A stretch of DNA of 48,471 nucleotides from an uncultured Opitutaceae bacterium. Its GTDB lineage: Bacteria; Verrucomicrobiota; Verrucomicrobiia; Opitutales; Opitutaceae. Below, one piece after another: positions 1-48,471 of the stretch (position 1 is its first letter; each line of letters begins with the position of its first letter). The stretch spans positions 1 to 48,471 of the forward strand of contig CAITBM010000052.1 in the NCBI GenBank assembly GCA_903890485.1, in the 5' to 3' direction. The translations under genes and the position numbers were made by a program. The notes beneath the pieces are model-generated. The model did no database searches, was not told where the DNA came from, and was given only the letters and a program-made list of their open reading frames with translations.

Positions 1-110
1 TAGGTCGGGGCTGCGATCGCATGCTCCCGGAGCAAATCGGGCAATGGTTTGCCCTGCTCGGCCTGGCGCAAGACGGCCAGGATCTGTTCTTCGGTATGTC
101 GCTTCTTCAT
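1..110 (-). CDS. IS3-family transposase OrfA, N-terminal part
   Basis: Thirty-six codons are visible from ATG at 110, beginning MKKRHTEEQILAVLRQAEQG. This is the typical start of the helix-turn-helix OrfA protein of IS3/IS911-like elements, which binds the IS ends and is joined to OrfB by programmed frameshifting. AAGGACC just upstream is a plausible ribosome binding site. The frame is open to the window edge; the rest of orfA and all of orfB are outside. Family assignment rests on the N-terminal motif alone, but that motif is characteristic. Confidence 0.7.
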   Translation of the reverse strand, partial: MKKRHTEEQILAVLRQAEQGKPLPDLLREHAIAAPT

Positions 111-179
111 GGTCCTTGTTCGGGTTATACCCGCCAAGGACTCTCATTCAAACCCGGACAGTTTCAGGGGGGCAGGTCA
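1..179 (-). mobile_element. End of an IS3-family insertion sequence (cut by window edge)
   Basis: The minus strand reads from a terminal TGACCTGCCCCCCTG at about 179 through a short leader into an OrfA-type transposase start at 110. IS3-family elements begin with TG and carry a short inverted repeat just upstream of orfA, and this arrangement fits. The other end lies outside the window, so target duplication and completeness cannot be judged. The exact outer boundary (177-180) is inferred from the terminal TG only. The element sits beside the A+T-rich polysaccharide cluster. Confidence 0.6.
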
Positions 180-296
180 GTGTTTGTTGCGATGTAAACG
201 GGCAACAGAAGATGCATAATTGTCGTGAACCGAGGAAATGCAAAACGGCCCACCGATAAGATAACAAACGGGAAAATCATGCCCCTTGGAGTTACA

Positions 297-2042
297 TTAG
301 CGTACTAAAGGAGGTGCGGTTTCTGTTATAGGCAGGGCGGCCTTAACAACAGCGCCATTGATGATAATAATTCGCACCTCAGACACTCCGTAACATGGAG
401 TCTCACTAACAAAACGATATGTAGGGAAATCTTTAAGTGTAATATTATAGAAAGCTTCCCATTGGCTTGCAGTATCTATTAAGCCAAATTTTCTAACAAA
501 GCCCAAATAGACCTGCGGGTGGAAGTCGTTTAGAAGTATCACATCGGCCTTCGCTTTAAGATCCGAAAGAGTTGGGGGAGGGTATTTGGCTAACGCGTCT
601 CGATCAAGATATGGGATCGCCAAGAACGCGTATCTCGCCGTATATCCAGCCACATCCAAAGGTGGCATAGCCCATTCAGAATTTATCGGTATTACAATTC
701 GTGCAGATGTAGAGACGTGTGTCTGGAGCCATCTAATCGGCTGTTCACGCGTGATATCTATCGAACTATTTAGCGCTTCTGCCGTTACGCGCAACCTCGT
801 GTAGTTAGGAAGGGTTTGCTTAACAAACAAGCAAATGAACGCCAGTGGTACAACGACTCTAGCAGCTCGATATAATCGTGCATTCGCAATATAGTGCAAG
901 AAGAACTCGTCCACTGAGGTTAGTAGGATGCCTCCGCAAAGGGCATAGATCGGGACAAGGTGGTATCCTCCCCGAGGATACTTTAGGGACGCGATCGAAG
1001 CCAAGGTAAAGAACCCAAATGAGAAGCCCAGGATCACCCGCAGAGCGGTCCGATACTTTGACACGACAATCATAAATATCGCAGCAGAACCGCTAATGAG
1101 CGCCGACGCTGTAAAAACAAATCCATTGGCGAGCGGAAGGTCCCAAAGATAATACAACAAAGGTTTCCGAGACATAACGCCCTCCCAGCTCTTAACGTCC
1201 TCATATTTCGCCACAAGATTCTGCAGCGCGAGCATCGGATGAATTAGGTACCGAGATGACAGTGAGGCTGCCGAAACGACAAATATCAATGCAGGAAACA
1301 GAAGATGGCTTTCACGATAACCAAGTTTTCTAGCACGCAGGAATAGCACACAAAGAACCGGGGTCAGCAGTACAAACGAAGTAATCTTTGTAGTGACAAG
1401 GAAACCGCAAACTAGCGCAAGCACCACCAAGTTTGCGCGGCTATTAATATTGTTTGCTACTCGGAAAGCTAGGTAAACGGAAATTACGAATAGGCAAAGT
1501 ATGAGATGATCAATTCGAAGAAAATCTATTTGCAGGATCTGAATCGAAAAAAGGAGACAGAACGAAACAGCGAACGAAACAAACACGTTATGAAATGCTT
1601 TGCGCCCAAATTGGAAGAGAACCAGAGCGCTACATAAATGGCATAGAGCATTGATATGCCGAATGGTGTAAATAGTGATGCTCTCGCTTGTAGGCGTCGC
1701 CGTTTTGGATACAAGTCCCGCAAATCTGAGGAACCGAACGTTGTCGATTCCGAGAGCATATACAATAAAGGCTCCGTCAAAGTATGGAGGATAAGCCGTA
1801 ACTCGCGGCAATTCGACCTTTAGAGGGTGGTGAAAGAACTCATGATAAACCTCGGTATAAGAAATTACAGCGGACGAATCGGCTTCGAAACTGTGGATAT
1901 AGTAACTATCGATCAGAGGCACTACTCCAACAACCCAAGCGATAAATATTAGTAACAAGCCGAAAACAGCTCCTGTGCTCCTTTTGGAATCTTCCCGCAA
2001 ATGGAGACCTACGGGATTCGCCTTTGTATTCACAATGGTCAC
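297..2042 (-). CDS. Polytopic membrane protein, GT-C/ArnT-like glycosyltransferase candidate
   Basis: A 581-aa protein with many hydrophobic segments. The first is at about residues 27-45, and a long soluble-looking C-terminal part follows about residue 430. After the first membrane span comes a loop with an acidic pair (EAD at about 53-55), the place where GT-C enzymes (ArnT, PMT, GT39) carry their catalytic acid. GT-C enzymes transfer sugars from lipid-phosphate donors on the periplasmic side. No further signature can be recognised, so this remains a membrane protein of probable polysaccharide function. The start is GTG at 2042; GTG at 2033 is an alternative, and neither has a strong Shine-Dalgarno sequence. 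It is the last gene of the leftward polysaccharide cluster, and its base composition is A+T rich. Confidence 0.6.
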   Translation of the reverse strand: MTIVNTKANPVGLHLREDSKRSTGAVFGLLLIFIAWVVGVVPLIDSYYIHSFEADSSAVISYTEVYHEFFHHPLKVELPRVTAYPPYFDGAFIVYALGIDNVRFLRFAGLVSKTATPTSESITIYTIRHINALCHLCSALVLFQFGRKAFHNVFVSFAVSFCLLFSIQILQIDFLRIDHLILCLFVISVYLAFRVANNINSRANLVVLALVCGFLVTTKITSFVLLTPVLCVLFLRARKLGYRESHLLFPALIFVVSAASLSSRYLIHPMLALQNLVAKYEDVKSWEGVMSRKPLLYYLWDLPLANGFVFTASALISGSAAIFMIVVSKYRTALRVILGFSFGFFTLASIASLKYPRGGYHLVPIYALCGGILLTSVDEFFLHYIANARLYRAARVVVPLAFICLFVKQTLPNYTRLRVTAEALNSSIDITREQPIRWLQTHVSTSARIVIPINSEWAMPPLDVAGYTARYAFLAIPYLDRDALAKYPPPTLSDLKAKADVILLNDFHPQVYLGFVRKFGLIDTASQWEAFYNITLKDFPTYRFVSETPCYGVSEVRIIIINGAVVKAALPITETAPPLVR

Positions 2043-2177
2043 ACCGAATTAGTGAATTACAGAAGGAAAATCACGTCGAGGCGTTTTACATACACCCACA
2101 ACATAATTCGAATCTACGGTTGTCGACATCAGAGAACGTATCATTGATTTACTTGATGTCCGCAGGCGCATCTTACG

Positions 2178-3038
2178 TCAGGATACGGGAGTCGGAAGGA
2201 GTAGACAATTGAGCGCAGCTCCAGGCGTTATCAATCTTCGCAGTTTCACTGGATCGCTTGGAACCTGAGCGCCAGTATTTGCATTGGTAAACGAGTAACC
2301 CAATCGAGCGATAAATCGCACAAAGTCGTCAAATTCCATTGCTTTCTCGTGTTGATATACAAAAGGGGCAATCTCGATAAGAATATGCGGTTTGAAGCGC
2401 ATGAGATTTTTTTGGAAGCCCCGTAGAACAGGGTATTCAAAGCCATCGACATCAATCTTTACGAAATCTAGGCGAGCTATCTTAGCGTTTTCGCAGACCT
2501 TATCAGCGGTAACAGCCACCGCTTGGGAAAGAGTCTCAGGCTTTCCCAAATGATCGATGTTCAAATCGCTATGTTCGTTTGCAACAGGCCATCTTGATAC
2601 CACTTTCTCGGGTAATGCTTCGGAATCTTCTGAAACCAAGAAACATTGCTGAAATTCAACGCGTTTTGCTAAGGTAGAATTGAGCTCAAGATTCCCTTTA
2701 AGTTTTCTGGCTCCATAGTCGGAGGGTTCGAATGCAAATACCCGTCCTGAATCACCAACTAGATTGGCAAAGTGTAGTGTATGAGCGCCGATATTCGCGC
2801 CAATATCGAAGACTACGTGGCCCGTTTTGATAACTCGGGAATAGGCTCGAAGTACCTTCGGTTCATACGCACCGAGAAGATATATGCAAAGGTCAATTCC
2901 CTCATCGAGGTCCAGGTCCCAATGAATTCCCTTCCGCAGGCACTTCGTACGCATGGTCTTTCCCGACAAATACCGAAACGGCCGTAGGCCGCTATTTATC
3001 ATGCGTGCTATCCGCATTTTCTGTTTAACGTTGAGCAT
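2178..3038 (-). CDS. FkbM-family SAM-dependent methyltransferase
   Basis: A 286-aa protein. Motif I is VFDIGANIGAHTL at about 76-88, followed by the acidic SAM-ribose loop (FAFEPS) and the FkbM signature FVKIDVDGFEYPVLRGF in the second half. FkbM enzymes O-methylate sugars or polyketides; in polysaccharide clusters they usually methylate a glycan hydroxyl. There is a clear ATG start at 3038. It lies between a UDP-sugar epimerase and a GT-C-like membrane protein, with gaps of about 110 and 135 bp, so it could be separately expressed. A second FkbM gene lies at 12055-12852. The acceptor is unknown. Confidence 0.85.
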   Translation of the reverse strand: MLNVKQKMRIARMINSGLRPFRYLSGKTMRTKCLRKGIHWDLDLDEGIDLCIYLLGAYEPKVLRAYSRVIKTGHVVFDIGANIGAHTLHFANLVGDSGRVFAFEPSDYGARKLKGNLELNSTLAKRVEFQQCFLVSEDSEALPEKVVSRWPVANEHSDLNIDHLGKPETLSQAVAVTADKVCENAKIARLDFVKIDVDGFEYPVLRGFQKNLMRFKPHILIEIAPFVYQHEKAMEFDDFVRFIARLGYSFTNANTGAQVPSDPVKLRRLITPGAALNCLLLPTPVS

Positions 3039-3149
3039 ACATATTAGGCTTAAAGAAAATGGCTGTTGCGCACGTTTGACAATTTTCGGATCAACCTTGG
3101 CTAGCGAGTTGAAATTGAACGTTCATTGTTTTGATCACTTTTTTCTAAA

Positions 3150-4154
3150 TTACCGCTTGTAATATGCGCGGTACCATTCGGCAAATTGGCGAATTCCGAT
3201 CTCTATGGGTGTGCGGGGTTCAAAGCCGAAGTCTCTGAGCAGTTCGGATACGTCTGCTGTCGTTGTCAGGACGTCTCCAGGTTGAGCAGGCAACAAGCGT
3301 TTTATAGCCTTTGAACCAAGGCACTCCTCAAGGATTTCGATAAATTTCAGTAGTGGCACCGCTGTGTGATTTCCGATGTTATATAAGCGATACGGTGCAA
3401 TACTGCTCGCAGGATCTGTCGCTTGTGGATCCCAATTCGAGTCCGGGGATGCAGGATGGACCATTATCCGCACCACGCCTTCGACGATGTCATCGATATA
3501 GGTAAAATCGCGCTCCATTTTCCCGTTATTGAAGACATCGATGGGTTTGCCTTCCAAGATTGCCTTCGTGAACGAGAAATAGGCCATATCGGGTCTACCC
3601 CATGGACCATACACGGTAAAAAAACGCAGACCGGTAGTGGGAATGCGGTATAGATGGCTGTAGCTGTGCGCCATCAACTCATTCGCCTTTTTCGTAGCGC
3701 CGTAGAGACTCACTGGATGGTCTACGCTCTGTTCGGTAGAGAGCGGCATCGAGGAATTGAGGCCGTAAACAGAACTCGAAGAGGAGTACACGAGATGGCT
3801 CACCTTTGAATGCCGGCAACCCTCAAGAACGTGAAGGAACCCCGTAATGTTGCTATCGATGTACTCGTGAGGGTTACTGATAGAGTGCCGTACGCCGGCT
3901 TGGGCGGCCAAATGAATCACATATTGGGGTCTATTTGACAAAAAATAGGACTCCATGGAGGCTCTGTCGGAGATATTGATCTGCAGGAACGTAAATCCGG
4001 GACACCTTTTTAATATCTGAAGACGCGAGGCCTTTAACGCCGGGTCGTAGTAGGCGTTCAGGTTATCAATGCCATGGACCTCATGGCCGTCCTTTAGGAG
4101 ACGTTGAGCGACATGAAAGCCGATAAATCCCGCTGCACCCGTTACTAAAATCAT
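3150..4154 (-). CDS. UDP-glucuronate 4-epimerase-like SDR
   Basis: A 334-aa extended SDR epimerase. The Rossmann motif GAAGFIG spans residues 6-12, the serine cluster before SVYG is at about 124-131, and the catalytic pair is Y151-x3-K155. The segment [17 protein letters not shown] near the N terminus and [11 protein letters not shown] are typical of CapI/LpsL/GAE enzymes that interconvert UDP-glucuronate and UDP-galacturonate. This would supply UDP-GalA for the polysaccharide. Its start overlaps the stop of the upstream glycosyltransferase by four bases (ATGA at 4151-4154), so the two are translationally coupled. UDP-glucose 4-epimerase is less likely given the CapI-type N terminus. Confidence 0.85.
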
Positions 4155-5305
4155 TGATGGGATGAAATTGGCGTGCTGTCCCCTAACAGTTCAAGATAAC
4201 TTTGCGCCGCATGCGACCACGAGAACTCGTGCTCGACACGCAACCGGCCGGCGGAGCCCGCATCGCGTGCCAGTTGGGGATTTGAGATTACATCAGAGAT
4301 CCTTTTCTGGAATCCTTCACTGTCGTTAAGATCGAACAGCCAGCCGGTTACCCCATCTTGCACAACTGCATCGTTTCCAGGGACCCTGCTTGCTAAGACC
4401 GCACAGCCACAGGACATCGCCTCGAGCACGACATTCGGCATGCCCTCGTAGAGCGAAGGGTTAAGAACAAGGTTCGCATTTTGATAATAATCACGAAGCT
4501 GCGAGCGACCCAACCACCCGTGAAGAAAAACGCTCTCCGACAATCCCAGAGTGGCTATTTGTTCAATGACTTCGGATTTCTGCGGACCATCCCCAACCAT
4601 ATCGAGCGATACTCTTACGTGGGATCCTTTCGCGATGCTCTCGAATTGTTCGAGGAGCCACAACAGGTTCTTTTGCTTCTGAAAACGACCAACGAAGAGC
4701 AATTTCACATCGTCGTGACACTTGGGCGATGGAAGCGGAACAAAAAAAGAACTGTCCACCCCATTGGCGATTACCGACACCGGAAATGGATCAGCTTTCT
4801 CAGCGAGCAATTTAAGCCCGCTAGAGTTCGCAACAACGGCGCGCGCAGAGCGCATCACGGCGCGACGGATGGGTGTTAATAGCCTATGAACCACTCCGAG
4901 TCCCGGCTCAGCCCCGGGAACATCGCCGCCCCTTAGAGAAACAATGTAAGGGACCTTGGTGGCCCAGTGAGCCCACAGGGCCACTGGGCCGCAGGGAATG
5001 GAAAAGAATTCGATAACCCCCTCAATCTTCTCCGTGCGGACCAACCGCCTTACAACCCAAAGAGCATGCATCATGAATGAGACCATTTCCAAAATGGAGG
5101 CGGACTCAGCCCGGCGTCGCCTAGAATCCACTCGGATTACATTCACACCACCTTCTTCGACTTCCGATAAGAAACGACCATACCTCGTTGTTAACACGGT
5201 GACATTGTGGCCGCTTGCACTGAGAGCCCGGCCCATCGCCTTGGTGGCAGTAGCCGCTCCCGCCCCCACTGGGGGATACTCGTAATTGATGAGAAGGATC
5301 CTCAT
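4151..5305 (-). CDS. Glycosyltransferase family 4
   Basis: A 384-aa GT-B enzyme. The N-terminal domain opens with [20 protein letters not shown], the glycine-rich acceptor-side loop of GT4 enzymes. The C-terminal donor domain has the [12 protein letters not shown] strand and the E-x7-E motif region ([16 protein letters not shown]) that binds the nucleotide sugar. It transfers a sugar from a nucleotide donor to a growing lipid-linked glycan on the cytoplasmic side. The ATG start at 5305 lies 5 bp after the upstream methyltransferase stop, and its stop overlaps the downstream epimerase. The sugar specificity cannot be read from the sequence. Confidence 0.9.
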
Positions 5306-5310
5306 CGATC

Positions 5311-6114
5311 TTACGTCTTTGTCGCAAAAAGGGATGCAACCATTGTTAGTAGGCGCGAATCATCTCTCCGGTAATCTTTAGAGATCCTCTCAGCCACTAA
5401 GCCGAACGCTCGATCATCTCGGGTCTCATCCAGCACACGGACTTTGAAACCCGCTGCAGAAATCTGTTCGATATGATCGTACACCCTCCATACCGGTAGG
5501 TCGCCAGGGTTAAGCCACCTGTTCCATGTGGTCTTGTTGAATTGAAGGAAATGGTAGGGATACTTGAAAAAGTGATCTCGGTAATCCACCAGGTGCAACA
5601 TCGACCCGTTTGCCGACAGCACTCTATGGAGCTCCTTAAAGAGCGAGTCGGGGTCGCTCACGTGCTCAAGCACGGAACTGCTCAGAACCAGATCCACCGA
5701 ACCCGAGGGAATACTTGTGAGGTCCCGTACCCGCTTAACACGATTGGCTATTGCTTCCTTAGCCTGGTGATTTCGTTTGGAGACAAGTTCGAGCAACCGG
5801 TCATCATCGGTAGCACCAAAATCGACGAACGGCTCGAGTGCATACGTGGTCGACGGATCGAAGCGTGCCGCAATTTCATAGCATGTTGAATTTGTCCGTC
5901 CTACGCCGATCTCGAGGATTCGGGTTCCTCTCGGCTCAAAACCAGCGGATTTGAGCCTGCTATCATAGGCGTCAACGAGCGGCGACGGGTCGACCTGATT
6001 GTGATTGGTTCGGTAGTAGGGGAACAGTTTCCCAAACCGCAGAAGCAGGCGGTCGCTCAGGACGAACCGCCTGATGAGCCTGAGGGGAATGTATTCTAAG
6101 TTTGATAGAGGCAT
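5311..6114 (-). CDS. Class I SAM-dependent methyltransferase
   Basis: A 267-aa protein with motif I (RILEIGVGRTN), an acidic residue after strand 2, and the post-II region VDLVLSSSVLEHVSDPDSLFKEL followed by HRVLSANG, the pattern of Methyltransf_11 enzymes. The region around YRDHFFKYPYHFLQF resembles SAM methyltransferases found in O-antigen clusters. The start (ATG, 6114) is 3 bp from the stop of the asparagine-synthase-like gene, so the two share a transcript. The substrate is unknown; a glycan or lipid-linked sugar is likely from context. Confidence 0.8.
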   Translation of the reverse strand: MPLSNLEYIPLRLIRRFVLSDRLLLRFGKLFPYYRTNHNQVDPSPLVDAYDSRLKSAGFEPRGTRILEIGVGRTNSTCYEIAARFDPSTTYALEPFVDFGATDDDRLLELVSKRNHQAKEAIANRVKRVRDLTSIPSGSVDLVLSSSVLEHVSDPDSLFKELHRVLSANGSMLHLVDYRDHFFKYPYHFLQFNKTTWNRWLNPGDLPVWRVYDHIEQISAAGFKVRVLDETRDDRAFGLVAERISKDYRRDDSRLLTMVASLFATKT

Positions 6115-6117
6115 TCG

Positions 6118-7986
6118 TTAAGGCCGGCTCCATTCTCCAAGCAACCATGTATTCCAGAGAAATGCTCGCTGGTCAGAGGCACCGCTTCGATGTTCGGCAA
6201 GTTTTTGCTGAACGAAGCCCTTGTTCAGCGCGAGTCCTTCGGGGAGCTCGCGCATCCGTATCGCACCCTCTTTGAACCAAAGGCCTATTGGCACCCCGAA
6301 CCCCTTCTTTTTACGATATAGAATGGATTTGGGCAGCAAGGGTTCCAATGCCTTCTTTAGAATGAACTTGGTCACCCCATTCCTGTATTTCCATACCGAC
6401 GGAATTCGCCGTGCAAAATCTACGAAGTCGATGTCAAGAAATGGAGCCCGGGACTCGAGGCCATGCATCATTGTGGCTCGGTCCACCTTCACCAAGATAT
6501 CATCTTGGAGATAGAGCTTAGTATAGAACTGGAGTGTTTTATCGATTAGGTCGGCTTGGGTGCACATTTCCCAGGCTTGGATAGCCTCACAATAGAGGTC
6601 CTCTATATCGGTTGGCTCATTGAAGAGTTCCTGTAGCTCATCGGAATCTAGCGAAGACATCCAGGTGGGCAGCCATAGCTTTGAAGGATAGGAAAGCCCT
6701 CGGAGCGTGCACTTTATCTTGAAATCAAAACTCATGTTTCGATGAGACACGGGCATCCTCGCAGCGAGCATCCTGATCCCCTGATGAACGGGGCGGGGGA
6801 CAGCCTTTGCATAGAGTTCCGCTCTCCGGAGGGCAACGAACGGATCGTACCCAGCAAAAAGCTCGTCTCCGGCATCGCCGCCTAGGGCTACCTTGACGTG
6901 TTTGCTCGTGAATCGGCTCAGCAGATAGGTGGGCAACAATGAGCTGTCGCCCATAGGCTCATCGAGATGCTTAACAATCTGCTCGAGAAGTTCGTTCGCC
7001 GACAAAATGGACAAGGTCTCTTGGTAATGGTGTGTCTTGAACTGCGCGGCGACCGCTCGCGCGTAACTGGACTCGTCAAAACTTGCCTCCTCAAAACCGA
7101 TGCTGAAGGTCTTCAGCATTCCCTCAGGCAAATGGCGTGAGGCAAGTGCTGTAACAGCGGAGGAATCGATACCACCGCTCAGGAAAATTCCCACCGGCAC
7201 ATCCGCCACCAAGCGCCGTTTAACAGCGGTGTCAAGACGTGAACGTAATTCCTCCGACCATACCTCCTCCGCGTTGTGTGGAATCTCGGCTCCGGTAAAC
7301 GGCTCAAGAACGAAGTCCCAATATTTCGACACACGCGGTGCAAGTTCGGGGGCGTCCAGGTCGACCGTGAACGAGTGCCCTCCTGGTAATTTGAAGACCC
7401 CCTCCAGAATTGTGAGCGGAGCCGGGATGTAGCCGTAGCCGAAATATTTCTTTAGGGCCCGGCGGGACACGGTCTGTGAAACCGCTGGGTGCATCCGCAC
7501 GGCGGACAACTCAGATCCAAATACAAATGCATCGTTCTGATGCGAATAGAAGAACGGTTTTTTTCCGAAACGATCGCGGCTTCCGAAGAGTTTTCGGTTA
7601 GCCCTGTCGTAGATCACAAAGGCCCACATCCCATTGCACTTGGAGGGGAGGGCAGCGCCCCATTCGCGGTATCCGTTAAGGAGCACCTCCGTATCGGAAT
7701 GGTCGGTATTGAAGCGGTGCCCGCGGGCTACAAGTTCCGAGCGTAGCTCGGCGAAGTTGTAGATCTCGCCGTTGAAGACGATGACCAGATCGCCGTCAAC
7801 CGAGTGCATGGGCTGGTGCCCTCCGGCTAGATCGAGGATGGAAAGGCGACGGTGCCCAAGGTGGACGCGGGACACGGGATCCATCCAATATCCCGAGTCA
7901 TCTGGGCCCCTGTGCGCCACGACATCGGTCATCCTGCGAAGGACACCCTGGTCTCCAGTTCCCACAAAACCCGTGATACCGCACAT
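6118..7986 (-). CDS. asnB: Asparagine synthase (glutamine-hydrolysing) family amidotransferase
   Basis: A 622-aa protein with both AsnB domains. The class II glutaminase domain begins MCGITGF with nucleophile Cys2 and carries FNGEIYN at about 71-77. The synthetase domain has the PP-loop SGGIDSS at 270-276 that binds ATP. It uses glutamine, ATP and an acid to form an amide. In polysaccharide clusters such enzymes often amidate uronic acids (for example GalA to GalNA) rather than make free asparagine, and the UDP-GlcA 4-epimerase two genes away supports that reading. Length is normal for the family. The ATG start at 7986 is fixed by the need for Cys2. Neighbouring genes lie 3 and 6 bp away. Confidence 0.9.
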   Translation of the reverse strand: MCGITGFVGTGDQGVLRRMTDVVAHRGPDDSGYWMDPVSRVHLGHRRLSILDLAGGHQPMHSVDGDLVIVFNGEIYNFAELRSELVARGHRFNTDHSDTEVLLNGYREWGAALPSKCNGMWAFVIYDRANRKLFGSRDRFGKKPFFYSHQNDAFVFGSELSAVRMHPAVSQTVSRRALKKYFGYGYIPAPLTILEGVFKLPGGHSFTVDLDAPELAPRVSKYWDFVLEPFTGAEIPHNAEEVWSEELRSRLDTAVKRRLVADVPVGIFLSGGIDSSAVTALASRHLPEGMLKTFSIGFEEASFDESSYARAVAAQFKTHHYQETLSILSANELLEQIVKHLDEPMGDSSLLPTYLLSRFTSKHVKVALGGDAGDELFAGYDPFVALRRAELYAKAVPRPVHQGIRMLAARMPVSHRNMSFDFKIKCTLRGLSYPSKLWLPTWMSSLDSDELQELFNEPTDIEDLYCEAIQAWEMCTQADLIDKTLQFYTKLYLQDDILVKVDRATMMHGLESRAPFLDIDFVDFARRIPSVWKYRNGVTKFILKKALEPLLPKSILYRKKKGFGVPIGLWFKEGAIRMRELPEGLALNKGFVQQKLAEHRSGASDQRAFLWNTWLLGEWSRP

Positions 7987-7992
7987 GCTATA

Positions 7993-8967
7993 TCACGCCC
8001 GACGGTCGGTTGATCTGCGGGTTGGGGTATCGATGTTGTCGTAGGATGCTACGACGAAGGTCATCTTACCTTGGGATTCGTAATAGGTCCTGATACTGAG
8101 CTCCGCAAGAAGGCCCAAAAGGAAGCAAATGGTTCCACCAAAGAACATGGCGATGGCCAGTGTCGGTAGCGGCGTCTGTATAAAGGATTTTTGCCCGAGG
8201 ATCTTATATGCGACCGCCGCTAACGTGGAGATACCGCCTACCGCCCAACAAAAGATCCCGCAAAGCCCGAAGACGTAAATGGGTTTCTTCGCATAACGGT
8301 GGAGGAAAAGTACGACCCCGAGGTCGAGCACGACCTTAATGACGCGCTCGAGTCCGTAGTTGGAGACGCCATGAACGCGGGCGTGATGAACAACCGGGAC
8401 TTCAGCAATCCGAGCTCCATTCCAATAGGCGTAGACGGGTATAAAGCGGTGCATTTCCCCGTACAGCGAAATACCCTCGAGGACTTCGCGGCGATAAGCT
8501 TTCAACGAGCATCCATAGTCGTGAAGATGTACGCCCGTGGTGCGTGAAATCAGGGCGTTAGCCACTCGGCTCAGGAAATTTCGCTTTATCGGGTGATCCT
8601 GGCGATCCTTGCGCCATCCGGACACAAGATCGTAGCCCTCATCGAGTTTGGCCAAGACCTTGCCGATATCGGCCGGGTCATTCTGAAGGTCGCCGTCCAT
8701 GGCCACAATCACGTCGCCGGCAGCATAGGTGAAGCCCGCCTGCATTGCAGCGGTTTGGCCGCAGTTGCGACGGAAGTGTATGGCCTTAAATCGCTTATCA
8801 GCCTTGCAGGCCTCCTTGATACGTGAAGCCGTGGCGTCGACGCTCCCATCATTGACAAGGAGCACCTCAAACTCGCGACCCAATTGGGTGAGGGCCGTGC
8901 CGAGCTTCTCGACGAGAATTGGAACGTTGGACTCCTCATTGCGCAGTGGAATTACAACGGAAATCAT
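7993..8967 (-). CDS. GT2 glycosyltransferase, GtrB/ArnC (DPM1) type
   Basis: A 324-aa protein. The N-terminal GT-A domain starts MISVVIPLRNEE, has the VNDGS strand and the metal-binding MDGDLQNDP. Two hydrophobic segments at about 230-258 and 270-292 form the C-terminal membrane anchor. This architecture belongs to enzymes that load a sugar onto undecaprenyl phosphate (ArnC, GtrB). The product would feed a GT-C transferase on the outer face, and the polytopic protein at 297-2042 is a candidate partner. The start is ATG at 8967 and the stop lies 6 bp before the asparagine-synthase-like gene. Confidence 0.87.
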   Translation of the reverse strand: MISVVIPLRNEESNVPILVEKLGTALTQLGREFEVLLVNDGSVDATASRIKEACKADKRFKAIHFRRNCGQTAAMQAGFTYAAGDVIVAMDGDLQNDPADIGKVLAKLDEGYDLVSGWRKDRQDHPIKRNFLSRVANALISRTTGVHLHDYGCSLKAYRREVLEGISLYGEMHRFIPVYAYWNGARIAEVPVVHHARVHGVSNYGLERVIKVVLDLGVVLFLHRYAKKPIYVFGLCGIFCWAVGGISTLAAVAYKILGQKSFIQTPLPTLAIAMFFGGTICFLLGLLAELSIRTYYESQGKMTFVVASYDNIDTPTRRSTDRRA

Positions 8968-9022
8968 GGGTGGTGGATAGGCCCTTGAGCGTAATTAGAA
9001 AAGCAACCGATCTGCAAGGTAA

Positions 9023-10174
9023 TCATGGCAGACTCCCGCTTCTGGCGGCCATCGAGGCACGAAGTGTGTCTGCGACATAGGCAATCTGGTCCACCGTGAT
9101 TTCAGGAAACATGGGGAGGGAAAGCACCTGAGTTGCGGCCATCTCGGCCTCCGGGTAAGCCCCCGCGGATAGGCCAAGCTCTGCATAGGCCTGTTGCCTG
9201 TGTATTGGCACGGGGTAATGCACGACGGATTGCACGCCCTTTTCGGCAAGAATCCTCGCGACAAGATTCCTGTCCTTGCCCACTACGCGAACGACAAAAA
9301 GGTGGTAGGCATGCTTGCCCGTCCATGGTGCCTCCACCGGAACGGTTATCCCGGGGCACCCGTTGAGTGCACTCCGGTATAGGTTGGCTGCCTTCCGCCG
9401 CGATTCATTCCACGCTTCAAGGCGTTTTAGTTTTACCGACAGAACGGCTGCCTGAAGCGTGTCGAGGCGGGAGTTGAAACCCTTAATCTCGTGGTGGTAT
9501 TTCACTGTGGAACCCAGATTGCGCAGAAGGTGGATCTGCCTCACCAAATCCGGGTCGTTTGTCGTCACACCACCGCCATCGCCATACGCCCCCAGATTTT
9601 TTCCAGGGTAGAAACTGAAGGCCGCGGCGTCGCCCAGGCTTCCACACTTTCGCCCATCCCTTAGCGTTGCGCCGTGGGCCTGTGCGGCGTCCTCGATCAG
9701 GTGAACACCGTGGCGTTTGGCAATTGCGCCAAGGGTCGCCATATCGGCTGGCTGTCCGTATAGGTGCACCGGTATGATCGCCTTTGTCTTCGGAGTGATG
9801 GCCGCGGCGACTGCATCCGGATTGATAAGGAAATCGCTCCTACAATCGACAAGGACCGGTTGGGCACCAGAAAAGGAAATCGCCTCGGCGGTTGCTATGA
9901 AGGTGTTTGCTACGGTGATCACCTCGTCGCCCCTGCCGATACCCAATCCGCGGAGGATAAGATGCAGGGCATCGGTTCCTGATCCCACCCCCACCGCCTG
10001 CGCTGTGCCGCAGTAGGAGGCCCATTGAGCCTCGAAGGCAGCTACCTCGGGCCCCAATATGAATAGTCCGTGCGCCAGCACGGCCTTTATTGCGCGCTCC
10101 ATTTCTGGCTCCAGACTGCGGATCTGCTGGGGAAGATCCTGAAAAGGCACGCGAACTTCTGCGGGATTTGCCAT
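9023..10174 (-). CDS. DegT/DnrJ/EryC1/StrS sugar aminotransferase
   Basis: A 383-aa PLP enzyme. The Schiff-base lysine is K192 within [16 protein letters not shown]; the phosphate-binding GSGTDAL (65-71) and the EDAAQAHGA stretch (161-169) are also family signatures. It transfers an amino group from glutamate to a nucleotide keto-sugar. ATG at 10174 is chosen over a longer frame starting at 10243, because AAGGAG stands just before it and the longer start would overlap the upstream GT2 gene. With the Gfo/Idh gene two positions upstream it resembles WbpE and WbpB of acetamido-sugar synthesis, but no acetyltransferase (WbpD) is present here. Confidence 0.9.
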
Positions 10175-10178
10175 AGGA

Positions 10179-10184
10179 CTCCTT
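10179..10184 (-). promoter_or_regulatory. Ribosome binding site of the DegT aminotransferase
   Basis: AAGGAG on the minus strand, 4 nt before ATG at 10174. It decides the start of the aminotransferase against the upstream in-frame start at 10243. Confidence 0.7.
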
Positions 10185-10185
10185 A

Positions 10186-10905
10186 TCACACCTCTTGCCG
10201 CCAGGTTCGCCAGAAGGAAAACAATCCAACCAGGGTTCGCCACATCACCCGTAATCGGGATGCTGATGCGACCCCTCCCTCGCGGGGCCTCATTTCGACA
10301 TCGATCTCAAGGATGGTCGACCCCATGTCTCGCAGCCTGACAAGCACCTCAGCGAGCATCGGAATGCCTCGCTGGGTGATCTCAATTTTTAAGAACAGGC
10401 TTCGCCGGTAGGCTTGAATCCAATTCACGTCCCGAAGGCGTAGCCCAAATAGAACCGCAACGAGCTTCGGATAGATCCAGGCGTTCAGAAGCATGAGTGG
10501 GTTGTAGCCCATTCGGTGTCTGCGACACCCTACAATCACGTCCGCCGACCCAAGATGGTCGGTGTAGGGTTTTAGATCGCTGGCTTCCGCCGCCATATCA
10601 GCGGGCCACAGCATCAGGTATTCTCCAGTAGCCGTCTGTGCCCCAGCTAGGAAGGCACCGCCTATACCTTGGTTTGCCTGGTGGACGACCCGTACATTCG
10701 GTAGCTCGCGAGCTAGGGAATCGGCGATGACACCCGTTCTATCCCGACTGCCGTCATCTACGACGATAATCTCGGAAAGGCCGCCGGTTTCATCCAATGC
10801 GCTACGCAATGAACGCAGGGACCGGTCGAGCAACGCCTCCTCATTGAAGGCTGGAACAATGACACTCAGCCGCAACGCGCTATTATTTTCAGGGCCTAGA
10901 CTCAC
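10186..10905 (-). CDS. GT2 glycosyltransferase
   Basis: A 239-aa GT-A protein: [14 protein letters not shown] at the N terminus, [12 protein letters not shown], then LMLWPADM where most GT2 enzymes have a DxD, so only the second acidic residue is kept. No C-terminal membrane anchor like that of the GT2 at 7993-8967 is obvious. It starts with GTG at 10905 and ends 11 bp before the aminotransferase, in the same operon. The altered metal motif could mean an unusual donor or weak activity. The specificity is unknown. Confidence 0.8.
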
Positions 10906-10924
10906 AAAAGCGAGTGAGTGGGCT

Positions 10925-11956
10925 CTAGGTGTAACGCACCCTTACCGTGCGTCCCCCACCTTTTACTGATCGCAGCGCAGCCTCGAGCACACGAACAACT
11001 TCGGTGCCGAAGACCCCGCTGGCAGCCGGCTGCCTTCGACTGCGAATGCAGTCCACAAATTCCTGGTCCTGGCGCATCAAAGGCTCAAACGGTGTCAGCT
11101 TGGGTATCGTGATCGCGCCGTCCCGAAGGATCATGTGGAACTCCCCGAATGAGGAGTAGCTCTTCGGGACGACGCCCTTGTCGTAGTAACGGATGGGTTC
11201 GAGGGTGTTCATGTCGTCCCAAACCGCCATCTTTCGACCTCCCACCACGGTGAGTTGGCGGACTTTGCGCGGATTGAGCCACGAGGTGTGGACATGGCAG
11301 ATAACGCCCTTGGGGTAGGTGAGGGTAAGGAAACCGATGTCCTCGATCCCCTTTTGCAGGAATGCGCCGCCCACTGCGGACACCGTTGCTGGCTTGGATC
11401 CAAGCAGGTAATTGAAAATTGAAATATCGTGGCTCGCGAGGTCGTACACGACGCCCACATCGCTGCGGACGGGGCCCAAATTGGTCCTTACGGCGTCCAT
11501 GTAATAGATCCGACCCAATTCACCTTGGTCGATGGCCTGCTTGAGATGCAGGGTTCCCGGATTGTACAGGAAAACGTGCCCGACCATCAACACCCTCCGG
11601 TGCTTTCTGGCCAGTAGGCAAAGGGCCTTTGACTCGGCAGAACTGAGCGCTAGCGGCTTTTCACAGAGGACGTGTTTCCCGACCCTTAATGACTCCCTTA
11701 CCAGTTCAAAATGCGACTGGACGGGGGTAGCGACGACCACGGCGTCAATGTCGGGGGCGCCCGTGATACCGCGTGGATTGCGCGTCGTTTCGACGCCAGG
11801 AAACTGCTTTCGGGCCAGCGCCAGGCGTTTCTCCGAGCTGTCGCACACTCGAATGAGGGTGCACCCTTCAATCCGGCTAAAATTGCGGACGTGGTTCGGA
11901 CCCCATTGGCCGAAGCCTATTACGCCAACCCGGAGTGCTGTCTTCGACATGGCCAT
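10925..11956 (-). CDS. Gfo/Idh/MocA-family NAD(P)-dependent sugar oxidoreductase
   Basis: A 343-aa protein with a Rossmann fold (GVIGFGQWG, about 11-19) and the EKP motif (CEKPL, K100) typical of the family. The segment TNLGPVRSDVGVVYDLASHDISI resembles WbpB/WlbA, which oxidise UDP-GlcNAcA at C3 before transamination. With the downstream DegT enzyme it would make a 3-amino sugar nucleotide. The start is uncertain: ATG at 11956 or 11950, or TTG at 11962, which has GCAGG 8 nt upstream. The gene ends 19 bp before the GT2 gene. Substrate assignment is inferred from motif resemblance and context. Confidence 0.85.
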   Translation of the reverse strand: MAMSKTALRVGVIGFGQWGPNHVRNFSRIEGCTLIRVCDSSEKRLALARKQFPGVETTRNPRGITGAPDIDAVVVATPVQSHFELVRESLRVGKHVLCEKPLALSSAESKALCLLARKHRRVLMVGHVFLYNPGTLHLKQAIDQGELGRIYYMDAVRTNLGPVRSDVGVVYDLASHDISIFNYLLGSKPATVSAVGGAFLQKGIEDIGFLTLTYPKGVICHVHTSWLNPRKVRQLTVVGGRKMAVWDDMNTLEPIRYYDKGVVPKSYSSFGEFHMILRDGAITIPKLTPFEPLMRQDQEFVDCIRSRRQPAASGVFGTEVVRVLEAALRSVKGGGRTVRVRYT

Positions 11957-12054
11957 GTACAAGCGGTCTACCTGCGGAATCCCTTGAAGGCAAACCAGTT
12001 TGCCACGTCGCGAATCGGGCTAAAGCAACGAGAGCCAATCGGTCGGCTCAGCTG

Positions 12055-12852
12055 CTACCTCCTGACATAGAGGTCCGTGAACCAGTATTTGATCCTGCTG
12101 TATCTCGCGAACTGGGCTGCAGTCGGCATCCCGCGCTTTGGGCGGAATTCAATCGAGAACCCGAAATCGTTGAGGAACTCGAACAAGCCTTTCGGAGTCG
12201 CCCCGGCGGCGGCCATTCCGTACGGCCAGAGTTCTACGTACAATTGTATGTTTGGATTGGCCGCCAACGTTTTCTCCATCCCTTTCAAGGCAGGTAGCTC
12301 CCAACCCTGGATATCCATCTTAATGAAATCCACAGGGGCACCTTCAAGGAATTCGTCGAGCATTATTACCGGAGTTTCAACTACGGACGCGCCGTCGGGA
12401 GTGGCGACCGTGAGACGATTCTCACCGTAGTTGTGGCTGCTCCTTTGAAAGGATGCCGTCCCGCTCTTAGCCCCTAGAGCTATGCGATGGGCAACGATTT
12501 GGGTTAGTCCGTTAATTCGTATATTCTCTGATAATGATGCGTAAACGTCGGGGTCCGGTTCAAAGGCAGTGACCCGCCCAGAGGAACCAACTGCGCGAGC
12601 AAGGATGTGGGAGTAGATTCCCAGATTGGCGCCGACATCAACGACATGCATCCCCGGCTTTAAGCAGGAAGCGAGGAATCGAGATTCGTCGGTGTCCGAA
12701 TGGAACGTTTTCCGCATCCCCAAGTAGAGGAGTCGATCAAACGAAGCGGCCGTAAATGAATCCTTTCCCACGCTGACACGTCGGCGCCAAATTCTGGACC
12801 GGTTAAATGCCACCATCGCCGAGCGAATCAGGGAACTCATCGAATCTGGCAC
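12055..12852 (-). CDS. FkbM-family SAM-dependent methyltransferase
   Basis: A 265-aa protein with motif I VVDVGANLGIYSHILAR at about 70-86, the acidic loop VTAFEPDPDV, and the FkbM signature DFIKMDIQGWELPALKGM. It is the second FkbM gene in the cluster and clearly diverged from the one at 2178-3038. It probably O-methylates a sugar of the surface glycan. The start is GTG at 12852, with GAGAAG 9 nt upstream; ATG at 12840 is the alternative. It ends about 100 bp before the Gfo/Idh gene and begins 18 bp after the methyltransferase-GT2 fusion. Confidence 0.85.
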   Translation of the reverse strand: MPDSMSSLIRSAMVAFNRSRIWRRRVSVGKDSFTAASFDRLLYLGMRKTFHSDTDESRFLASCLKPGMHVVDVGANLGIYSHILARAVGSSGRVTAFEPDPDVYASLSENIRINGLTQIVAHRIALGAKSGTASFQRSSHNYGENRLTVATPDGASVVETPVIMLDEFLEGAPVDFIKMDIQGWELPALKGMEKTLAANPNIQLYVELWPYGMAAAGATPKGLFEFLNDFGFSIEFRPKRGMPTAAQFARYSRIKYWFTDLYVRR

Positions 12853-12870
12853 CCAAAATGGCTTCTCATA

Positions 12871-14304
12871 TCAAACGAACTTCAACTTGCGCGCCGCAAA
12901 AACAACCATTCTCAGGAGCAACCATCCGTGGCTCCACCGGTGAATATTCGTGGACCCGTAAGTGCGGCCCCTGTACCGAACCGGTACATCCATGATCTTG
13001 AGGTTCAGGTGGGCCGCCCCGAAGAGGAGGTCAAAGTCGCCAAAGGGATCGAACGCGCCGAAAAACTCGCGGTTGGCGACGATCCGCTCGTAATCTGCTC
13101 TACGGAGCACCTTGGTGCCACAGAGGGTATCCTTGAGCGATTGGCCGAGCATCAGCGTGAAGAGAACGCCAAACGTCTTGTTGGCGCACATATTCAAGAA
13201 CTGCATGGCCTGCTTTTCCATTGGATACACAAGGCGCGATCCATTGGCGAATTCGGTTCGGCCCGAGACGACGGCGTCGTAGAACTTGGTCATCTCCTCG
13301 GGCGGCACGGTGAGATCCGCGTCGAGGATCATGAAGAGGTCACCTTCTGCGGCTGCGAATCCAGCGCGAACGGCGTCACCCTTTCCACGACCCGTTTGCT
13401 GGAGGATTTTAATCCGCTTATGGGGATATTCTTTGGCGACACGCTGGATCTCCTCCCACGTGTTGTCCTTCGAGTGTCCCTCAACAAAGATGATTTCGGT
13501 GCCGGCACCCATATCCGGGGTGCGCCGAATGGCATCTTCGATATTTCCTGCTTCGTTCCTTGCTGGAATGACGACCGATACGCTTAAGGGACCGGTTTCC
13601 TTGCGGCGCACGGGACGCGCGACCGCGAACACGGTGACACAGAACCAGGGGAATAAGGGCCCGAGCCACCGGTTGATGAAGCTGCCGACTCCGAAGGCTC
13701 GGATCGGACAGAGCATTCGGGGTTGGTAGGTCAATGTCTCCCAATCCGAAAGTACCATCAAACCAGCAATGTCATCATTGGACAGCCAGTTGCTTTGGGG
13801 GTGCTTTGATTTTAAGCCGAGCGCCTCCGCAACTGCAAAAACCGGTCGCCACAAAGCGGAAGGGTAGTTGATCACCAGGCGGGTCCCGGGGTGCGATACA
13901 CGATGGAGCTTATCGAGAATCTGTTGGACGTCCGCAGCAAAGTTGAGTGTATCCGAAATAAGAATATAGTCAAAACGCTCATCGAGGCTTAGCGCCTCGG
14001 CTGCCTGAACATAGAATTCGACGTCGGGAGCCTTCTGTCGAGCCATCGCGATCTGACCCTCCGAGACATCAATACCAACTTTGCGGCGAGCACGCAGCTG
14101 CCCGAGCAGTTCTCCCGAACCGCACCCGATTTCAAGAACTGACGCATCCGGAGGAACCAAGAGTCCAAAATAGTGAGCTAGTAGAATCCTATACGAGCGG
14201 GATGCAGGCTTAGGAACCGTCAGGGCCGAGTCATACCAAGCCCGTGTTGTTTCGATATGCTTGGAAACAACCGCTGAAACACCGGCAGGAATAGGGTGGG
14301 TCAC
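12871..14304 (-). CDS. Fusion of a class I methyltransferase and a GT2 glycosyltransferase
   Basis: A 477-aa two-domain protein. Residues 1 to about 235 form a SAM methyltransferase with VLEIGCGSGELLGQL as motif I and a Methyltransf_11-like core. Residues from about 243 form a GT-A domain with VSVVIPARNEAGNI, EIIFVEGHSKD and MILDADLTVPPE, the DPM1-like donor site. Such enzymes may glycosylate and methylate the same glycan or lipid carrier. It starts with GTG at 14304 and is the first gene of the leftward polysaccharide block, so the promoter should lie just to the right. The acceptor is unknown. Confidence 0.85.
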   Translation of the reverse strand: MTHPIPAGVSAVVSKHIETTRAWYDSALTVPKPASRSYRILLAHYFGLLVPPDASVLEIGCGSGELLGQLRARRKVGIDVSEGQIAMARQKAPDVEFYVQAAEALSLDERFDYILISDTLNFAADVQQILDKLHRVSHPGTRLVINYPSALWRPVFAVAEALGLKSKHPQSNWLSNDDIAGLMVLSDWETLTYQPRMLCPIRAFGVGSFINRWLGPLFPWFCVTVFAVARPVRRKETGPLSVSVVIPARNEAGNIEDAIRRTPDMGAGTEIIFVEGHSKDNTWEEIQRVAKEYPHKRIKILQQTGRGKGDAVRAGFAAAEGDLFMILDADLTVPPEEMTKFYDAVVSGRTEFANGSRLVYPMEKQAMQFLNMCANKTFGVLFTLMLGQSLKDTLCGTKVLRRADYERIVANREFFGAFDPFGDFDLLFGAAHLNLKIMDVPVRYRGRTYGSTNIHRWSHGWLLLRMVVFAARKLKFV

Positions 14305-14350
14305 CTCGTTGGTTTCAGCACGAGTATATCGATGGAGGCAAAGAGATTCG

Positions 14351-14602
14351 CTAGGTCTGCCTCGAAAGGCCGATAAAGCGCTCTACACCATTTGACCCCT
14401 TGCGGATGGTGAATTCACAGAAAATATCGATCCTTTCACCATTTGGCCGGAAAAATTCGCCAGTTCGCATGGCCGCGTAATCTATTTCTCAGGCACATAA
14501 TCCAGTGACAAGTTTCGCCTCTTCCATGTTGCTCTGTCGGGGTTCGCGAACAACGGTCAACTCAAGTTCGTAACCGGTATCGACTAAGCCCTGAAGTGTG
14601 AT
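14351..14602 (-). pseudogene. Decayed coding fragment with an in-frame TGA
   Basis: One minus-strand frame reads as protein-like for 84 codons, interrupted once by TGA at 14489-14491. The first part ends ...GYELELTVVREPRQSNMEEA..VTGLCA. After the stop it continues in the same frame with EIDYAAMRTGEFFRPNGERI and IDIFCEFTIRKG, to TAG at 14351. There is no good start codon at the upstream end. I cannot name the family. The continuous protein-like composition across the stop suggests the 3' remnant of a gene rather than chance, but this is a judgement by eye. It occupies most of the 436-bp gap before the first cluster gene, where that gene's promoter would be expected. Confidence 0.35.
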
Positions 14603-14740
14603 TTAGGATAGCTGATTATCGATAAGAAAAAAACAATCGATTGGGCTGTTGATATATTAACGGCGGGCACGATAAGTGCGTTTGCTCTTTACGTTGTCTC
14701 TGGATCCTCCGATTTCGCATCAAAGGTTGGAATTGAGTTA

Positions 14741-16960
14741 TTGATTGGGATATTTTTGCCCGGAGCCATTTGTGCACTTTGCTGCGCACTTTTTCTCGTT
14801 CCACGATTCACTTGGCCAGTGAGTTCGTGGGCGATTGCAGGCATCCTTTTTCTGCTTCCACTTTGGAGCATTTGGTTCACCGGCCGCAGCGATACAATGC
14901 TTATTGGTGGATTACTGCCATTCTCGGACGCTTCCGGCTATCTCGCAGACGCCCGGCGTCTTTCATTAGGCAACTCCTTTGCTGGGTTGGGGAACGGACA
15001 TCCAATTGCTACTGGGAGCCTAGCTGTTCTGTGGAAGTGCTTTCACGGCGACTACCGTCTTACACTCGCGAGCATCGCTCTTCTCGACGCTGCATCGTGC
15101 TGGTACGCTATGTCAGGAGTTGCATTGTCCCTCGGCTTTTTACCCGCTGTTTTGTTGATGTTGGTAGATTATTTGTTCTTAAGGCGCTTCTTAGGAATAC
15201 CGCTTTCCGAGCATTTTGGCGTAATGTTTTGCAACATTGGAGTGGGTTTAGCCTGCCGCCTTCCTGATTCAAAAAAGGCACTAAATTGGGGCGTGTTTAT
15301 CGCAACTCTCACATTGGCGCAAATGGCTAGGCCAGGTGCTTTATTAACAATTCCGACACTGATTCTAGGTGCATTTCTTTTTTCGCCATTTGAGGGTTTC
15401 AAACGACGCAGGTTGGCATTGCACATGGCTGCTAGCGTGTGCCTTATCCTGTTCCTAAGTAAACTTTTGCAGCAATCGATCTACGCCAACAATCCCTCTG
15501 CAATTTCCGATTCCGTATACGTATTACACAGTCTGGTTTTGGGTGGGACATGGGAAGACGCAATGAACCGTTATGGCGGCGACAACTTAGCGGTCCTGCA
15601 CGCAGTAAAGCTGCAGCTAATACACCATCCGCTTTCTTTCTTTACCGGTGCAATCCGCTCGATGGCAGAGTTTGTGCAGCGCTTCTATCTATTCTCATTC
15701 GTCGTTCGGCGATCGCTCAATTTAGCCCTCCATTTTGCGTTTTGCATCGGCGTTATAACCGGCATTCTTCAGGTAAAAAGCACTAGGAACTATTGGTGGA
15801 TGATCGCACTCCTGTGTGGCCTGTTTTTCTCGATGCCTCTTTTGCCACCTTGGGATACAGACGGCATGCGCGCTTACGCGGCCTCCATTCCATTGATAGC
15901 GTTTACTGCATCCTTCGGTGCGAACCGTGCATTTGAGTTTCTGAGCCAGAAGTTTGCCGGAGTAAGAGTCGTCGATGCTATGACTCTTTCCTGCCGAGTT
16001 CGCGATTCCTCGAAGAGGCCGTTCGTTGGGAGCAAAAGGATGCTTTTTAGTATATCTCTATTGATTCTGGGAATAATTTTTGCCGGACCTCCCTTACTGC
16101 GCTTGAATAACGCTCATCGCGTAGCCATCGAGCAAGCGACTAAAATTGGAAACGATTCAAGAATCGTCTTTGAACTCCTTCCACGCGCATCTTTGATGAT
16201 TGTCGCGGATGACGAACCGAGGGCAAGCGCTTCGCTCCGGATTACCGATTTTCGTGAAGGCCTCAAATCCTTTGCCGAGCTATATCCCGCTGAAGCAGAA
16301 CTGCTGCATTCCTTGCCAAGTGGAAACATTCTTTTTCCAGATAAGGAAAATTCGGCGTTTGTCGCAATTGACGCTCATGGCTATGATCCCGCATTGACTG
16401 GCCCTATTCCAAACCGGTCGTTTAGCCGACTGGCGGCCGGACGGCTTCTTATCTTCGCTCAGGATTCATTGATCGATAGAAGCCCAGACCTCGCGGCCTA
16501 TCGGTCCCCTGAGATCGCGCAATTCAATTTTGGACATAATAGGTTTCCTGTGATTCGCGCGGGCGACACCGTCCTCTTTTCAGGTGAATTGGAAAGCATT
16601 GAACCTTTCGCCAAAAGCCCGGCCGAAAAGGGAGCACAATCTGCGTTACCAATGATGTTGGATCGACATCGCTTGCGATTTCCGCTGACGGGCAAATACA
16701 GACTGCGAATCAACGGAGGGAAAACAATCAAGGTCCTAGTAGTCCCTCGGAACTGCACATCAATTCAGGCAATGCTTCAATTTCGCGACTTTATTTCTGT
16801 CGATTGCATTGACCCTGGCGCAGGAAAGCAAGAGTTCACTAACGACTCTCCGTTTGAAAATCTCGAACGGTGGTTCAAAGCAACCGAACCTGTTAAAATG
16901 ACGCCCTCGGCAATTGACGGAATAGTTGAACTCTTGGGTGGATTTTTTGTTAACGGTTAA
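14741..16960 (+). CDS. Polytopic membrane protein of unknown function
   Basis: A protein of at least 739 aa with about ten hydrophobic segments in the first 470 residues and a soluble C-terminal domain. An early loop carries PFSDASGYLADARRL, an acidic motif after the first spans that recalls GT-C enzymes, but no family can be named. The first usual start codon is TTG at 14741. The same frame stays open upstream to the stop at 14609-14611 and encodes a further helix-like stretch (WAVDILTAGTISAFALYVV), so the true start may be a rare CTG/ATT/ATC at 14612-14620. It is transcribed away from the polysaccharide cluster, and its base composition is A+T rich like part of that cluster. Confidence 0.6.
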   Translation: MIGIFLPGAICALCCALFLVPRFTWPVSSWAIAGILFLLPLWSIWFTGRSDTMLIGGLLPFSDASGYLADARRLSLGNSFAGLGNGHPIATGSLAVLWKCFHGDYRLTLASIALLDAASCWYAMSGVALSLGFLPAVLLMLVDYLFLRRFLGIPLSEHFGVMFCNIGVGLACRLPDSKKALNWGVFIATLTLAQMARPGALLTIPTLILGAFLFSPFEGFKRRRLALHMAASVCLILFLSKLLQQSIYANNPSAISDSVYVLHSLVLGGTWEDAMNRYGGDNLAVLHAVKLQLIHHPLSFFTGAIRSMAEFVQRFYLFSFVVRRSLNLALHFAFCIGVITGILQVKSTRNYWWMIALLCGLFFSMPLLPPWDTDGMRAYAASIPLIAFTASFGANRAFEFLSQKFAGVRVVDAMTLSCRVRDSSKRPFVGSKRMLFSISLLILGIIFAGPPLLRLNNAHRVAIEQATKIGNDSRIVFELLPRASLMIVADDEPRASASLRITDFREGLKSFAELYPAEAELLHSLPSGNILFPDKENSAFVAIDAHGYDPALTGPIPNRSFSRLAAGRLLIFAQDSLIDRSPDLAAYRSPEIAQFNFGHNRFPVIRAGDTVLFSGELESIEPFAKSPAEKGAQSALPMMLDRHRLRFPLTGKYRLRINGGKTIKVLVVPRNCTSIQAMLQFRDFISVDCIDPGAGKQEFTNDSPFENLERWFKATEPVKMTPSAIDGIVELLGGFFVNG

Positions 16961-17168
16961 AGTCTGTGCTTAACGATTAAATACTGTGGCCCTTCAGGTT
17001 TTTGGAGTTGAAGGTGCCGCCAACGGGCATCGCTAGCGTTTCTGTTAGTTCTGCGGGCGAGGGGCGATTGGAAGACGCAGTGAACTTGTTTGAATTTAAA
17101 TCAGGAATTCCACGGCACAATTTTCCCGAATCCATGAGTTTAGCACTTCTGTCTAAATCAGAATCGCT

Positions 17169-19778
17169 CTAGGAGATGACAACCAACTTGGCCTTGCTTG
17201 TCAGTAGACGAAAGAAGCTTGCTAGTGCCGAAATGAACGAAACCCAGAAAAGGAATTGGAGCCCGCCTGGCGCAGCATACTCGAGCTCCACGCGGGATAC
17301 GCCCTGGGGCACGGCGACCGCCACCAGCGACTCCGGGGATTTCCGTACCTCCGCGGTCTTGCCATCTACAAGGGCACGGTATCCGGATTGAAATACCCGA
17401 GGAGTCTCAAGCCAGGATGCCTCGGGGCTCCTGACCACCGCGCGGTAGGGAATCCACGACTCGACGCGGACTGGCAGCTTCCGAAGATCGTAACTGAGGA
17501 GGTGCGCACGGGCCACGACGCCGTTCCGTTCCCCTTCCGGGACAGGGGCCGGTGGAACGAAGCGCACGGAGAGGGTCTCCGGGCCTGCCGTCGTCCAGAG
17601 GGGGAGATAGTTCGGGTGCATGCTGCCTGCGCCAAAGGAACGCGGGCCTCCGTGTTCCGGCAGACCGTATTCACGGAAAAAGTGCGGACCCTTCATCTGG
17701 AGTACGCCCTGAATCGTCGCGGGATCCGTAAACTCGAATTGAAGAAGATAGGCCTTTCCCGGCTCGAGCAGGAGAGGCGTGTCGAGGGTCGCATGGTTGT
17801 ATACACCCTGATCGATTTCCCATTGGAAATCACCGGCCGTCTCAACCCGACTTTCCTCCAGCGCCGACTTGGAATTGGAGAGGAGTTCCGTCGCCATGTC
17901 CCTTGAGAGGAGGCGATTCTCCAGCGCCGGGTCCGCCACGCCATGGGTGAAGGTGCTGGGGTGGGCCGGGAAATCCGGCGTCATCGAGTACGAATAGCGG
18001 GTAATCTGGACGTTCTCCGGGCGAAGGGAGTCGACCGCACTTTGCTCCGGCCGGGCCAGCTGCCGCGACCCGGCTGCGAACTTCGCTGCCTCCGAGAAAC
18101 TCCACAGGCAGCCGATGGAGACCATGGCGGCCAGCATGCGGGTTTGGGCGGGCCGAAGGCGGCCGGAGGCCACGCAGAGGGCGCAGGCGTACACGGTCGA
18201 TCCCGCCAGGGGAAAATAGATGCGGCTCATGGGCCAGTTGCCGGTCACGTCGCGCACGAATCCCGGGACAAGGGTCCAAAGGAGCGTGTCCAACCCAGGC
18301 AGCGGCAGGAGCAGGAGCAAGAGAAAGGCCGCCGCGGCTGTTGGCACGAGGGAGGCAGCCCAGGGGGACCCGCGCTGCACCCAGACGCAGAAGAGGAGGA
18401 GCCCCCAGAGGGCGTAGCCGAACTGAAAGTCGCTGAGCTCCCTTCCAATGGGACTAAGGGGAAGGAAGGCGCCCGGAGCTGCCTGGTTTAGAAAATAGAC
18501 CACAATACCAGGCGAAGCGTGCTGGAACAGGTTCACGGATTTGGAGGGCTCCGCGGGATAGAGTAAGACCGACGCTACGGGGTATGCCGCGATGGCCGCA
18601 AATGCCACGGCGCCAAGCACGGCCGCGCCCCAGAGCTTCCCCGTGCCCTTTGAGGCAATGATCCGCACCACCTGGGACGCACCCGCAAGAAACGTGGACC
18701 AAAGCGCGATCGGCGAATGTCCCCACCAGGTGAGGCCGAGCGAGGCGCCCAAGAGCAGCATCGTTCCCGCGGAGCCCTTGTCCTGGAACGAACGCACGGT
18801 TGCGTACCAGATGAGCGGCACGAGCGGTAAAGTGGTCCAGGTCATGTAGAGGTCCGTGTTATAGGCGACCCCGAGGACTCCCGGGCAGGAGAGAAAGAGT
18901 GCAGCCAGCCCCGCCGCAAGCCATGCCCGTCCCGGCAGGAGCGAGCGCAGGGTGAAGTAGCTGGTCCCCATGCCTGCCACTCCCAGGAGCACCAGGAGCA
19001 GGTTTTGGAGGGCATAGGTGCCGAGCTGGCGAAGCGTGATCAGGTCCAGAAGGACGCCCAGGTAGTGGAATGCGGGCGCAATACGGATCGGGCAGAGGGC
19101 CCCGTTGAACTGATAGAGGCTCTGGCCCACGAAAAGAGGGAAGACGCCCGCCCGAACCTGCGCCACGGCATCCGCAAGATTTAGCCCGTACCACTGGGCG
19201 TCGGCGCCCCCGTGCTGGGTCGCCTGAAAGAAGCCGCGCATGAGCCAGAGCGCCGCCCCGAGAAGAAGCGTGACACGCAGGCGCTCCTGGCTGGACGAAC
19301 TCACCAGCCACGCCCGCCGCCCCAGCCACACTGCACTCTTTTCGAGTCCCACATCCCTGAGAAAGCGGACAAGGGCGCTCGTCGTCATGACGGTCGCGCT
19401 CCGAAGGGTCTGCGTTAACCGGATCCAGTTGAAACGGACGAGAAAGCCCGCAACAGGCCAAATGGCCCCAAACCAGAGGCATTTGAGCGGATGGGGCAGG
19501 GCGAAGGTGATGAGCGCAAGGGTCGTGAGCGTGGCGGCGCATTGGCGGGGGACTGCCGCAAGAAACTCGGACCACTGAGTGGCATCTGGACGAGCCGGTC
19601 TGAGCGGAACCAAGGCTGCGGTCACCGCCGCGCACAGCGCAGCCGAAAGCGGCATCTCACCTGTGATCCGCCCCGCGGCGATCAGCGACACGGCGAGCGC
19701 AACCAGGTCGCTCAAATCGCGCCGATGTTGCTCGAAAAAGGAGCTCCCCTTGCCGTCAGGAACATCATTGGGGGCCAT
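17169..19778 (-). CDS. Large multi-span membrane protein with C-terminal beta domain (paralogue of 36516-39227)
   Basis: An 869-aa protein with many membrane spans over roughly residues 30-570, then a periplasmic-looking beta-rich region (GPHFFREYGLPEHGG, SWIPYRAVVRSP), and a last hydrophobic helix near the C terminus. Conserved stretches such as FVGQSLYQFNGALCPIRIAP and SCPGVLGVAYNTDLYMTW are repeated almost exactly in the 903-aa protein at 36516-39227. The architecture recalls YfhO-like or GT-C membrane proteins, but no catalytic motif is certain. ATG at 19778 is preferred over TTG at 19790; neither has a clear ribosome binding site. Its function in envelope glycan or lipid modification is only an inference from neighbours. 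Confidence 0.7.
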   Translation of the reverse strand: MAPNDVPDGKGSSFFEQHRRDLSDLVALAVSLIAAGRITGEMPLSAALCAAVTAALVPLRPARPDATQWSEFLAAVPRQCAATLTTLALITFALPHPLKCLWFGAIWPVAGFLVRFNWIRLTQTLRSATVMTTSALVRFLRDVGLEKSAVWLGRRAWLVSSSSQERLRVTLLLGAALWLMRGFFQATQHGGADAQWYGLNLADAVAQVRAGVFPLFVGQSLYQFNGALCPIRIAPAFHYLGVLLDLITLRQLGTYALQNLLLVLLGVAGMGTSYFTLRSLLPGRAWLAAGLAALFLSCPGVLGVAYNTDLYMTWTTLPLVPLIWYATVRSFQDKGSAGTMLLLGASLGLTWWGHSPIALWSTFLAGASQVVRIIASKGTGKLWGAAVLGAVAFAAIAAYPVASVLLYPAEPSKSVNLFQHASPGIVVYFLNQAAPGAFLPLSPIGRELSDFQFGYALWGLLLFCVWVQRGSPWAASLVPTAAAAFLLLLLLPLPGLDTLLWTLVPGFVRDVTGNWPMSRIYFPLAGSTVYACALCVASGRLRPAQTRMLAAMVSIGCLWSFSEAAKFAAGSRQLARPEQSAVDSLRPENVQITRYSYSMTPDFPAHPSTFTHGVADPALENRLLSRDMATELLSNSKSALEESRVETAGDFQWEIDQGVYNHATLDTPLLLEPGKAYLLQFEFTDPATIQGVLQMKGPHFFREYGLPEHGGPRSFGAGSMHPNYLPLWTTAGPETLSVRFVPPAPVPEGERNGVVARAHLLSYDLRKLPVRVESWIPYRAVVRSPEASWLETPRVFQSGYRALVDGKTAEVRKSPESLVAVAVPQGVSRVELEYAAPGGLQFLFWVSFISALASFFRLLTSKAKLVVIS

Positions 19779-19841
19779 GGGATGAAGCAAAGGAAGGGGC
19801 CAAAGGCTCAGGGAGTCTTTATTAAGGAAGCGCAGCGGGGT

Positions 19842-20606
19842 CTAGGGCGTCTTCCTCAGGACGACGAGGAGTCGCGCGGCAAACAGCCTGGGAAAGGGCG
19901 CCAGGATGTGATCGAGTCCCCGCCACAGTGCAAAGACTGCCGGCCCACCGAGTTGCGGCCCGGAAAACCCGCCTGTGGCAAAGTACTCGAACGAGGGCAG
20001 GGGGGTGGCCTCGCGGAGGTCCCAGGCGGCCAGGCGCATGGGATCCTCGCGCCTCCAGAAGATGCGGGTCGCCGAGCCCTGGGCGGCGAAATAGTCGGCG
20101 TCCTCGGGCTTGAATCCCGGCGGCGCGTCCCAGGTCACCTCCAGGTCCATCCCGATCGGCTCATGGTGGAAAAGCCCATAGACCAGGCGGCCGGTCCAGC
20201 TGATGGCCGGGTCAAAGATGATCACCCGGCCGCCCGGGGCCAGGACCCGCTGGAACTCCAGGAGCGCGGTTCCCGGGTAGCGCAGGTGGTGCCAGACATC
20301 GAAGAGGATCAGGTTTGAAACGCTCCCGTCGGCAAACTTGAGCCGATAGGCGTTCTCCTGGCGGTCGAGCCACGGATTCGGAAACAGGTCCGTAGTGATG
20401 CAATCCGGGATCACCTCCTTTATGGATCCCATTCCCGAGCCGAGTTCGACGATCTGCCCCTTGACCGAGCGGTCGAGCCGCGAGGCGATCAGCTCGTGGA
20501 ACTTGCGGTACACCGCCTTCAGTAGCGGTTTTCGCTCCCACGCCTGTCGGTTGGAGTGGATCTCAACGTCATGCTGCACGACCGGCAGCGGTTCGCCCGC
20601 GTTCAT
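19842..20606 (-). CDS. Class I SAM-dependent methyltransferase
   Basis: A 254-aa protein. Motif I is QIVELGSGMGSIKEV, followed by TDLFPNPWLD and the Methyltransf_11-type segment LILFDVWHHLRYPGTALLEF with RVLAPGGRVIIFDP. The acceptor is unknown; its C-terminal half (WTGRLVYGLFHHEPIGMD) resembles methyltransferases that travel with polysaccharide genes. The ATG start is at 20606. It lies 63 bp upstream of the large membrane protein on the same strand and is divergent from the efflux operon, sharing a promoter region of about 135 bp. Confidence 0.8.
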   Translation of the reverse strand: MNAGEPLPVVQHDVEIHSNRQAWERKPLLKAVYRKFHELIASRLDRSVKGQIVELGSGMGSIKEVIPDCITTDLFPNPWLDRQENAYRLKFADGSVSNLILFDVWHHLRYPGTALLEFQRVLAPGGRVIIFDPAISWTGRLVYGLFHHEPIGMDLEVTWDAPPGFKPEDADYFAAQGSATRIFWRREDPMRLAAWDLREATPLPSFEYFATGGFSGPQLGGPAVFALWRGLDHILAPFPRLFAARLLVVLRKTP

Positions 20607-20741
20607 TTGATTTTTAAGGGGAACGATCAGAGTGCCGCAGGTGTCTGGTTGGGCTCAAGATAACTCCGACGCCGGTCCGGGGTTTATGATTGCCATCAAG
20701 TCCAAAATCCAGCGGTCTGAACAACCACTTTGAAGCCGAGA

Positions 20742-22100
20742 ATGAGACTGTTTTTAACCTTGTCACTCGTTTGCGTCGCCGCAGTCGCGGTGTGGGCGGA
20801 GACTCCCCCCATTGAGGGCACGCTCCCGGAGGATTACCTCCCGGCGCTCCGTCCCCTCCTTAAGGAGGCTGTCGAGCGGTCCCCGACGACGATCTCGGCC
20901 AGCATCACGCTTGCCCAAGCCGAGGCCGGCCGCTACCTGAGCGCAGCCTCCCTTTGGCCCTCGGTGAGCGCCAACACGGGCTACCAGGACACAACCGAGA
21001 ATGTTTCCGGGGGCACCCCCAGCACCGCCAAGGGCTTCACCTACGGGGCGAGCCTCTCGCAGCCCATCTTCCAGTGGGGCGCCTACAAGAATTCGGCCCA
21101 GATCGGCTCCCTTGGGGTGAAGATCGCGGAGCGGCAGTACGCGGACGCCTACCGGACGCTCGCGGTCACGATCCGCGACCAGTACATGGGCTTGATTGCC
21201 GCTAAGATTGCCCTCCGCAATGCGCGCTTCCAGCAGCACCTGGCCGAGCAGGCCCTGGCCACCCAGCACGCGAGGTTTGAGGCCGGTTCGGTCTCCCAGG
21301 CGGAGGTTCAGGGATTCACGATGAACGTGGATGACGCGACCCTCGCCGCGGACCGGGCCGACGAGGATTACCGGTATGCAAAACGGGTCTTCACCCGCCT
21401 GATCGGCACCGACGACATCGGCGAGGAGCAGATCCCGATCGCTCTGCCGCATCCGGAATACTCCTCAAACCTGGCGGACGCGGTGCTGGCCGGCTTCGTC
21501 GGCGAGGGGATAGAGAGCACCTTCCAGAGCGAGGTCTACCACATGTACTTGGAGCAGGCGGACAAGACGTACTCGATCGCCAAGGTGCGCCTCCTGCCGA
21601 AGATCAACGCCGGGGCGTCCTACAATTACTCGTACCAGAACTCCGTTGCGGCGACGGCCGTCTCCCAGGTCGGGATCAAGTCCGAGAGCTTCACGCTCTC
21701 GGGCAACTGGACCCTCTTTGACGGGTTTGCCACGCGGGGAGCCAAGCTCTCGGCCCTGGCCAACCGGCGCCAGTACGAGCGCCTGAGGCAGACCTACATC
21801 GACACGACGGTCGACTCGATCACCTACATGCGCCACCAGCTCGGGTTCGCCCAGAGGGCGATGGCCTCCTCGGAGGTGCACAATGCGCTGATCGAGGCCG
21901 AGATGAAGCGGATCAACGACGACAAGGCCCTGGGCTACGCCTCCCAGGCGACGATCGACGCCGGCACGCTCAATTTCAACGCCACCCAATACTACATGGC
22001 CATCGGCCGCCGCGACTTCCTGAGCCGCTGGTCGCAGTTCATCTCGCTAGCCGGGGTCGATCCGGCCCTGGTCAACGTCCCCTCACGCTATGTCCGCTAA
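20742..22100 (+). CDS. TolC-family outer membrane efflux protein
   Basis: A 452-aa protein from ATG at 20742, with a signal peptide (MRLFLTLSLVCVAAVAVWA, cleavage before ETPP). The body has two similar halves rich in long helices, with motifs such as GASLSQPIFQWGAYKN and GNWTLFDGFATRGAKL, the repeat landmarks of TolC/OprM proteins. It forms the outer membrane and periplasmic channel for the export system encoded next. A TTG at 20730 would add four residues and keep the signal peptide, so the start is slightly uncertain. The stop overlaps the adaptor start by 11 bp. Confidence 0.9.
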   Translation: MRLFLTLSLVCVAAVAVWAETPPIEGTLPEDYLPALRPLLKEAVERSPTTISASITLAQAEAGRYLSAASLWPSVSANTGYQDTTENVSGGTPSTAKGFTYGASLSQPIFQWGAYKNSAQIGSLGVKIAERQYADAYRTLAVTIRDQYMGLIAAKIALRNARFQQHLAEQALATQHARFEAGSVSQAEVQGFTMNVDDATLAADRADEDYRYAKRVFTRLIGTDDIGEEQIPIALPHPEYSSNLADAVLAGFVGEGIESTFQSEVYHMYLEQADKTYSIAKVRLLPKINAGASYNYSYQNSVAATAVSQVGIKSESFTLSGNWTLFDGFATRGAKLSALANRRQYERLRQTYIDTTVDSITYMRHQLGFAQRAMASSEVHNALIEAEMKRINDDKALGYASQATIDAGTLNFNATQYYMAIGRRDFLSRWSQFISLAGVDPALVNVPSRYVR

Positions 22101-23250
22101 AACCAAACGGTTTCCTCTCTGGCTTAAGCTCCTCGTCGTGGCCCTGGTGGTCGCCGGGGGCACCCTAGCGGTGCTTCGGTACCTGCGGCCCGTGGCCAAG
22201 GTGGAGACCGTGATCAGCGGGGACGCCGTCGACGCCGAGCCCGGAAGCGTGGTCGTGAAGGAGCGCTACTCGATGCAGATGAAGACCGCCATCCCGGGCC
22301 GCGTCCTGAACAAGGACTATAGGCTCGAGACGGGGCTAAAGGTGAAGGAGGGCGACATCCTGGCCCACCTGGATACCTCCGACGTCGAGGTCGCGATCGA
22401 GCAGGTCCAGAATATGATCAACGCGGCCACGCAGCGCATGCAGCTCGGGTCCGCGCAGAAATACGCCCTCGAGTCGGCGAAGAGCGACTTCATCAACACG
22501 GAGCGCCTCTTCAAGATGGGCCAGATCTCCGACAGCGACTACCAGAAGGCACGCCGCGCCGTGGAAACCATCAACCAGCAGCTCGCCCTCGAGAAGGTGC
22601 GGGACGAGGAGGACCTGAAGACCGACGAGAACACGCTCAAGACGAAGAAGCTCGAGCTCGAGAAGATGACCATCAAGGCGCCGTTTGACGGGATCGTCTC
22701 GGTCGTGAACGCCCACCCGGGCGACCTGATCAACACAGGCGACCCGATCATCACCATGATCACGACCGACCGGATCGTGGAGGCGAAGATCAGCGAGGAG
22801 AACTTTGCCAACATCAGGCCGGGCGAGAAGGTCTCCGTGCGTTTCCTACCCTACGGGGCCTGGGTCTACAACGGCACCGTCACGAAGGTGCTACCGACGG
22901 CAGACCCCGAGACGCAGCGCCACCTGGTCGATTTGAATATCACCGACATCGAACCCGAGAAGCTGATCCCCGGGATTACCGGCGAGGTCTCGATCGAGGT
23001 GGGGCGCCATCCCGCCAAGTCGATCATCCCGCGCCGCGCCCTCTTGAACGAGAACGTCTATGTCGTGAAGAATGGCAAGGTGGAGCTCAGGCCCGTGAAG
23101 AAGGGCTTCGTCTGGCTCACCGGGGTCGAGATCCTCGAGGGCCTCGAGCCCGGCGAGCAGGTGATCGTCGAGGACCTGGACAGCTTCCACGACGGCGACA
23201 GTGTCGGCACCTTGGAGCTGCCGTCCGACGCCTACGCAAAGAAGAAATAA
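22090..23250 (+). CDS. Periplasmic adaptor of a tripartite efflux pump (HlyD/MacA type)
   Basis: A 386-aa protein with one N-terminal membrane anchor (LKLLVVALVVAGGTLAVLRYL). It then has a biotinyl-lipoyl half-motif (GRVLNKDYRLETGLKVKEGD), an alpha-helical hairpin from about 110 to 195, the second lipoyl half (MTIKAPFDGIVSVVNAHPGD), and beta-barrel and membrane-proximal domains. It bridges the inner membrane ABC permease to the TolC-like channel. ATG at 22090 overlaps the tolC-like stop by 11 bp. The downstream permease starts 12 bp after its stop. The substrate is unknown. Confidence 0.9.
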   Translation: MSAKTKRFPLWLKLLVVALVVAGGTLAVLRYLRPVAKVETVISGDAVDAEPGSVVVKERYSMQMKTAIPGRVLNKDYRLETGLKVKEGDILAHLDTSDVEVAIEQVQNMINAATQRMQLGSAQKYALESAKSDFINTERLFKMGQISDSDYQKARRAVETINQQLALEKVRDEEDLKTDENTLKTKKLELEKMTIKAPFDGIVSVVNAHPGDLINTGDPIITMITTDRIVEAKISEENFANIRPGEKVSVRFLPYGAWVYNGTVTKVLPTADPETQRHLVDLNITDIEPEKLIPGITGEVSIEVGRHPAKSIIPRRALLNENVYVVKNGKVELRPVKKGFVWLTGVEILEGLEPGEQVIVEDLDSFHDGDSVGTLELPSDAYAKKK

Positions 23251-23262
23251 GGCGCGCCCCGG

Positions 23263-24507
23263 ATGTCCCAGAACTTCCGCATCGCGTTTCGCTTCCTGAC
23301 GGCGAAGAAGCGCGCCATGGTGATGAGCCTCTCGTGCATCATCCTGGGCGTGGGCCTCTTCATCGTGACCCAGGCAGCGACGAGCGGCTTCCAGGAGTTC
23401 TTTATCAAGGTGATCCTGGGGACTAACGGCGCCATCCTGATCCAGGACAAGCTCCAGGCCACGATGCGCAGCATCGAGGTGAGCGGCTATAACTCCGGGG
23501 TCGAGATTCGCCAGAAGGAGGGCCAGAAGTACATTGAGGGGATCGAGTACCCTGCGCTCCTGACCGCGGGAGTTAAGTCTTTCCACAACGTGAAGGGCGT
23601 CTCGGCCGTGCTCCGGGGCACGGTGGTGATGCGCAGCTCGTTCCGCGAGCAGTCCGCCCAGGCCTACGGGATCGTGATCGAGGACCACCTGAGCGTCTCC
23701 GACCTGGCCTCCCAGATTGTCCAAGGCTCGCTCGAGGACTTTAAGGTCCAGGAGGGCGGGGCCCTGATCGGCCGGGTGATCGCCGACAAGCTCCAGCTTG
23801 ACCCGGGCGACTCCTTCGAGATCGAGAACAAGGGAGAGATCCACCATTTCAAGGTGAGCGGCATCTACCAGACCGGAGTGGGCGACATCGACAGTGTCCG
23901 CGTCTATATCCAGATGGACCAGGCCCGGGCGCTCTTCAAGAAGCCCACGGGCGCCACCTACCTGCAGGTCAGCCTCTTTGACCGGAACCGGGCTCTCGAG
24001 GATGCGGCCGAGATGAGCACCTCCCTCGCCCACAAGGCCGATGCCTGGCAGGAGCGCGAAAAATCCTGGCTCGGGGTATTCCGGGCATTCCGGGTTGCGA
24101 CCGCCATCACCGTGTCGGTGTTCACCCTGATCGCGGGGCTCGCCATGTTTAACACATTGGCAATGATAGTCTTGGAAAAAACCAAGGAAATCGCAATCCT
24201 GCGCTCGATGGGCTACACCCGGCAGGACATTTCCCGCATCTTCCTGTGGCAAGCGGTCATCGTCCTGGCGATCGGCAGTGCGATCGGCTGCGGGATCGGC
24301 GCCTTGATCACCTACGGCATCTCCCAGTACCCGCTTCCGATCACGGGTATCTTCACGACCCACAAGTTCCTGGTTCAGTGGTCCAAGTGGCACTACCTGG
24401 AGGCTGTGGTGACGGCCGTCCTGATGGTGATGGCGGCGAGCCTGATCCCTTCACGCAGGGCGGCCCGGTTGGAGCCCGGCGACATCATCCGGGGTACGGC
24501 ACAATAA
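23263..24507 (+). CDS. ABC transporter permease, FtsX/MacB/LolC type
   Basis: A 414-aa protein. The N-terminal helix (VMSLSCIILGVGLFIVTQAATSG) is followed by a large periplasmic MacB_PCD-like domain (about 45-275). Three C-terminal helices make the FtsX domain, including MIVLEKTKEIAILRSMGYTR, the cytoplasmic coupling helix typical of this family. LolC/E has the same topology, but the presence of an adaptor and a TolC-like channel favours a MacAB-TolC or DevBCA-like exporter. The stop overlaps the ATPase start by one base (TAATG). Confidence 0.88.
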   Translation: MSQNFRIAFRFLTAKKRAMVMSLSCIILGVGLFIVTQAATSGFQEFFIKVILGTNGAILIQDKLQATMRSIEVSGYNSGVEIRQKEGQKYIEGIEYPALLTAGVKSFHNVKGVSAVLRGTVVMRSSFREQSAQAYGIVIEDHLSVSDLASQIVQGSLEDFKVQEGGALIGRVIADKLQLDPGDSFEIENKGEIHHFKVSGIYQTGVGDIDSVRVYIQMDQARALFKKPTGATYLQVSLFDRNRALEDAAEMSTSLAHKADAWQEREKSWLGVFRAFRVATAITVSVFTLIAGLAMFNTLAMIVLEKTKEIAILRSMGYTRQDISRIFLWQAVIVLAIGSAIGCGIGALITYGISQYPLPITGIFTTHKFLVQWSKWHYLEAVVTAVLMVMAASLIPSRRAARLEPGDIIRGTAQ

Positions 24508-25193
24508 TGGCGAACGAACCCAAGATCGCGCTCCGGTGCGACAAGCTGCACCGCTACCTCGGCCAGGCCGAGGGCAGGGTGCATGTCCTCCGCGGGGTCT
24601 CCTTCGAGGCCCAGGCAGGGTCGGTCTATGCGATTGTCGGACCCTCCGGCTGTGGCAAGTCGACCCTCCTGTACCTCCTCGGCCTTCTGGACCAGCCCGA
24701 CGGGGGCGAGATCTGGATCAACGGGCGCCTGATGTCCAACAGCGAGGACTCGGTGCGGACGGCGGCCCGGGGCGAGCACATCGGCTTCGTCTTCCAGTTC
24801 CACTTCCTGATGCTCGAATTCACGGCGATGGAGAACGTGATGATGCCCATGCGCAAACTGGGAAAACTCTCTCCCATCCAGATGGAGGAGCGGGCGACCC
24901 AGCTCCTGGATTCCGTGGGCCTGGTCGACAAGCGCCACCGTCTGGGGACCCACCTCTCTGGCGGCGAGCAGCAAAGGGTTGCGATCGCTCGCGCCCTGGC
25001 GAACCAGCCGACCATCATCCTGGCCGACGAGCCGACGGGCAATCTGGACGTAAAGAACGCCGCCATCGTCTTCGACCTCCTGACCAGTCTCGCCAAGGAC
25101 AACGGCCAAGCCGTGGTCCTGGTGACCCACAACCCCGATATTGCGCACCGCTGCGACTTTACCCGCCCCATGAGGGACGGCTTATTCGTCTAG
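24507..25193 (+). CDS. ABC transporter ATP-binding protein (MacB/LolD type)
   Basis: A 228-aa protein with Walker A GPSGCGKST, the Q-loop region FVFQFHFLML, signature LSGGEQQRV, Walker B IILADEPTGNLD and switch LVTHN. It energises the permease encoded immediately upstream. ATG at 24507 overlaps the permease stop by one base and fixes the start; the frame is open further upstream but would run through the permease gene. The length is normal for a stand-alone LolD/MacB ATPase. It is the last gene of the efflux operon. Confidence 0.92.
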   Translation: MANEPKIALRCDKLHRYLGQAEGRVHVLRGVSFEAQAGSVYAIVGPSGCGKSTLLYLLGLLDQPDGGEIWINGRLMSNSEDSVRTAARGEHIGFVFQFHFLMLEFTAMENVMMPMRKLGKLSPIQMEERATQLLDSVGLVDKRHRLGTHLSGGEQQRVAIARALANQPTIILADEPTGNLDVKNAAIVFDLLTSLAKDNGQAVVLVTHNPDIAHRCDFTRPMRDGLFV

Positions 25194-25344
25194 GAGGCCA
25201 GCGGTTTGGGGTTCAGGGGACGGCAGTCAAGCAGGGCTTTAGCTAATTTTGGGGATAAAAAATGAGTCCTTTGGAAATTTAGGTTTACAACCCAAACCCG
25301 GAGCCCTTCTTTCGGAGGCATTTCCAGCCATCAAAAGACGTTAC

Positions 25345-25515
25345 GTGAGCCACGATCCATCGAGAAATAGCTTCCTCGCCAGGGTACTCGGACTTGCCGC
25401 CTTGGGCGTTCTTGCGCCCGGAGCCGTCGGGGTGGCTTTGCCGAGCAACAAGGCCGACGGCCGGGCCGTCGCCTTCGGGTCCCGGACGTGCGCCGGGCGC
25501 CTGGAATCGGCCTAG
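25345..25515 (+). CDS. Possible 56-aa single-span small protein upstream of the ACIII genes
   Basis: From GTG at 25345 the frame encodes 56 aa with one hydrophobic stretch (FLARVLGLAALGVLAPGAVGVAL) and a polar tail, ending 12 bp before actA. The ribosome binding site is weak and the frame can be extended to TTG at 25249. It could be a small membrane or exported protein, or simply a leader with no protein product. A strong RNA hairpin (25450-25475) lies inside it. The rest of the 334-bp gap between the efflux operon and actA has an A+T-rich patch at 25241-25275 that could hold the promoter. Confidence 0.3.
   Translation: MSHDPSRNSFLARVLGLAALGVLAPGAVGVALPSNKADGRAVAFGSRTCAGRLESA
25450..25475 (+). 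promoter_or_regulatory. Hairpin in the leader of the ACIII operon
   Basis: AAGGCCGACGG and CCGTCGCCTT can pair over ten base pairs with one bulged C and a five-base loop (CCGGG). It is followed by CGGGT rather than a T run, so it is not a clear intrinsic terminator. Its place about 50 bp before actA suggests a transcript-stability or attenuator role, which is an inference. Confidence 0.3.
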
Positions 25516-25527
25516 GCCCTAAGCACA

Positions 25528-26178
25528 ATGGCCAAGCTCTTCCCAAAATCCTTCAACAAGCTGCCGCTCCAGCTTGCGCTGTACTTGGTTTTTGTGGTGT
25601 GCGTCGCCACGGCGGGGATCACGTACTACATGACCCCTAAGTACACGCGGGTCGGCTACGCCCCGATCCAGCCGGTCCCGTACAGCCACGCCAAGCACGT
25701 GGGCGAGCTGGGCCTCGATTGCCGGTACTGCCACTCGACGATCGACACGGCCGGGGCTGCCGTCCCGACCAGCCAGACGTGCATGAACTGCCACAACCAG
25801 ATCAAGACCACGAGCCCGGCTCTGGCCCTGATCCGGGAGAGCTACCAGACCGGCAAGTCCGTCCCGTGGGTCCACGTCCACGTGATGCCCTCCTACGTCT
25901 ACTTTGACCATTCGATCCACGTGAACCGCGGCGTAAGCTGCGTGGAGTGCCACGGCAACATCAACCACATGGAGGTGGTCACCCAGAAGAAGCCGATGAG
26001 CATGGGCTTCTGCCTGGACTGCCACCGCGATCCCGCAAGCCATGTCCGCGAGAAGGCTGACATCTACAATTTGGACAGCAAGACGATCGCCCAGACCCAG
26101 GGCATCGAGGCCGCCCGCAAATTCGTGCACGACTGGAAGATCAATCCTCCGCAAAGCTGCTCCGGCTGCCATCGATGA
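25528..26178 (+). CDS. actA: ACIII subunit ActA, pentahaem cytochrome c
   Basis: A 216-aa protein with an N-terminal membrane anchor (about 13-33) and exactly five CxxCH haem sites: C65-H69, C85-H89, C138-H142, C162-H166 and C211-H215. Alternative Complex III is a quinol oxidoreductase unrelated to cytochrome bc1; ActA is its periplasmic multihaem electron-transfer subunit. It is the first gene of a tightly packed operon, and its stop overlaps the actB start (ATGA, 26175-26178). The C terminus ends right after the fifth haem motif. The gene order that follows (B, C, D, E, F) makes the assignment firm. Confidence 0.95.
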   Translation: MAKLFPKSFNKLPLQLALYLVFVVCVATAGITYYMTPKYTRVGYAPIQPVPYSHAKHVGELGLDCRYCHSTIDTAGAAVPTSQTCMNCHNQIKTTSPALALIRESYQTGKSVPWVHVHVMPSYVYFDHSIHVNRGVSCVECHGNINHMEVVTQKKPMSMGFCLDCHRDPASHVREKADIYNLDSKTIAQTQGIEAARKFVHDWKINPPQSCSGCHR

Positions 26179-29100
26179 AACGCAAAATCGAACATCCCGC
26201 TCCCTCCGAACGGGCATTGACCGGTCCCCGCTACTGGCGGAGCCTGGACGAGCTGGCGGCGACACCGGGCTTCAAGGCGGCTCTTTCCAAGGAATTCCCC
26301 GAGGGTGCCGAGTCGATCGAGGGCGTCGACCGCAGGCAGTTCATGAAGATCATGGCGGCCTCCTTCGCCCTGGGCGGGGTGGGGCTTGCGGGCTGCCGGC
26401 GGCCCGAGGAACACATCCTTCCGTTCGGCAAATCGGTCGAGGGCGCGGTCCCGGGCCTGCCGGTCTACTACGCGACGGCGATGCCGATGAGGAGCTGGGC
26501 GATCCCGCTCCTGGCGGAGACCCACCAGGGGCGCCCGACCAAGCTCGAGGGCAACCCGGCCTACGCCCCGCACGGGGGCGCGAGCTCGCTTCTGGCCCAG
26601 GCCTCGATCCTGGACCTCTACGATCCGGACCGCGCGACGGCGCACACTCAGGGCGGCAAGGCGATCGGAGCCGAAGCCGTGAAGGCTCTCCTGGCGGAAA
26701 TCGGCACGGCCAACCGGGCGACCCAGGGCGAGGGCCTTGCGTTCCTGGCGGATTCCTCGAGTTCCCCGACCCGGGCGCGCATCGTCCGCAACCTCCATTC
26801 CCAGTTCCCGAGGGCCCTCTGGGCCGAGTACGAGCCGGTTTCCGACGAGCCGCCGGTTGAGGTTGCCCGCAAAGTCCTCGGCGCCAACGTGAAGCCGATC
26901 TACCGCTTCGCAAAGGCCAAGCGGATCGTCTCGATCGATGCAGACTTCCTGCAGTCGGAGTCCGGCAGCCTGGCCTATGCCCGGGATTTCGCCACTGGCC
27001 GCCGGGTGAAGACTAAGGAAGACTTGATGAACCGCCTGTACGTGGCGGAGAGCAACCTGACGCCGACCGGCAGCATGGCCGACCACCGCTACCGTCTGGC
27101 CTCCAGCCACATGCTCTCGTTTGCTTCGGCGCTGGCCCTGAAGCTCACGGGGGACTCCGTTTACGCCAATGCCGCCAAGGGCTTGACGATGCCCCCGGCC
27201 TGGATCGCTGAGTGCGCCGCCGACCTCCTGGAGAACAAGGGGGCCAGCCTGGTCGTCGCCGGATCGCACCTTCCCGATGCCGTGCACGCGGTCGCCTACG
27301 CGATCAACGAGTTCCTGGGCAACATCGGGTCGACGGTCGACTTCATCTTCAACATGAAGCCCCACACGGTGGGGATCAAGGGCCTGGCTGAGGCGATCTC
27401 CAAGGGCGCCGTCAAGACGCTCGTCATCCTCGGCGGAAATCCGGCCTACAACGCGCCGGCCGACCTGGACTGGGCCTCGCTCCAGAAGTCCGTTCCCCAG
27501 GTGATTCGCCACGGCTACTACGACGACGAGACCTCCGCCCTTTCCTCGGTCCACATTGCGGCCGCCCACTACCTGGAATCCTGGGGCGATGCGCGGACGG
27601 CCGACGGGACCGTGGTCCCGATCCAGCCGATGATCCTGCCGCTTTTCGGGGGACTCACGCAGACGGAGGTGCTCGCGGCCCTGGCGCTCCTGCCGACCAA
27701 CGACCCGCACAAGCTGGTGTACGACACCATCACGGCCGGCACCGGCGCGAATGCCGACAAGGTCTTCACCAAGTTCCTGCACGACGGCGTACTCGAGTTC
27801 GAGGTAAACGGGGTCACGCAGAAGACGGCCTTCACGCCGGTCCGCGTGCGCTTCAATGCAGCCGAGGTAGCCCAGTACCTCCATGACGCCCCGGCACCGG
27901 CCGAGGTCTCGTTCGACGCCCTTGAGGTCCGCTTCGTTGCCGACGCCCGTGTCGACGACGGACGGTTCGTGAACAACGGCTGGCTCCAGGAGTGCCCGGA
28001 CCCGATCACCAAGATCAGCTGGGACAATGCGATCCTGATCAGCCCCCGGCTCGCCAAGGACCTGAAGATCGACTCTCCGGCGGTGGGCCTTAAGCCGATC
28101 GCCCGCAAGGACCTGGCCGAATTCGACAAGGGTCGCGAGAACGCCCACATCGTGGAGCTGACGATCGGCGGCCGGAAGATCGTGGGTCCCGCCCACATCC
28201 AGCCGGGCCTCTCCAACTATACGGTCATCGTGCCCCTGGGCTACGGCCGGACGAAGACCGGGCGGGTGGGCGAGGGGACGGGCTTCAATGCCTACCTGGG
28301 GCGCGAGTCCAAGGCCCTTACGATCGCCACCGGGGTGAAGATCGCCCTAACCGGCGGCAGGATGTACCTGGCCGACTCGCAGTGGCACTGGTCGATGGAG
28401 GGCCGCGACCTGGTCCGCGAGGGCAACCTCGGCGAATACCAGGAGAACCCGGGCTTCGCGAAGGAAGTGGGCCTGGAGGCCGAGAGCCCGCGGGTCGTCA
28501 TCGACCCGGCGTTCGACTCGATGAGCCCCGCCGACAAGGCGAGCAAGATCCCGAGGGGCAACTCGCTCTACAAGACCCCGAGCTTTGACGGCGTCCACCA
28601 GTGGGGGATGTCGATCGACCTCAATACCTGCATCGGGTGCAACGCCTGCGTCGTGGCCTGCCAGGCCGAGAACAACATCCCGATCGTCGGCAAGGAGCAG
28701 GTGCTTCGCGGCCGCATCATGCACTGGATCCGCCTGGACCGGTACTACTCCGACGGCAAGGCCGACCCGGGTGCCTTTGGCGGCGAGGGCAACATGGAGA
28801 TCCCCGAGGACCCGCAGATCTCCGTCCAGCCGATCGCCTGCATGCAGTGCGAGCTGGCCCCCTGCGAGACCGTGTGCCCCGTGAACGCCACGGTGCACGA
28901 CGGCGAGGGCCTGAACGTCATGGCGTACAACCGGTGCATCGGCACCCGGTACTGCGCGAACAATTGCCCGTACAAGGTCAGGCGATTCAACTTCTTCGAC
29001 TGGAACATGAGGCAGTTGGATAGCCTCTATCTGGGGCCCCTGGGACCCCAGGGGATGCCGGAGCTCGTGCAGATGGTGAAGAACCCCGAGGTGACGATCC

Positions 29101-29477
29101 GCATGCGCGGCGTCATGGAGAAGTGCACCTACTGCGTCCAGAGGATCGAGCGCGGCAAGATCGAGTGGAAGGTGAAGCGCGCCCAGGAAGGCCATCCCGA
29201 GGACGTAACGGTACCGGACGGGACCATCCGCACCGCCTGCCAGCAGGCGTGCCCGGTCGAGTCGATCGTGTTCGGAAATCTCCTGGACCCGCAGAGCAAG
29301 GTCTCCCAGGCGAAGGCCCGCGAACAGGACTACGCGCTCCTGGGCTACCTGAACATCCGTCCCCGGACGACGTACCTAGCGAGGATCCGCAATCCGAACC
29401 CGAAGATGCCGGACTACACCGAGATGCCCCTTAGCCGCGTGGAGAACTGGAACAAGAACCATCCCGCAAAGGCCTGA
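26175..29477 (+). CDS. actB: ACIII subunit ActB, iron-sulfur/molybdopterin-oxidoreductase-like protein
   Basis: An 1100-aa protein. After about 50 residues comes a twin-arginine signal ([10 protein letters not shown]53-R54) and a lipobox-like LAGC (C74). This matches the TAT-variant-translocated family, so the bulk is periplasmic. Residues to about 780 resemble molybdopterin oxidoreductases but are thought to hold no cofactor in this family. The C-terminal part carries cysteine clusters for about four Fe-S centres: [11 protein letters not shown] from C819, [36 protein letters not shown] and CQQACPVE. It passes electrons from the quinol site of ActC towards ActA and ActE. The gene overlaps actA and lies 2 bp before actC. 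Confidence 0.95.
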
Positions 29478-29479
29478 TC

Positions 29480-30913
29480 ATGTCGCATTCCGCAGAACAA
29501 TCGGCCGGAGCCCCCGCGATCTTGACCGAGATCAAACCCGCGGTGAAACCCAGGAGCGCAATGGTGGGCAACCACCGGAGCTTCTCCTGGATCACCGAGA
29601 AGATCTGCGGGATCGCCGAGGAAAAGACTCCCGTGTGGTGGTGGTGGTGCTTCGCGGTCGCCTGCATCGTGGCCAGCTTCACGGTGATCGGTATCACCTA
29701 CCTGGTAGCCACCGGCGTCGGCGTCTGGGGCCACCGTAATCCGGTCAACTGGGCCTGGGACATCGTCAACTTCGTCTTCTGGATCGGCATCGGCCACGCC
29801 GGGACCCTGATCTCGGCGATCCTGTGCCTGCTCCGCCAGAAGTGGCGGACCTCGATCAACCGCTCGGCCGAGGCGATGACCATCTTCGCCGTCGTCTGCG
29901 CCGGCATCTTCCCGGTCTTCCACGTCGGACGCGTCTGGTACGCCTGGTTCCTCTTCCCGCTACCCAATTCGAACTACATCTGGCAGAACTACCGCTCGCC
30001 GCTCGAATGGGACGTGTTCGCGGTTTCCACCTACGGCACGGTCTCGGTCCTCTTCTGGTACGTGGGCATGATCCCCGACCTGGCGACCATGCGCGACCGG
30101 TTCAACGCAGTCGGCAAGACGCTCAAGGCCCGCCTCTACGGCTTCTTCGCCATGGGTTGGCGCGGCTCCAGCCGCCACTGGAGCAACTACGAGATGGCCT
30201 ACCTGATCTTGGCCGGCATCTCGACCCCGCTCGTCCTCTCGGTGCACACGATCGTCTCCTTCGACTTCGCCGTTTCGCTCCTGCCGGGCTGGCACACGAC
30301 GATCTTCCCCCCGTACTTCGTGGCGGGCGCGATCTTCTCGGGCTTCGGGATGGTGCTCACGCTCATCCTGCCGCTCCGGGCCGTCTACCATCTGGAGGAC
30401 CTGATCACGCAGTACCACATCGACTGCATGTGCAAGGTGATCCTGGCGACCGGGACCATGGTGGGCTACGCCTACGCGATGGAGTTCTTCATCGCCTGGT
30501 ACAGCTCCAACCCCTACGAGGGCTTCGCGTTCATCAACCGCGCCTTCGGCCCCTACTGGTGGAGCTACTTCATCATGATCGCCTGCAACGTGATCACCCC
30601 GCAGTTCTTCTGGTTTAAGGGGATCCGCGAGAACACGACCCTGGTCTTCATCCTGTCGCTCTTCGTGAACGTGGGCATGTGGTTCGAGCGCTTCGTGATC
30701 ATCGCCACCTCCCTGGCCCGCGACTTCCTGCCGTCGAGCTGGGGCTACTACAGCCCCTCGATCGTCGAGATCTTCACGTTCTTCGGGACCTTCGGGGTGT
30801 TCTCGGTCCTCTTCCTCCTCTTCATCCGCTTCCTGCCGATCATGGCGATCGCCGAGTTGAAGGCGGTGACCCCCCAGGCTGACCCGCACGCGGGCCACGA
30901 CTCCTCACACTGA
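29480..30913 (+). CDS. actC: ACIII subunit ActC, NrfD/PsrC-type quinol-binding membrane subunit
   Basis: A 477-aa protein with about ten membrane spans (residues ~50 to 460) and NrfD/PsrC-family features, such as the early [19 protein letters not shown] segment around the quinone site and the conserved [20 protein letters not shown] helix. In ACIII this subunit oxidises menaquinol and hands electrons to ActB. ActF (32116-33324) is a related second copy. It starts at ATG 29480, 2 bp after the actB stop, and is followed 2 bp later by actD. Confidence 0.93.
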
Positions 30914-30915
30914 CC

Positions 30916-31449
30916 ATGGCTGAAAAACCCTACGGTCTCATAGCGACGTTCGACACCCCCGGGGCGCTCATGCACGCCGCCGAGCAGGTGCGCGACGCCG
31001 GGTACATGAAGTGGGACTGCATCACGCCGTTCCCCGTCCATGGCCTGGACAAGGCGATGGGGGTGAGGCGCTCGAAGGTGCCGAGGATCTCGCTCGCGGG
31101 GGGCATCACCGGGTTCTGCACGGGCATGAGCATGATCTGGTTCATGGACCGCTTCGACTACCCGATCACGGTCGGCGGCAAGCCGCTCTTCAGCCCGCTC
31201 TTTGCCTTCCCGGTGTCCTACGAGCTCACGATCCTCTTCACGGCCTTTGCGACCATTGGCGGCATGTTCTTCCTGAACGGCCTGCCGATGCACTACCACC
31301 CGGTCCTCAACTACGAGGACATCCGCCGGGGCACTGACGACCTGTTCTTCCTGGTGATCGAGAAGGCGGACGCCCGCTACGACGCGGCCAACACGAGGGC
31401 CCTCCTGGAGAAGGTGGGCGGGAAGCTCGTAAACGAGCTCGAAAGCTAA
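30916..31449 (+). CDS. actD: ACIII subunit ActD (DUF3341)
   Basis: A 177-aa protein opening KPYGLIATFDTPGALMHAAE with a small cytoplasmic alpha/beta domain, then two membrane spans separated by a short loop (about 58-75 and 97-120), then a C-terminal tail with VIEKADARYD. This is the DUF3341 family found only as ActD of ACIII. It has no cofactors and a structural role in the membrane part. It lies 2 bp after actC and 4 bp before actE. Confidence 0.92.
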   Translation: MAEKPYGLIATFDTPGALMHAAEQVRDAGYMKWDCITPFPVHGLDKAMGVRRSKVPRISLAGGITGFCTGMSMIWFMDRFDYPITVGGKPLFSPLFAFPVSYELTILFTAFATIGGMFFLNGLPMHYHPVLNYEDIRRGTDDLFFLVIEKADARYDAANTRALLEKVGGKLVNELES

Positions 31450-31453
31450 GGCC

Positions 31454-32119
31454 ATGCGCACCCTTTACCTGGTCACGATCTTCATAGTGGTCCTCACGGT
31501 CTCCATCCTCGGATTCCGCGGCAGGACCTTCACGCACCCCCCGATGGACGTCTTCCCCGAGTGGGCCTTCCCCGGGATGAAGTACCAGCCCAAACACGTC
31601 CAGCAGACAGAGAGCGCCTTCTTTGCCGACGGCCGGTCCGACCGCGTCGCCCCTCCTGGTACGGTTGCCTCCTCGTTCGGACCCGCCGGCCAGCCCCTTC
31701 GCAACGACGACTTCCTCTACCAGGGAAAGCTGGCCGACGGATCCTTCGCCCGCGGATTCCCGAAGGCGATCACGGTCGACTTGAAGCTCCTGGAGCGTGG
31801 CCGCGACCGGTTCACGATCTACTGCTCCCCGTGCCACGGCGCCGTGGGCGACGGAATGGGGATCACCAAGAAGTACGGGATGGGCGCGGTCCCGACGTAC
31901 CACGACGACCGCATCCGCTCGATGCCCGAGGGGGAGATCTTCAACACGATCACCAACGGCAAGGGCCAGATGAACCCCTATTCGGACAAGATCGCGCCGG
32001 CCGACCGCTGGGCGGTCGTCGCCTACGTGCGCGCCCTCCAGCGCGCGGAGCAGGGAATGCTCGCCGACGTGCCCGCGGACGCCCCGGCTGACCAGCGAAA
32101 GGAGCTCGGACTCAAATGA
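31454..32119 (+). CDS. actE: ACIII subunit ActE, monohaem cytochrome c
   Basis: A 221-aa protein with an N-terminal anchor (about 4-21) and one haem site, C124-SPC-H128, followed by GKGQMNPYSDKI, whose methionine is the probable sixth ligand. It takes electrons from ActB/ActA and gives them to the downstream acceptor. No lipobox cysteine is seen at the N terminus, so it is probably held by the helix. The stop overlaps actF by four bases. Confidence 0.92.
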   Translation: MRTLYLVTIFIVVLTVSILGFRGRTFTHPPMDVFPEWAFPGMKYQPKHVQQTESAFFADGRSDRVAPPGTVASSFGPAGQPLRNDDFLYQGKLADGSFARGFPKAITVDLKLLERGRDRFTIYCSPCHGAVGDGMGITKKYGMGAVPTYHDDRIRSMPEGEIFNTITNGKGQMNPYSDKIAPADRWAVVAYVRALQRAEQGMLADVPADAPADQRKELGLK

Positions 32120-33324
32120 CCAAACCCGACTCATCCAAGGCCCTTGGGATCGGGATTGCCGGGATCGCCGTCACGGCGCTCGGCCTCCTCGTCTCGAAGC
32201 CCCATGTGATCGCGACCGCGTGGCTGGTCGGCATCGGCTTCTGGACGGCGATCGCGATCGGGATGCTCATGATGATCCTGATCCACCACATCTTTGATGC
32301 CGGGTGGTCGACGGTGCTCCGGCGCCAGTACGAGCACGGGATCGCCGCGTTCCCGTGGCTGCTCCTGCTCTTCCTGCCGCTGGTGGCGGCCTCCTACCTG
32401 GGCAGCCACGACCTGATCTGGCCATGGATGAACCCGGACCACCAGATCGTGGGCGGCCATCAGGTGAAGGACGACATCCTTTACGTGAAGAAGCACGCCT
32501 TCCTGAACCTGCCGCTCTTCACGATCGTCACGTTCGTTTTCTTCGGCCTGTGGATCTGGATCTCGGCCCGCCTGCGGAAGGCCTCCTTCACGCAGGACGG
32601 CGACGGCGACGTCCGCTGGACCCGCATGAGCGGAAAGACCGCCGGCTTCGGGATCCCGATCGTGGCCCTCACGCTCACCGGGGCGGCCATCTACTGGTTC
32701 AAGAGCCTCGAGTACCACTGGTTCTCGACCATGTACGGCGTGTGGTTCTTCGCCAACTGCATGCGCGGGGCCCTCTCCTGCGGCGTCCTGATCATGCTCT
32801 GGCTCTACAACCGCGGCGACTTCAAGGGCATCCTCAAGACCGACCACCTCTGGGCCATCGGCCAGCTCATGCTCACCTTCACGGTGTTCTGGGCCTACGT
32901 CTCCTTCTCGCAGTACTTCCTGATCTGGAACGCCAACGTCCCCGAGGAAACCTTCTGGTACAACATCCGCGAGTTCGGCGACTGGTGGTACGTGAGCCTC
33001 TTCCTGGTCTTCGGCAACTTCCTGCTGCCGTTCCTGCTCCTGTTGTCCTACCGCTTCAAGGTCACCCACAGGACGATCCGCCGGATCGCCTACCTGGTGC
33101 TCTTCGTGATCTTTGTGGACCTCTGCTACAACATCCTGCCGGCGCTCCAGGACAAGGACGGCAACCCGCAGCCCTTCCTCTCGATCAACCTCCTCTGGGC
33201 CGTCACGTCCGTGATCGGGGTGGGCGGGGTGGCCATTGCCGCGTACCTGCGCAGCTTCCCCACCACCAAGCTGATCCCGATCCGCGATCCGCGCATCGCC
33301 GAATGCCTCAACCACAATGAGTGA
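32116..33324 (+). CDS. actF: ACIII subunit ActF, second NrfD-like membrane subunit
   Basis: A 402-aa protein with about ten membrane spans. The overall NrfD-like layout and stretches such as IHHIFDAGWSTVLRRQYEHG and WAYVSFSQYFLIWNANVPEE are typical of ActF. In known ACIII structures it packs against ActC and lacks the quinol site. ATG at 32116 overlaps the actE stop (ATGA), and its own stop overlaps the next gene by 8 bp. It completes the standard ABCDEF set. Confidence 0.93.
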   Translation: MTKPDSSKALGIGIAGIAVTALGLLVSKPHVIATAWLVGIGFWTAIAIGMLMMILIHHIFDAGWSTVLRRQYEHGIAAFPWLLLLFLPLVAASYLGSHDLIWPWMNPDHQIVGGHQVKDDILYVKKHAFLNLPLFTIVTFVFFGLWIWISARLRKASFTQDGDGDVRWTRMSGKTAGFGIPIVALTLTGAAIYWFKSLEYHWFSTMYGVWFFANCMRGALSCGVLIMLWLYNRGDFKGILKTDHLWAIGQLMLTFTVFWAYVSFSQYFLIWNANVPEETFWYNIREFGDWWYVSLFLVFGNFLLPFLLLLSYRFKVTHRTIRRIAYLVLFVIFVDLCYNILPALQDKDGNPQPFLSINLLWAVTSVIGVGGVAIAAYLRSFPTTKLIPIRDPRIAECLNHNE

Positions 33325-33649
33325 CCAGAACACCCCCGCTCCGCGGCCTGTCTCCCTGGTGGCTATTGTCGCCCTCTTGGCGCTCCTGTCCCTCTTCGGG
33401 CTCGTGACGGTGCGCGTCTACACGCACCACCGCTCGGCGGCGCCGCAGAACGAGGCGCCCGAGAATCTTTCCAAGGACCTCGCATGGAAGGCGACGCCGG
33501 AATTGCGCCAGACGGCTCTCTCCGACCTTCGCGCCAAGCAGGCCCTCCAGGCTACCACCTACGGATGGGTGGACCAGAAGGCCGGCATCGTCCGGCTGCC
33601 GATCGACCGCGCCATGGACCTGGTGGTCCAGGAGCACCAGGGCAAATGA
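33317..33649 (+). CDS. Small single-span protein of the ACIII-oxidase locus
   Basis: A 110-aa protein with one membrane span (about 13-34) and a periplasmic tail ending TTYGWVDQKAGIVRLPIDRA. I recall similar YGWVD-x-x-x-G-hydrophobic-R-hydrophobic-P tails in small proteins beside cytochrome oxidase genes of Planctomycetes and Verrucomicrobia, but no function is known to me. It has no haem motif or conserved cysteine. ATG at 33317 overlaps actF by 8 bp, and its stop overlaps the CcoN-like gene by four bases. A role in assembling or linking the two complexes is a guess from position. Confidence 0.75.
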   Translation: MSDQNTPAPRPVSLVAIVALLALLSLFGLVTVRVYTHHRSAAPQNEAPENLSKDLAWKATPELRQTALSDLRAKQALQATTYGWVDQKAGIVRLPIDRAMDLVVQEHQGK

Positions 33650-35049
33650 CCATGAAGAGCGAATACTCTCCCACGGATGCGGCGTCGCGCTGGCCGCTCA
33701 TGCTGCTCATCATCTCGGGGGCCTCGTGGCTCGTCCTGGCCGGGGTCTTCGCGCTCATCTCCTCGATCCAGCTCCACACGCCCTCCTTCATGGCGCTCTG
33801 CCCGGTCTTCACCTACGGCAGGGGCGTCGCGATCGCGGAGACGGCCTTTGTCTACGGCTGGCTCGCGAACGCCGGCCTGGCGCTCGCCCTCTGGGTCCTC
33901 ATGCGCCTTTCGGGAGAGCCCCTCAGGGCCCAGAATTGGGCCCTAGGCGGGTGGACCTTCTGGAACCTCGGGGTCCTGGGGGCGATCATCGGCCTCGGCT
34001 TGGGGGACCTGACCGGCTTCGAGCTCCTGGAGCTCCCCGGCTACATCCAGCTGATCCTCTTCTTCTCGTACGCCGCGATCGCGATCCCCGGGCTCCTCGC
34101 CTGGTCGGGGCGGCTTCGCCGGGTGTCCTTCGCCTCGCACTGGTACGCCGCCGCCGCGCTCTTCCTCTTCCCGTGGCTGCTCTCGATCGTCCACGTGATG
34201 CTTTTCTCGGCCCCGGTCCGGGGCGTCCTGCAGCCGATCGTCGCCGGCTGGTACGCCCAGTCGGTCTGGACCCTGGTCCTGGCCCCGCTGGCCCTGAGCA
34301 TCGCGTACTTTGTCGTCCCGAAGGTGACCGGCAAGGTGCTGCCGAGCTATGAGTTCGCGTCGCTCGGCTTCTGGTGCCTGATCCTGGTGGGCGGGCTCAC
34401 GGGCGGACGCCACCTGGTCGGGGGCCCGGTCCCGGCATGGATCGCCTCCGTGGCGGTCGTTTCCTGCGCGCTCCTCTTTTTCCACACCTTTGTCGTCCTC
34501 CTGAACCTGCGGGGGGCCTTCACGGCGCCCGGGGTGGCGGTCAAGTTCATCGCCTTCGGCGTGGCCGCGTACGTGCTCGGGGCCGTCTTTGACACCGTCA
34601 CCTCCTTCCACGTGGTGGCCGTCCAGACCCAGTTCACCTACTTTGACGAGGCGCAGAAGCAGCTGGCGCTCTACGGCGCGGCAACCACGATCCTTTTTGG
34701 CGGTATTTACTTCGCCGTACCCCGGATCACCGGCAAGGCGTGGCTCTCGCCGCTCCTGGTCCGCGGCCACCTGATGCTTTCCCTCCTAGGAATCATGCTC
34801 CTGGTGATCTCGCTCTGCGCGGCCGGTGCCACCCAGAGCCACGACCTCCTCGATGCAAAGGTTCCGTTCGCCACCATCACCGCGCACACCCGCGATTCCC
34901 TGGTCGGGGTGACCGCGGCCGAGCTGATCCTTCTCCTCGGCAACATCTGCTTCCTCGCCAACTTCTACGGAACGGCCTGCGAGATCCTGAAGATCTCCTC
35001 GCCGGCCACGTTTAGCCCGTCCTCGGCCATGGAGACACCCGCGTCGTGA
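33646..35049 (+). CDS. CcoN-like haem-copper oxidase subunit I lacking its metal ligands
   Basis: A 467-aa protein with about 12 membrane spans, the length of cbb3 CcoN. Homology shows in TYGRG...ETAFVYGW, AYFVVPKVTGKVLPSYEFAS, GGLTGGRHLVGG and the YFAVPRITGKAW helix end. At the places where CcoN has its ligands, this protein has others. The low-spin haem b His (helix II) becomes E65, the first Cu-B His becomes Q205, the Cu-B His pair becomes R255-H256, the cross-linked Tyr becomes G249, and the HxH of haems b3 and b becomes Q337-K-Q339. It should therefore bind neither haem b, haem b3 nor Cu-B. ATG at 33646 overlaps the previous stop by four bases; a much longer frame upstream is rejected because it would cover that gene. 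The alignment is from memory of the CcoN consensus. Confidence 0.8.
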   Translation: MTMKSEYSPTDAASRWPLMLLIISGASWLVLAGVFALISSIQLHTPSFMALCPVFTYGRGVAIAETAFVYGWLANAGLALALWVLMRLSGEPLRAQNWALGGWTFWNLGVLGAIIGLGLGDLTGFELLELPGYIQLILFFSYAAIAIPGLLAWSGRLRRVSFASHWYAAAALFLFPWLLSIVHVMLFSAPVRGVLQPIVAGWYAQSVWTLVLAPLALSIAYFVVPKVTGKVLPSYEFASLGFWCLILVGGLTGGRHLVGGPVPAWIASVAVVSCALLFFHTFVVLLNLRGAFTAPGVAVKFIAFGVAAYVLGAVFDTVTSFHVVAVQTQFTYFDEAQKQLALYGAATTILFGGIYFAVPRITGKAWLSPLLVRGHLMLSLLGIMLLVISLCAAGATQSHDLLDAKVPFATITAHTRDSLVGVTAAELILLLGNICFLANFYGTACEILKISSPATFSPSSAMETPAS

Positions 35050-35702
35050 AGAACAACGTCATCTTTTTCCTGGGGTTAGCCTCGGCTCTCGCGATCTCCT
35101 GGGCCGGGATCGTCCTGGGTTCGAACGCCCAGCTCGGTTCGCTCGCGCCCTTCTACGACGACTCCGAGGGTGCCGCATTCCCAGCGCGGATGGCTGGAGC
35201 CGCCGCGCAGGGCCAGCTGGTCTACCGGGACATGGGCTGCGCCTCGTGCCACACCCAGCAGGTGCGCCGGCCGGGCTTCGGCGTCGACAAGGAGCGCGGC
35301 TGGGGTGATCGCCAGAGCGTCGCCCGCGACTACATCTACCAGCCGGCCCCTCAGCTCGGCCTCTCCCGCGTGGGACCCGACCTCGCGAACCTCGCCGACC
35401 GCAAGCCCTCGGCGCTCGACGCCTCGGATCTCCTGCACCTGCTCTATGCCGGCGCCCCGGGGATGCCGACCTACCGCTTCCTCTTCGAGACCCGGACGCT
35501 CGGTGTCGGCGCCCAGCCCTCCGAGAAGGCCCTCAAGCTCGTGGGCGCGCTCGAGCCCAAGGCGGGCACCGAGGTCGTCCCGACTCCGGAGGCCGAGTCC
35601 CTGGTTGCCTACCTCTTGAGCCTAAAGAATCCCTACACCTATCCTGAAGCCGTCCCCTTCACGCCGCCAGCGGGCGAAGGGGAGAAGGAGGGGGCGAAAT
35701 GA
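35046..35702 (+). CDS. CcoO-like monohaem cytochrome c
   Basis: A 218-aa protein with an N-terminal span (about 5-25) and one haem site C65-ASC-H69 in the context VYRDMGCASCHTQQVRRPGFG, the characteristic CcoO pattern, followed by RVGPDLANLADRK and GMPTY (axial Met). CcoO normally carries electrons to CcoN. It starts with GTG at 35046, overlapping the CcoN-like stop (GTGA), and its stop overlaps the next cytochrome gene (ATGA). The haem site is intact although the partner subunit I has lost its ligands. Confidence 0.85.
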   Translation: MKNNVIFFLGLASALAISWAGIVLGSNAQLGSLAPFYDDSEGAAFPARMAGAAAQGQLVYRDMGCASCHTQQVRRPGFGVDKERGWGDRQSVARDYIYQPAPQLGLSRVGPDLANLADRKPSALDASDLLHLLYAGAPGMPTYRFLFETRTLGVGAQPSEKALKLVGALEPKAGTEVVPTPEAESLVAYLLSLKNPYTYPEAVPFTPPAGEGEKEGAK

Positions 35703-36364
35703 GCGAGTTACCCAACGACCCGCGGGTCGACCAGGCCAAGGCGAGCGATGAGGGCCTTCTTGACGCCCACGAGTCGGCTCTCGGCAAGCAGCACGCGCCG
35801 GACGGCGCCAAGTACAGGCTGCTCCCGATCGCGATCCTCTTCACGCTGAGCGGCCTGATCCTCTTCGCGGGAACCTACCTGAACCGCTATGCTGGGCACT
35901 ACAGCGCCCGCATCTTCAACGAGAACGCGAAGCCCTCCTCGGGAGCGCCTGCAGCCGTGAAGATCGACCCGGTCGCCCTCGGCAAAACCCAGTTTAACGC
36001 GGTCTGCATCACCTGCCACCAGTCCACGGGACTGGGTATCGCAGGGATCTACCCCCCGCTTGCCGGCTCCGAGTGGGTCAACGGCCCCTCCGCCCGCCTG
36101 ATCCGGATCGTCCTCTACGGGCTCAAGGGCCAGATCACGGTCGAGGGCCACGCCTACGGTGCCGCGGCCATGCCGGTATTCGGCCAGGTCGCCGGCAGCG
36201 CCTACAATTGGAACGACGAGAAGGTCGCGGCCGTCCTCACGTATGTCCGCCAGGAGTGGGGCAACAAGTCCGGCCCGGTCACAGCCGACGAGGTTGCCGC
36301 CGTCCACAAGGCGATCGGCGACCGCAAGGAGATGAGCGAGGCTGAGCTGGAAGCGGTCAAGTAG
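35699..36364 (+). CDS. Membrane-anchored monohaem cytochrome c
   Basis: A 221-aa protein with a soluble N-terminal tail, one span (about 41-58), then a cytochrome c domain with C103-ITC-H107, YPPLAGSEWVNG and AAMPVFGQ (axial Met), the layout of a class I cytochrome c. It holds the place of CcoP in a cbb3 operon, but has one haem rather than two and is not clearly CcoP. It is the last gene of the operon and overlaps the CcoO-like gene by four bases. A role as electron exit to soluble carriers or another oxidase is an inference. Confidence 0.85.
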   Translation: MSELPNDPRVDQAKASDEGLLDAHESALGKQHAPDGAKYRLLPIAILFTLSGLILFAGTYLNRYAGHYSARIFNENAKPSSGAPAAVKIDPVALGKTQFNAVCITCHQSTGLGIAGIYPPLAGSEWVNGPSARLIRIVLYGLKGQITVEGHAYGAAAMPVFGQVAGSAYNWNDEKVAAVLTYVRQEWGNKSGPVTADEVAAVHKAIGDRKEMSEAELEAVK

Positions 36365-36461
36365 GCCGGTTCCCCTTCGGCCGCGTAGTCTCTCAACCCC
36401 TCGGGGAGTTGCGCCGGGAGCGCACCGCGGAGCATCCCACTTTCATTCGGATTGCGACCGA

Positions 36462-36513
36462 GCGGCTCCTGCTGGCCCGCCTCGGTTTCAATTGCTAGCC
36501 GGAGCGGAGCCGC
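36462..36513. terminator. Inverted repeat between convergent operons
   Basis: GCGGCTCC (36462-36469) and GGAGCCGC (36506-36513) form perfect 8-bp arms with a 36-nt loop, in the 150-bp gap between the cytochrome operon and the convergent membrane protein gene. A second small hairpin, CAACCCCTCGGGGAGTTG, lies at about 36393-36410. Neither has a T run. They could end either transcript, but this is weak. Confidence 0.25.
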
Positions 36514-36515
36514 GA

Positions 36516-39227
36516 CTAAGCGGCCAGCCGCAGACGCCGTGCGCAATAGAGCACCAACCCAACGCCCCAACTGAAGAACGCAGCCACGGAAAGATAAAAG
36601 GCCGCCTGGAGTCCGAGCGGGGCCTCAAACCAGAGCCTCACGCGGGATTCACCGCTTGGCACCGCGACCATCACGAGACCGAGGGGTGACTCGCGAACCT
36701 CGGCGGGCTCACCATTGACCCAAGCCTTGTACCACGTCTGGTACATACGGGGTGTTTCGAGCCAGCAGGACTGCGTGGCCCGGACCCGAGCCTCATAGGG
36801 AATCCAGTTGTCGACCCTGATCGGGAGGTCCTCGGTCTTGTATTCAGCGACGCGGAGGCGGCCAAAGGTCTCGGTCGCATCCAATGGTCTTGGTTTTGAC
36901 GGGAAAAAATGAACGGCGAGGCGTTCACTCACGCTCCCGCTGGTCCAGAGCGAAAGGCGTCGGCTATGCGTGGATCCGCTGCCAAAGGAAAGCTTTCCCC
37001 CGTACTCCGGCAGCTGATATTCGCGCAGGAAGGTCGGTCCCGAGATCTGGAGGACGCCGGCATTGGCGCCAGGATGATCGAAATCGAATTCCGCAATGTA
37101 GCGATCGCCAGGCTCTAGGACGACAGGCTCCCTCGCGCTCCATGCCTCGCCAGCATATTTCTCCGCGTCGGGCCGGAATTCGTTCGACGATTCAGGGGCC
37201 TTCGCCGGAGGGATCGATCCCATATTTGTGGCGATCTCGGCAAGCGTGGACCTCGACAGCAGGCGATTCTCCAGCAGGGGATCGGCCACGCCATGGGTGA
37301 ACGTATCGGGCCTCTTGGGAAAGACGAGGTAGGCAAACTGCGTTACCATGACATTCTCCGTCTGGAGTTGGAAGGTTGCGCTTTCCAAGGGGCGCTGAAT
37401 TTCGGACCCATGGGCAAAGCGGTGTGCCTGGAAGAGGCTCCACACGCAGAGAATGCCCACGAAAAGAAACTGCCACCGTCGCTTGGGAGCAATGATCGGA
37501 ACCGCTATTGCCGCTGCAAAAACGAGGAAGCCGGCGAGCAGCAGATAAAGCCGGTTCATGACCCAGTTGCCGGTGGTATTGCGGACGAAGGATGGAACGG
37601 CGGTCCAAAGAGCTCCCGTCAGGCCCGGGATCGGAGTCACGAGTGCGACGAGGAGGCAAGCCATTGCCAGAAGGACGCGAAGGTCGGCCCGCCTGACGCG
37701 CAGGTGTGCCCAGGCCGATATCGCAAACAGTCCCCAGAGGGCGTAACCCGCCTGGAAATCTGATAGCGATCGCCCGGCTTGGCTAAGCGGCAATAGAGTT
37801 GAGGGGAACACTTGGTGAAGAAAATACATCACCATGAAGGCCGTGGCTTCCTGGAAACTCGCCGATTTCACCCCGATCTTCGGCGGGAAAAACAGGACGG
37901 AAACGACAGGGTAGGCGGCGATTGCCGCGAAGACCGCGATCCCACATGCGGCGCACTTCATCTGAATAACGCCAGGCCTGTGCATAAGGAATAGGTACAG
38001 GTATGAAATCCCCACGAGAAGCGTCGCCCATAACGCAATCGGGGTGTGCCCCCACCACATGGCCCCGAGAGCGCCTCCGGTAAGGAACAGGGACAGAAGG
38101 TCGGGATCCCGATGGGCACGGGCCAGGCCATAGAGAGCGACCGGAACGAGGGAGACGGTCATCCACGACATGTAAAGGTCCGTATTGTAGACGATGCCCA
38201 GCACGCCGGGGCAGCTGACAAAGAGGATCCCCAACCCGCAGGCAAGCCAGCGGCGCTCCGGGATCAGGACCGAAAGCGCCGCGTAACTCGTGGCGAGCGC
38301 GGCGAGGGCCTGAAGCGAAAGGAGGAGATTCTGGATCGCAAATACGCCGAGGGAACGGAGGGTGAGCGTGTCGAGCAGGGCCCCAAGATACTGAAAGGCG
38401 GGGGCGACACGCAGCGGGTAGATCGCCCCGTTGAATTGGAATGGGCTCTGGCCCACAAATACCGGGAAGACCCCCTTTCGCACCTGCGCCACCATGTCGG
38501 CTAGCAGGGTTCCGTACCAGAGGGCGTCCCCGGCCCCCTGCAGGACAACCGTGAAAAACGGCCGCATCAGGAACAACCAGGCTGAGCCCAGGGCGATCCA
38601 TCGAAGATTCTCGGCGACGGCGCCCTTGATCCGGCGGGTGAGTACGAGCGCCGCCGTGTAGGCGCATAAGCTAAGGCCTAGGTACAGGTAGAGCACGCGC
38701 TCGGCTGCGGAGTACGCCGCCTGAGCAGTTGCCTGATCTCCCGCTTGGGGCAGGAAGCCCCGAAGTGGGCCAAGAAAAACGCCGAGGATCGCGAGATAGC
38801 CGACAACGGCGTCGAGGCGGAATCGTATAAAAGTCGCCCGTGCGAGAGCACCGAATGCCAGCACAGCCCTCAGCGCTCCATGGCGGCAATACCATGTCCC
38901 TGCCAGGACTATCCAGAGAGGCAGGTAGGCGTAGAAACGCGGATCTGGCCTGGCCCATATATAAAACGCAATGGCAGATGCCGCCCCCACGGCCGCCCAG
39001 ACGGGTAGGCGGCCCGCCAGGGCGGAGAGCCTCGGCGTGTTCGGGTTGGACTTTCCCGAAGGGGCCAGGATGAGCGCGACAAGGGCTCCAGCCTTTACGA
39101 GAGCCGGCAAGGAATCCACCGCGAACGCCCACTCAGCGATGGTGATCCCGAGGAAGAGCGCAATCGCTTCGGCGAGGATCTGTAGAAACGCATAGCCCTT
39201 TGGCCCTTGGCCTTGTTCGTCTTGCAT
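36516..39227 (-). CDS. Large multi-span membrane protein with C-terminal beta domain (paralogue of 17169-19778)
   Basis: A 903-aa protein with many spans to about residue 600, then a beta-rich extracytoplasmic region (GPTFLREYQLPEYGG, NWIPYEARVRAT) and a final hydrophobic helix. Blocks such as FVGQSPFQFNGAIYPLRVAP, SCPGVLGIVYNTDLYMSW and MWWGHTPIALWATLL match the other copy nearly residue by residue. It may be a GT-C- or YfhO-like envelope glycan enzyme, but no catalytic motif is certain. ATG at 39227. It lies downstream of the O-acetylation operon on the same strand, 73 bp after the DUF5989-like gene. Confidence 0.7.
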   Translation of the reverse strand: MQDEQGQGPKGYAFLQILAEAIALFLGITIAEWAFAVDSLPALVKAGALVALILAPSGKSNPNTPRLSALAGRLPVWAAVGAASAIAFYIWARPDPRFYAYLPLWIVLAGTWYCRHGALRAVLAFGALARATFIRFRLDAVVGYLAILGVFLGPLRGFLPQAGDQATAQAAYSAAERVLYLYLGLSLCAYTAALVLTRRIKGAVAENLRWIALGSAWLFLMRPFFTVVLQGAGDALWYGTLLADMVAQVRKGVFPVFVGQSPFQFNGAIYPLRVAPAFQYLGALLDTLTLRSLGVFAIQNLLLSLQALAALATSYAALSVLIPERRWLACGLGILFVSCPGVLGIVYNTDLYMSWMTVSLVPVALYGLARAHRDPDLLSLFLTGGALGAMWWGHTPIALWATLLVGISYLYLFLMHRPGVIQMKCAACGIAVFAAIAAYPVVSVLFFPPKIGVKSASFQEATAFMVMYFLHQVFPSTLLPLSQAGRSLSDFQAGYALWGLFAISAWAHLRVRRADLRVLLAMACLLVALVTPIPGLTGALWTAVPSFVRNTTGNWVMNRLYLLLAGFLVFAAAIAVPIIAPKRRWQFLFVGILCVWSLFQAHRFAHGSEIQRPLESATFQLQTENVMVTQFAYLVFPKRPDTFTHGVADPLLENRLLSRSTLAEIATNMGSIPPAKAPESSNEFRPDAEKYAGEAWSAREPVVLEPGDRYIAEFDFDHPGANAGVLQISGPTFLREYQLPEYGGKLSFGSGSTHSRRLSLWTSGSVSERLAVHFFPSKPRPLDATETFGRLRVAEYKTEDLPIRVDNWIPYEARVRATQSCWLETPRMYQTWYKAWVNGEPAEVRESPLGLVMVAVPSGESRVRLWFEAPLGLQAAFYLSVAAFFSWGVGLVLYCARRLRLAA

Positions 39228-39300
39228 TCAGTAGAAAGCTAACTGCCCAAACCCCCGGTCAATCGAGGAGATTCTGAAAGAGGCCTGTGGGACCACGAGC

Positions 39301-39465
39301 CTAGAAGGCAACGTAGATGAATGGCTTGCTCGGTAGTCCAATCCGGTAGAGCACGTAGCTCATCAGCAATGCCATCACCAATCCCAGGAATAGGGAGCCG
39401 ACGTGTCCCACAATTCTCTGGAGCGCAATCGGCAGCTGCCTGAGGTAATCGTCGAGGATCTTCAT
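39301..39465 (-). CDS. 54-aa DUF5989-like membrane protein
   Basis: A 54-aa frame begins MKILDDYLRQLPIALQRIVG and has one span (about 22-41). It ends IGLPSKPFIYVAF; the terminal PFIY-x-x-F is the hallmark I recall of DUF5989 proteins that accompany MBOAT/SGNH acetylation genes. Its ATG overlaps the stop of the SGNH-like gene by four bases (39462-39465), so it is translationally coupled to it. The biochemical role is unknown; its size and context suggest a small partner of the acyltransferase complex. Confidence 0.65.
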   Translation of the reverse strand: MKILDDYLRQLPIALQRIVGHVGSLFLGLVMALLMSYVLYRIGLPSKPFIYVAF

Positions 39466-40685
39466 GGTCGGGCCTTCGTAAAGCCAAGCTTGGAGGAGAG
39501 CGATCGGATCCGTCCGGCCACCTCGGTGGCTAGCTTGATTCCGCCCTCGGCCGTCAGGTGCGTCCGGTCTCCGAAGTCAGTCGTCGCGTAGTCGCGCCCG
39601 TACTCGGCGCACGCATAGCCGTGCTTCCGCCAGAGAACGGCGCAGTCGCTGTAGGCCAGGTCGTCGCGGGCGATTTCGTCGGCGGTCAGCTGGTCCAGAT
39701 AAAGTCGGCAATTGCGACTGAGCATGATGAGGGTCCTGGACCTGAGATCGACAGGAAAGGCGGCCTCTACCGCCGCCGTGTAGTCCGCCAGCGACTTCGG
39801 CTTAAGGTGCCATGCCCCGTCGGCGCCTTTGGAGTAATAGGCCCAGGAGAAGCCCCGGACGATCTTCATCTCGGCCGTGCGGATCTCCGGGCGGAAGCGC
39901 TGCTCAAACGGAAAGCTGTCGAAGTCCGGTTCGATGTCCGGAAGCCGCTTCCGGGCCCATATCGCCTCGGGCAGGTGGGGGGTTGCCGGATTGGGGATAG
40001 TGAAAAGGGTGGTGTAGCCGATATAGTTCCAAAGGTCCCTGAACCGGAATAGGCGGTCGAGGTTGGCCCGAGCGGAAATCTCAAAGCGTTCTCCGATTGT
40101 CAGCTGTTGCCTTGAGAAGGTGGAGAGCGCCTCGGACCGGGGCGGAAAGTCCTCAAGCTCGCCCCGGGCTCTGGCCTCCCAGAAGAGATACCGGTAGGGT
40201 TCGGTCCCAAAGGGCGCGATGGAGCCAAAAGGGGACGTGTTGGCGACGTAGATCAGGTGCGGGTATTCCTTCCTGAGGGCCTCGGCAACAACGGCGCCGC
40301 CGTCCGTGCACAGGGCACCGCGAAACGCGAAATTAACCACCTTAAACCCATCCCCGAGCTCCTCCTGGAGGGCATCCGTCCACACCTTGCCCGGGGGCTG
40401 GCCGACGCCGTTGAAGATCGAGTTGCCGCCAACGATAACCAGCGTCTGGTCGGGGCGGCACGCCGAGCGGACGATCCCGCGCATCTCGTCGAGCGTCGGG
40501 TAGTATTGCGCCTCCGGGGAGATTCGCTGGTGGAAACGGCTGAAGTCGGGGTGGTAGCCCTTGCTTGAGAGCACGCGGGCCGTAATCGAGCACAGGGCCA
40601 GCCCAAGAAGGAGGCCCGCCGCAAAACTCATGGGCCTAAAGAAAGGGGATCGGCTCTGGGGCGAGCCTGGGGAGGGATCACTCAT
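39462..40685 (-). CDS. Membrane-anchored SGNH/GDSL-like hydrolase or acetyltransferase
   Basis: A 407-aa protein with one N-terminal anchor (about 19-37) and a periplasmic SGNH-like domain. Block I is VIVGGNSIFNGVGQ with the presumed nucleophile S89, and the catalytic D-x-x-H appears near the C terminus as D373-R-T-H376 in GDRTHLTAEGG. AlgX, AlgJ and related proteins take acetyl groups delivered by an MBOAT protein and place them on an extracellular polysaccharide. ATG at 40685 overlaps the MBOAT stop by four bases. The glycan acceptor is unknown. Confidence 0.8.
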   Translation of the reverse strand: MSDPSPGSPQSRSPFFRPMSFAAGLLLGLALCSITARVLSSKGYHPDFSRFHQRISPEAQYYPTLDEMRGIVRSACRPDQTLVIVGGNSIFNGVGQPPGKVWTDALQEELGDGFKVVNFAFRGALCTDGGAVVAEALRKEYPHLIYVANTSPFGSIAPFGTEPYRYLFWEARARGELEDFPPRSEALSTFSRQQLTIGERFEISARANLDRLFRFRDLWNYIGYTTLFTIPNPATPHLPEAIWARKRLPDIEPDFDSFPFEQRFRPEIRTAEMKIVRGFSWAYYSKGADGAWHLKPKSLADYTAAVEAAFPVDLRSRTLIMLSRNCRLYLDQLTADEIARDDLAYSDCAVLWRKHGYACAEYGRDYATTDFGDRTHLTAEGGIKLATEVAGRIRSLSSKLGFTKARP

Positions 40686-41878
40686 TGGCCAAAGAGGAGG
40701 CGCGCCATCTGGAAGGCTTCGTGCACGGGATAGAAGAAGAGGAGCCAGCCAATGAGGACATAGACCTGAGTCACAACGAGGCCGACGAGCGGCTCACGCT
40801 CGAAGATCTGTTTCCTCAGGACCGGGCCGATTGCAGGGATCTTGGCGTAGCTGGCGCAGATTCCAAGGCCGACCCCGTGGAAAACCCCCCAGGACACAAA
40901 ATGCCAGTCGGGCCCATGCCAGAGGCCGCAGAGGGCAAAGGCGACGAGCGCATTCAGGATGCGCCGGGGAACGCCGTAGTGTCCGCCCCCCAATGGGATA
41001 TAAATATAGTCCCGGATCCAGAGGCTGAGCGAGATGTGCCAGCGCTGCCAAAACTCCTGAAGGTTCTTTGCCAGGTAAGGCCAATTGAAGTTTTCTGGAA
41101 GTGTTATTCCAAGGAGCCGTGCGACCCCGATCGCGATGTCGCTGTAGCCGGAGAAATCGAGCAGGATCCGGCCTCCTATGGCACCGAGCAGGATCCAGCG
41201 CCCAAGGATGCTCATCGTGGCGAAGTCGGGCTGGTAGGCTTCGACGTAGAGGTTCACGTTGTCGGCAAAGACCACCTTCTTCACAAATCCGGTGGATATC
41301 CGGAATAGGCCCTCCCCGAGATTCTCCAAACGGAAACCCCGGCTTCCGTCCTCCAAGGCGGGCAGGAATTGGCGGTAGCGCTTGATCGGCCCCGCAACCA
41401 AGCTTGGGAAGAAGATCGAGAACAGAAGGAACTTGAGCGGGCTGCGAATGGGCTCGCCCCCCTTTCGGACCTCATAGAGGTAATGGATGAACTCGAATGC
41501 AAAAAAACTGATCCCCAGGGGAGGGGCGCTCGGCATGGCGGCCGACGCGAGGTTCCTCAGGTGGGTCGCGAGCTCCGGACTCCACGGGTCTACAACGGAG
41601 CCGACGATGAAGTAGATGTACTTGTAGAAGCAGAGCGCGAACACGCTTAACGCCATAGCCGCGAGCTGCGCCCCCCGCTGTCCCGAGATACCCGCCAGGT
41701 AGGTCGCGATCATCATCACGATGATGGGAGCCATTCCCGCTGGTCCGGCAAAGTGCGCGTGAAAGACGAGGCAGGCCGCACCCAGGAACCCGAGTTTCCA
41801 GTCCGCGCGGGGCAGCAGGTGGAATACGGCCACAACCAGCACCGAGAATGCGATGAACCAGTAGGTCGTGAAGATCAT
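40682..41878 (-). CDS. MBOAT-family O-acyltransferase (AlgI/DltB/PatA-like)
   Basis: A 398-aa polytopic protein. The family core is present: FNWPYLAKNLQEFWQRWHIS with H281, RDYIYIPLGGG, and CGLWHG with the presumed catalytic H321. It moves acyl, usually acetyl, groups from cytoplasmic acyl-CoA across the inner membrane. The SGNH-like partner downstream overlaps by four bases, which supports polysaccharide O-acetylation. At 398 aa it is shorter than AlgI (about 480-520), lacking some C-terminal helices. The start is ATG at 41878. Confidence 0.9.
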   Translation of the reverse strand: MIFTTYWFIAFSVLVVAVFHLLPRADWKLGFLGAACLVFHAHFAGPAGMAPIIVMMIATYLAGISGQRGAQLAAMALSVFALCFYKYIYFIVGSVVDPWSPELATHLRNLASAAMPSAPPLGISFFAFEFIHYLYEVRKGGEPIRSPLKFLLFSIFFPSLVAGPIKRYRQFLPALEDGSRGFRLENLGEGLFRISTGFVKKVVFADNVNLYVEAYQPDFATMSILGRWILLGAIGGRILLDFSGYSDIAIGVARLLGITLPENFNWPYLAKNLQEFWQRWHISLSLWIRDYIYIPLGGGHYGVPRRILNALVAFALCGLWHGPDWHFVSWGVFHGVGLGICASYAKIPAIGPVLRKQIFEREPLVGLVVTQVYVLIGWLLFFYPVHEAFQMARLLFGQ

Positions 41879-41985
41879 GGCACGCGCAGGTTCGGTTCGC
41901 CCCGGGCCGGTGGGCGGACCTCTAGGCTGACGAGGAGCCCCAGGCCGGGAGGGATCTCGCGGGCTTCAGCGGCGCTCACGGGTGT

Positions 41986-42990
41986 CTAGGCCCCTAAACG
42001 CTTGTCGGGGACCAGGTAGTTGCGCACGTAATCGGCCACCGCGTCCCCAAGGGGCGTCGCGGGTTTTTCGAAACCCGTCGACCGGAGCTTCGAAATATCG
42101 GCCTTCGTGTAGTACTGGTATTTCGCGCGCAGGCTCTCGGGCATATCGATGAACTCAACGTTCGGCTTTAAGCCCAGGGCGCCGAAGATCGCGTCGGAGA
42201 GCGTCAGCCACGTGTGGGCTTCCCCCGAGCCAATGTTGAAGAGCCCGGAGGCCGTGGCCCCTTTCTCCGCAAAATGGAGCGTCATCTCGACCGCATCCTT
42301 CACGTAGAGGAAATCCCTCATCTGCCCGCCGTCGGGATACTTCGGATCGTAGCTCTTGAAGAGGCCCAGCTTGCCGCTCTCCCGGATCTGGACATGGGCC
42401 TTGGCGACCACCGAGCGCATGTCGCCCTTGTGGGCCTCGTTTGGCCCATAGACGTTGAAGTATTTCAGGCCCACGATCCGTTCGAGCCAGCCGAGCCTGC
42501 GGGCATGGAGGTCAAAGAGGTGCTTGGAATACCCGTACATGTTGAGCGGACGAAGGAGCTCCAGGGCCGGGTTGGAGTCGTCCATCCCCTGCGCGCCGTC
42601 GCCGTACGTCGCGGCCGAGCTGGCGTAGACAAACCGGGCACCCGTGCTTAAGGCCCAGGCGGCCAATTCCCGGGTGAAGCCGGTGTTGTTGTCGACCAGG
42701 TAGGAGGCGTCGCGCTCCGTGGTCGCCGAGCAGGCGCCAAGGTGGAAGACCGCAGAAAATTTGCCATACGCCCCGGGGCTCTGCGCAAGGCGGGCGCGCA
42801 GGGCCGGCCCCTCGACATAGTCGGCGAAGCGCAGCGGAACCAGGTTTCTCCATTTCTCGTCGGACTGCAGGATGTCGCAGACGACGATGTCGTCCACGCC
42901 GCGGGCATTGAGCGCCCAGATGAGGGCGCTGCCGATGAACCCGGCGCCGCCGGTAACAAGGATTCGACCGCCTAGGGGATTGGAGGGCAT
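41986..42990 (-). CDS. hldD: ADP-L-glycero-D-manno-heptose 6-epimerase
   Basis: A 334-aa extended SDR. The Rossmann motif GGAGFIG spans 14-20, VVCDILQSDEKWRNLV is the typical HldD beta2 region, and the catalytic pair is Y152-x3-K156 in MYGYSKHLFD. YFNVYGPNEAHKGDMRSV is another HldD landmark. It converts ADP-D-glycero- to ADP-L-glycero-manno-heptose for LPS inner core, so the cell should have heptose-containing LPS. The start shares one base with the proC stop (TAATG), so the two are co-transcribed although unrelated in pathway. Confidence 0.93.
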   Translation of the reverse strand: MPSNPLGGRILVTGGAGFIGSALIWALNARGVDDIVVCDILQSDEKWRNLVPLRFADYVEGPALRARLAQSPGAYGKFSAVFHLGACSATTERDASYLVDNNTGFTRELAAWALSTGARFVYASSAATYGDGAQGMDDSNPALELLRPLNMYGYSKHLFDLHARRLGWLERIVGLKYFNVYGPNEAHKGDMRSVVAKAHVQIRESGKLGLFKSYDPKYPDGGQMRDFLYVKDAVEMTLHFAEKGATASGLFNIGSGEAHTWLTLSDAIFGALGLKPNVEFIDMPESLRAKYQYYTKADISKLRSTGFEKPATPLGDAVADYVRNYLVPDKRLGA

Positions 42991-43790
42991 TAGGCTGAAA
43001 GTTCCTCGGAGCGGGCCCGGGCGGCCGCCACGGTCTCGCGGATCATTCCGCGGAAGTCCCGGTCCGTCATCTTCCTCAGTCCGGCGGCGGTGACCCCGTT
43101 CGGGGAGGTGACCTCGCCCCGGAGGACCTCCGGGTCCACGTCCCGCCGCGCAAGAAGGCGGGCGGCGCCCAGGACCGTCTCGACGGAGAGGAGTTTCGCC
43201 GTCTGGGGGTCGAATCCGAGACTCAGGCCGGCGTCGCGGAGGGCGGCGGCAAACTCAAAGAGATAGGCAGGACCGGCGCCGCTGATCGCGGTGAGCGCGT
43301 CCATCTGCGCCTCCGGCACCTCGACCGACTTTCCAAGGGCCCCAAACACTTTGTCGAGTATCGCACGATCGGCAGGGGAGAGGGGCTTGTCGGCACACCA
43401 CCCCGTGAGTCCGGCCCCGATTTGCCCCGGCGTGTTGGGCATGCTCCGCACCAAGCCCCTCGCCTTGGGGAAGGCCTTGGAGAGCGCGGCTACCTTCTTT
43501 CCGGCAAGGACCGAGACCACGAGGCGGCCGGCCGTCAGCTCGAGGAGGCGAGGATCGGCCGCGGCCAGGTGCTGGGGCTTGAAGGCGACAACCAGGGTGT
43601 CGGCCGAGGAGAGCAGGTCTTCCAGGGAGGAGGCGAGCCGGATGCCGGTGCGCGCGGCGAGCGCCGGCCCCGTAACCCCCTTGCCCCCCATGCAGGCGAT
43701 CTGCTTCGCAGAGTAGGCGCCCTCGGCTATCATGCCCTCGACCATGGCGGCGGCCATTGATCCGGCTCCTAAGAATGCGATGGTATCCAT
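42990..43790 (-). CDS. proC: Pyrroline-5-carboxylate reductase
   Basis: A 266-aa protein with the N-terminal NAD(P)-binding motif FLGAGSMAAAM, the central VRSMPNTPGQIGAGLTGW and the C-terminal LRGEVTSPNGVTAAGL signature of P5C reductase. It catalyses the last step of proline synthesis, in the cytoplasm. The length is normal. ATG at 43790. It is directly upstream of hldD with a one-base overlap. Confidence 0.95.
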   Translation of the reverse strand: MDTIAFLGAGSMAAAMVEGMIAEGAYSAKQIACMGGKGVTGPALAARTGIRLASSLEDLLSSADTLVVAFKPQHLAAADPRLLELTAGRLVVSVLAGKKVAALSKAFPKARGLVRSMPNTPGQIGAGLTGWCADKPLSPADRAILDKVFGALGKSVEVPEAQMDALTAISGAGPAYLFEFAAALRDAGLSLGFDPQTAKLLSVETVLGAARLLARRDVDPEVLRGEVTSPNGVTAAGLRKMTDRDFRGMIRETVAAARARSEELSA

Positions 43791-43820
43791 GTAAGGTGGC
43801 CGGCGGGGTCGCGCGTCGCT

Positions 43821-44960
43821 CTAGTCGTCGAGGTCCTTCGACTTGTCGCGGTGCCGCGGGTCCCTCACCGGATGGACAAGGATCGCGCTCGATCCCTTGG
43901 CGCGGGAGGCCATCGTGACCTCGCCCCCGACGCTCCTGAGCGAGTGCCGGGCGATCGTGAGGCCCATGCCGACTCCGACGGTGCGCTTGGAGCTCACAAA
44001 CGGCTCGAACATCCGGTCGCGGATGTCCTCGGTGATCCCATCGCCCTCGTCGTCGACCTTGAGCTCCACCATCTTGTCGCCCCGAGCCTTGTCGAAGACG
44101 CGGGTGCTGATCGAGATCGGCCGCTGGTCGATGGGGGCCTCGTGGTAGGACTCCCAGGCGTTGATCAGTACGCGGGAGAGCACCTCCTCGAAGGTCTCGA
44201 TGTTGGTATCGATCTCCAAATCCGGGGTGGCGTTGTTGACGACGATCCCGGCGTCGAGCTTGTAGTCGGTGTGGAAGCGCCGGATTCCGCCGTCGATCAG
44301 GCGCTGGAGGGGCACCCTTGTAAGTTCCGGCCGCGACTTGACGACCAGGGTGCTCAGCTGGCGGATGATCCCCACGATCCGCTGGATCGCATCGTCCACG
44401 TTCTGGGCGTTCTTCTTCACGTTCGCAGGCTTGTCGTAGCCGCTCTTGATCAGGTCCAGGTACCCGATCACGACCCCGAGCAGATTGTTCAGATTGTGGG
44501 CGATGCCCTGGGCAACAGCGCCAATCGTCGCGGCGCGCCTTGATTCCTCGAGCCTGCGCTGCAACTCCAGGTTCTCGCGGTTGATGGCCGCGAATCGCAG
44601 CTGCGTCTGCACCCGGGCGACGGTCTCGTCCAGGTCGATCGGCTTGGTGATGTAATCGACCGCGCCGACCGCCAGGCCCTCGAGCTTGCTCTCCTTCGTC
44701 GTTCTCGCGGTGACGAAAATGACCGGGATGGACCGGGTGTCGCTGCTTGCCTGAAGGCGCTCGCACACCTCGATACCGTCCATGTCGGGCATCATCAGGT
44801 CCAGGAGGATCAGGTCGGGCTTGTGGAGCCTCACCTGCTCCAGGGCCTCCAGTCCGTTGTTGGCCGTCGACACCTCCAGTTCGCAGCGCTCCAGCTTGCG
44901 CTTCAGCAGCTGGACATTGATGGGTTGGTCATCGACGACCAATATGCGCGCCTTGGACAT
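43821..44960 (-). CDS. Soluble hybrid: response-regulator receiver plus histidine kinase
   Basis: A 379-aa protein. The N-terminal receiver domain has the acidic pair D10-D11, phospho-acceptor D54 and K106. A coiled linker follows, then an H-box IGAVAQGIAHNLNNLLG (H155), an N-box VLINAWESYHEA, and G-boxes VDDEGDGI and GVGMGLTIARHSL. There is no membrane span, so it is cytoplasmic and probably senses through the receiver. ATG at 44960 is chosen over GTG at 45020 because AGGAA lies 8 nt upstream and the receiver domain starts there. The H-box has N after H (HN) where HisKA proteins usually have HE. Signal and output are unknown. Confidence 0.88.
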   Translation of the reverse strand: MSKARILVVDDQPINVQLLKRKLERCELEVSTANNGLEALEQVRLHKPDLILLDLMMPDMDGIEVCERLQASSDTRSIPVIFVTARTTKESKLEGLAVGAVDYITKPIDLDETVARVQTQLRFAAINRENLELQRRLEESRRAATIGAVAQGIAHNLNNLLGVVIGYLDLIKSGYDKPANVKKNAQNVDDAIQRIVGIIRQLSTLVVKSRPELTRVPLQRLIDGGIRRFHTDYKLDAGIVVNNATPDLEIDTNIETFEEVLSRVLINAWESYHEAPIDQRPISISTRVFDKARGDKMVELKVDDEGDGITEDIRDRMFEPFVSSKRTVGVGMGLTIARHSLRSVGGEVTMASRAKGSSAILVHPVRDPRHRDKSKDLDD

Positions 44961-45120
44961 GGGTGGGTTCCTGGGCCGAGCATGGCCCGGGTTGGGCCGG
45001 GCGCAAGCCCCTGTGTACACCTATATATTCGCAATAGTTTCCGCCTGAGCGGGCAGGAGACCCGCACGCGTAACAAAGCCGTGAAATTCGGTTTGTCCCC
45101 CGGGGCCGTCTGGTCCCGAC

Positions 45121-45996
45121 CTACCGACCGTGGCTGAGCCGGTAGGCTTTGACCGTGTTCTTCATGAGCATGGCAACCGTCATCGGTCCCACGCCCCCGG
45201 GCACGGGGGTAATCTTCGATGCCAGCGGGGCGACGCCCGCAAAGTCCACGTCGCCCACGAGGCGATACCCCGTCTTCTTTGACGGATCGGCGACGCGGTT
45301 GATGCCGACATCGATCACCACGACGCCCGGCTTCACCATGCCGGCCTTCACGAATTCGGCGCGGCCGATCGCCGCGATGAGAACGTCGGCCTGGCGGGTC
45401 ATCGCCGGCAGGTCCGAGGTGCGCGAGTGGCAGATGGTTACCGTCGCGTTGGCGCCTGCCTTCTTCTGGAGGGCAAGGAGCGCCGCGGGTTTCCCGACGA
45501 TCAGCGATCGCCCGAGGACCACGACATGCTTCCCCGAGAGGTCGACGCCGCTGCGCGCGAGGAGTTCCATGATCCCGGCCGGCGTGCATGCGGAAAAGCC
45601 GGTGTCGTCCTCCTGGGCAAGCTTGCCCAGGTTGAGGGGATTAAAGCCGTCGACATCCTTCTCCGGAGCGATCCGCCTGAACACCGCGGACTCGTCCAGG
45701 CCCTTGGGAAGGGGCGACTGAACGAGAATCCCGTCGACCGCGGCATCGTTGTTCAGAGAGTCGATCAGCTCCTCGAGCTCCGCCTGGCCGATGGACACGG
45801 GGGGCAGGATGATGCGGCTCTCGATGCCGATCTCGGCCGCCGTCTTTTCCTTCTTCCTGACATAGGAGACCGAGGCCGGGTCCTCGCCCACGCGGACCAG
45901 GGCGATGCACGGCCTGCGCCCGGGGAACCCGGCCACCTCGGCCTTTAGCTCCGCTATGATCTCGCCGGCGATCCGGTTGCCGTCGATCAGCTCCAT
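45121..45996 (-). CDS. folD: Bifunctional methylenetetrahydrofolate dehydrogenase/cyclohydrolase
   Basis: A 291-aa protein. The catalytic Y45-x3-K49 stands in [25 protein letters not shown] is the substrate loop, [13 protein letters not shown] is the NADP-binding motif, and [17 protein letters not shown] is the C-terminal signature. It interconverts 5,10-methylene-, methenyl- and 10-formyl-tetrahydrofolate for purine and one-carbon metabolism. The ATG at 45996 directly abuts the stop of the SH3-like gene, so it is co-transcribed with it and with the pseudouridine synthase upstream. Confidence 0.95.
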
Positions 45997-46764
45997 CTAT
46001 TTCAGGCGAAGCCCCTCGGCGTCGATCACCAGATCCTTGGAGTCGGCAATGGGCTTCAAGGTGCCGAGAACGACGACCGGGTGTCCGGCGTAGCTCTCGA
46101 GCTGGTCGGTCAGGAGTAGGCGGGCCAGGTCGACGTAGGCGATCCGGCTGCCGTCGGAATCGCTGAGCTGCCAGGGATAGGGGCGGTGGCCCGCGAGGAT
46201 GTTGCGGGTCGAGTCCAGGGTTCCCTCAAAGAGCCGGGATAGGCCCGCGGGGTTGCCGCTGCCTGCCATGACTGCGCCTGGAGTGGCCGCAGGCGCCGGA
46301 GCGGGAGCCGGTGAGGACGGGGCGGCCGCCGGCGTCGCAGCGACCGCGGGGGCGACCTGGATGTAGCCGATCAGCGCCTTCTCAAGGCGGATCTGGGTCC
46401 AGCTGCCGTGGAGACCGGTGATCTCCGCCTTGTCGCCCTTTTCAAAGGTGGTGAGGACAAGCGAACCTTCCTTCGGCGACTGGAACACCGCCGCACCGGG
46501 CACGACATCCAGGGCCTTCGAAAGGTCCTTGTTCTTAACATAGGCCTCGAAGGGCCCTGGGACTAGGACCGCGGTCCAGCCCTCGGGAGCGAGGCCCGCC
46601 TTGTCGCTCGGCGCCGGCTGCTCGGTCCCCGCCTTTAGGACCACGATCACGGCCGAGGAGGGATCGGGCTGGATCTGCACCGCGGTCGGAGCGGAAAGTG
46701 TCGCGGCACCCAGAGCAGTGCACCACAGGAGCGAAGCCACGGGGGCTATAAGTTTAATCTTCAT
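45997..46764 (-). CDS. Exported SH3-domain-like protein of unknown function
   Basis: A 255-aa protein from ATG at 46764 with a signal peptide (MKIKLIAPVASLLWCTALGA). Two SH3-like segments follow: one with WTAVLVPGPFEAYVKNKDLSK (about 63-82), and one with FQSPKEG...GDKAEITGLHGSWTQI (about 94-126). A proline/alanine-rich linker (about 137-165) leads to a C-terminal domain ending VLGTLKPIADSKDLVIDAEG, perhaps OB-like. It probably binds cell-wall material in the periplasm. The longer frame to 46854 is rejected because it hides the signal peptide. It overlaps the pseudouridine synthase by 11 bp and abuts folD. Confidence 0.75.
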   Translation of the reverse strand: MKIKLIAPVASLLWCTALGAATLSAPTAVQIQPDPSSAVIVVLKAGTEQPAPSDKAGLAPEGWTAVLVPGPFEAYVKNKDLSKALDVVPGAAVFQSPKEGSLVLTTFEKGDKAEITGLHGSWTQIRLEKALIGYIQVAPAVAATPAAAPSSPAPAPAPAATPGAVMAGSGNPAGLSRLFEGTLDSTRNILAGHRPYPWQLSDSDGSRIAYVDLARLLLTDQLESYAGHPVVVLGTLKPIADSKDLVIDAEGLRLK

Positions 46765-47578
46765 GGAGGGTAGGGCGCTGCTCGGAGCTGGCCTGGAACG
46801 CGGCTTGCGGCGTCTTCGGCGAGCGGAACAGCTGTTCGATCTCTTTTGAAGCAAGTTGTTTTGCGCCGCGCAACGGGATTCCCTTCAGGCGAACGGCGCC
46901 GATCTGGTAGCGCCTGAGCCGCAGAACGATGAAGCCGAGAGCGGCGAAGAGCAGGCGGATCTCGCGCTTCTTGCCGTGGTGCATGTGGACGTCGAGGTCG
47001 AAGGCGGTGCCGTCGGCCCGGGGACTGATGAGGGCCGCCCTCTCGACCTTCAGGCGTTCCCCTTCGAAAGTGAGCCCCTTCACGAGGCGGGGAAGCTTGG
47101 TCGCGGGGAAGGCCTGCTTGAGGCTGACGTGGTAGCGTTTGATGACCTCGCCCGAGGGGTGCATCAGGCGGTTGGCAAGGTCGCCGTCGGTGGTGAGGAT
47201 CACCAGGCCCTCGCTGTCCTTGTCCAGGCGGCCGGCGCAGAAGAACCTGAAGCGGTTGTATTCCCTGGGGAGCAGCGTGAAGATCGTGTCCGGGTTGTGG
47301 GGATCGTCGTTGGAGCAGATGAGCCCCCTGGGCTTGTTGACGGCGAGCGTGATCCGGGGCTGGGGCTGGTTGCGGACAATCTTCCCGCTTACCGTCACCT
47401 TATCAACCCCTGGCGTGACCTTTTGCCCGTGGATGGCCGGCTTGCCGTTCACCCAGACCTCGCCCTGCGTGATCAGGGCCTCGGCGTTCCGTCGGGAACA
47501 TATTCCCGCGTCAGCGATGAACTTCTGGAGACGGAGGGTGCCCCCTGCCGGGGCGTTTTCTGCAAGGAATTCGTTCAC
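46754..47578 (-). CDS. rRNA pseudouridine synthase, RsuA/RluB family
   Basis: A 274-aa protein with an N-terminal S4 RNA-binding domain (LRLQKFIADAGICSRRNAE, about 15-33) and the catalytic domain with NKPRGLICSNDDP and GRLDKDSEGLVILTTDG, whose D119 is the nucleophilic aspartate. RluB and RsuA modify 23S or 16S rRNA; which one cannot be decided here. The C terminus continues about 40 residues past the domain. The GTG start at 47578 fits the S4 domain. It is the first gene of a leftward operon with the SH3-like gene and folD. Confidence 0.9.
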   Translation of the reverse strand: MNEFLAENAPAGGTLRLQKFIADAGICSRRNAEALITQGEVWVNGKPAIHGQKVTPGVDKVTVSGKIVRNQPQPRITLAVNKPRGLICSNDDPHNPDTIFTLLPREYNRFRFFCAGRLDKDSEGLVILTTDGDLANRLMHPSGEVIKRYHVSLKQAFPATKLPRLVKGLTFEGERLKVERAALISPRADGTAFDLDVHMHHGKKREIRLLFAALGFIVLRLRRYQIGAVRLKGIPLRGAKQLASKEIEQLFRSPKTPQAAFQASSEQRPTLHED

Positions 47579-47643
47579 GTTGAGGGGTCAGGGTTGCCTG
47601 TGGCCCTCGCCGTGGCAATGGGAAAGGCCCCGCCTCCTCTTTC

Positions 47644-48471
47644 CTAGGTCTGGAGGGGCTTGAGCCCCCGCTCAATCTCCGCCCTGCGAGGCTCGAGAAA
47701 CGGGGGAAGCGCTAGGCTTTCCCCGAGTGTCTCGAGCTTCTCGTCGGTGGCGAAGCCCGGTCCGTCCGTGGCGATCTCAAAGAGGACGCCGCCCGGCTCC
47801 CTGAAGTAGAGGCTTCTGAAGTAGAATCGATCCACCGGCCCGCTGGTCGGCATTCCGAGCTCGACCAGGCGTTCCGCCCAGGCGTCGTATTCCCCATCAT
47901 TGGGGGTGCGGAATGCCACGTGGTGGACCCCGCCGGCCCCCGGCCGTGCCGGAAGCAGTTCCGGGTCCACCGAGACGTGAAGCTCCGCGGCGGGTCCCTT
48001 TGCATTCATGGTGTACACGTGCACGACGGGCGCCTTGCCCGCCCCAGGGCCATAGGTGCGCGCGTGCTCCATTGAAAGCACCTCGGTGAGGACGCGGTCG
48101 GAGAGGCGGAGGTCGGGCACGCTCATCCTTATGGGGCCCAGGCCCAGAAGCTGGTGCTCAGCGGGGACGGGACTGCGCTCCCAGGGGTGGGTGGCCTGGG
48201 TGTCGCCGTCGGCCACGAGTCCCAGGCGTTGCCCCTCGGGATCCTCGAAATCGATCACCGCCCGGCCGTCGCGCTCCAGGATCTCACCATGGGTGATCCG
48301 CAGGTCGGCAAACCGGGCCTTCCACCAGGCTAAGCTCGTCGAGGGAACCCTGAAGGACGTCTGGGTGATGCTGCGGGTCCCGCGGCGCTCCGGGGCCGCC
48401 GGCCAGTCGAAGAAGGTGATGTCGGTCCCCGGACTCCCAAACTTGTCCGCATAGTAGAGGTGGTAGGCGGA
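47644..48471 (-). CDS. VOC-family ring-cleaving dioxygenase, 5' end outside the window
   Basis: The frame is open from the window end to a stop at 47644, giving 275 aa. Visible are YHLYYADKFGSPGTDITFF in the first VOC module, and VHHVAFRTPNDG and GVLFEIATDGPGFATDE in the second; the latter two give the metal-ligand His and Glu. The family (MhqO/PcpA/LinE-like) cleaves hydroquinones with Fe(II) or Mn(II). A few dozen N-terminal residues, including the first His ligand, lie beyond the edge. A GTG at 48258 would be an internal false start. The substrate is unknown; many members protect against quinones. Confidence 0.85.
   Translation of the reverse strand, partial: SAYHLYYADKFGSPGTDITFFDWPAAPERRGTRSITQTSFRVPSTSLAWWKARFADLRITHGEILERDGRAVIDFEDPEGQRLGLVADGDTQATHPWERSPVPAEHQLLGLGPIRMSVPDLRLSDRVLTEVLSMEHARTYGPGAGKAPVVHVYTMNAKGPAAELHVSVDPELLPARPGAGGVHHVAFRTPNDGEYDAWAERLVELGMPTSGPVDRFYFRSLYFREPGGVLFEIATDGPGFATDEKLETLGESLALPPFLEPRRAEIERGLKPLQT

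Follow-up and report, generated by a model that had tools for sequence, protein, structure and literature searches.

Organization of the Locus

The window, the whole stretch of 48,471 nucleotides of Opitutaceae DNA that was analyzed, contains an ACIII operon in which actA, actB, actC, actD, actE, and actF stand in order beside the gene under study, designated N. The assignment of actF was by position and homology only. The genes are as follows.

25528..26178, plus strand: actA, ACIII cytochrome with five CxxCH motifs (counted by eye); Pfam cytochrome c7/c3 models and operon position
26175..29477, plus strand: actB, fused molybdopterin-type and Fe-S subunit of ACIII; NCBIfam QrcC/QrcB-like and TAT-variant models
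29480..30913, plus strand: actC, NrfD-like quinol subunit; Pfam NrfD, 82 bits
30916..31449, plus strand: actD; Pfam ActD, 214 bits
31454..32119, plus strand: actE, monohaem cytochrome c; Pfam Cytochrome_CBB3, 47 bits
32116..33324, plus strand: actF, assigned from its place in the operon; this copy matched neither Pfam nor NCBIfam models, a homologue at the same place in relatives
33317..33649, plus strand: X, conserved 110-aa protein with one hydrophobic stretch by eye; sits between actF and N in most loci
33646..35049, plus strand: N, CcoN-fold subunit I without haem b, haem b3, and Cu-B ligands; alignments, COX1 profile, and predicted fold
35046..35702, plus strand: O, CcoO-like monohaem c subunit with intact CASCH and MPTY motifs; Pfam FixO, 38 bits
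35699..36364, plus strand: P, CcoP-like monohaem c subunit with intact CITCH motif; Pfam Cytochrom_C, 43 bits

The open reading frame of N spans exactly 33646–35049, is complete, and encodes 467 residues. It overlaps each of its neighbors by four bases, as O and P also overlap one another. No Pfam family exceeded its cut-off with X. A canonical cbb3 complex combines a haem c-bearing CcoO with a dihaem CcoP; O possesses its CxxCH motif, but P has one such motif and not two, as do 101 of 102 relatives. Behind the operon, the minus strand at 36516–42990 carries genes for a large membrane protein, an AlgX/SGNH-like protein, an MBOAT-like acyltransferase, and a sugar-nucleotide epimerase, which were named from a look at the sequence.

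N Has the Predicted Fold of CcoN

The Pfam COX1 profile (PF00115) recognized N with 108 bits against a gathering cut-off of 34.8, which places the protein in the haem-copper superfamily. Its nearest solved relatives by sequence were the CcoN chains of cbb3 oxidases, with an E value of 1e-8 to the CcoN of 3MK7 in phmmer. The score with the NCBIfam ccoN equivalog model (TIGR00780) was 66 bits compared with a cut-off of 583, and a ligand-keeping relative of N (L026) also fell below this cut-off with 234 bits. An AlphaFold2 model built from 61 sequences of the window clade predicted the 12-helix fold of CcoN, with 12 long helices, a pLDDT of 90.5, and a pTM of 0.92. Aligned with chain 3mk7_D by VIA-align, the model gave a Z score of 47.1 and an rmsd of 2.0 over 439 residues at ~20% identity, and cbb3 CcoN chains ranked first in structure searches with both Foldseek and VIA-align. 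The original prediction is upheld in that N has the length and topology of CcoN, that its frame is intact with gene overlaps on both sides, and that the CcoO-like partner at 35046–35702 retains its haem site, the CASCH motif.

Ligand Positions Are Replaced in N

The ligand roles and numbering of Pseudomonas stutzeri CcoN were taken to be those generally assigned, and the residues at these positions were checked in the PDB sequence. In a MAFFT alignment, H60, H207, Y251, H257, H258, H345, and H347 of CcoN corresponded to A64, Q205, G249, R255, H256, Q337, and Q339 of N, respectively, and a pairwise HMMER alignment gave the same register. Six of the seven haem, copper, and tyrosine positions are replaced, and H256 alone is kept. 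Specifically, both ligands of the low-spin haem b are altered (H60 to A64 and H347 to Q339), as are the haem b3 ligand (H345 to Q337), two of the Cu-B ligands (H207 to Q205 and H257 to R255, with only H258 retained as H256), and the cross-linked Tyr251 (to G249). The substitutions listed originally at Q205, G249, R255, H256, Q337, and Q339 were right, but the inclusion of E65 was wrong as H60 pairs with A64 and E65 pairs with T61. Four other histidines, H183, H280, H322, and H375, had been flagged as candidates for intact residues at the haem and copper sites; all were rejected because none falls on a ligand column of the alignments, and the prediction was not refuted in this respect. Among the 61 window-clade sequences, H280 and H375 were at least 90% conserved and H183 and H322 were absent from the conserved lists, R255 was invariant, and E65, Q205, G249, and H256 were each at least 90% conserved.

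N therefore shares with CcoN of 3MK7 its fold, length, 12 long helices, and haem c partner genes, but differs in its replaced ligand and tyrosine positions, low identity, poor equivalog score, monohaem P, and placement in an ACIII operon. As the ligands of low-spin haem b, haem b3, and Cu-B have been lost, N by its sequence cannot reduce O2 by the known haem-copper mechanism, and it very likely performs no oxygen chemistry. The protein probably carries no redox cofactor.

Full, Haem-b-Only, and Ligand-Free Forms

Proteins matching N at E 1e-10 or better were found in 50 of the 57 nearest genomes, with its own genome counted. Matches were obtained in 309 of 384 genomes, a number that may include some genomes whose best match is a canonical CcoN. 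Open frames of ~720–840 aa, which probably are CcoN fusions, reached ~160–220 bits with the N-family profile.

The site was missing in all 80 named close loci, which were the best 80 of 340 confirmed and belong to Opitutaceae, Opitutae, Opitutus, Cephaloticoccus, or unspecified Verrucomicrobia; the loci of Cephaloticoccus capnophilus and C. primus are among those with a ligand-free N. At these loci the position of H257 was R in 80, that of H207 was Q in 77, that of Y251 was G in 77, and that of H258 was H in 74. The haem c motif was kept in O in 80 of 80 and in P in 74 of 74 where found. Further afield, 110 order- and class-level loci comprised 39 full forms (HHYHHHH at the seven positions), 69 that keep no more than three of these, and two in which only the haem b pair is left; none retained four to six. 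The 60 class-level loci were hand-picked from the best-scoring matches listed, usually with one or a few for each family, and the shares of full and ligand-free forms therefore are not population estimates. The 110 derive from 112 rows by omission of L085, in which N is shortened, and of L083, a second copy in one genome; L242 and L247, which like L085 gave no usable N alignment, also are not among them. The reading of N as a damaged exception was rejected in view of the 80 close loci without the site. Homologues in the same locus that keep the ligands, which the original prediction had named as a possible refutation, were found (act genes lie upstream of N in 34 full loci), but they do not make N a damaged exception because the ligand-free form is frequent and entire clades conserve it.

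The gene order actA-B-C-D-E-F-X-N-O-P was common to the full and non-full classes. The CxxCH motif of O was kept in 38/38 full and 72/72 non-full relatives, and that of P in 36/36 and 67/67, respectively. Full-type N conserves R57, H60, E122, W203, H207, T215, S240, Y251, H257, H337, H345, and H347, which are mostly replaced in the non-full class, whereas 46 columns, mainly of W, P, G, and aromatic residues, are at least 85% conserved in both. Thus, the cofactor pocket was released and the fold was not. Of the 39 full sequences, just one has Glu at the site equivalent to CcoN E323; the form with ligands, too, therefore makes up a branch of its own beside the C family.

Among 14 extra loci of family f31, 10 retained only H60 and H347 (HN[A/S]QRYH), and the other four had lost one or both. 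In total, 12 of the 16 ACIII-type loci read from this family (L204, L205, and L228–L241) possess an N with only the two low-spin haem b ligands. This form is possibly a b-type cytochrome made from an oxidase core, and plausibly an intermediate in ligand loss. In a genome of the same genus as the window, a second, shortened cluster (L083, G002:C41, 2919–9421) consists of actA, an actC-actD fusion (659 aa), actE, X, N, O, and P; no actB or actF was recognized there, and its N is ligand-free (CRGRHQQ).

Linkage to ACIII

At least one act gene lay upstream on the same strand in 104 of the 110 loci, comprising 68/69 ligand-free, 2/2 haem-b-only, and 34/39 full forms. Accordingly, non-full N had act genes upstream at 70 of 71 loci, and the remaining one (L067) is at a contig end with only 462 bases upstream. 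Wherever more than 0.5 kb of upstream DNA was read and no act gene appeared, N was of the full form. The substitutions thus stand beside act genes at all non-full loci but this one, whereas strict linkage of the whole family was rejected as five of the 39 full loci (L042, L189, L198, L201, and L203) show no act gene in the upstream DNA read, which was 6.4–8.7 kb for four and 1.8 kb for L203. These five represent a free-standing oxidase form of the family with the ligands kept. L203 and L204 belong to one genome (G355), in which the unlinked copy is full and the ACIII-linked copy is haem-b-only. Outside the class of the window, in L251 (6434–10258) and L254 (5826–9628; both with coordinates on the strand of N), the genes for a ligand-keeping N and an O are immediately preceded by one for a protein of 613–614 aa that contains seven CxxCH motifs, and the stretch read showed no further recognizable act gene.

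Selection and History of Ligand Loss

Substitution rates were estimated with our own Nei-Gojobori script. Compared to the nearest relative (dS 0.62), dN/dS was 0.112 for N, 0.081 for O, 0.125 for P, and 0.108 for actF. At greater distance, values for N in ligand-free pairs reached 0.26–0.51, above actF in the same pairs; against three genomes of the same genus they were 0.27, 0.34, and 0.35 (actF 0.15, 0.29, and 0.24), and 0.51 was the highest, in one other pair. The ratio of dN of N to dN of actF was 1.1–3.1 in 14 ligand-free pairs compared with 0.36–0.73 in six full pairs. The haem-b-only pair L204/L205 resembled the full form (0.16 versus 0.28). By these ratios, constraint on ligand-free N is relaxed relative to full N.

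On trees of the same 78 rows, which are those with all needed genes, changes between the forms numbered 19 for actC, 19 for actD+E, 19 for actF, and 15 for O+P, but three for N. With larger sets, the actB+C tree required 19 changes, of which 16 are forced by starred branches, and the N tree required four, as many as its starred branches force. Starred branches of the O+P tree alone force nine changes, and placement of the ligand-free rows in one clade was rejected (p-AU 3e-34). The trees were of a quick kind with SH-aLRT support and no bootstrap, and the program warned of two long branches meeting (L199 and L226) in O+P. Near-duplicates of the window genus were thinned beforehand (six rows in the actB+C set and seven in the N set), and the actB+C set also omits L083, L085, and rows with short actB or actC. 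A single loss was rejected by the trees of neighboring genes and the AU test on O+P, although the N tree alone would allow three to four changes. Since the neighboring genes need 15–19 changes, the ligands likely were lost repeatedly, on many separate occasions, and the N tree likely is distorted by fast, similarly relaxed sequences.

Alternatively, N alone was exchanged between operons by recombination and the ligands were lost only three to four times, a history that is compatible with any function of N. The three changes on the common 78 rows, or four on the larger set, speak for such exchange, but we give it a small chance: the genes on both sides of N disagree with it, N would need to have been swapped many times without its overlapping neighbors, fast ligand-free rows are prone to long-branch attraction, and L176 groups with L040/L177 even in the N tree.

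Other Oxidases in the Same Genomes

The genome that contains the window has two further COX1 genes, both on another contig (C13). Genomes with non-full N and no full N made up 70 of the 108 typed, and each of the 70 has another COX1-family gene that scores 231 bits or more. In contrast, full N was the only COX1-family match in four of 38 genomes that have it (G041, G046, G059, and G372; Fisher p 0.014 versus 70/70), as counted from COX1 searches at E 1e-3 and E 1e-10 and with G041 only 80% complete.

A gene for an A-type oxidase, coxI, starts 1.4–3.2 kb after N on the same strand in 13 loci, nine non-full and four full; in L042 it is upstream, not downstream, of N. When nine loci were read for gene order, N-O-P was followed by A-type coxI in all seven ligand-free loci (L248, L249, L250, L252, L265, L266, and L267), but N was not followed by this gene in the full loci L251 and L254. 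The operon of the window is not arranged in this way: P is followed by a gene on the opposite strand, and the genome carries its A-type oxidase on another contig. Thus, adjacency of coxI is not universal (9/73 non-full rows, some with little downstream DNA).

Verrucomicrobial Methanotrophs

PF02461 (AMO/pMMO A) was detected in all 11 genomes of family f30 that were examined, and N was ligand-free in all six loci read from pmoA genomes (L248–L250 and L265–L267). One of these genomes (G098), in which the N positions read SESSHFV, has four other COX1-family matches. Two score 432–435 bits, and the one adjacent to N fits the CtaD model with 542 bits; the third is a divergent subunit I of 568 aa that scores 268 bits with COX1, and the fourth is a NorB, with an E value of 5e-89 to its P. 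aeruginosa counterpart. Canonical CcoN was not found among the COX1-family matches of this genome.

In the portions of the literature available to us, ACIII genes are described as co-located with a cbb3 oxidase, a type tied to high O2 affinity (PMC6688271), aa3 and cbb3 genes are reported to adjoin ACIII (PMC11102522), and the combination of a C-type oxidase with ACIII is confined to verrucomicrobial methanotrophs and Opitutaceae (PMC8498564). By position directly after actF, the ACIII-linked C-type oxidase of these accounts (PMC8498564, PMC6688271) appears to be the same genes as N-O-P. The available text treats the gene as a cbb3 oxidase, whereas neither the window clade nor any of the six pmoA-genome loci possesses the active site. 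Judged by its ligand positions, the gene in these six loci cannot be an oxidase of known kind. Published respiratory chains would read differently in consequence: the ACIII-adjacent cbb3 oxidase of Opitutaceae and Methylacidiphilum, which the consulted portion of PMC6688271 cites for growth at low O2, appears to have no active site in the loci read.

Potential Role of N

The most probable explanation, to which we assign a probability of roughly 60%, is that N is a dead oxidase core that is kept as the membrane anchor of a haem c relay between ACIII and a separate oxidase. N would once have served as catalytic subunit of a cbb3-like oxidase from the ACIII operon; it keeps the 12-helix CcoN fold and would hold haem c subunits O and P at the membrane. 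O and P, which are redox-competent by sequence, would lengthen the haem wire of ACIII (ActA with five haems and ActE with one) and pass electrons to a separate oxidase, either via a soluble cytochrome c or directly to the A-type oxidase that is encoded just downstream in some lineages. The observed basis comprises homology, predicted fold, ligand loss, the conserved operon, haem c motifs, purifying selection, another haem-copper oxidase gene in every ligand-free genome checked, and A-type coxI next to N-O-P in some lineages; from it we infer that N-O-P associates physically with ACIII, that electrons flow in this direction, and that N acts as a scaffold. Against this explanation stand the relaxed constraint on ligand-free N and the loci, that of the window among them, in which coxI is not adjacent; the haem c retained in O and P also fits a cytochrome role that is independent of any oxidase and involves no bridge. 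ActF resembles ActC but is without the quinol site, according to the part of PMC5928083 that was available, and a further emptied module therefore would fit the make-up of ACIII. That N is retained in a non-catalytic capacity, as first proposed, is backed by its intact frame, a dN/dS of 0.11, the conserved operon, and the haem c motifs of O and P; N may also act as the structural dock suggested at that time, but the tests run gave no support for a new cofactor.

It is unlikely that the emptied site (E65, Q205, R255, H256, and often Q337/Q339) instead acquired a new membrane activity and moves protons or ions or binds quinone or another cofactor. The invariance of R255 and the conservation of E65, Q205, G249, and H256 in the window clade are more than a plain scaffold seems to need, but other ligand-free clades differ at the site (FGSASVF, SESSHFV, and AGGARRF) with no common motif, and no quinone or metal motif was recognized by eye in N. 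A role outside the mature electron path, in which N would aid the assembly or stability of a neighboring A-type oxidase or help to insert haem c into O and P, is quite improbable. Such a function was proposed, in the accessible part of PMC10715153, for a ligandless COX1-like protein of Acetobacter encoded beside CtaB, and coxI is situated just downstream of N in several lineages; however, the oxidase genes of the window's own genome are elsewhere and X-N-O-P nonetheless stays tied to ACIII, with act genes at 70 of 71 non-full loci. That N is a functionless relict in the course of being lost, as its faster evolution than the ligand-keeping form and the many different replacements at ligand positions might hint, was already disfavored by the original prediction and is very improbable given dN/dS of 0.11 at dS 0.62 to the nearest relative, intact frames and length over deep clades in which ligand-free forms are conserved, four-base overlaps with both neighbors, a confident predicted fold, and the 70 of 108 typed genomes with non-full but no full N.

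The membrane anchor proposed here has partial counterparts. In Rhodothermus marinus and Flavobacterium johnsoniae, ACIII is encoded with and bound to an oxidase, and electrons pass directly from haem to oxidase, as described in the available sections of PMC5928083 and PMC8552683. The window likewise encodes ACIII with an oxidase-family protein. The linked oxidase of these ACIII-(c)aa3 supercomplexes is catalytic, whereas a dead CcoN and two haem c subunits follow ACIII here, before any oxidase gene. The ‘deranged’ COX1-like protein of Acetobacter resembles N as a COX1-family member that is retained in a conserved cluster but has no cofactor ligands left, but the portion of PMC10715153 consulted places it beside ctaB, and ACIII with haem c partners is a feature of N. 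The sources available already describe the haem-copper superfamily, supercomplexes of ACIII with an oxidase, and a single ligandless COX1-like protein. The earlier assertion that no protein of this sort had been described needs qualification in view of the Acetobacter example. Our literature search, which covered sources in part, found no description of a repeatedly emptied, ligand-free CcoN in an ACIII operon.

A broader form of the anchor proposal is tentative, and we would not favor it over its negation: X-N-O-P may be a distinct respiratory bridge, a fixed link of ACIII, pseudo-cbb3, and aa3, whose core was emptied many times within one class and of which the haem-b-only form is a living intermediate. 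If so, what has been taken for a cbb3 oxidase in verrucomicrobial methanotrophs would be no oxidase. In N, the catalytic core of a respiratory enzyme appears to have been reduced, many times over, to a membrane component while the operon stayed whole. The protein lends itself to a clear test of what the scaffold of a cytochrome c oxidase does without its chemistry and of how ACIII hands on electrons.

Apart from N, a very weak COX1-like open frame (31–34 bits) was noted beside a clear COX1 gene (220–224 bits) in two genomes (G032:C1:4498533–4502090 and G019:C14:34328–37857), which possibly is another degenerate oxidase pair.
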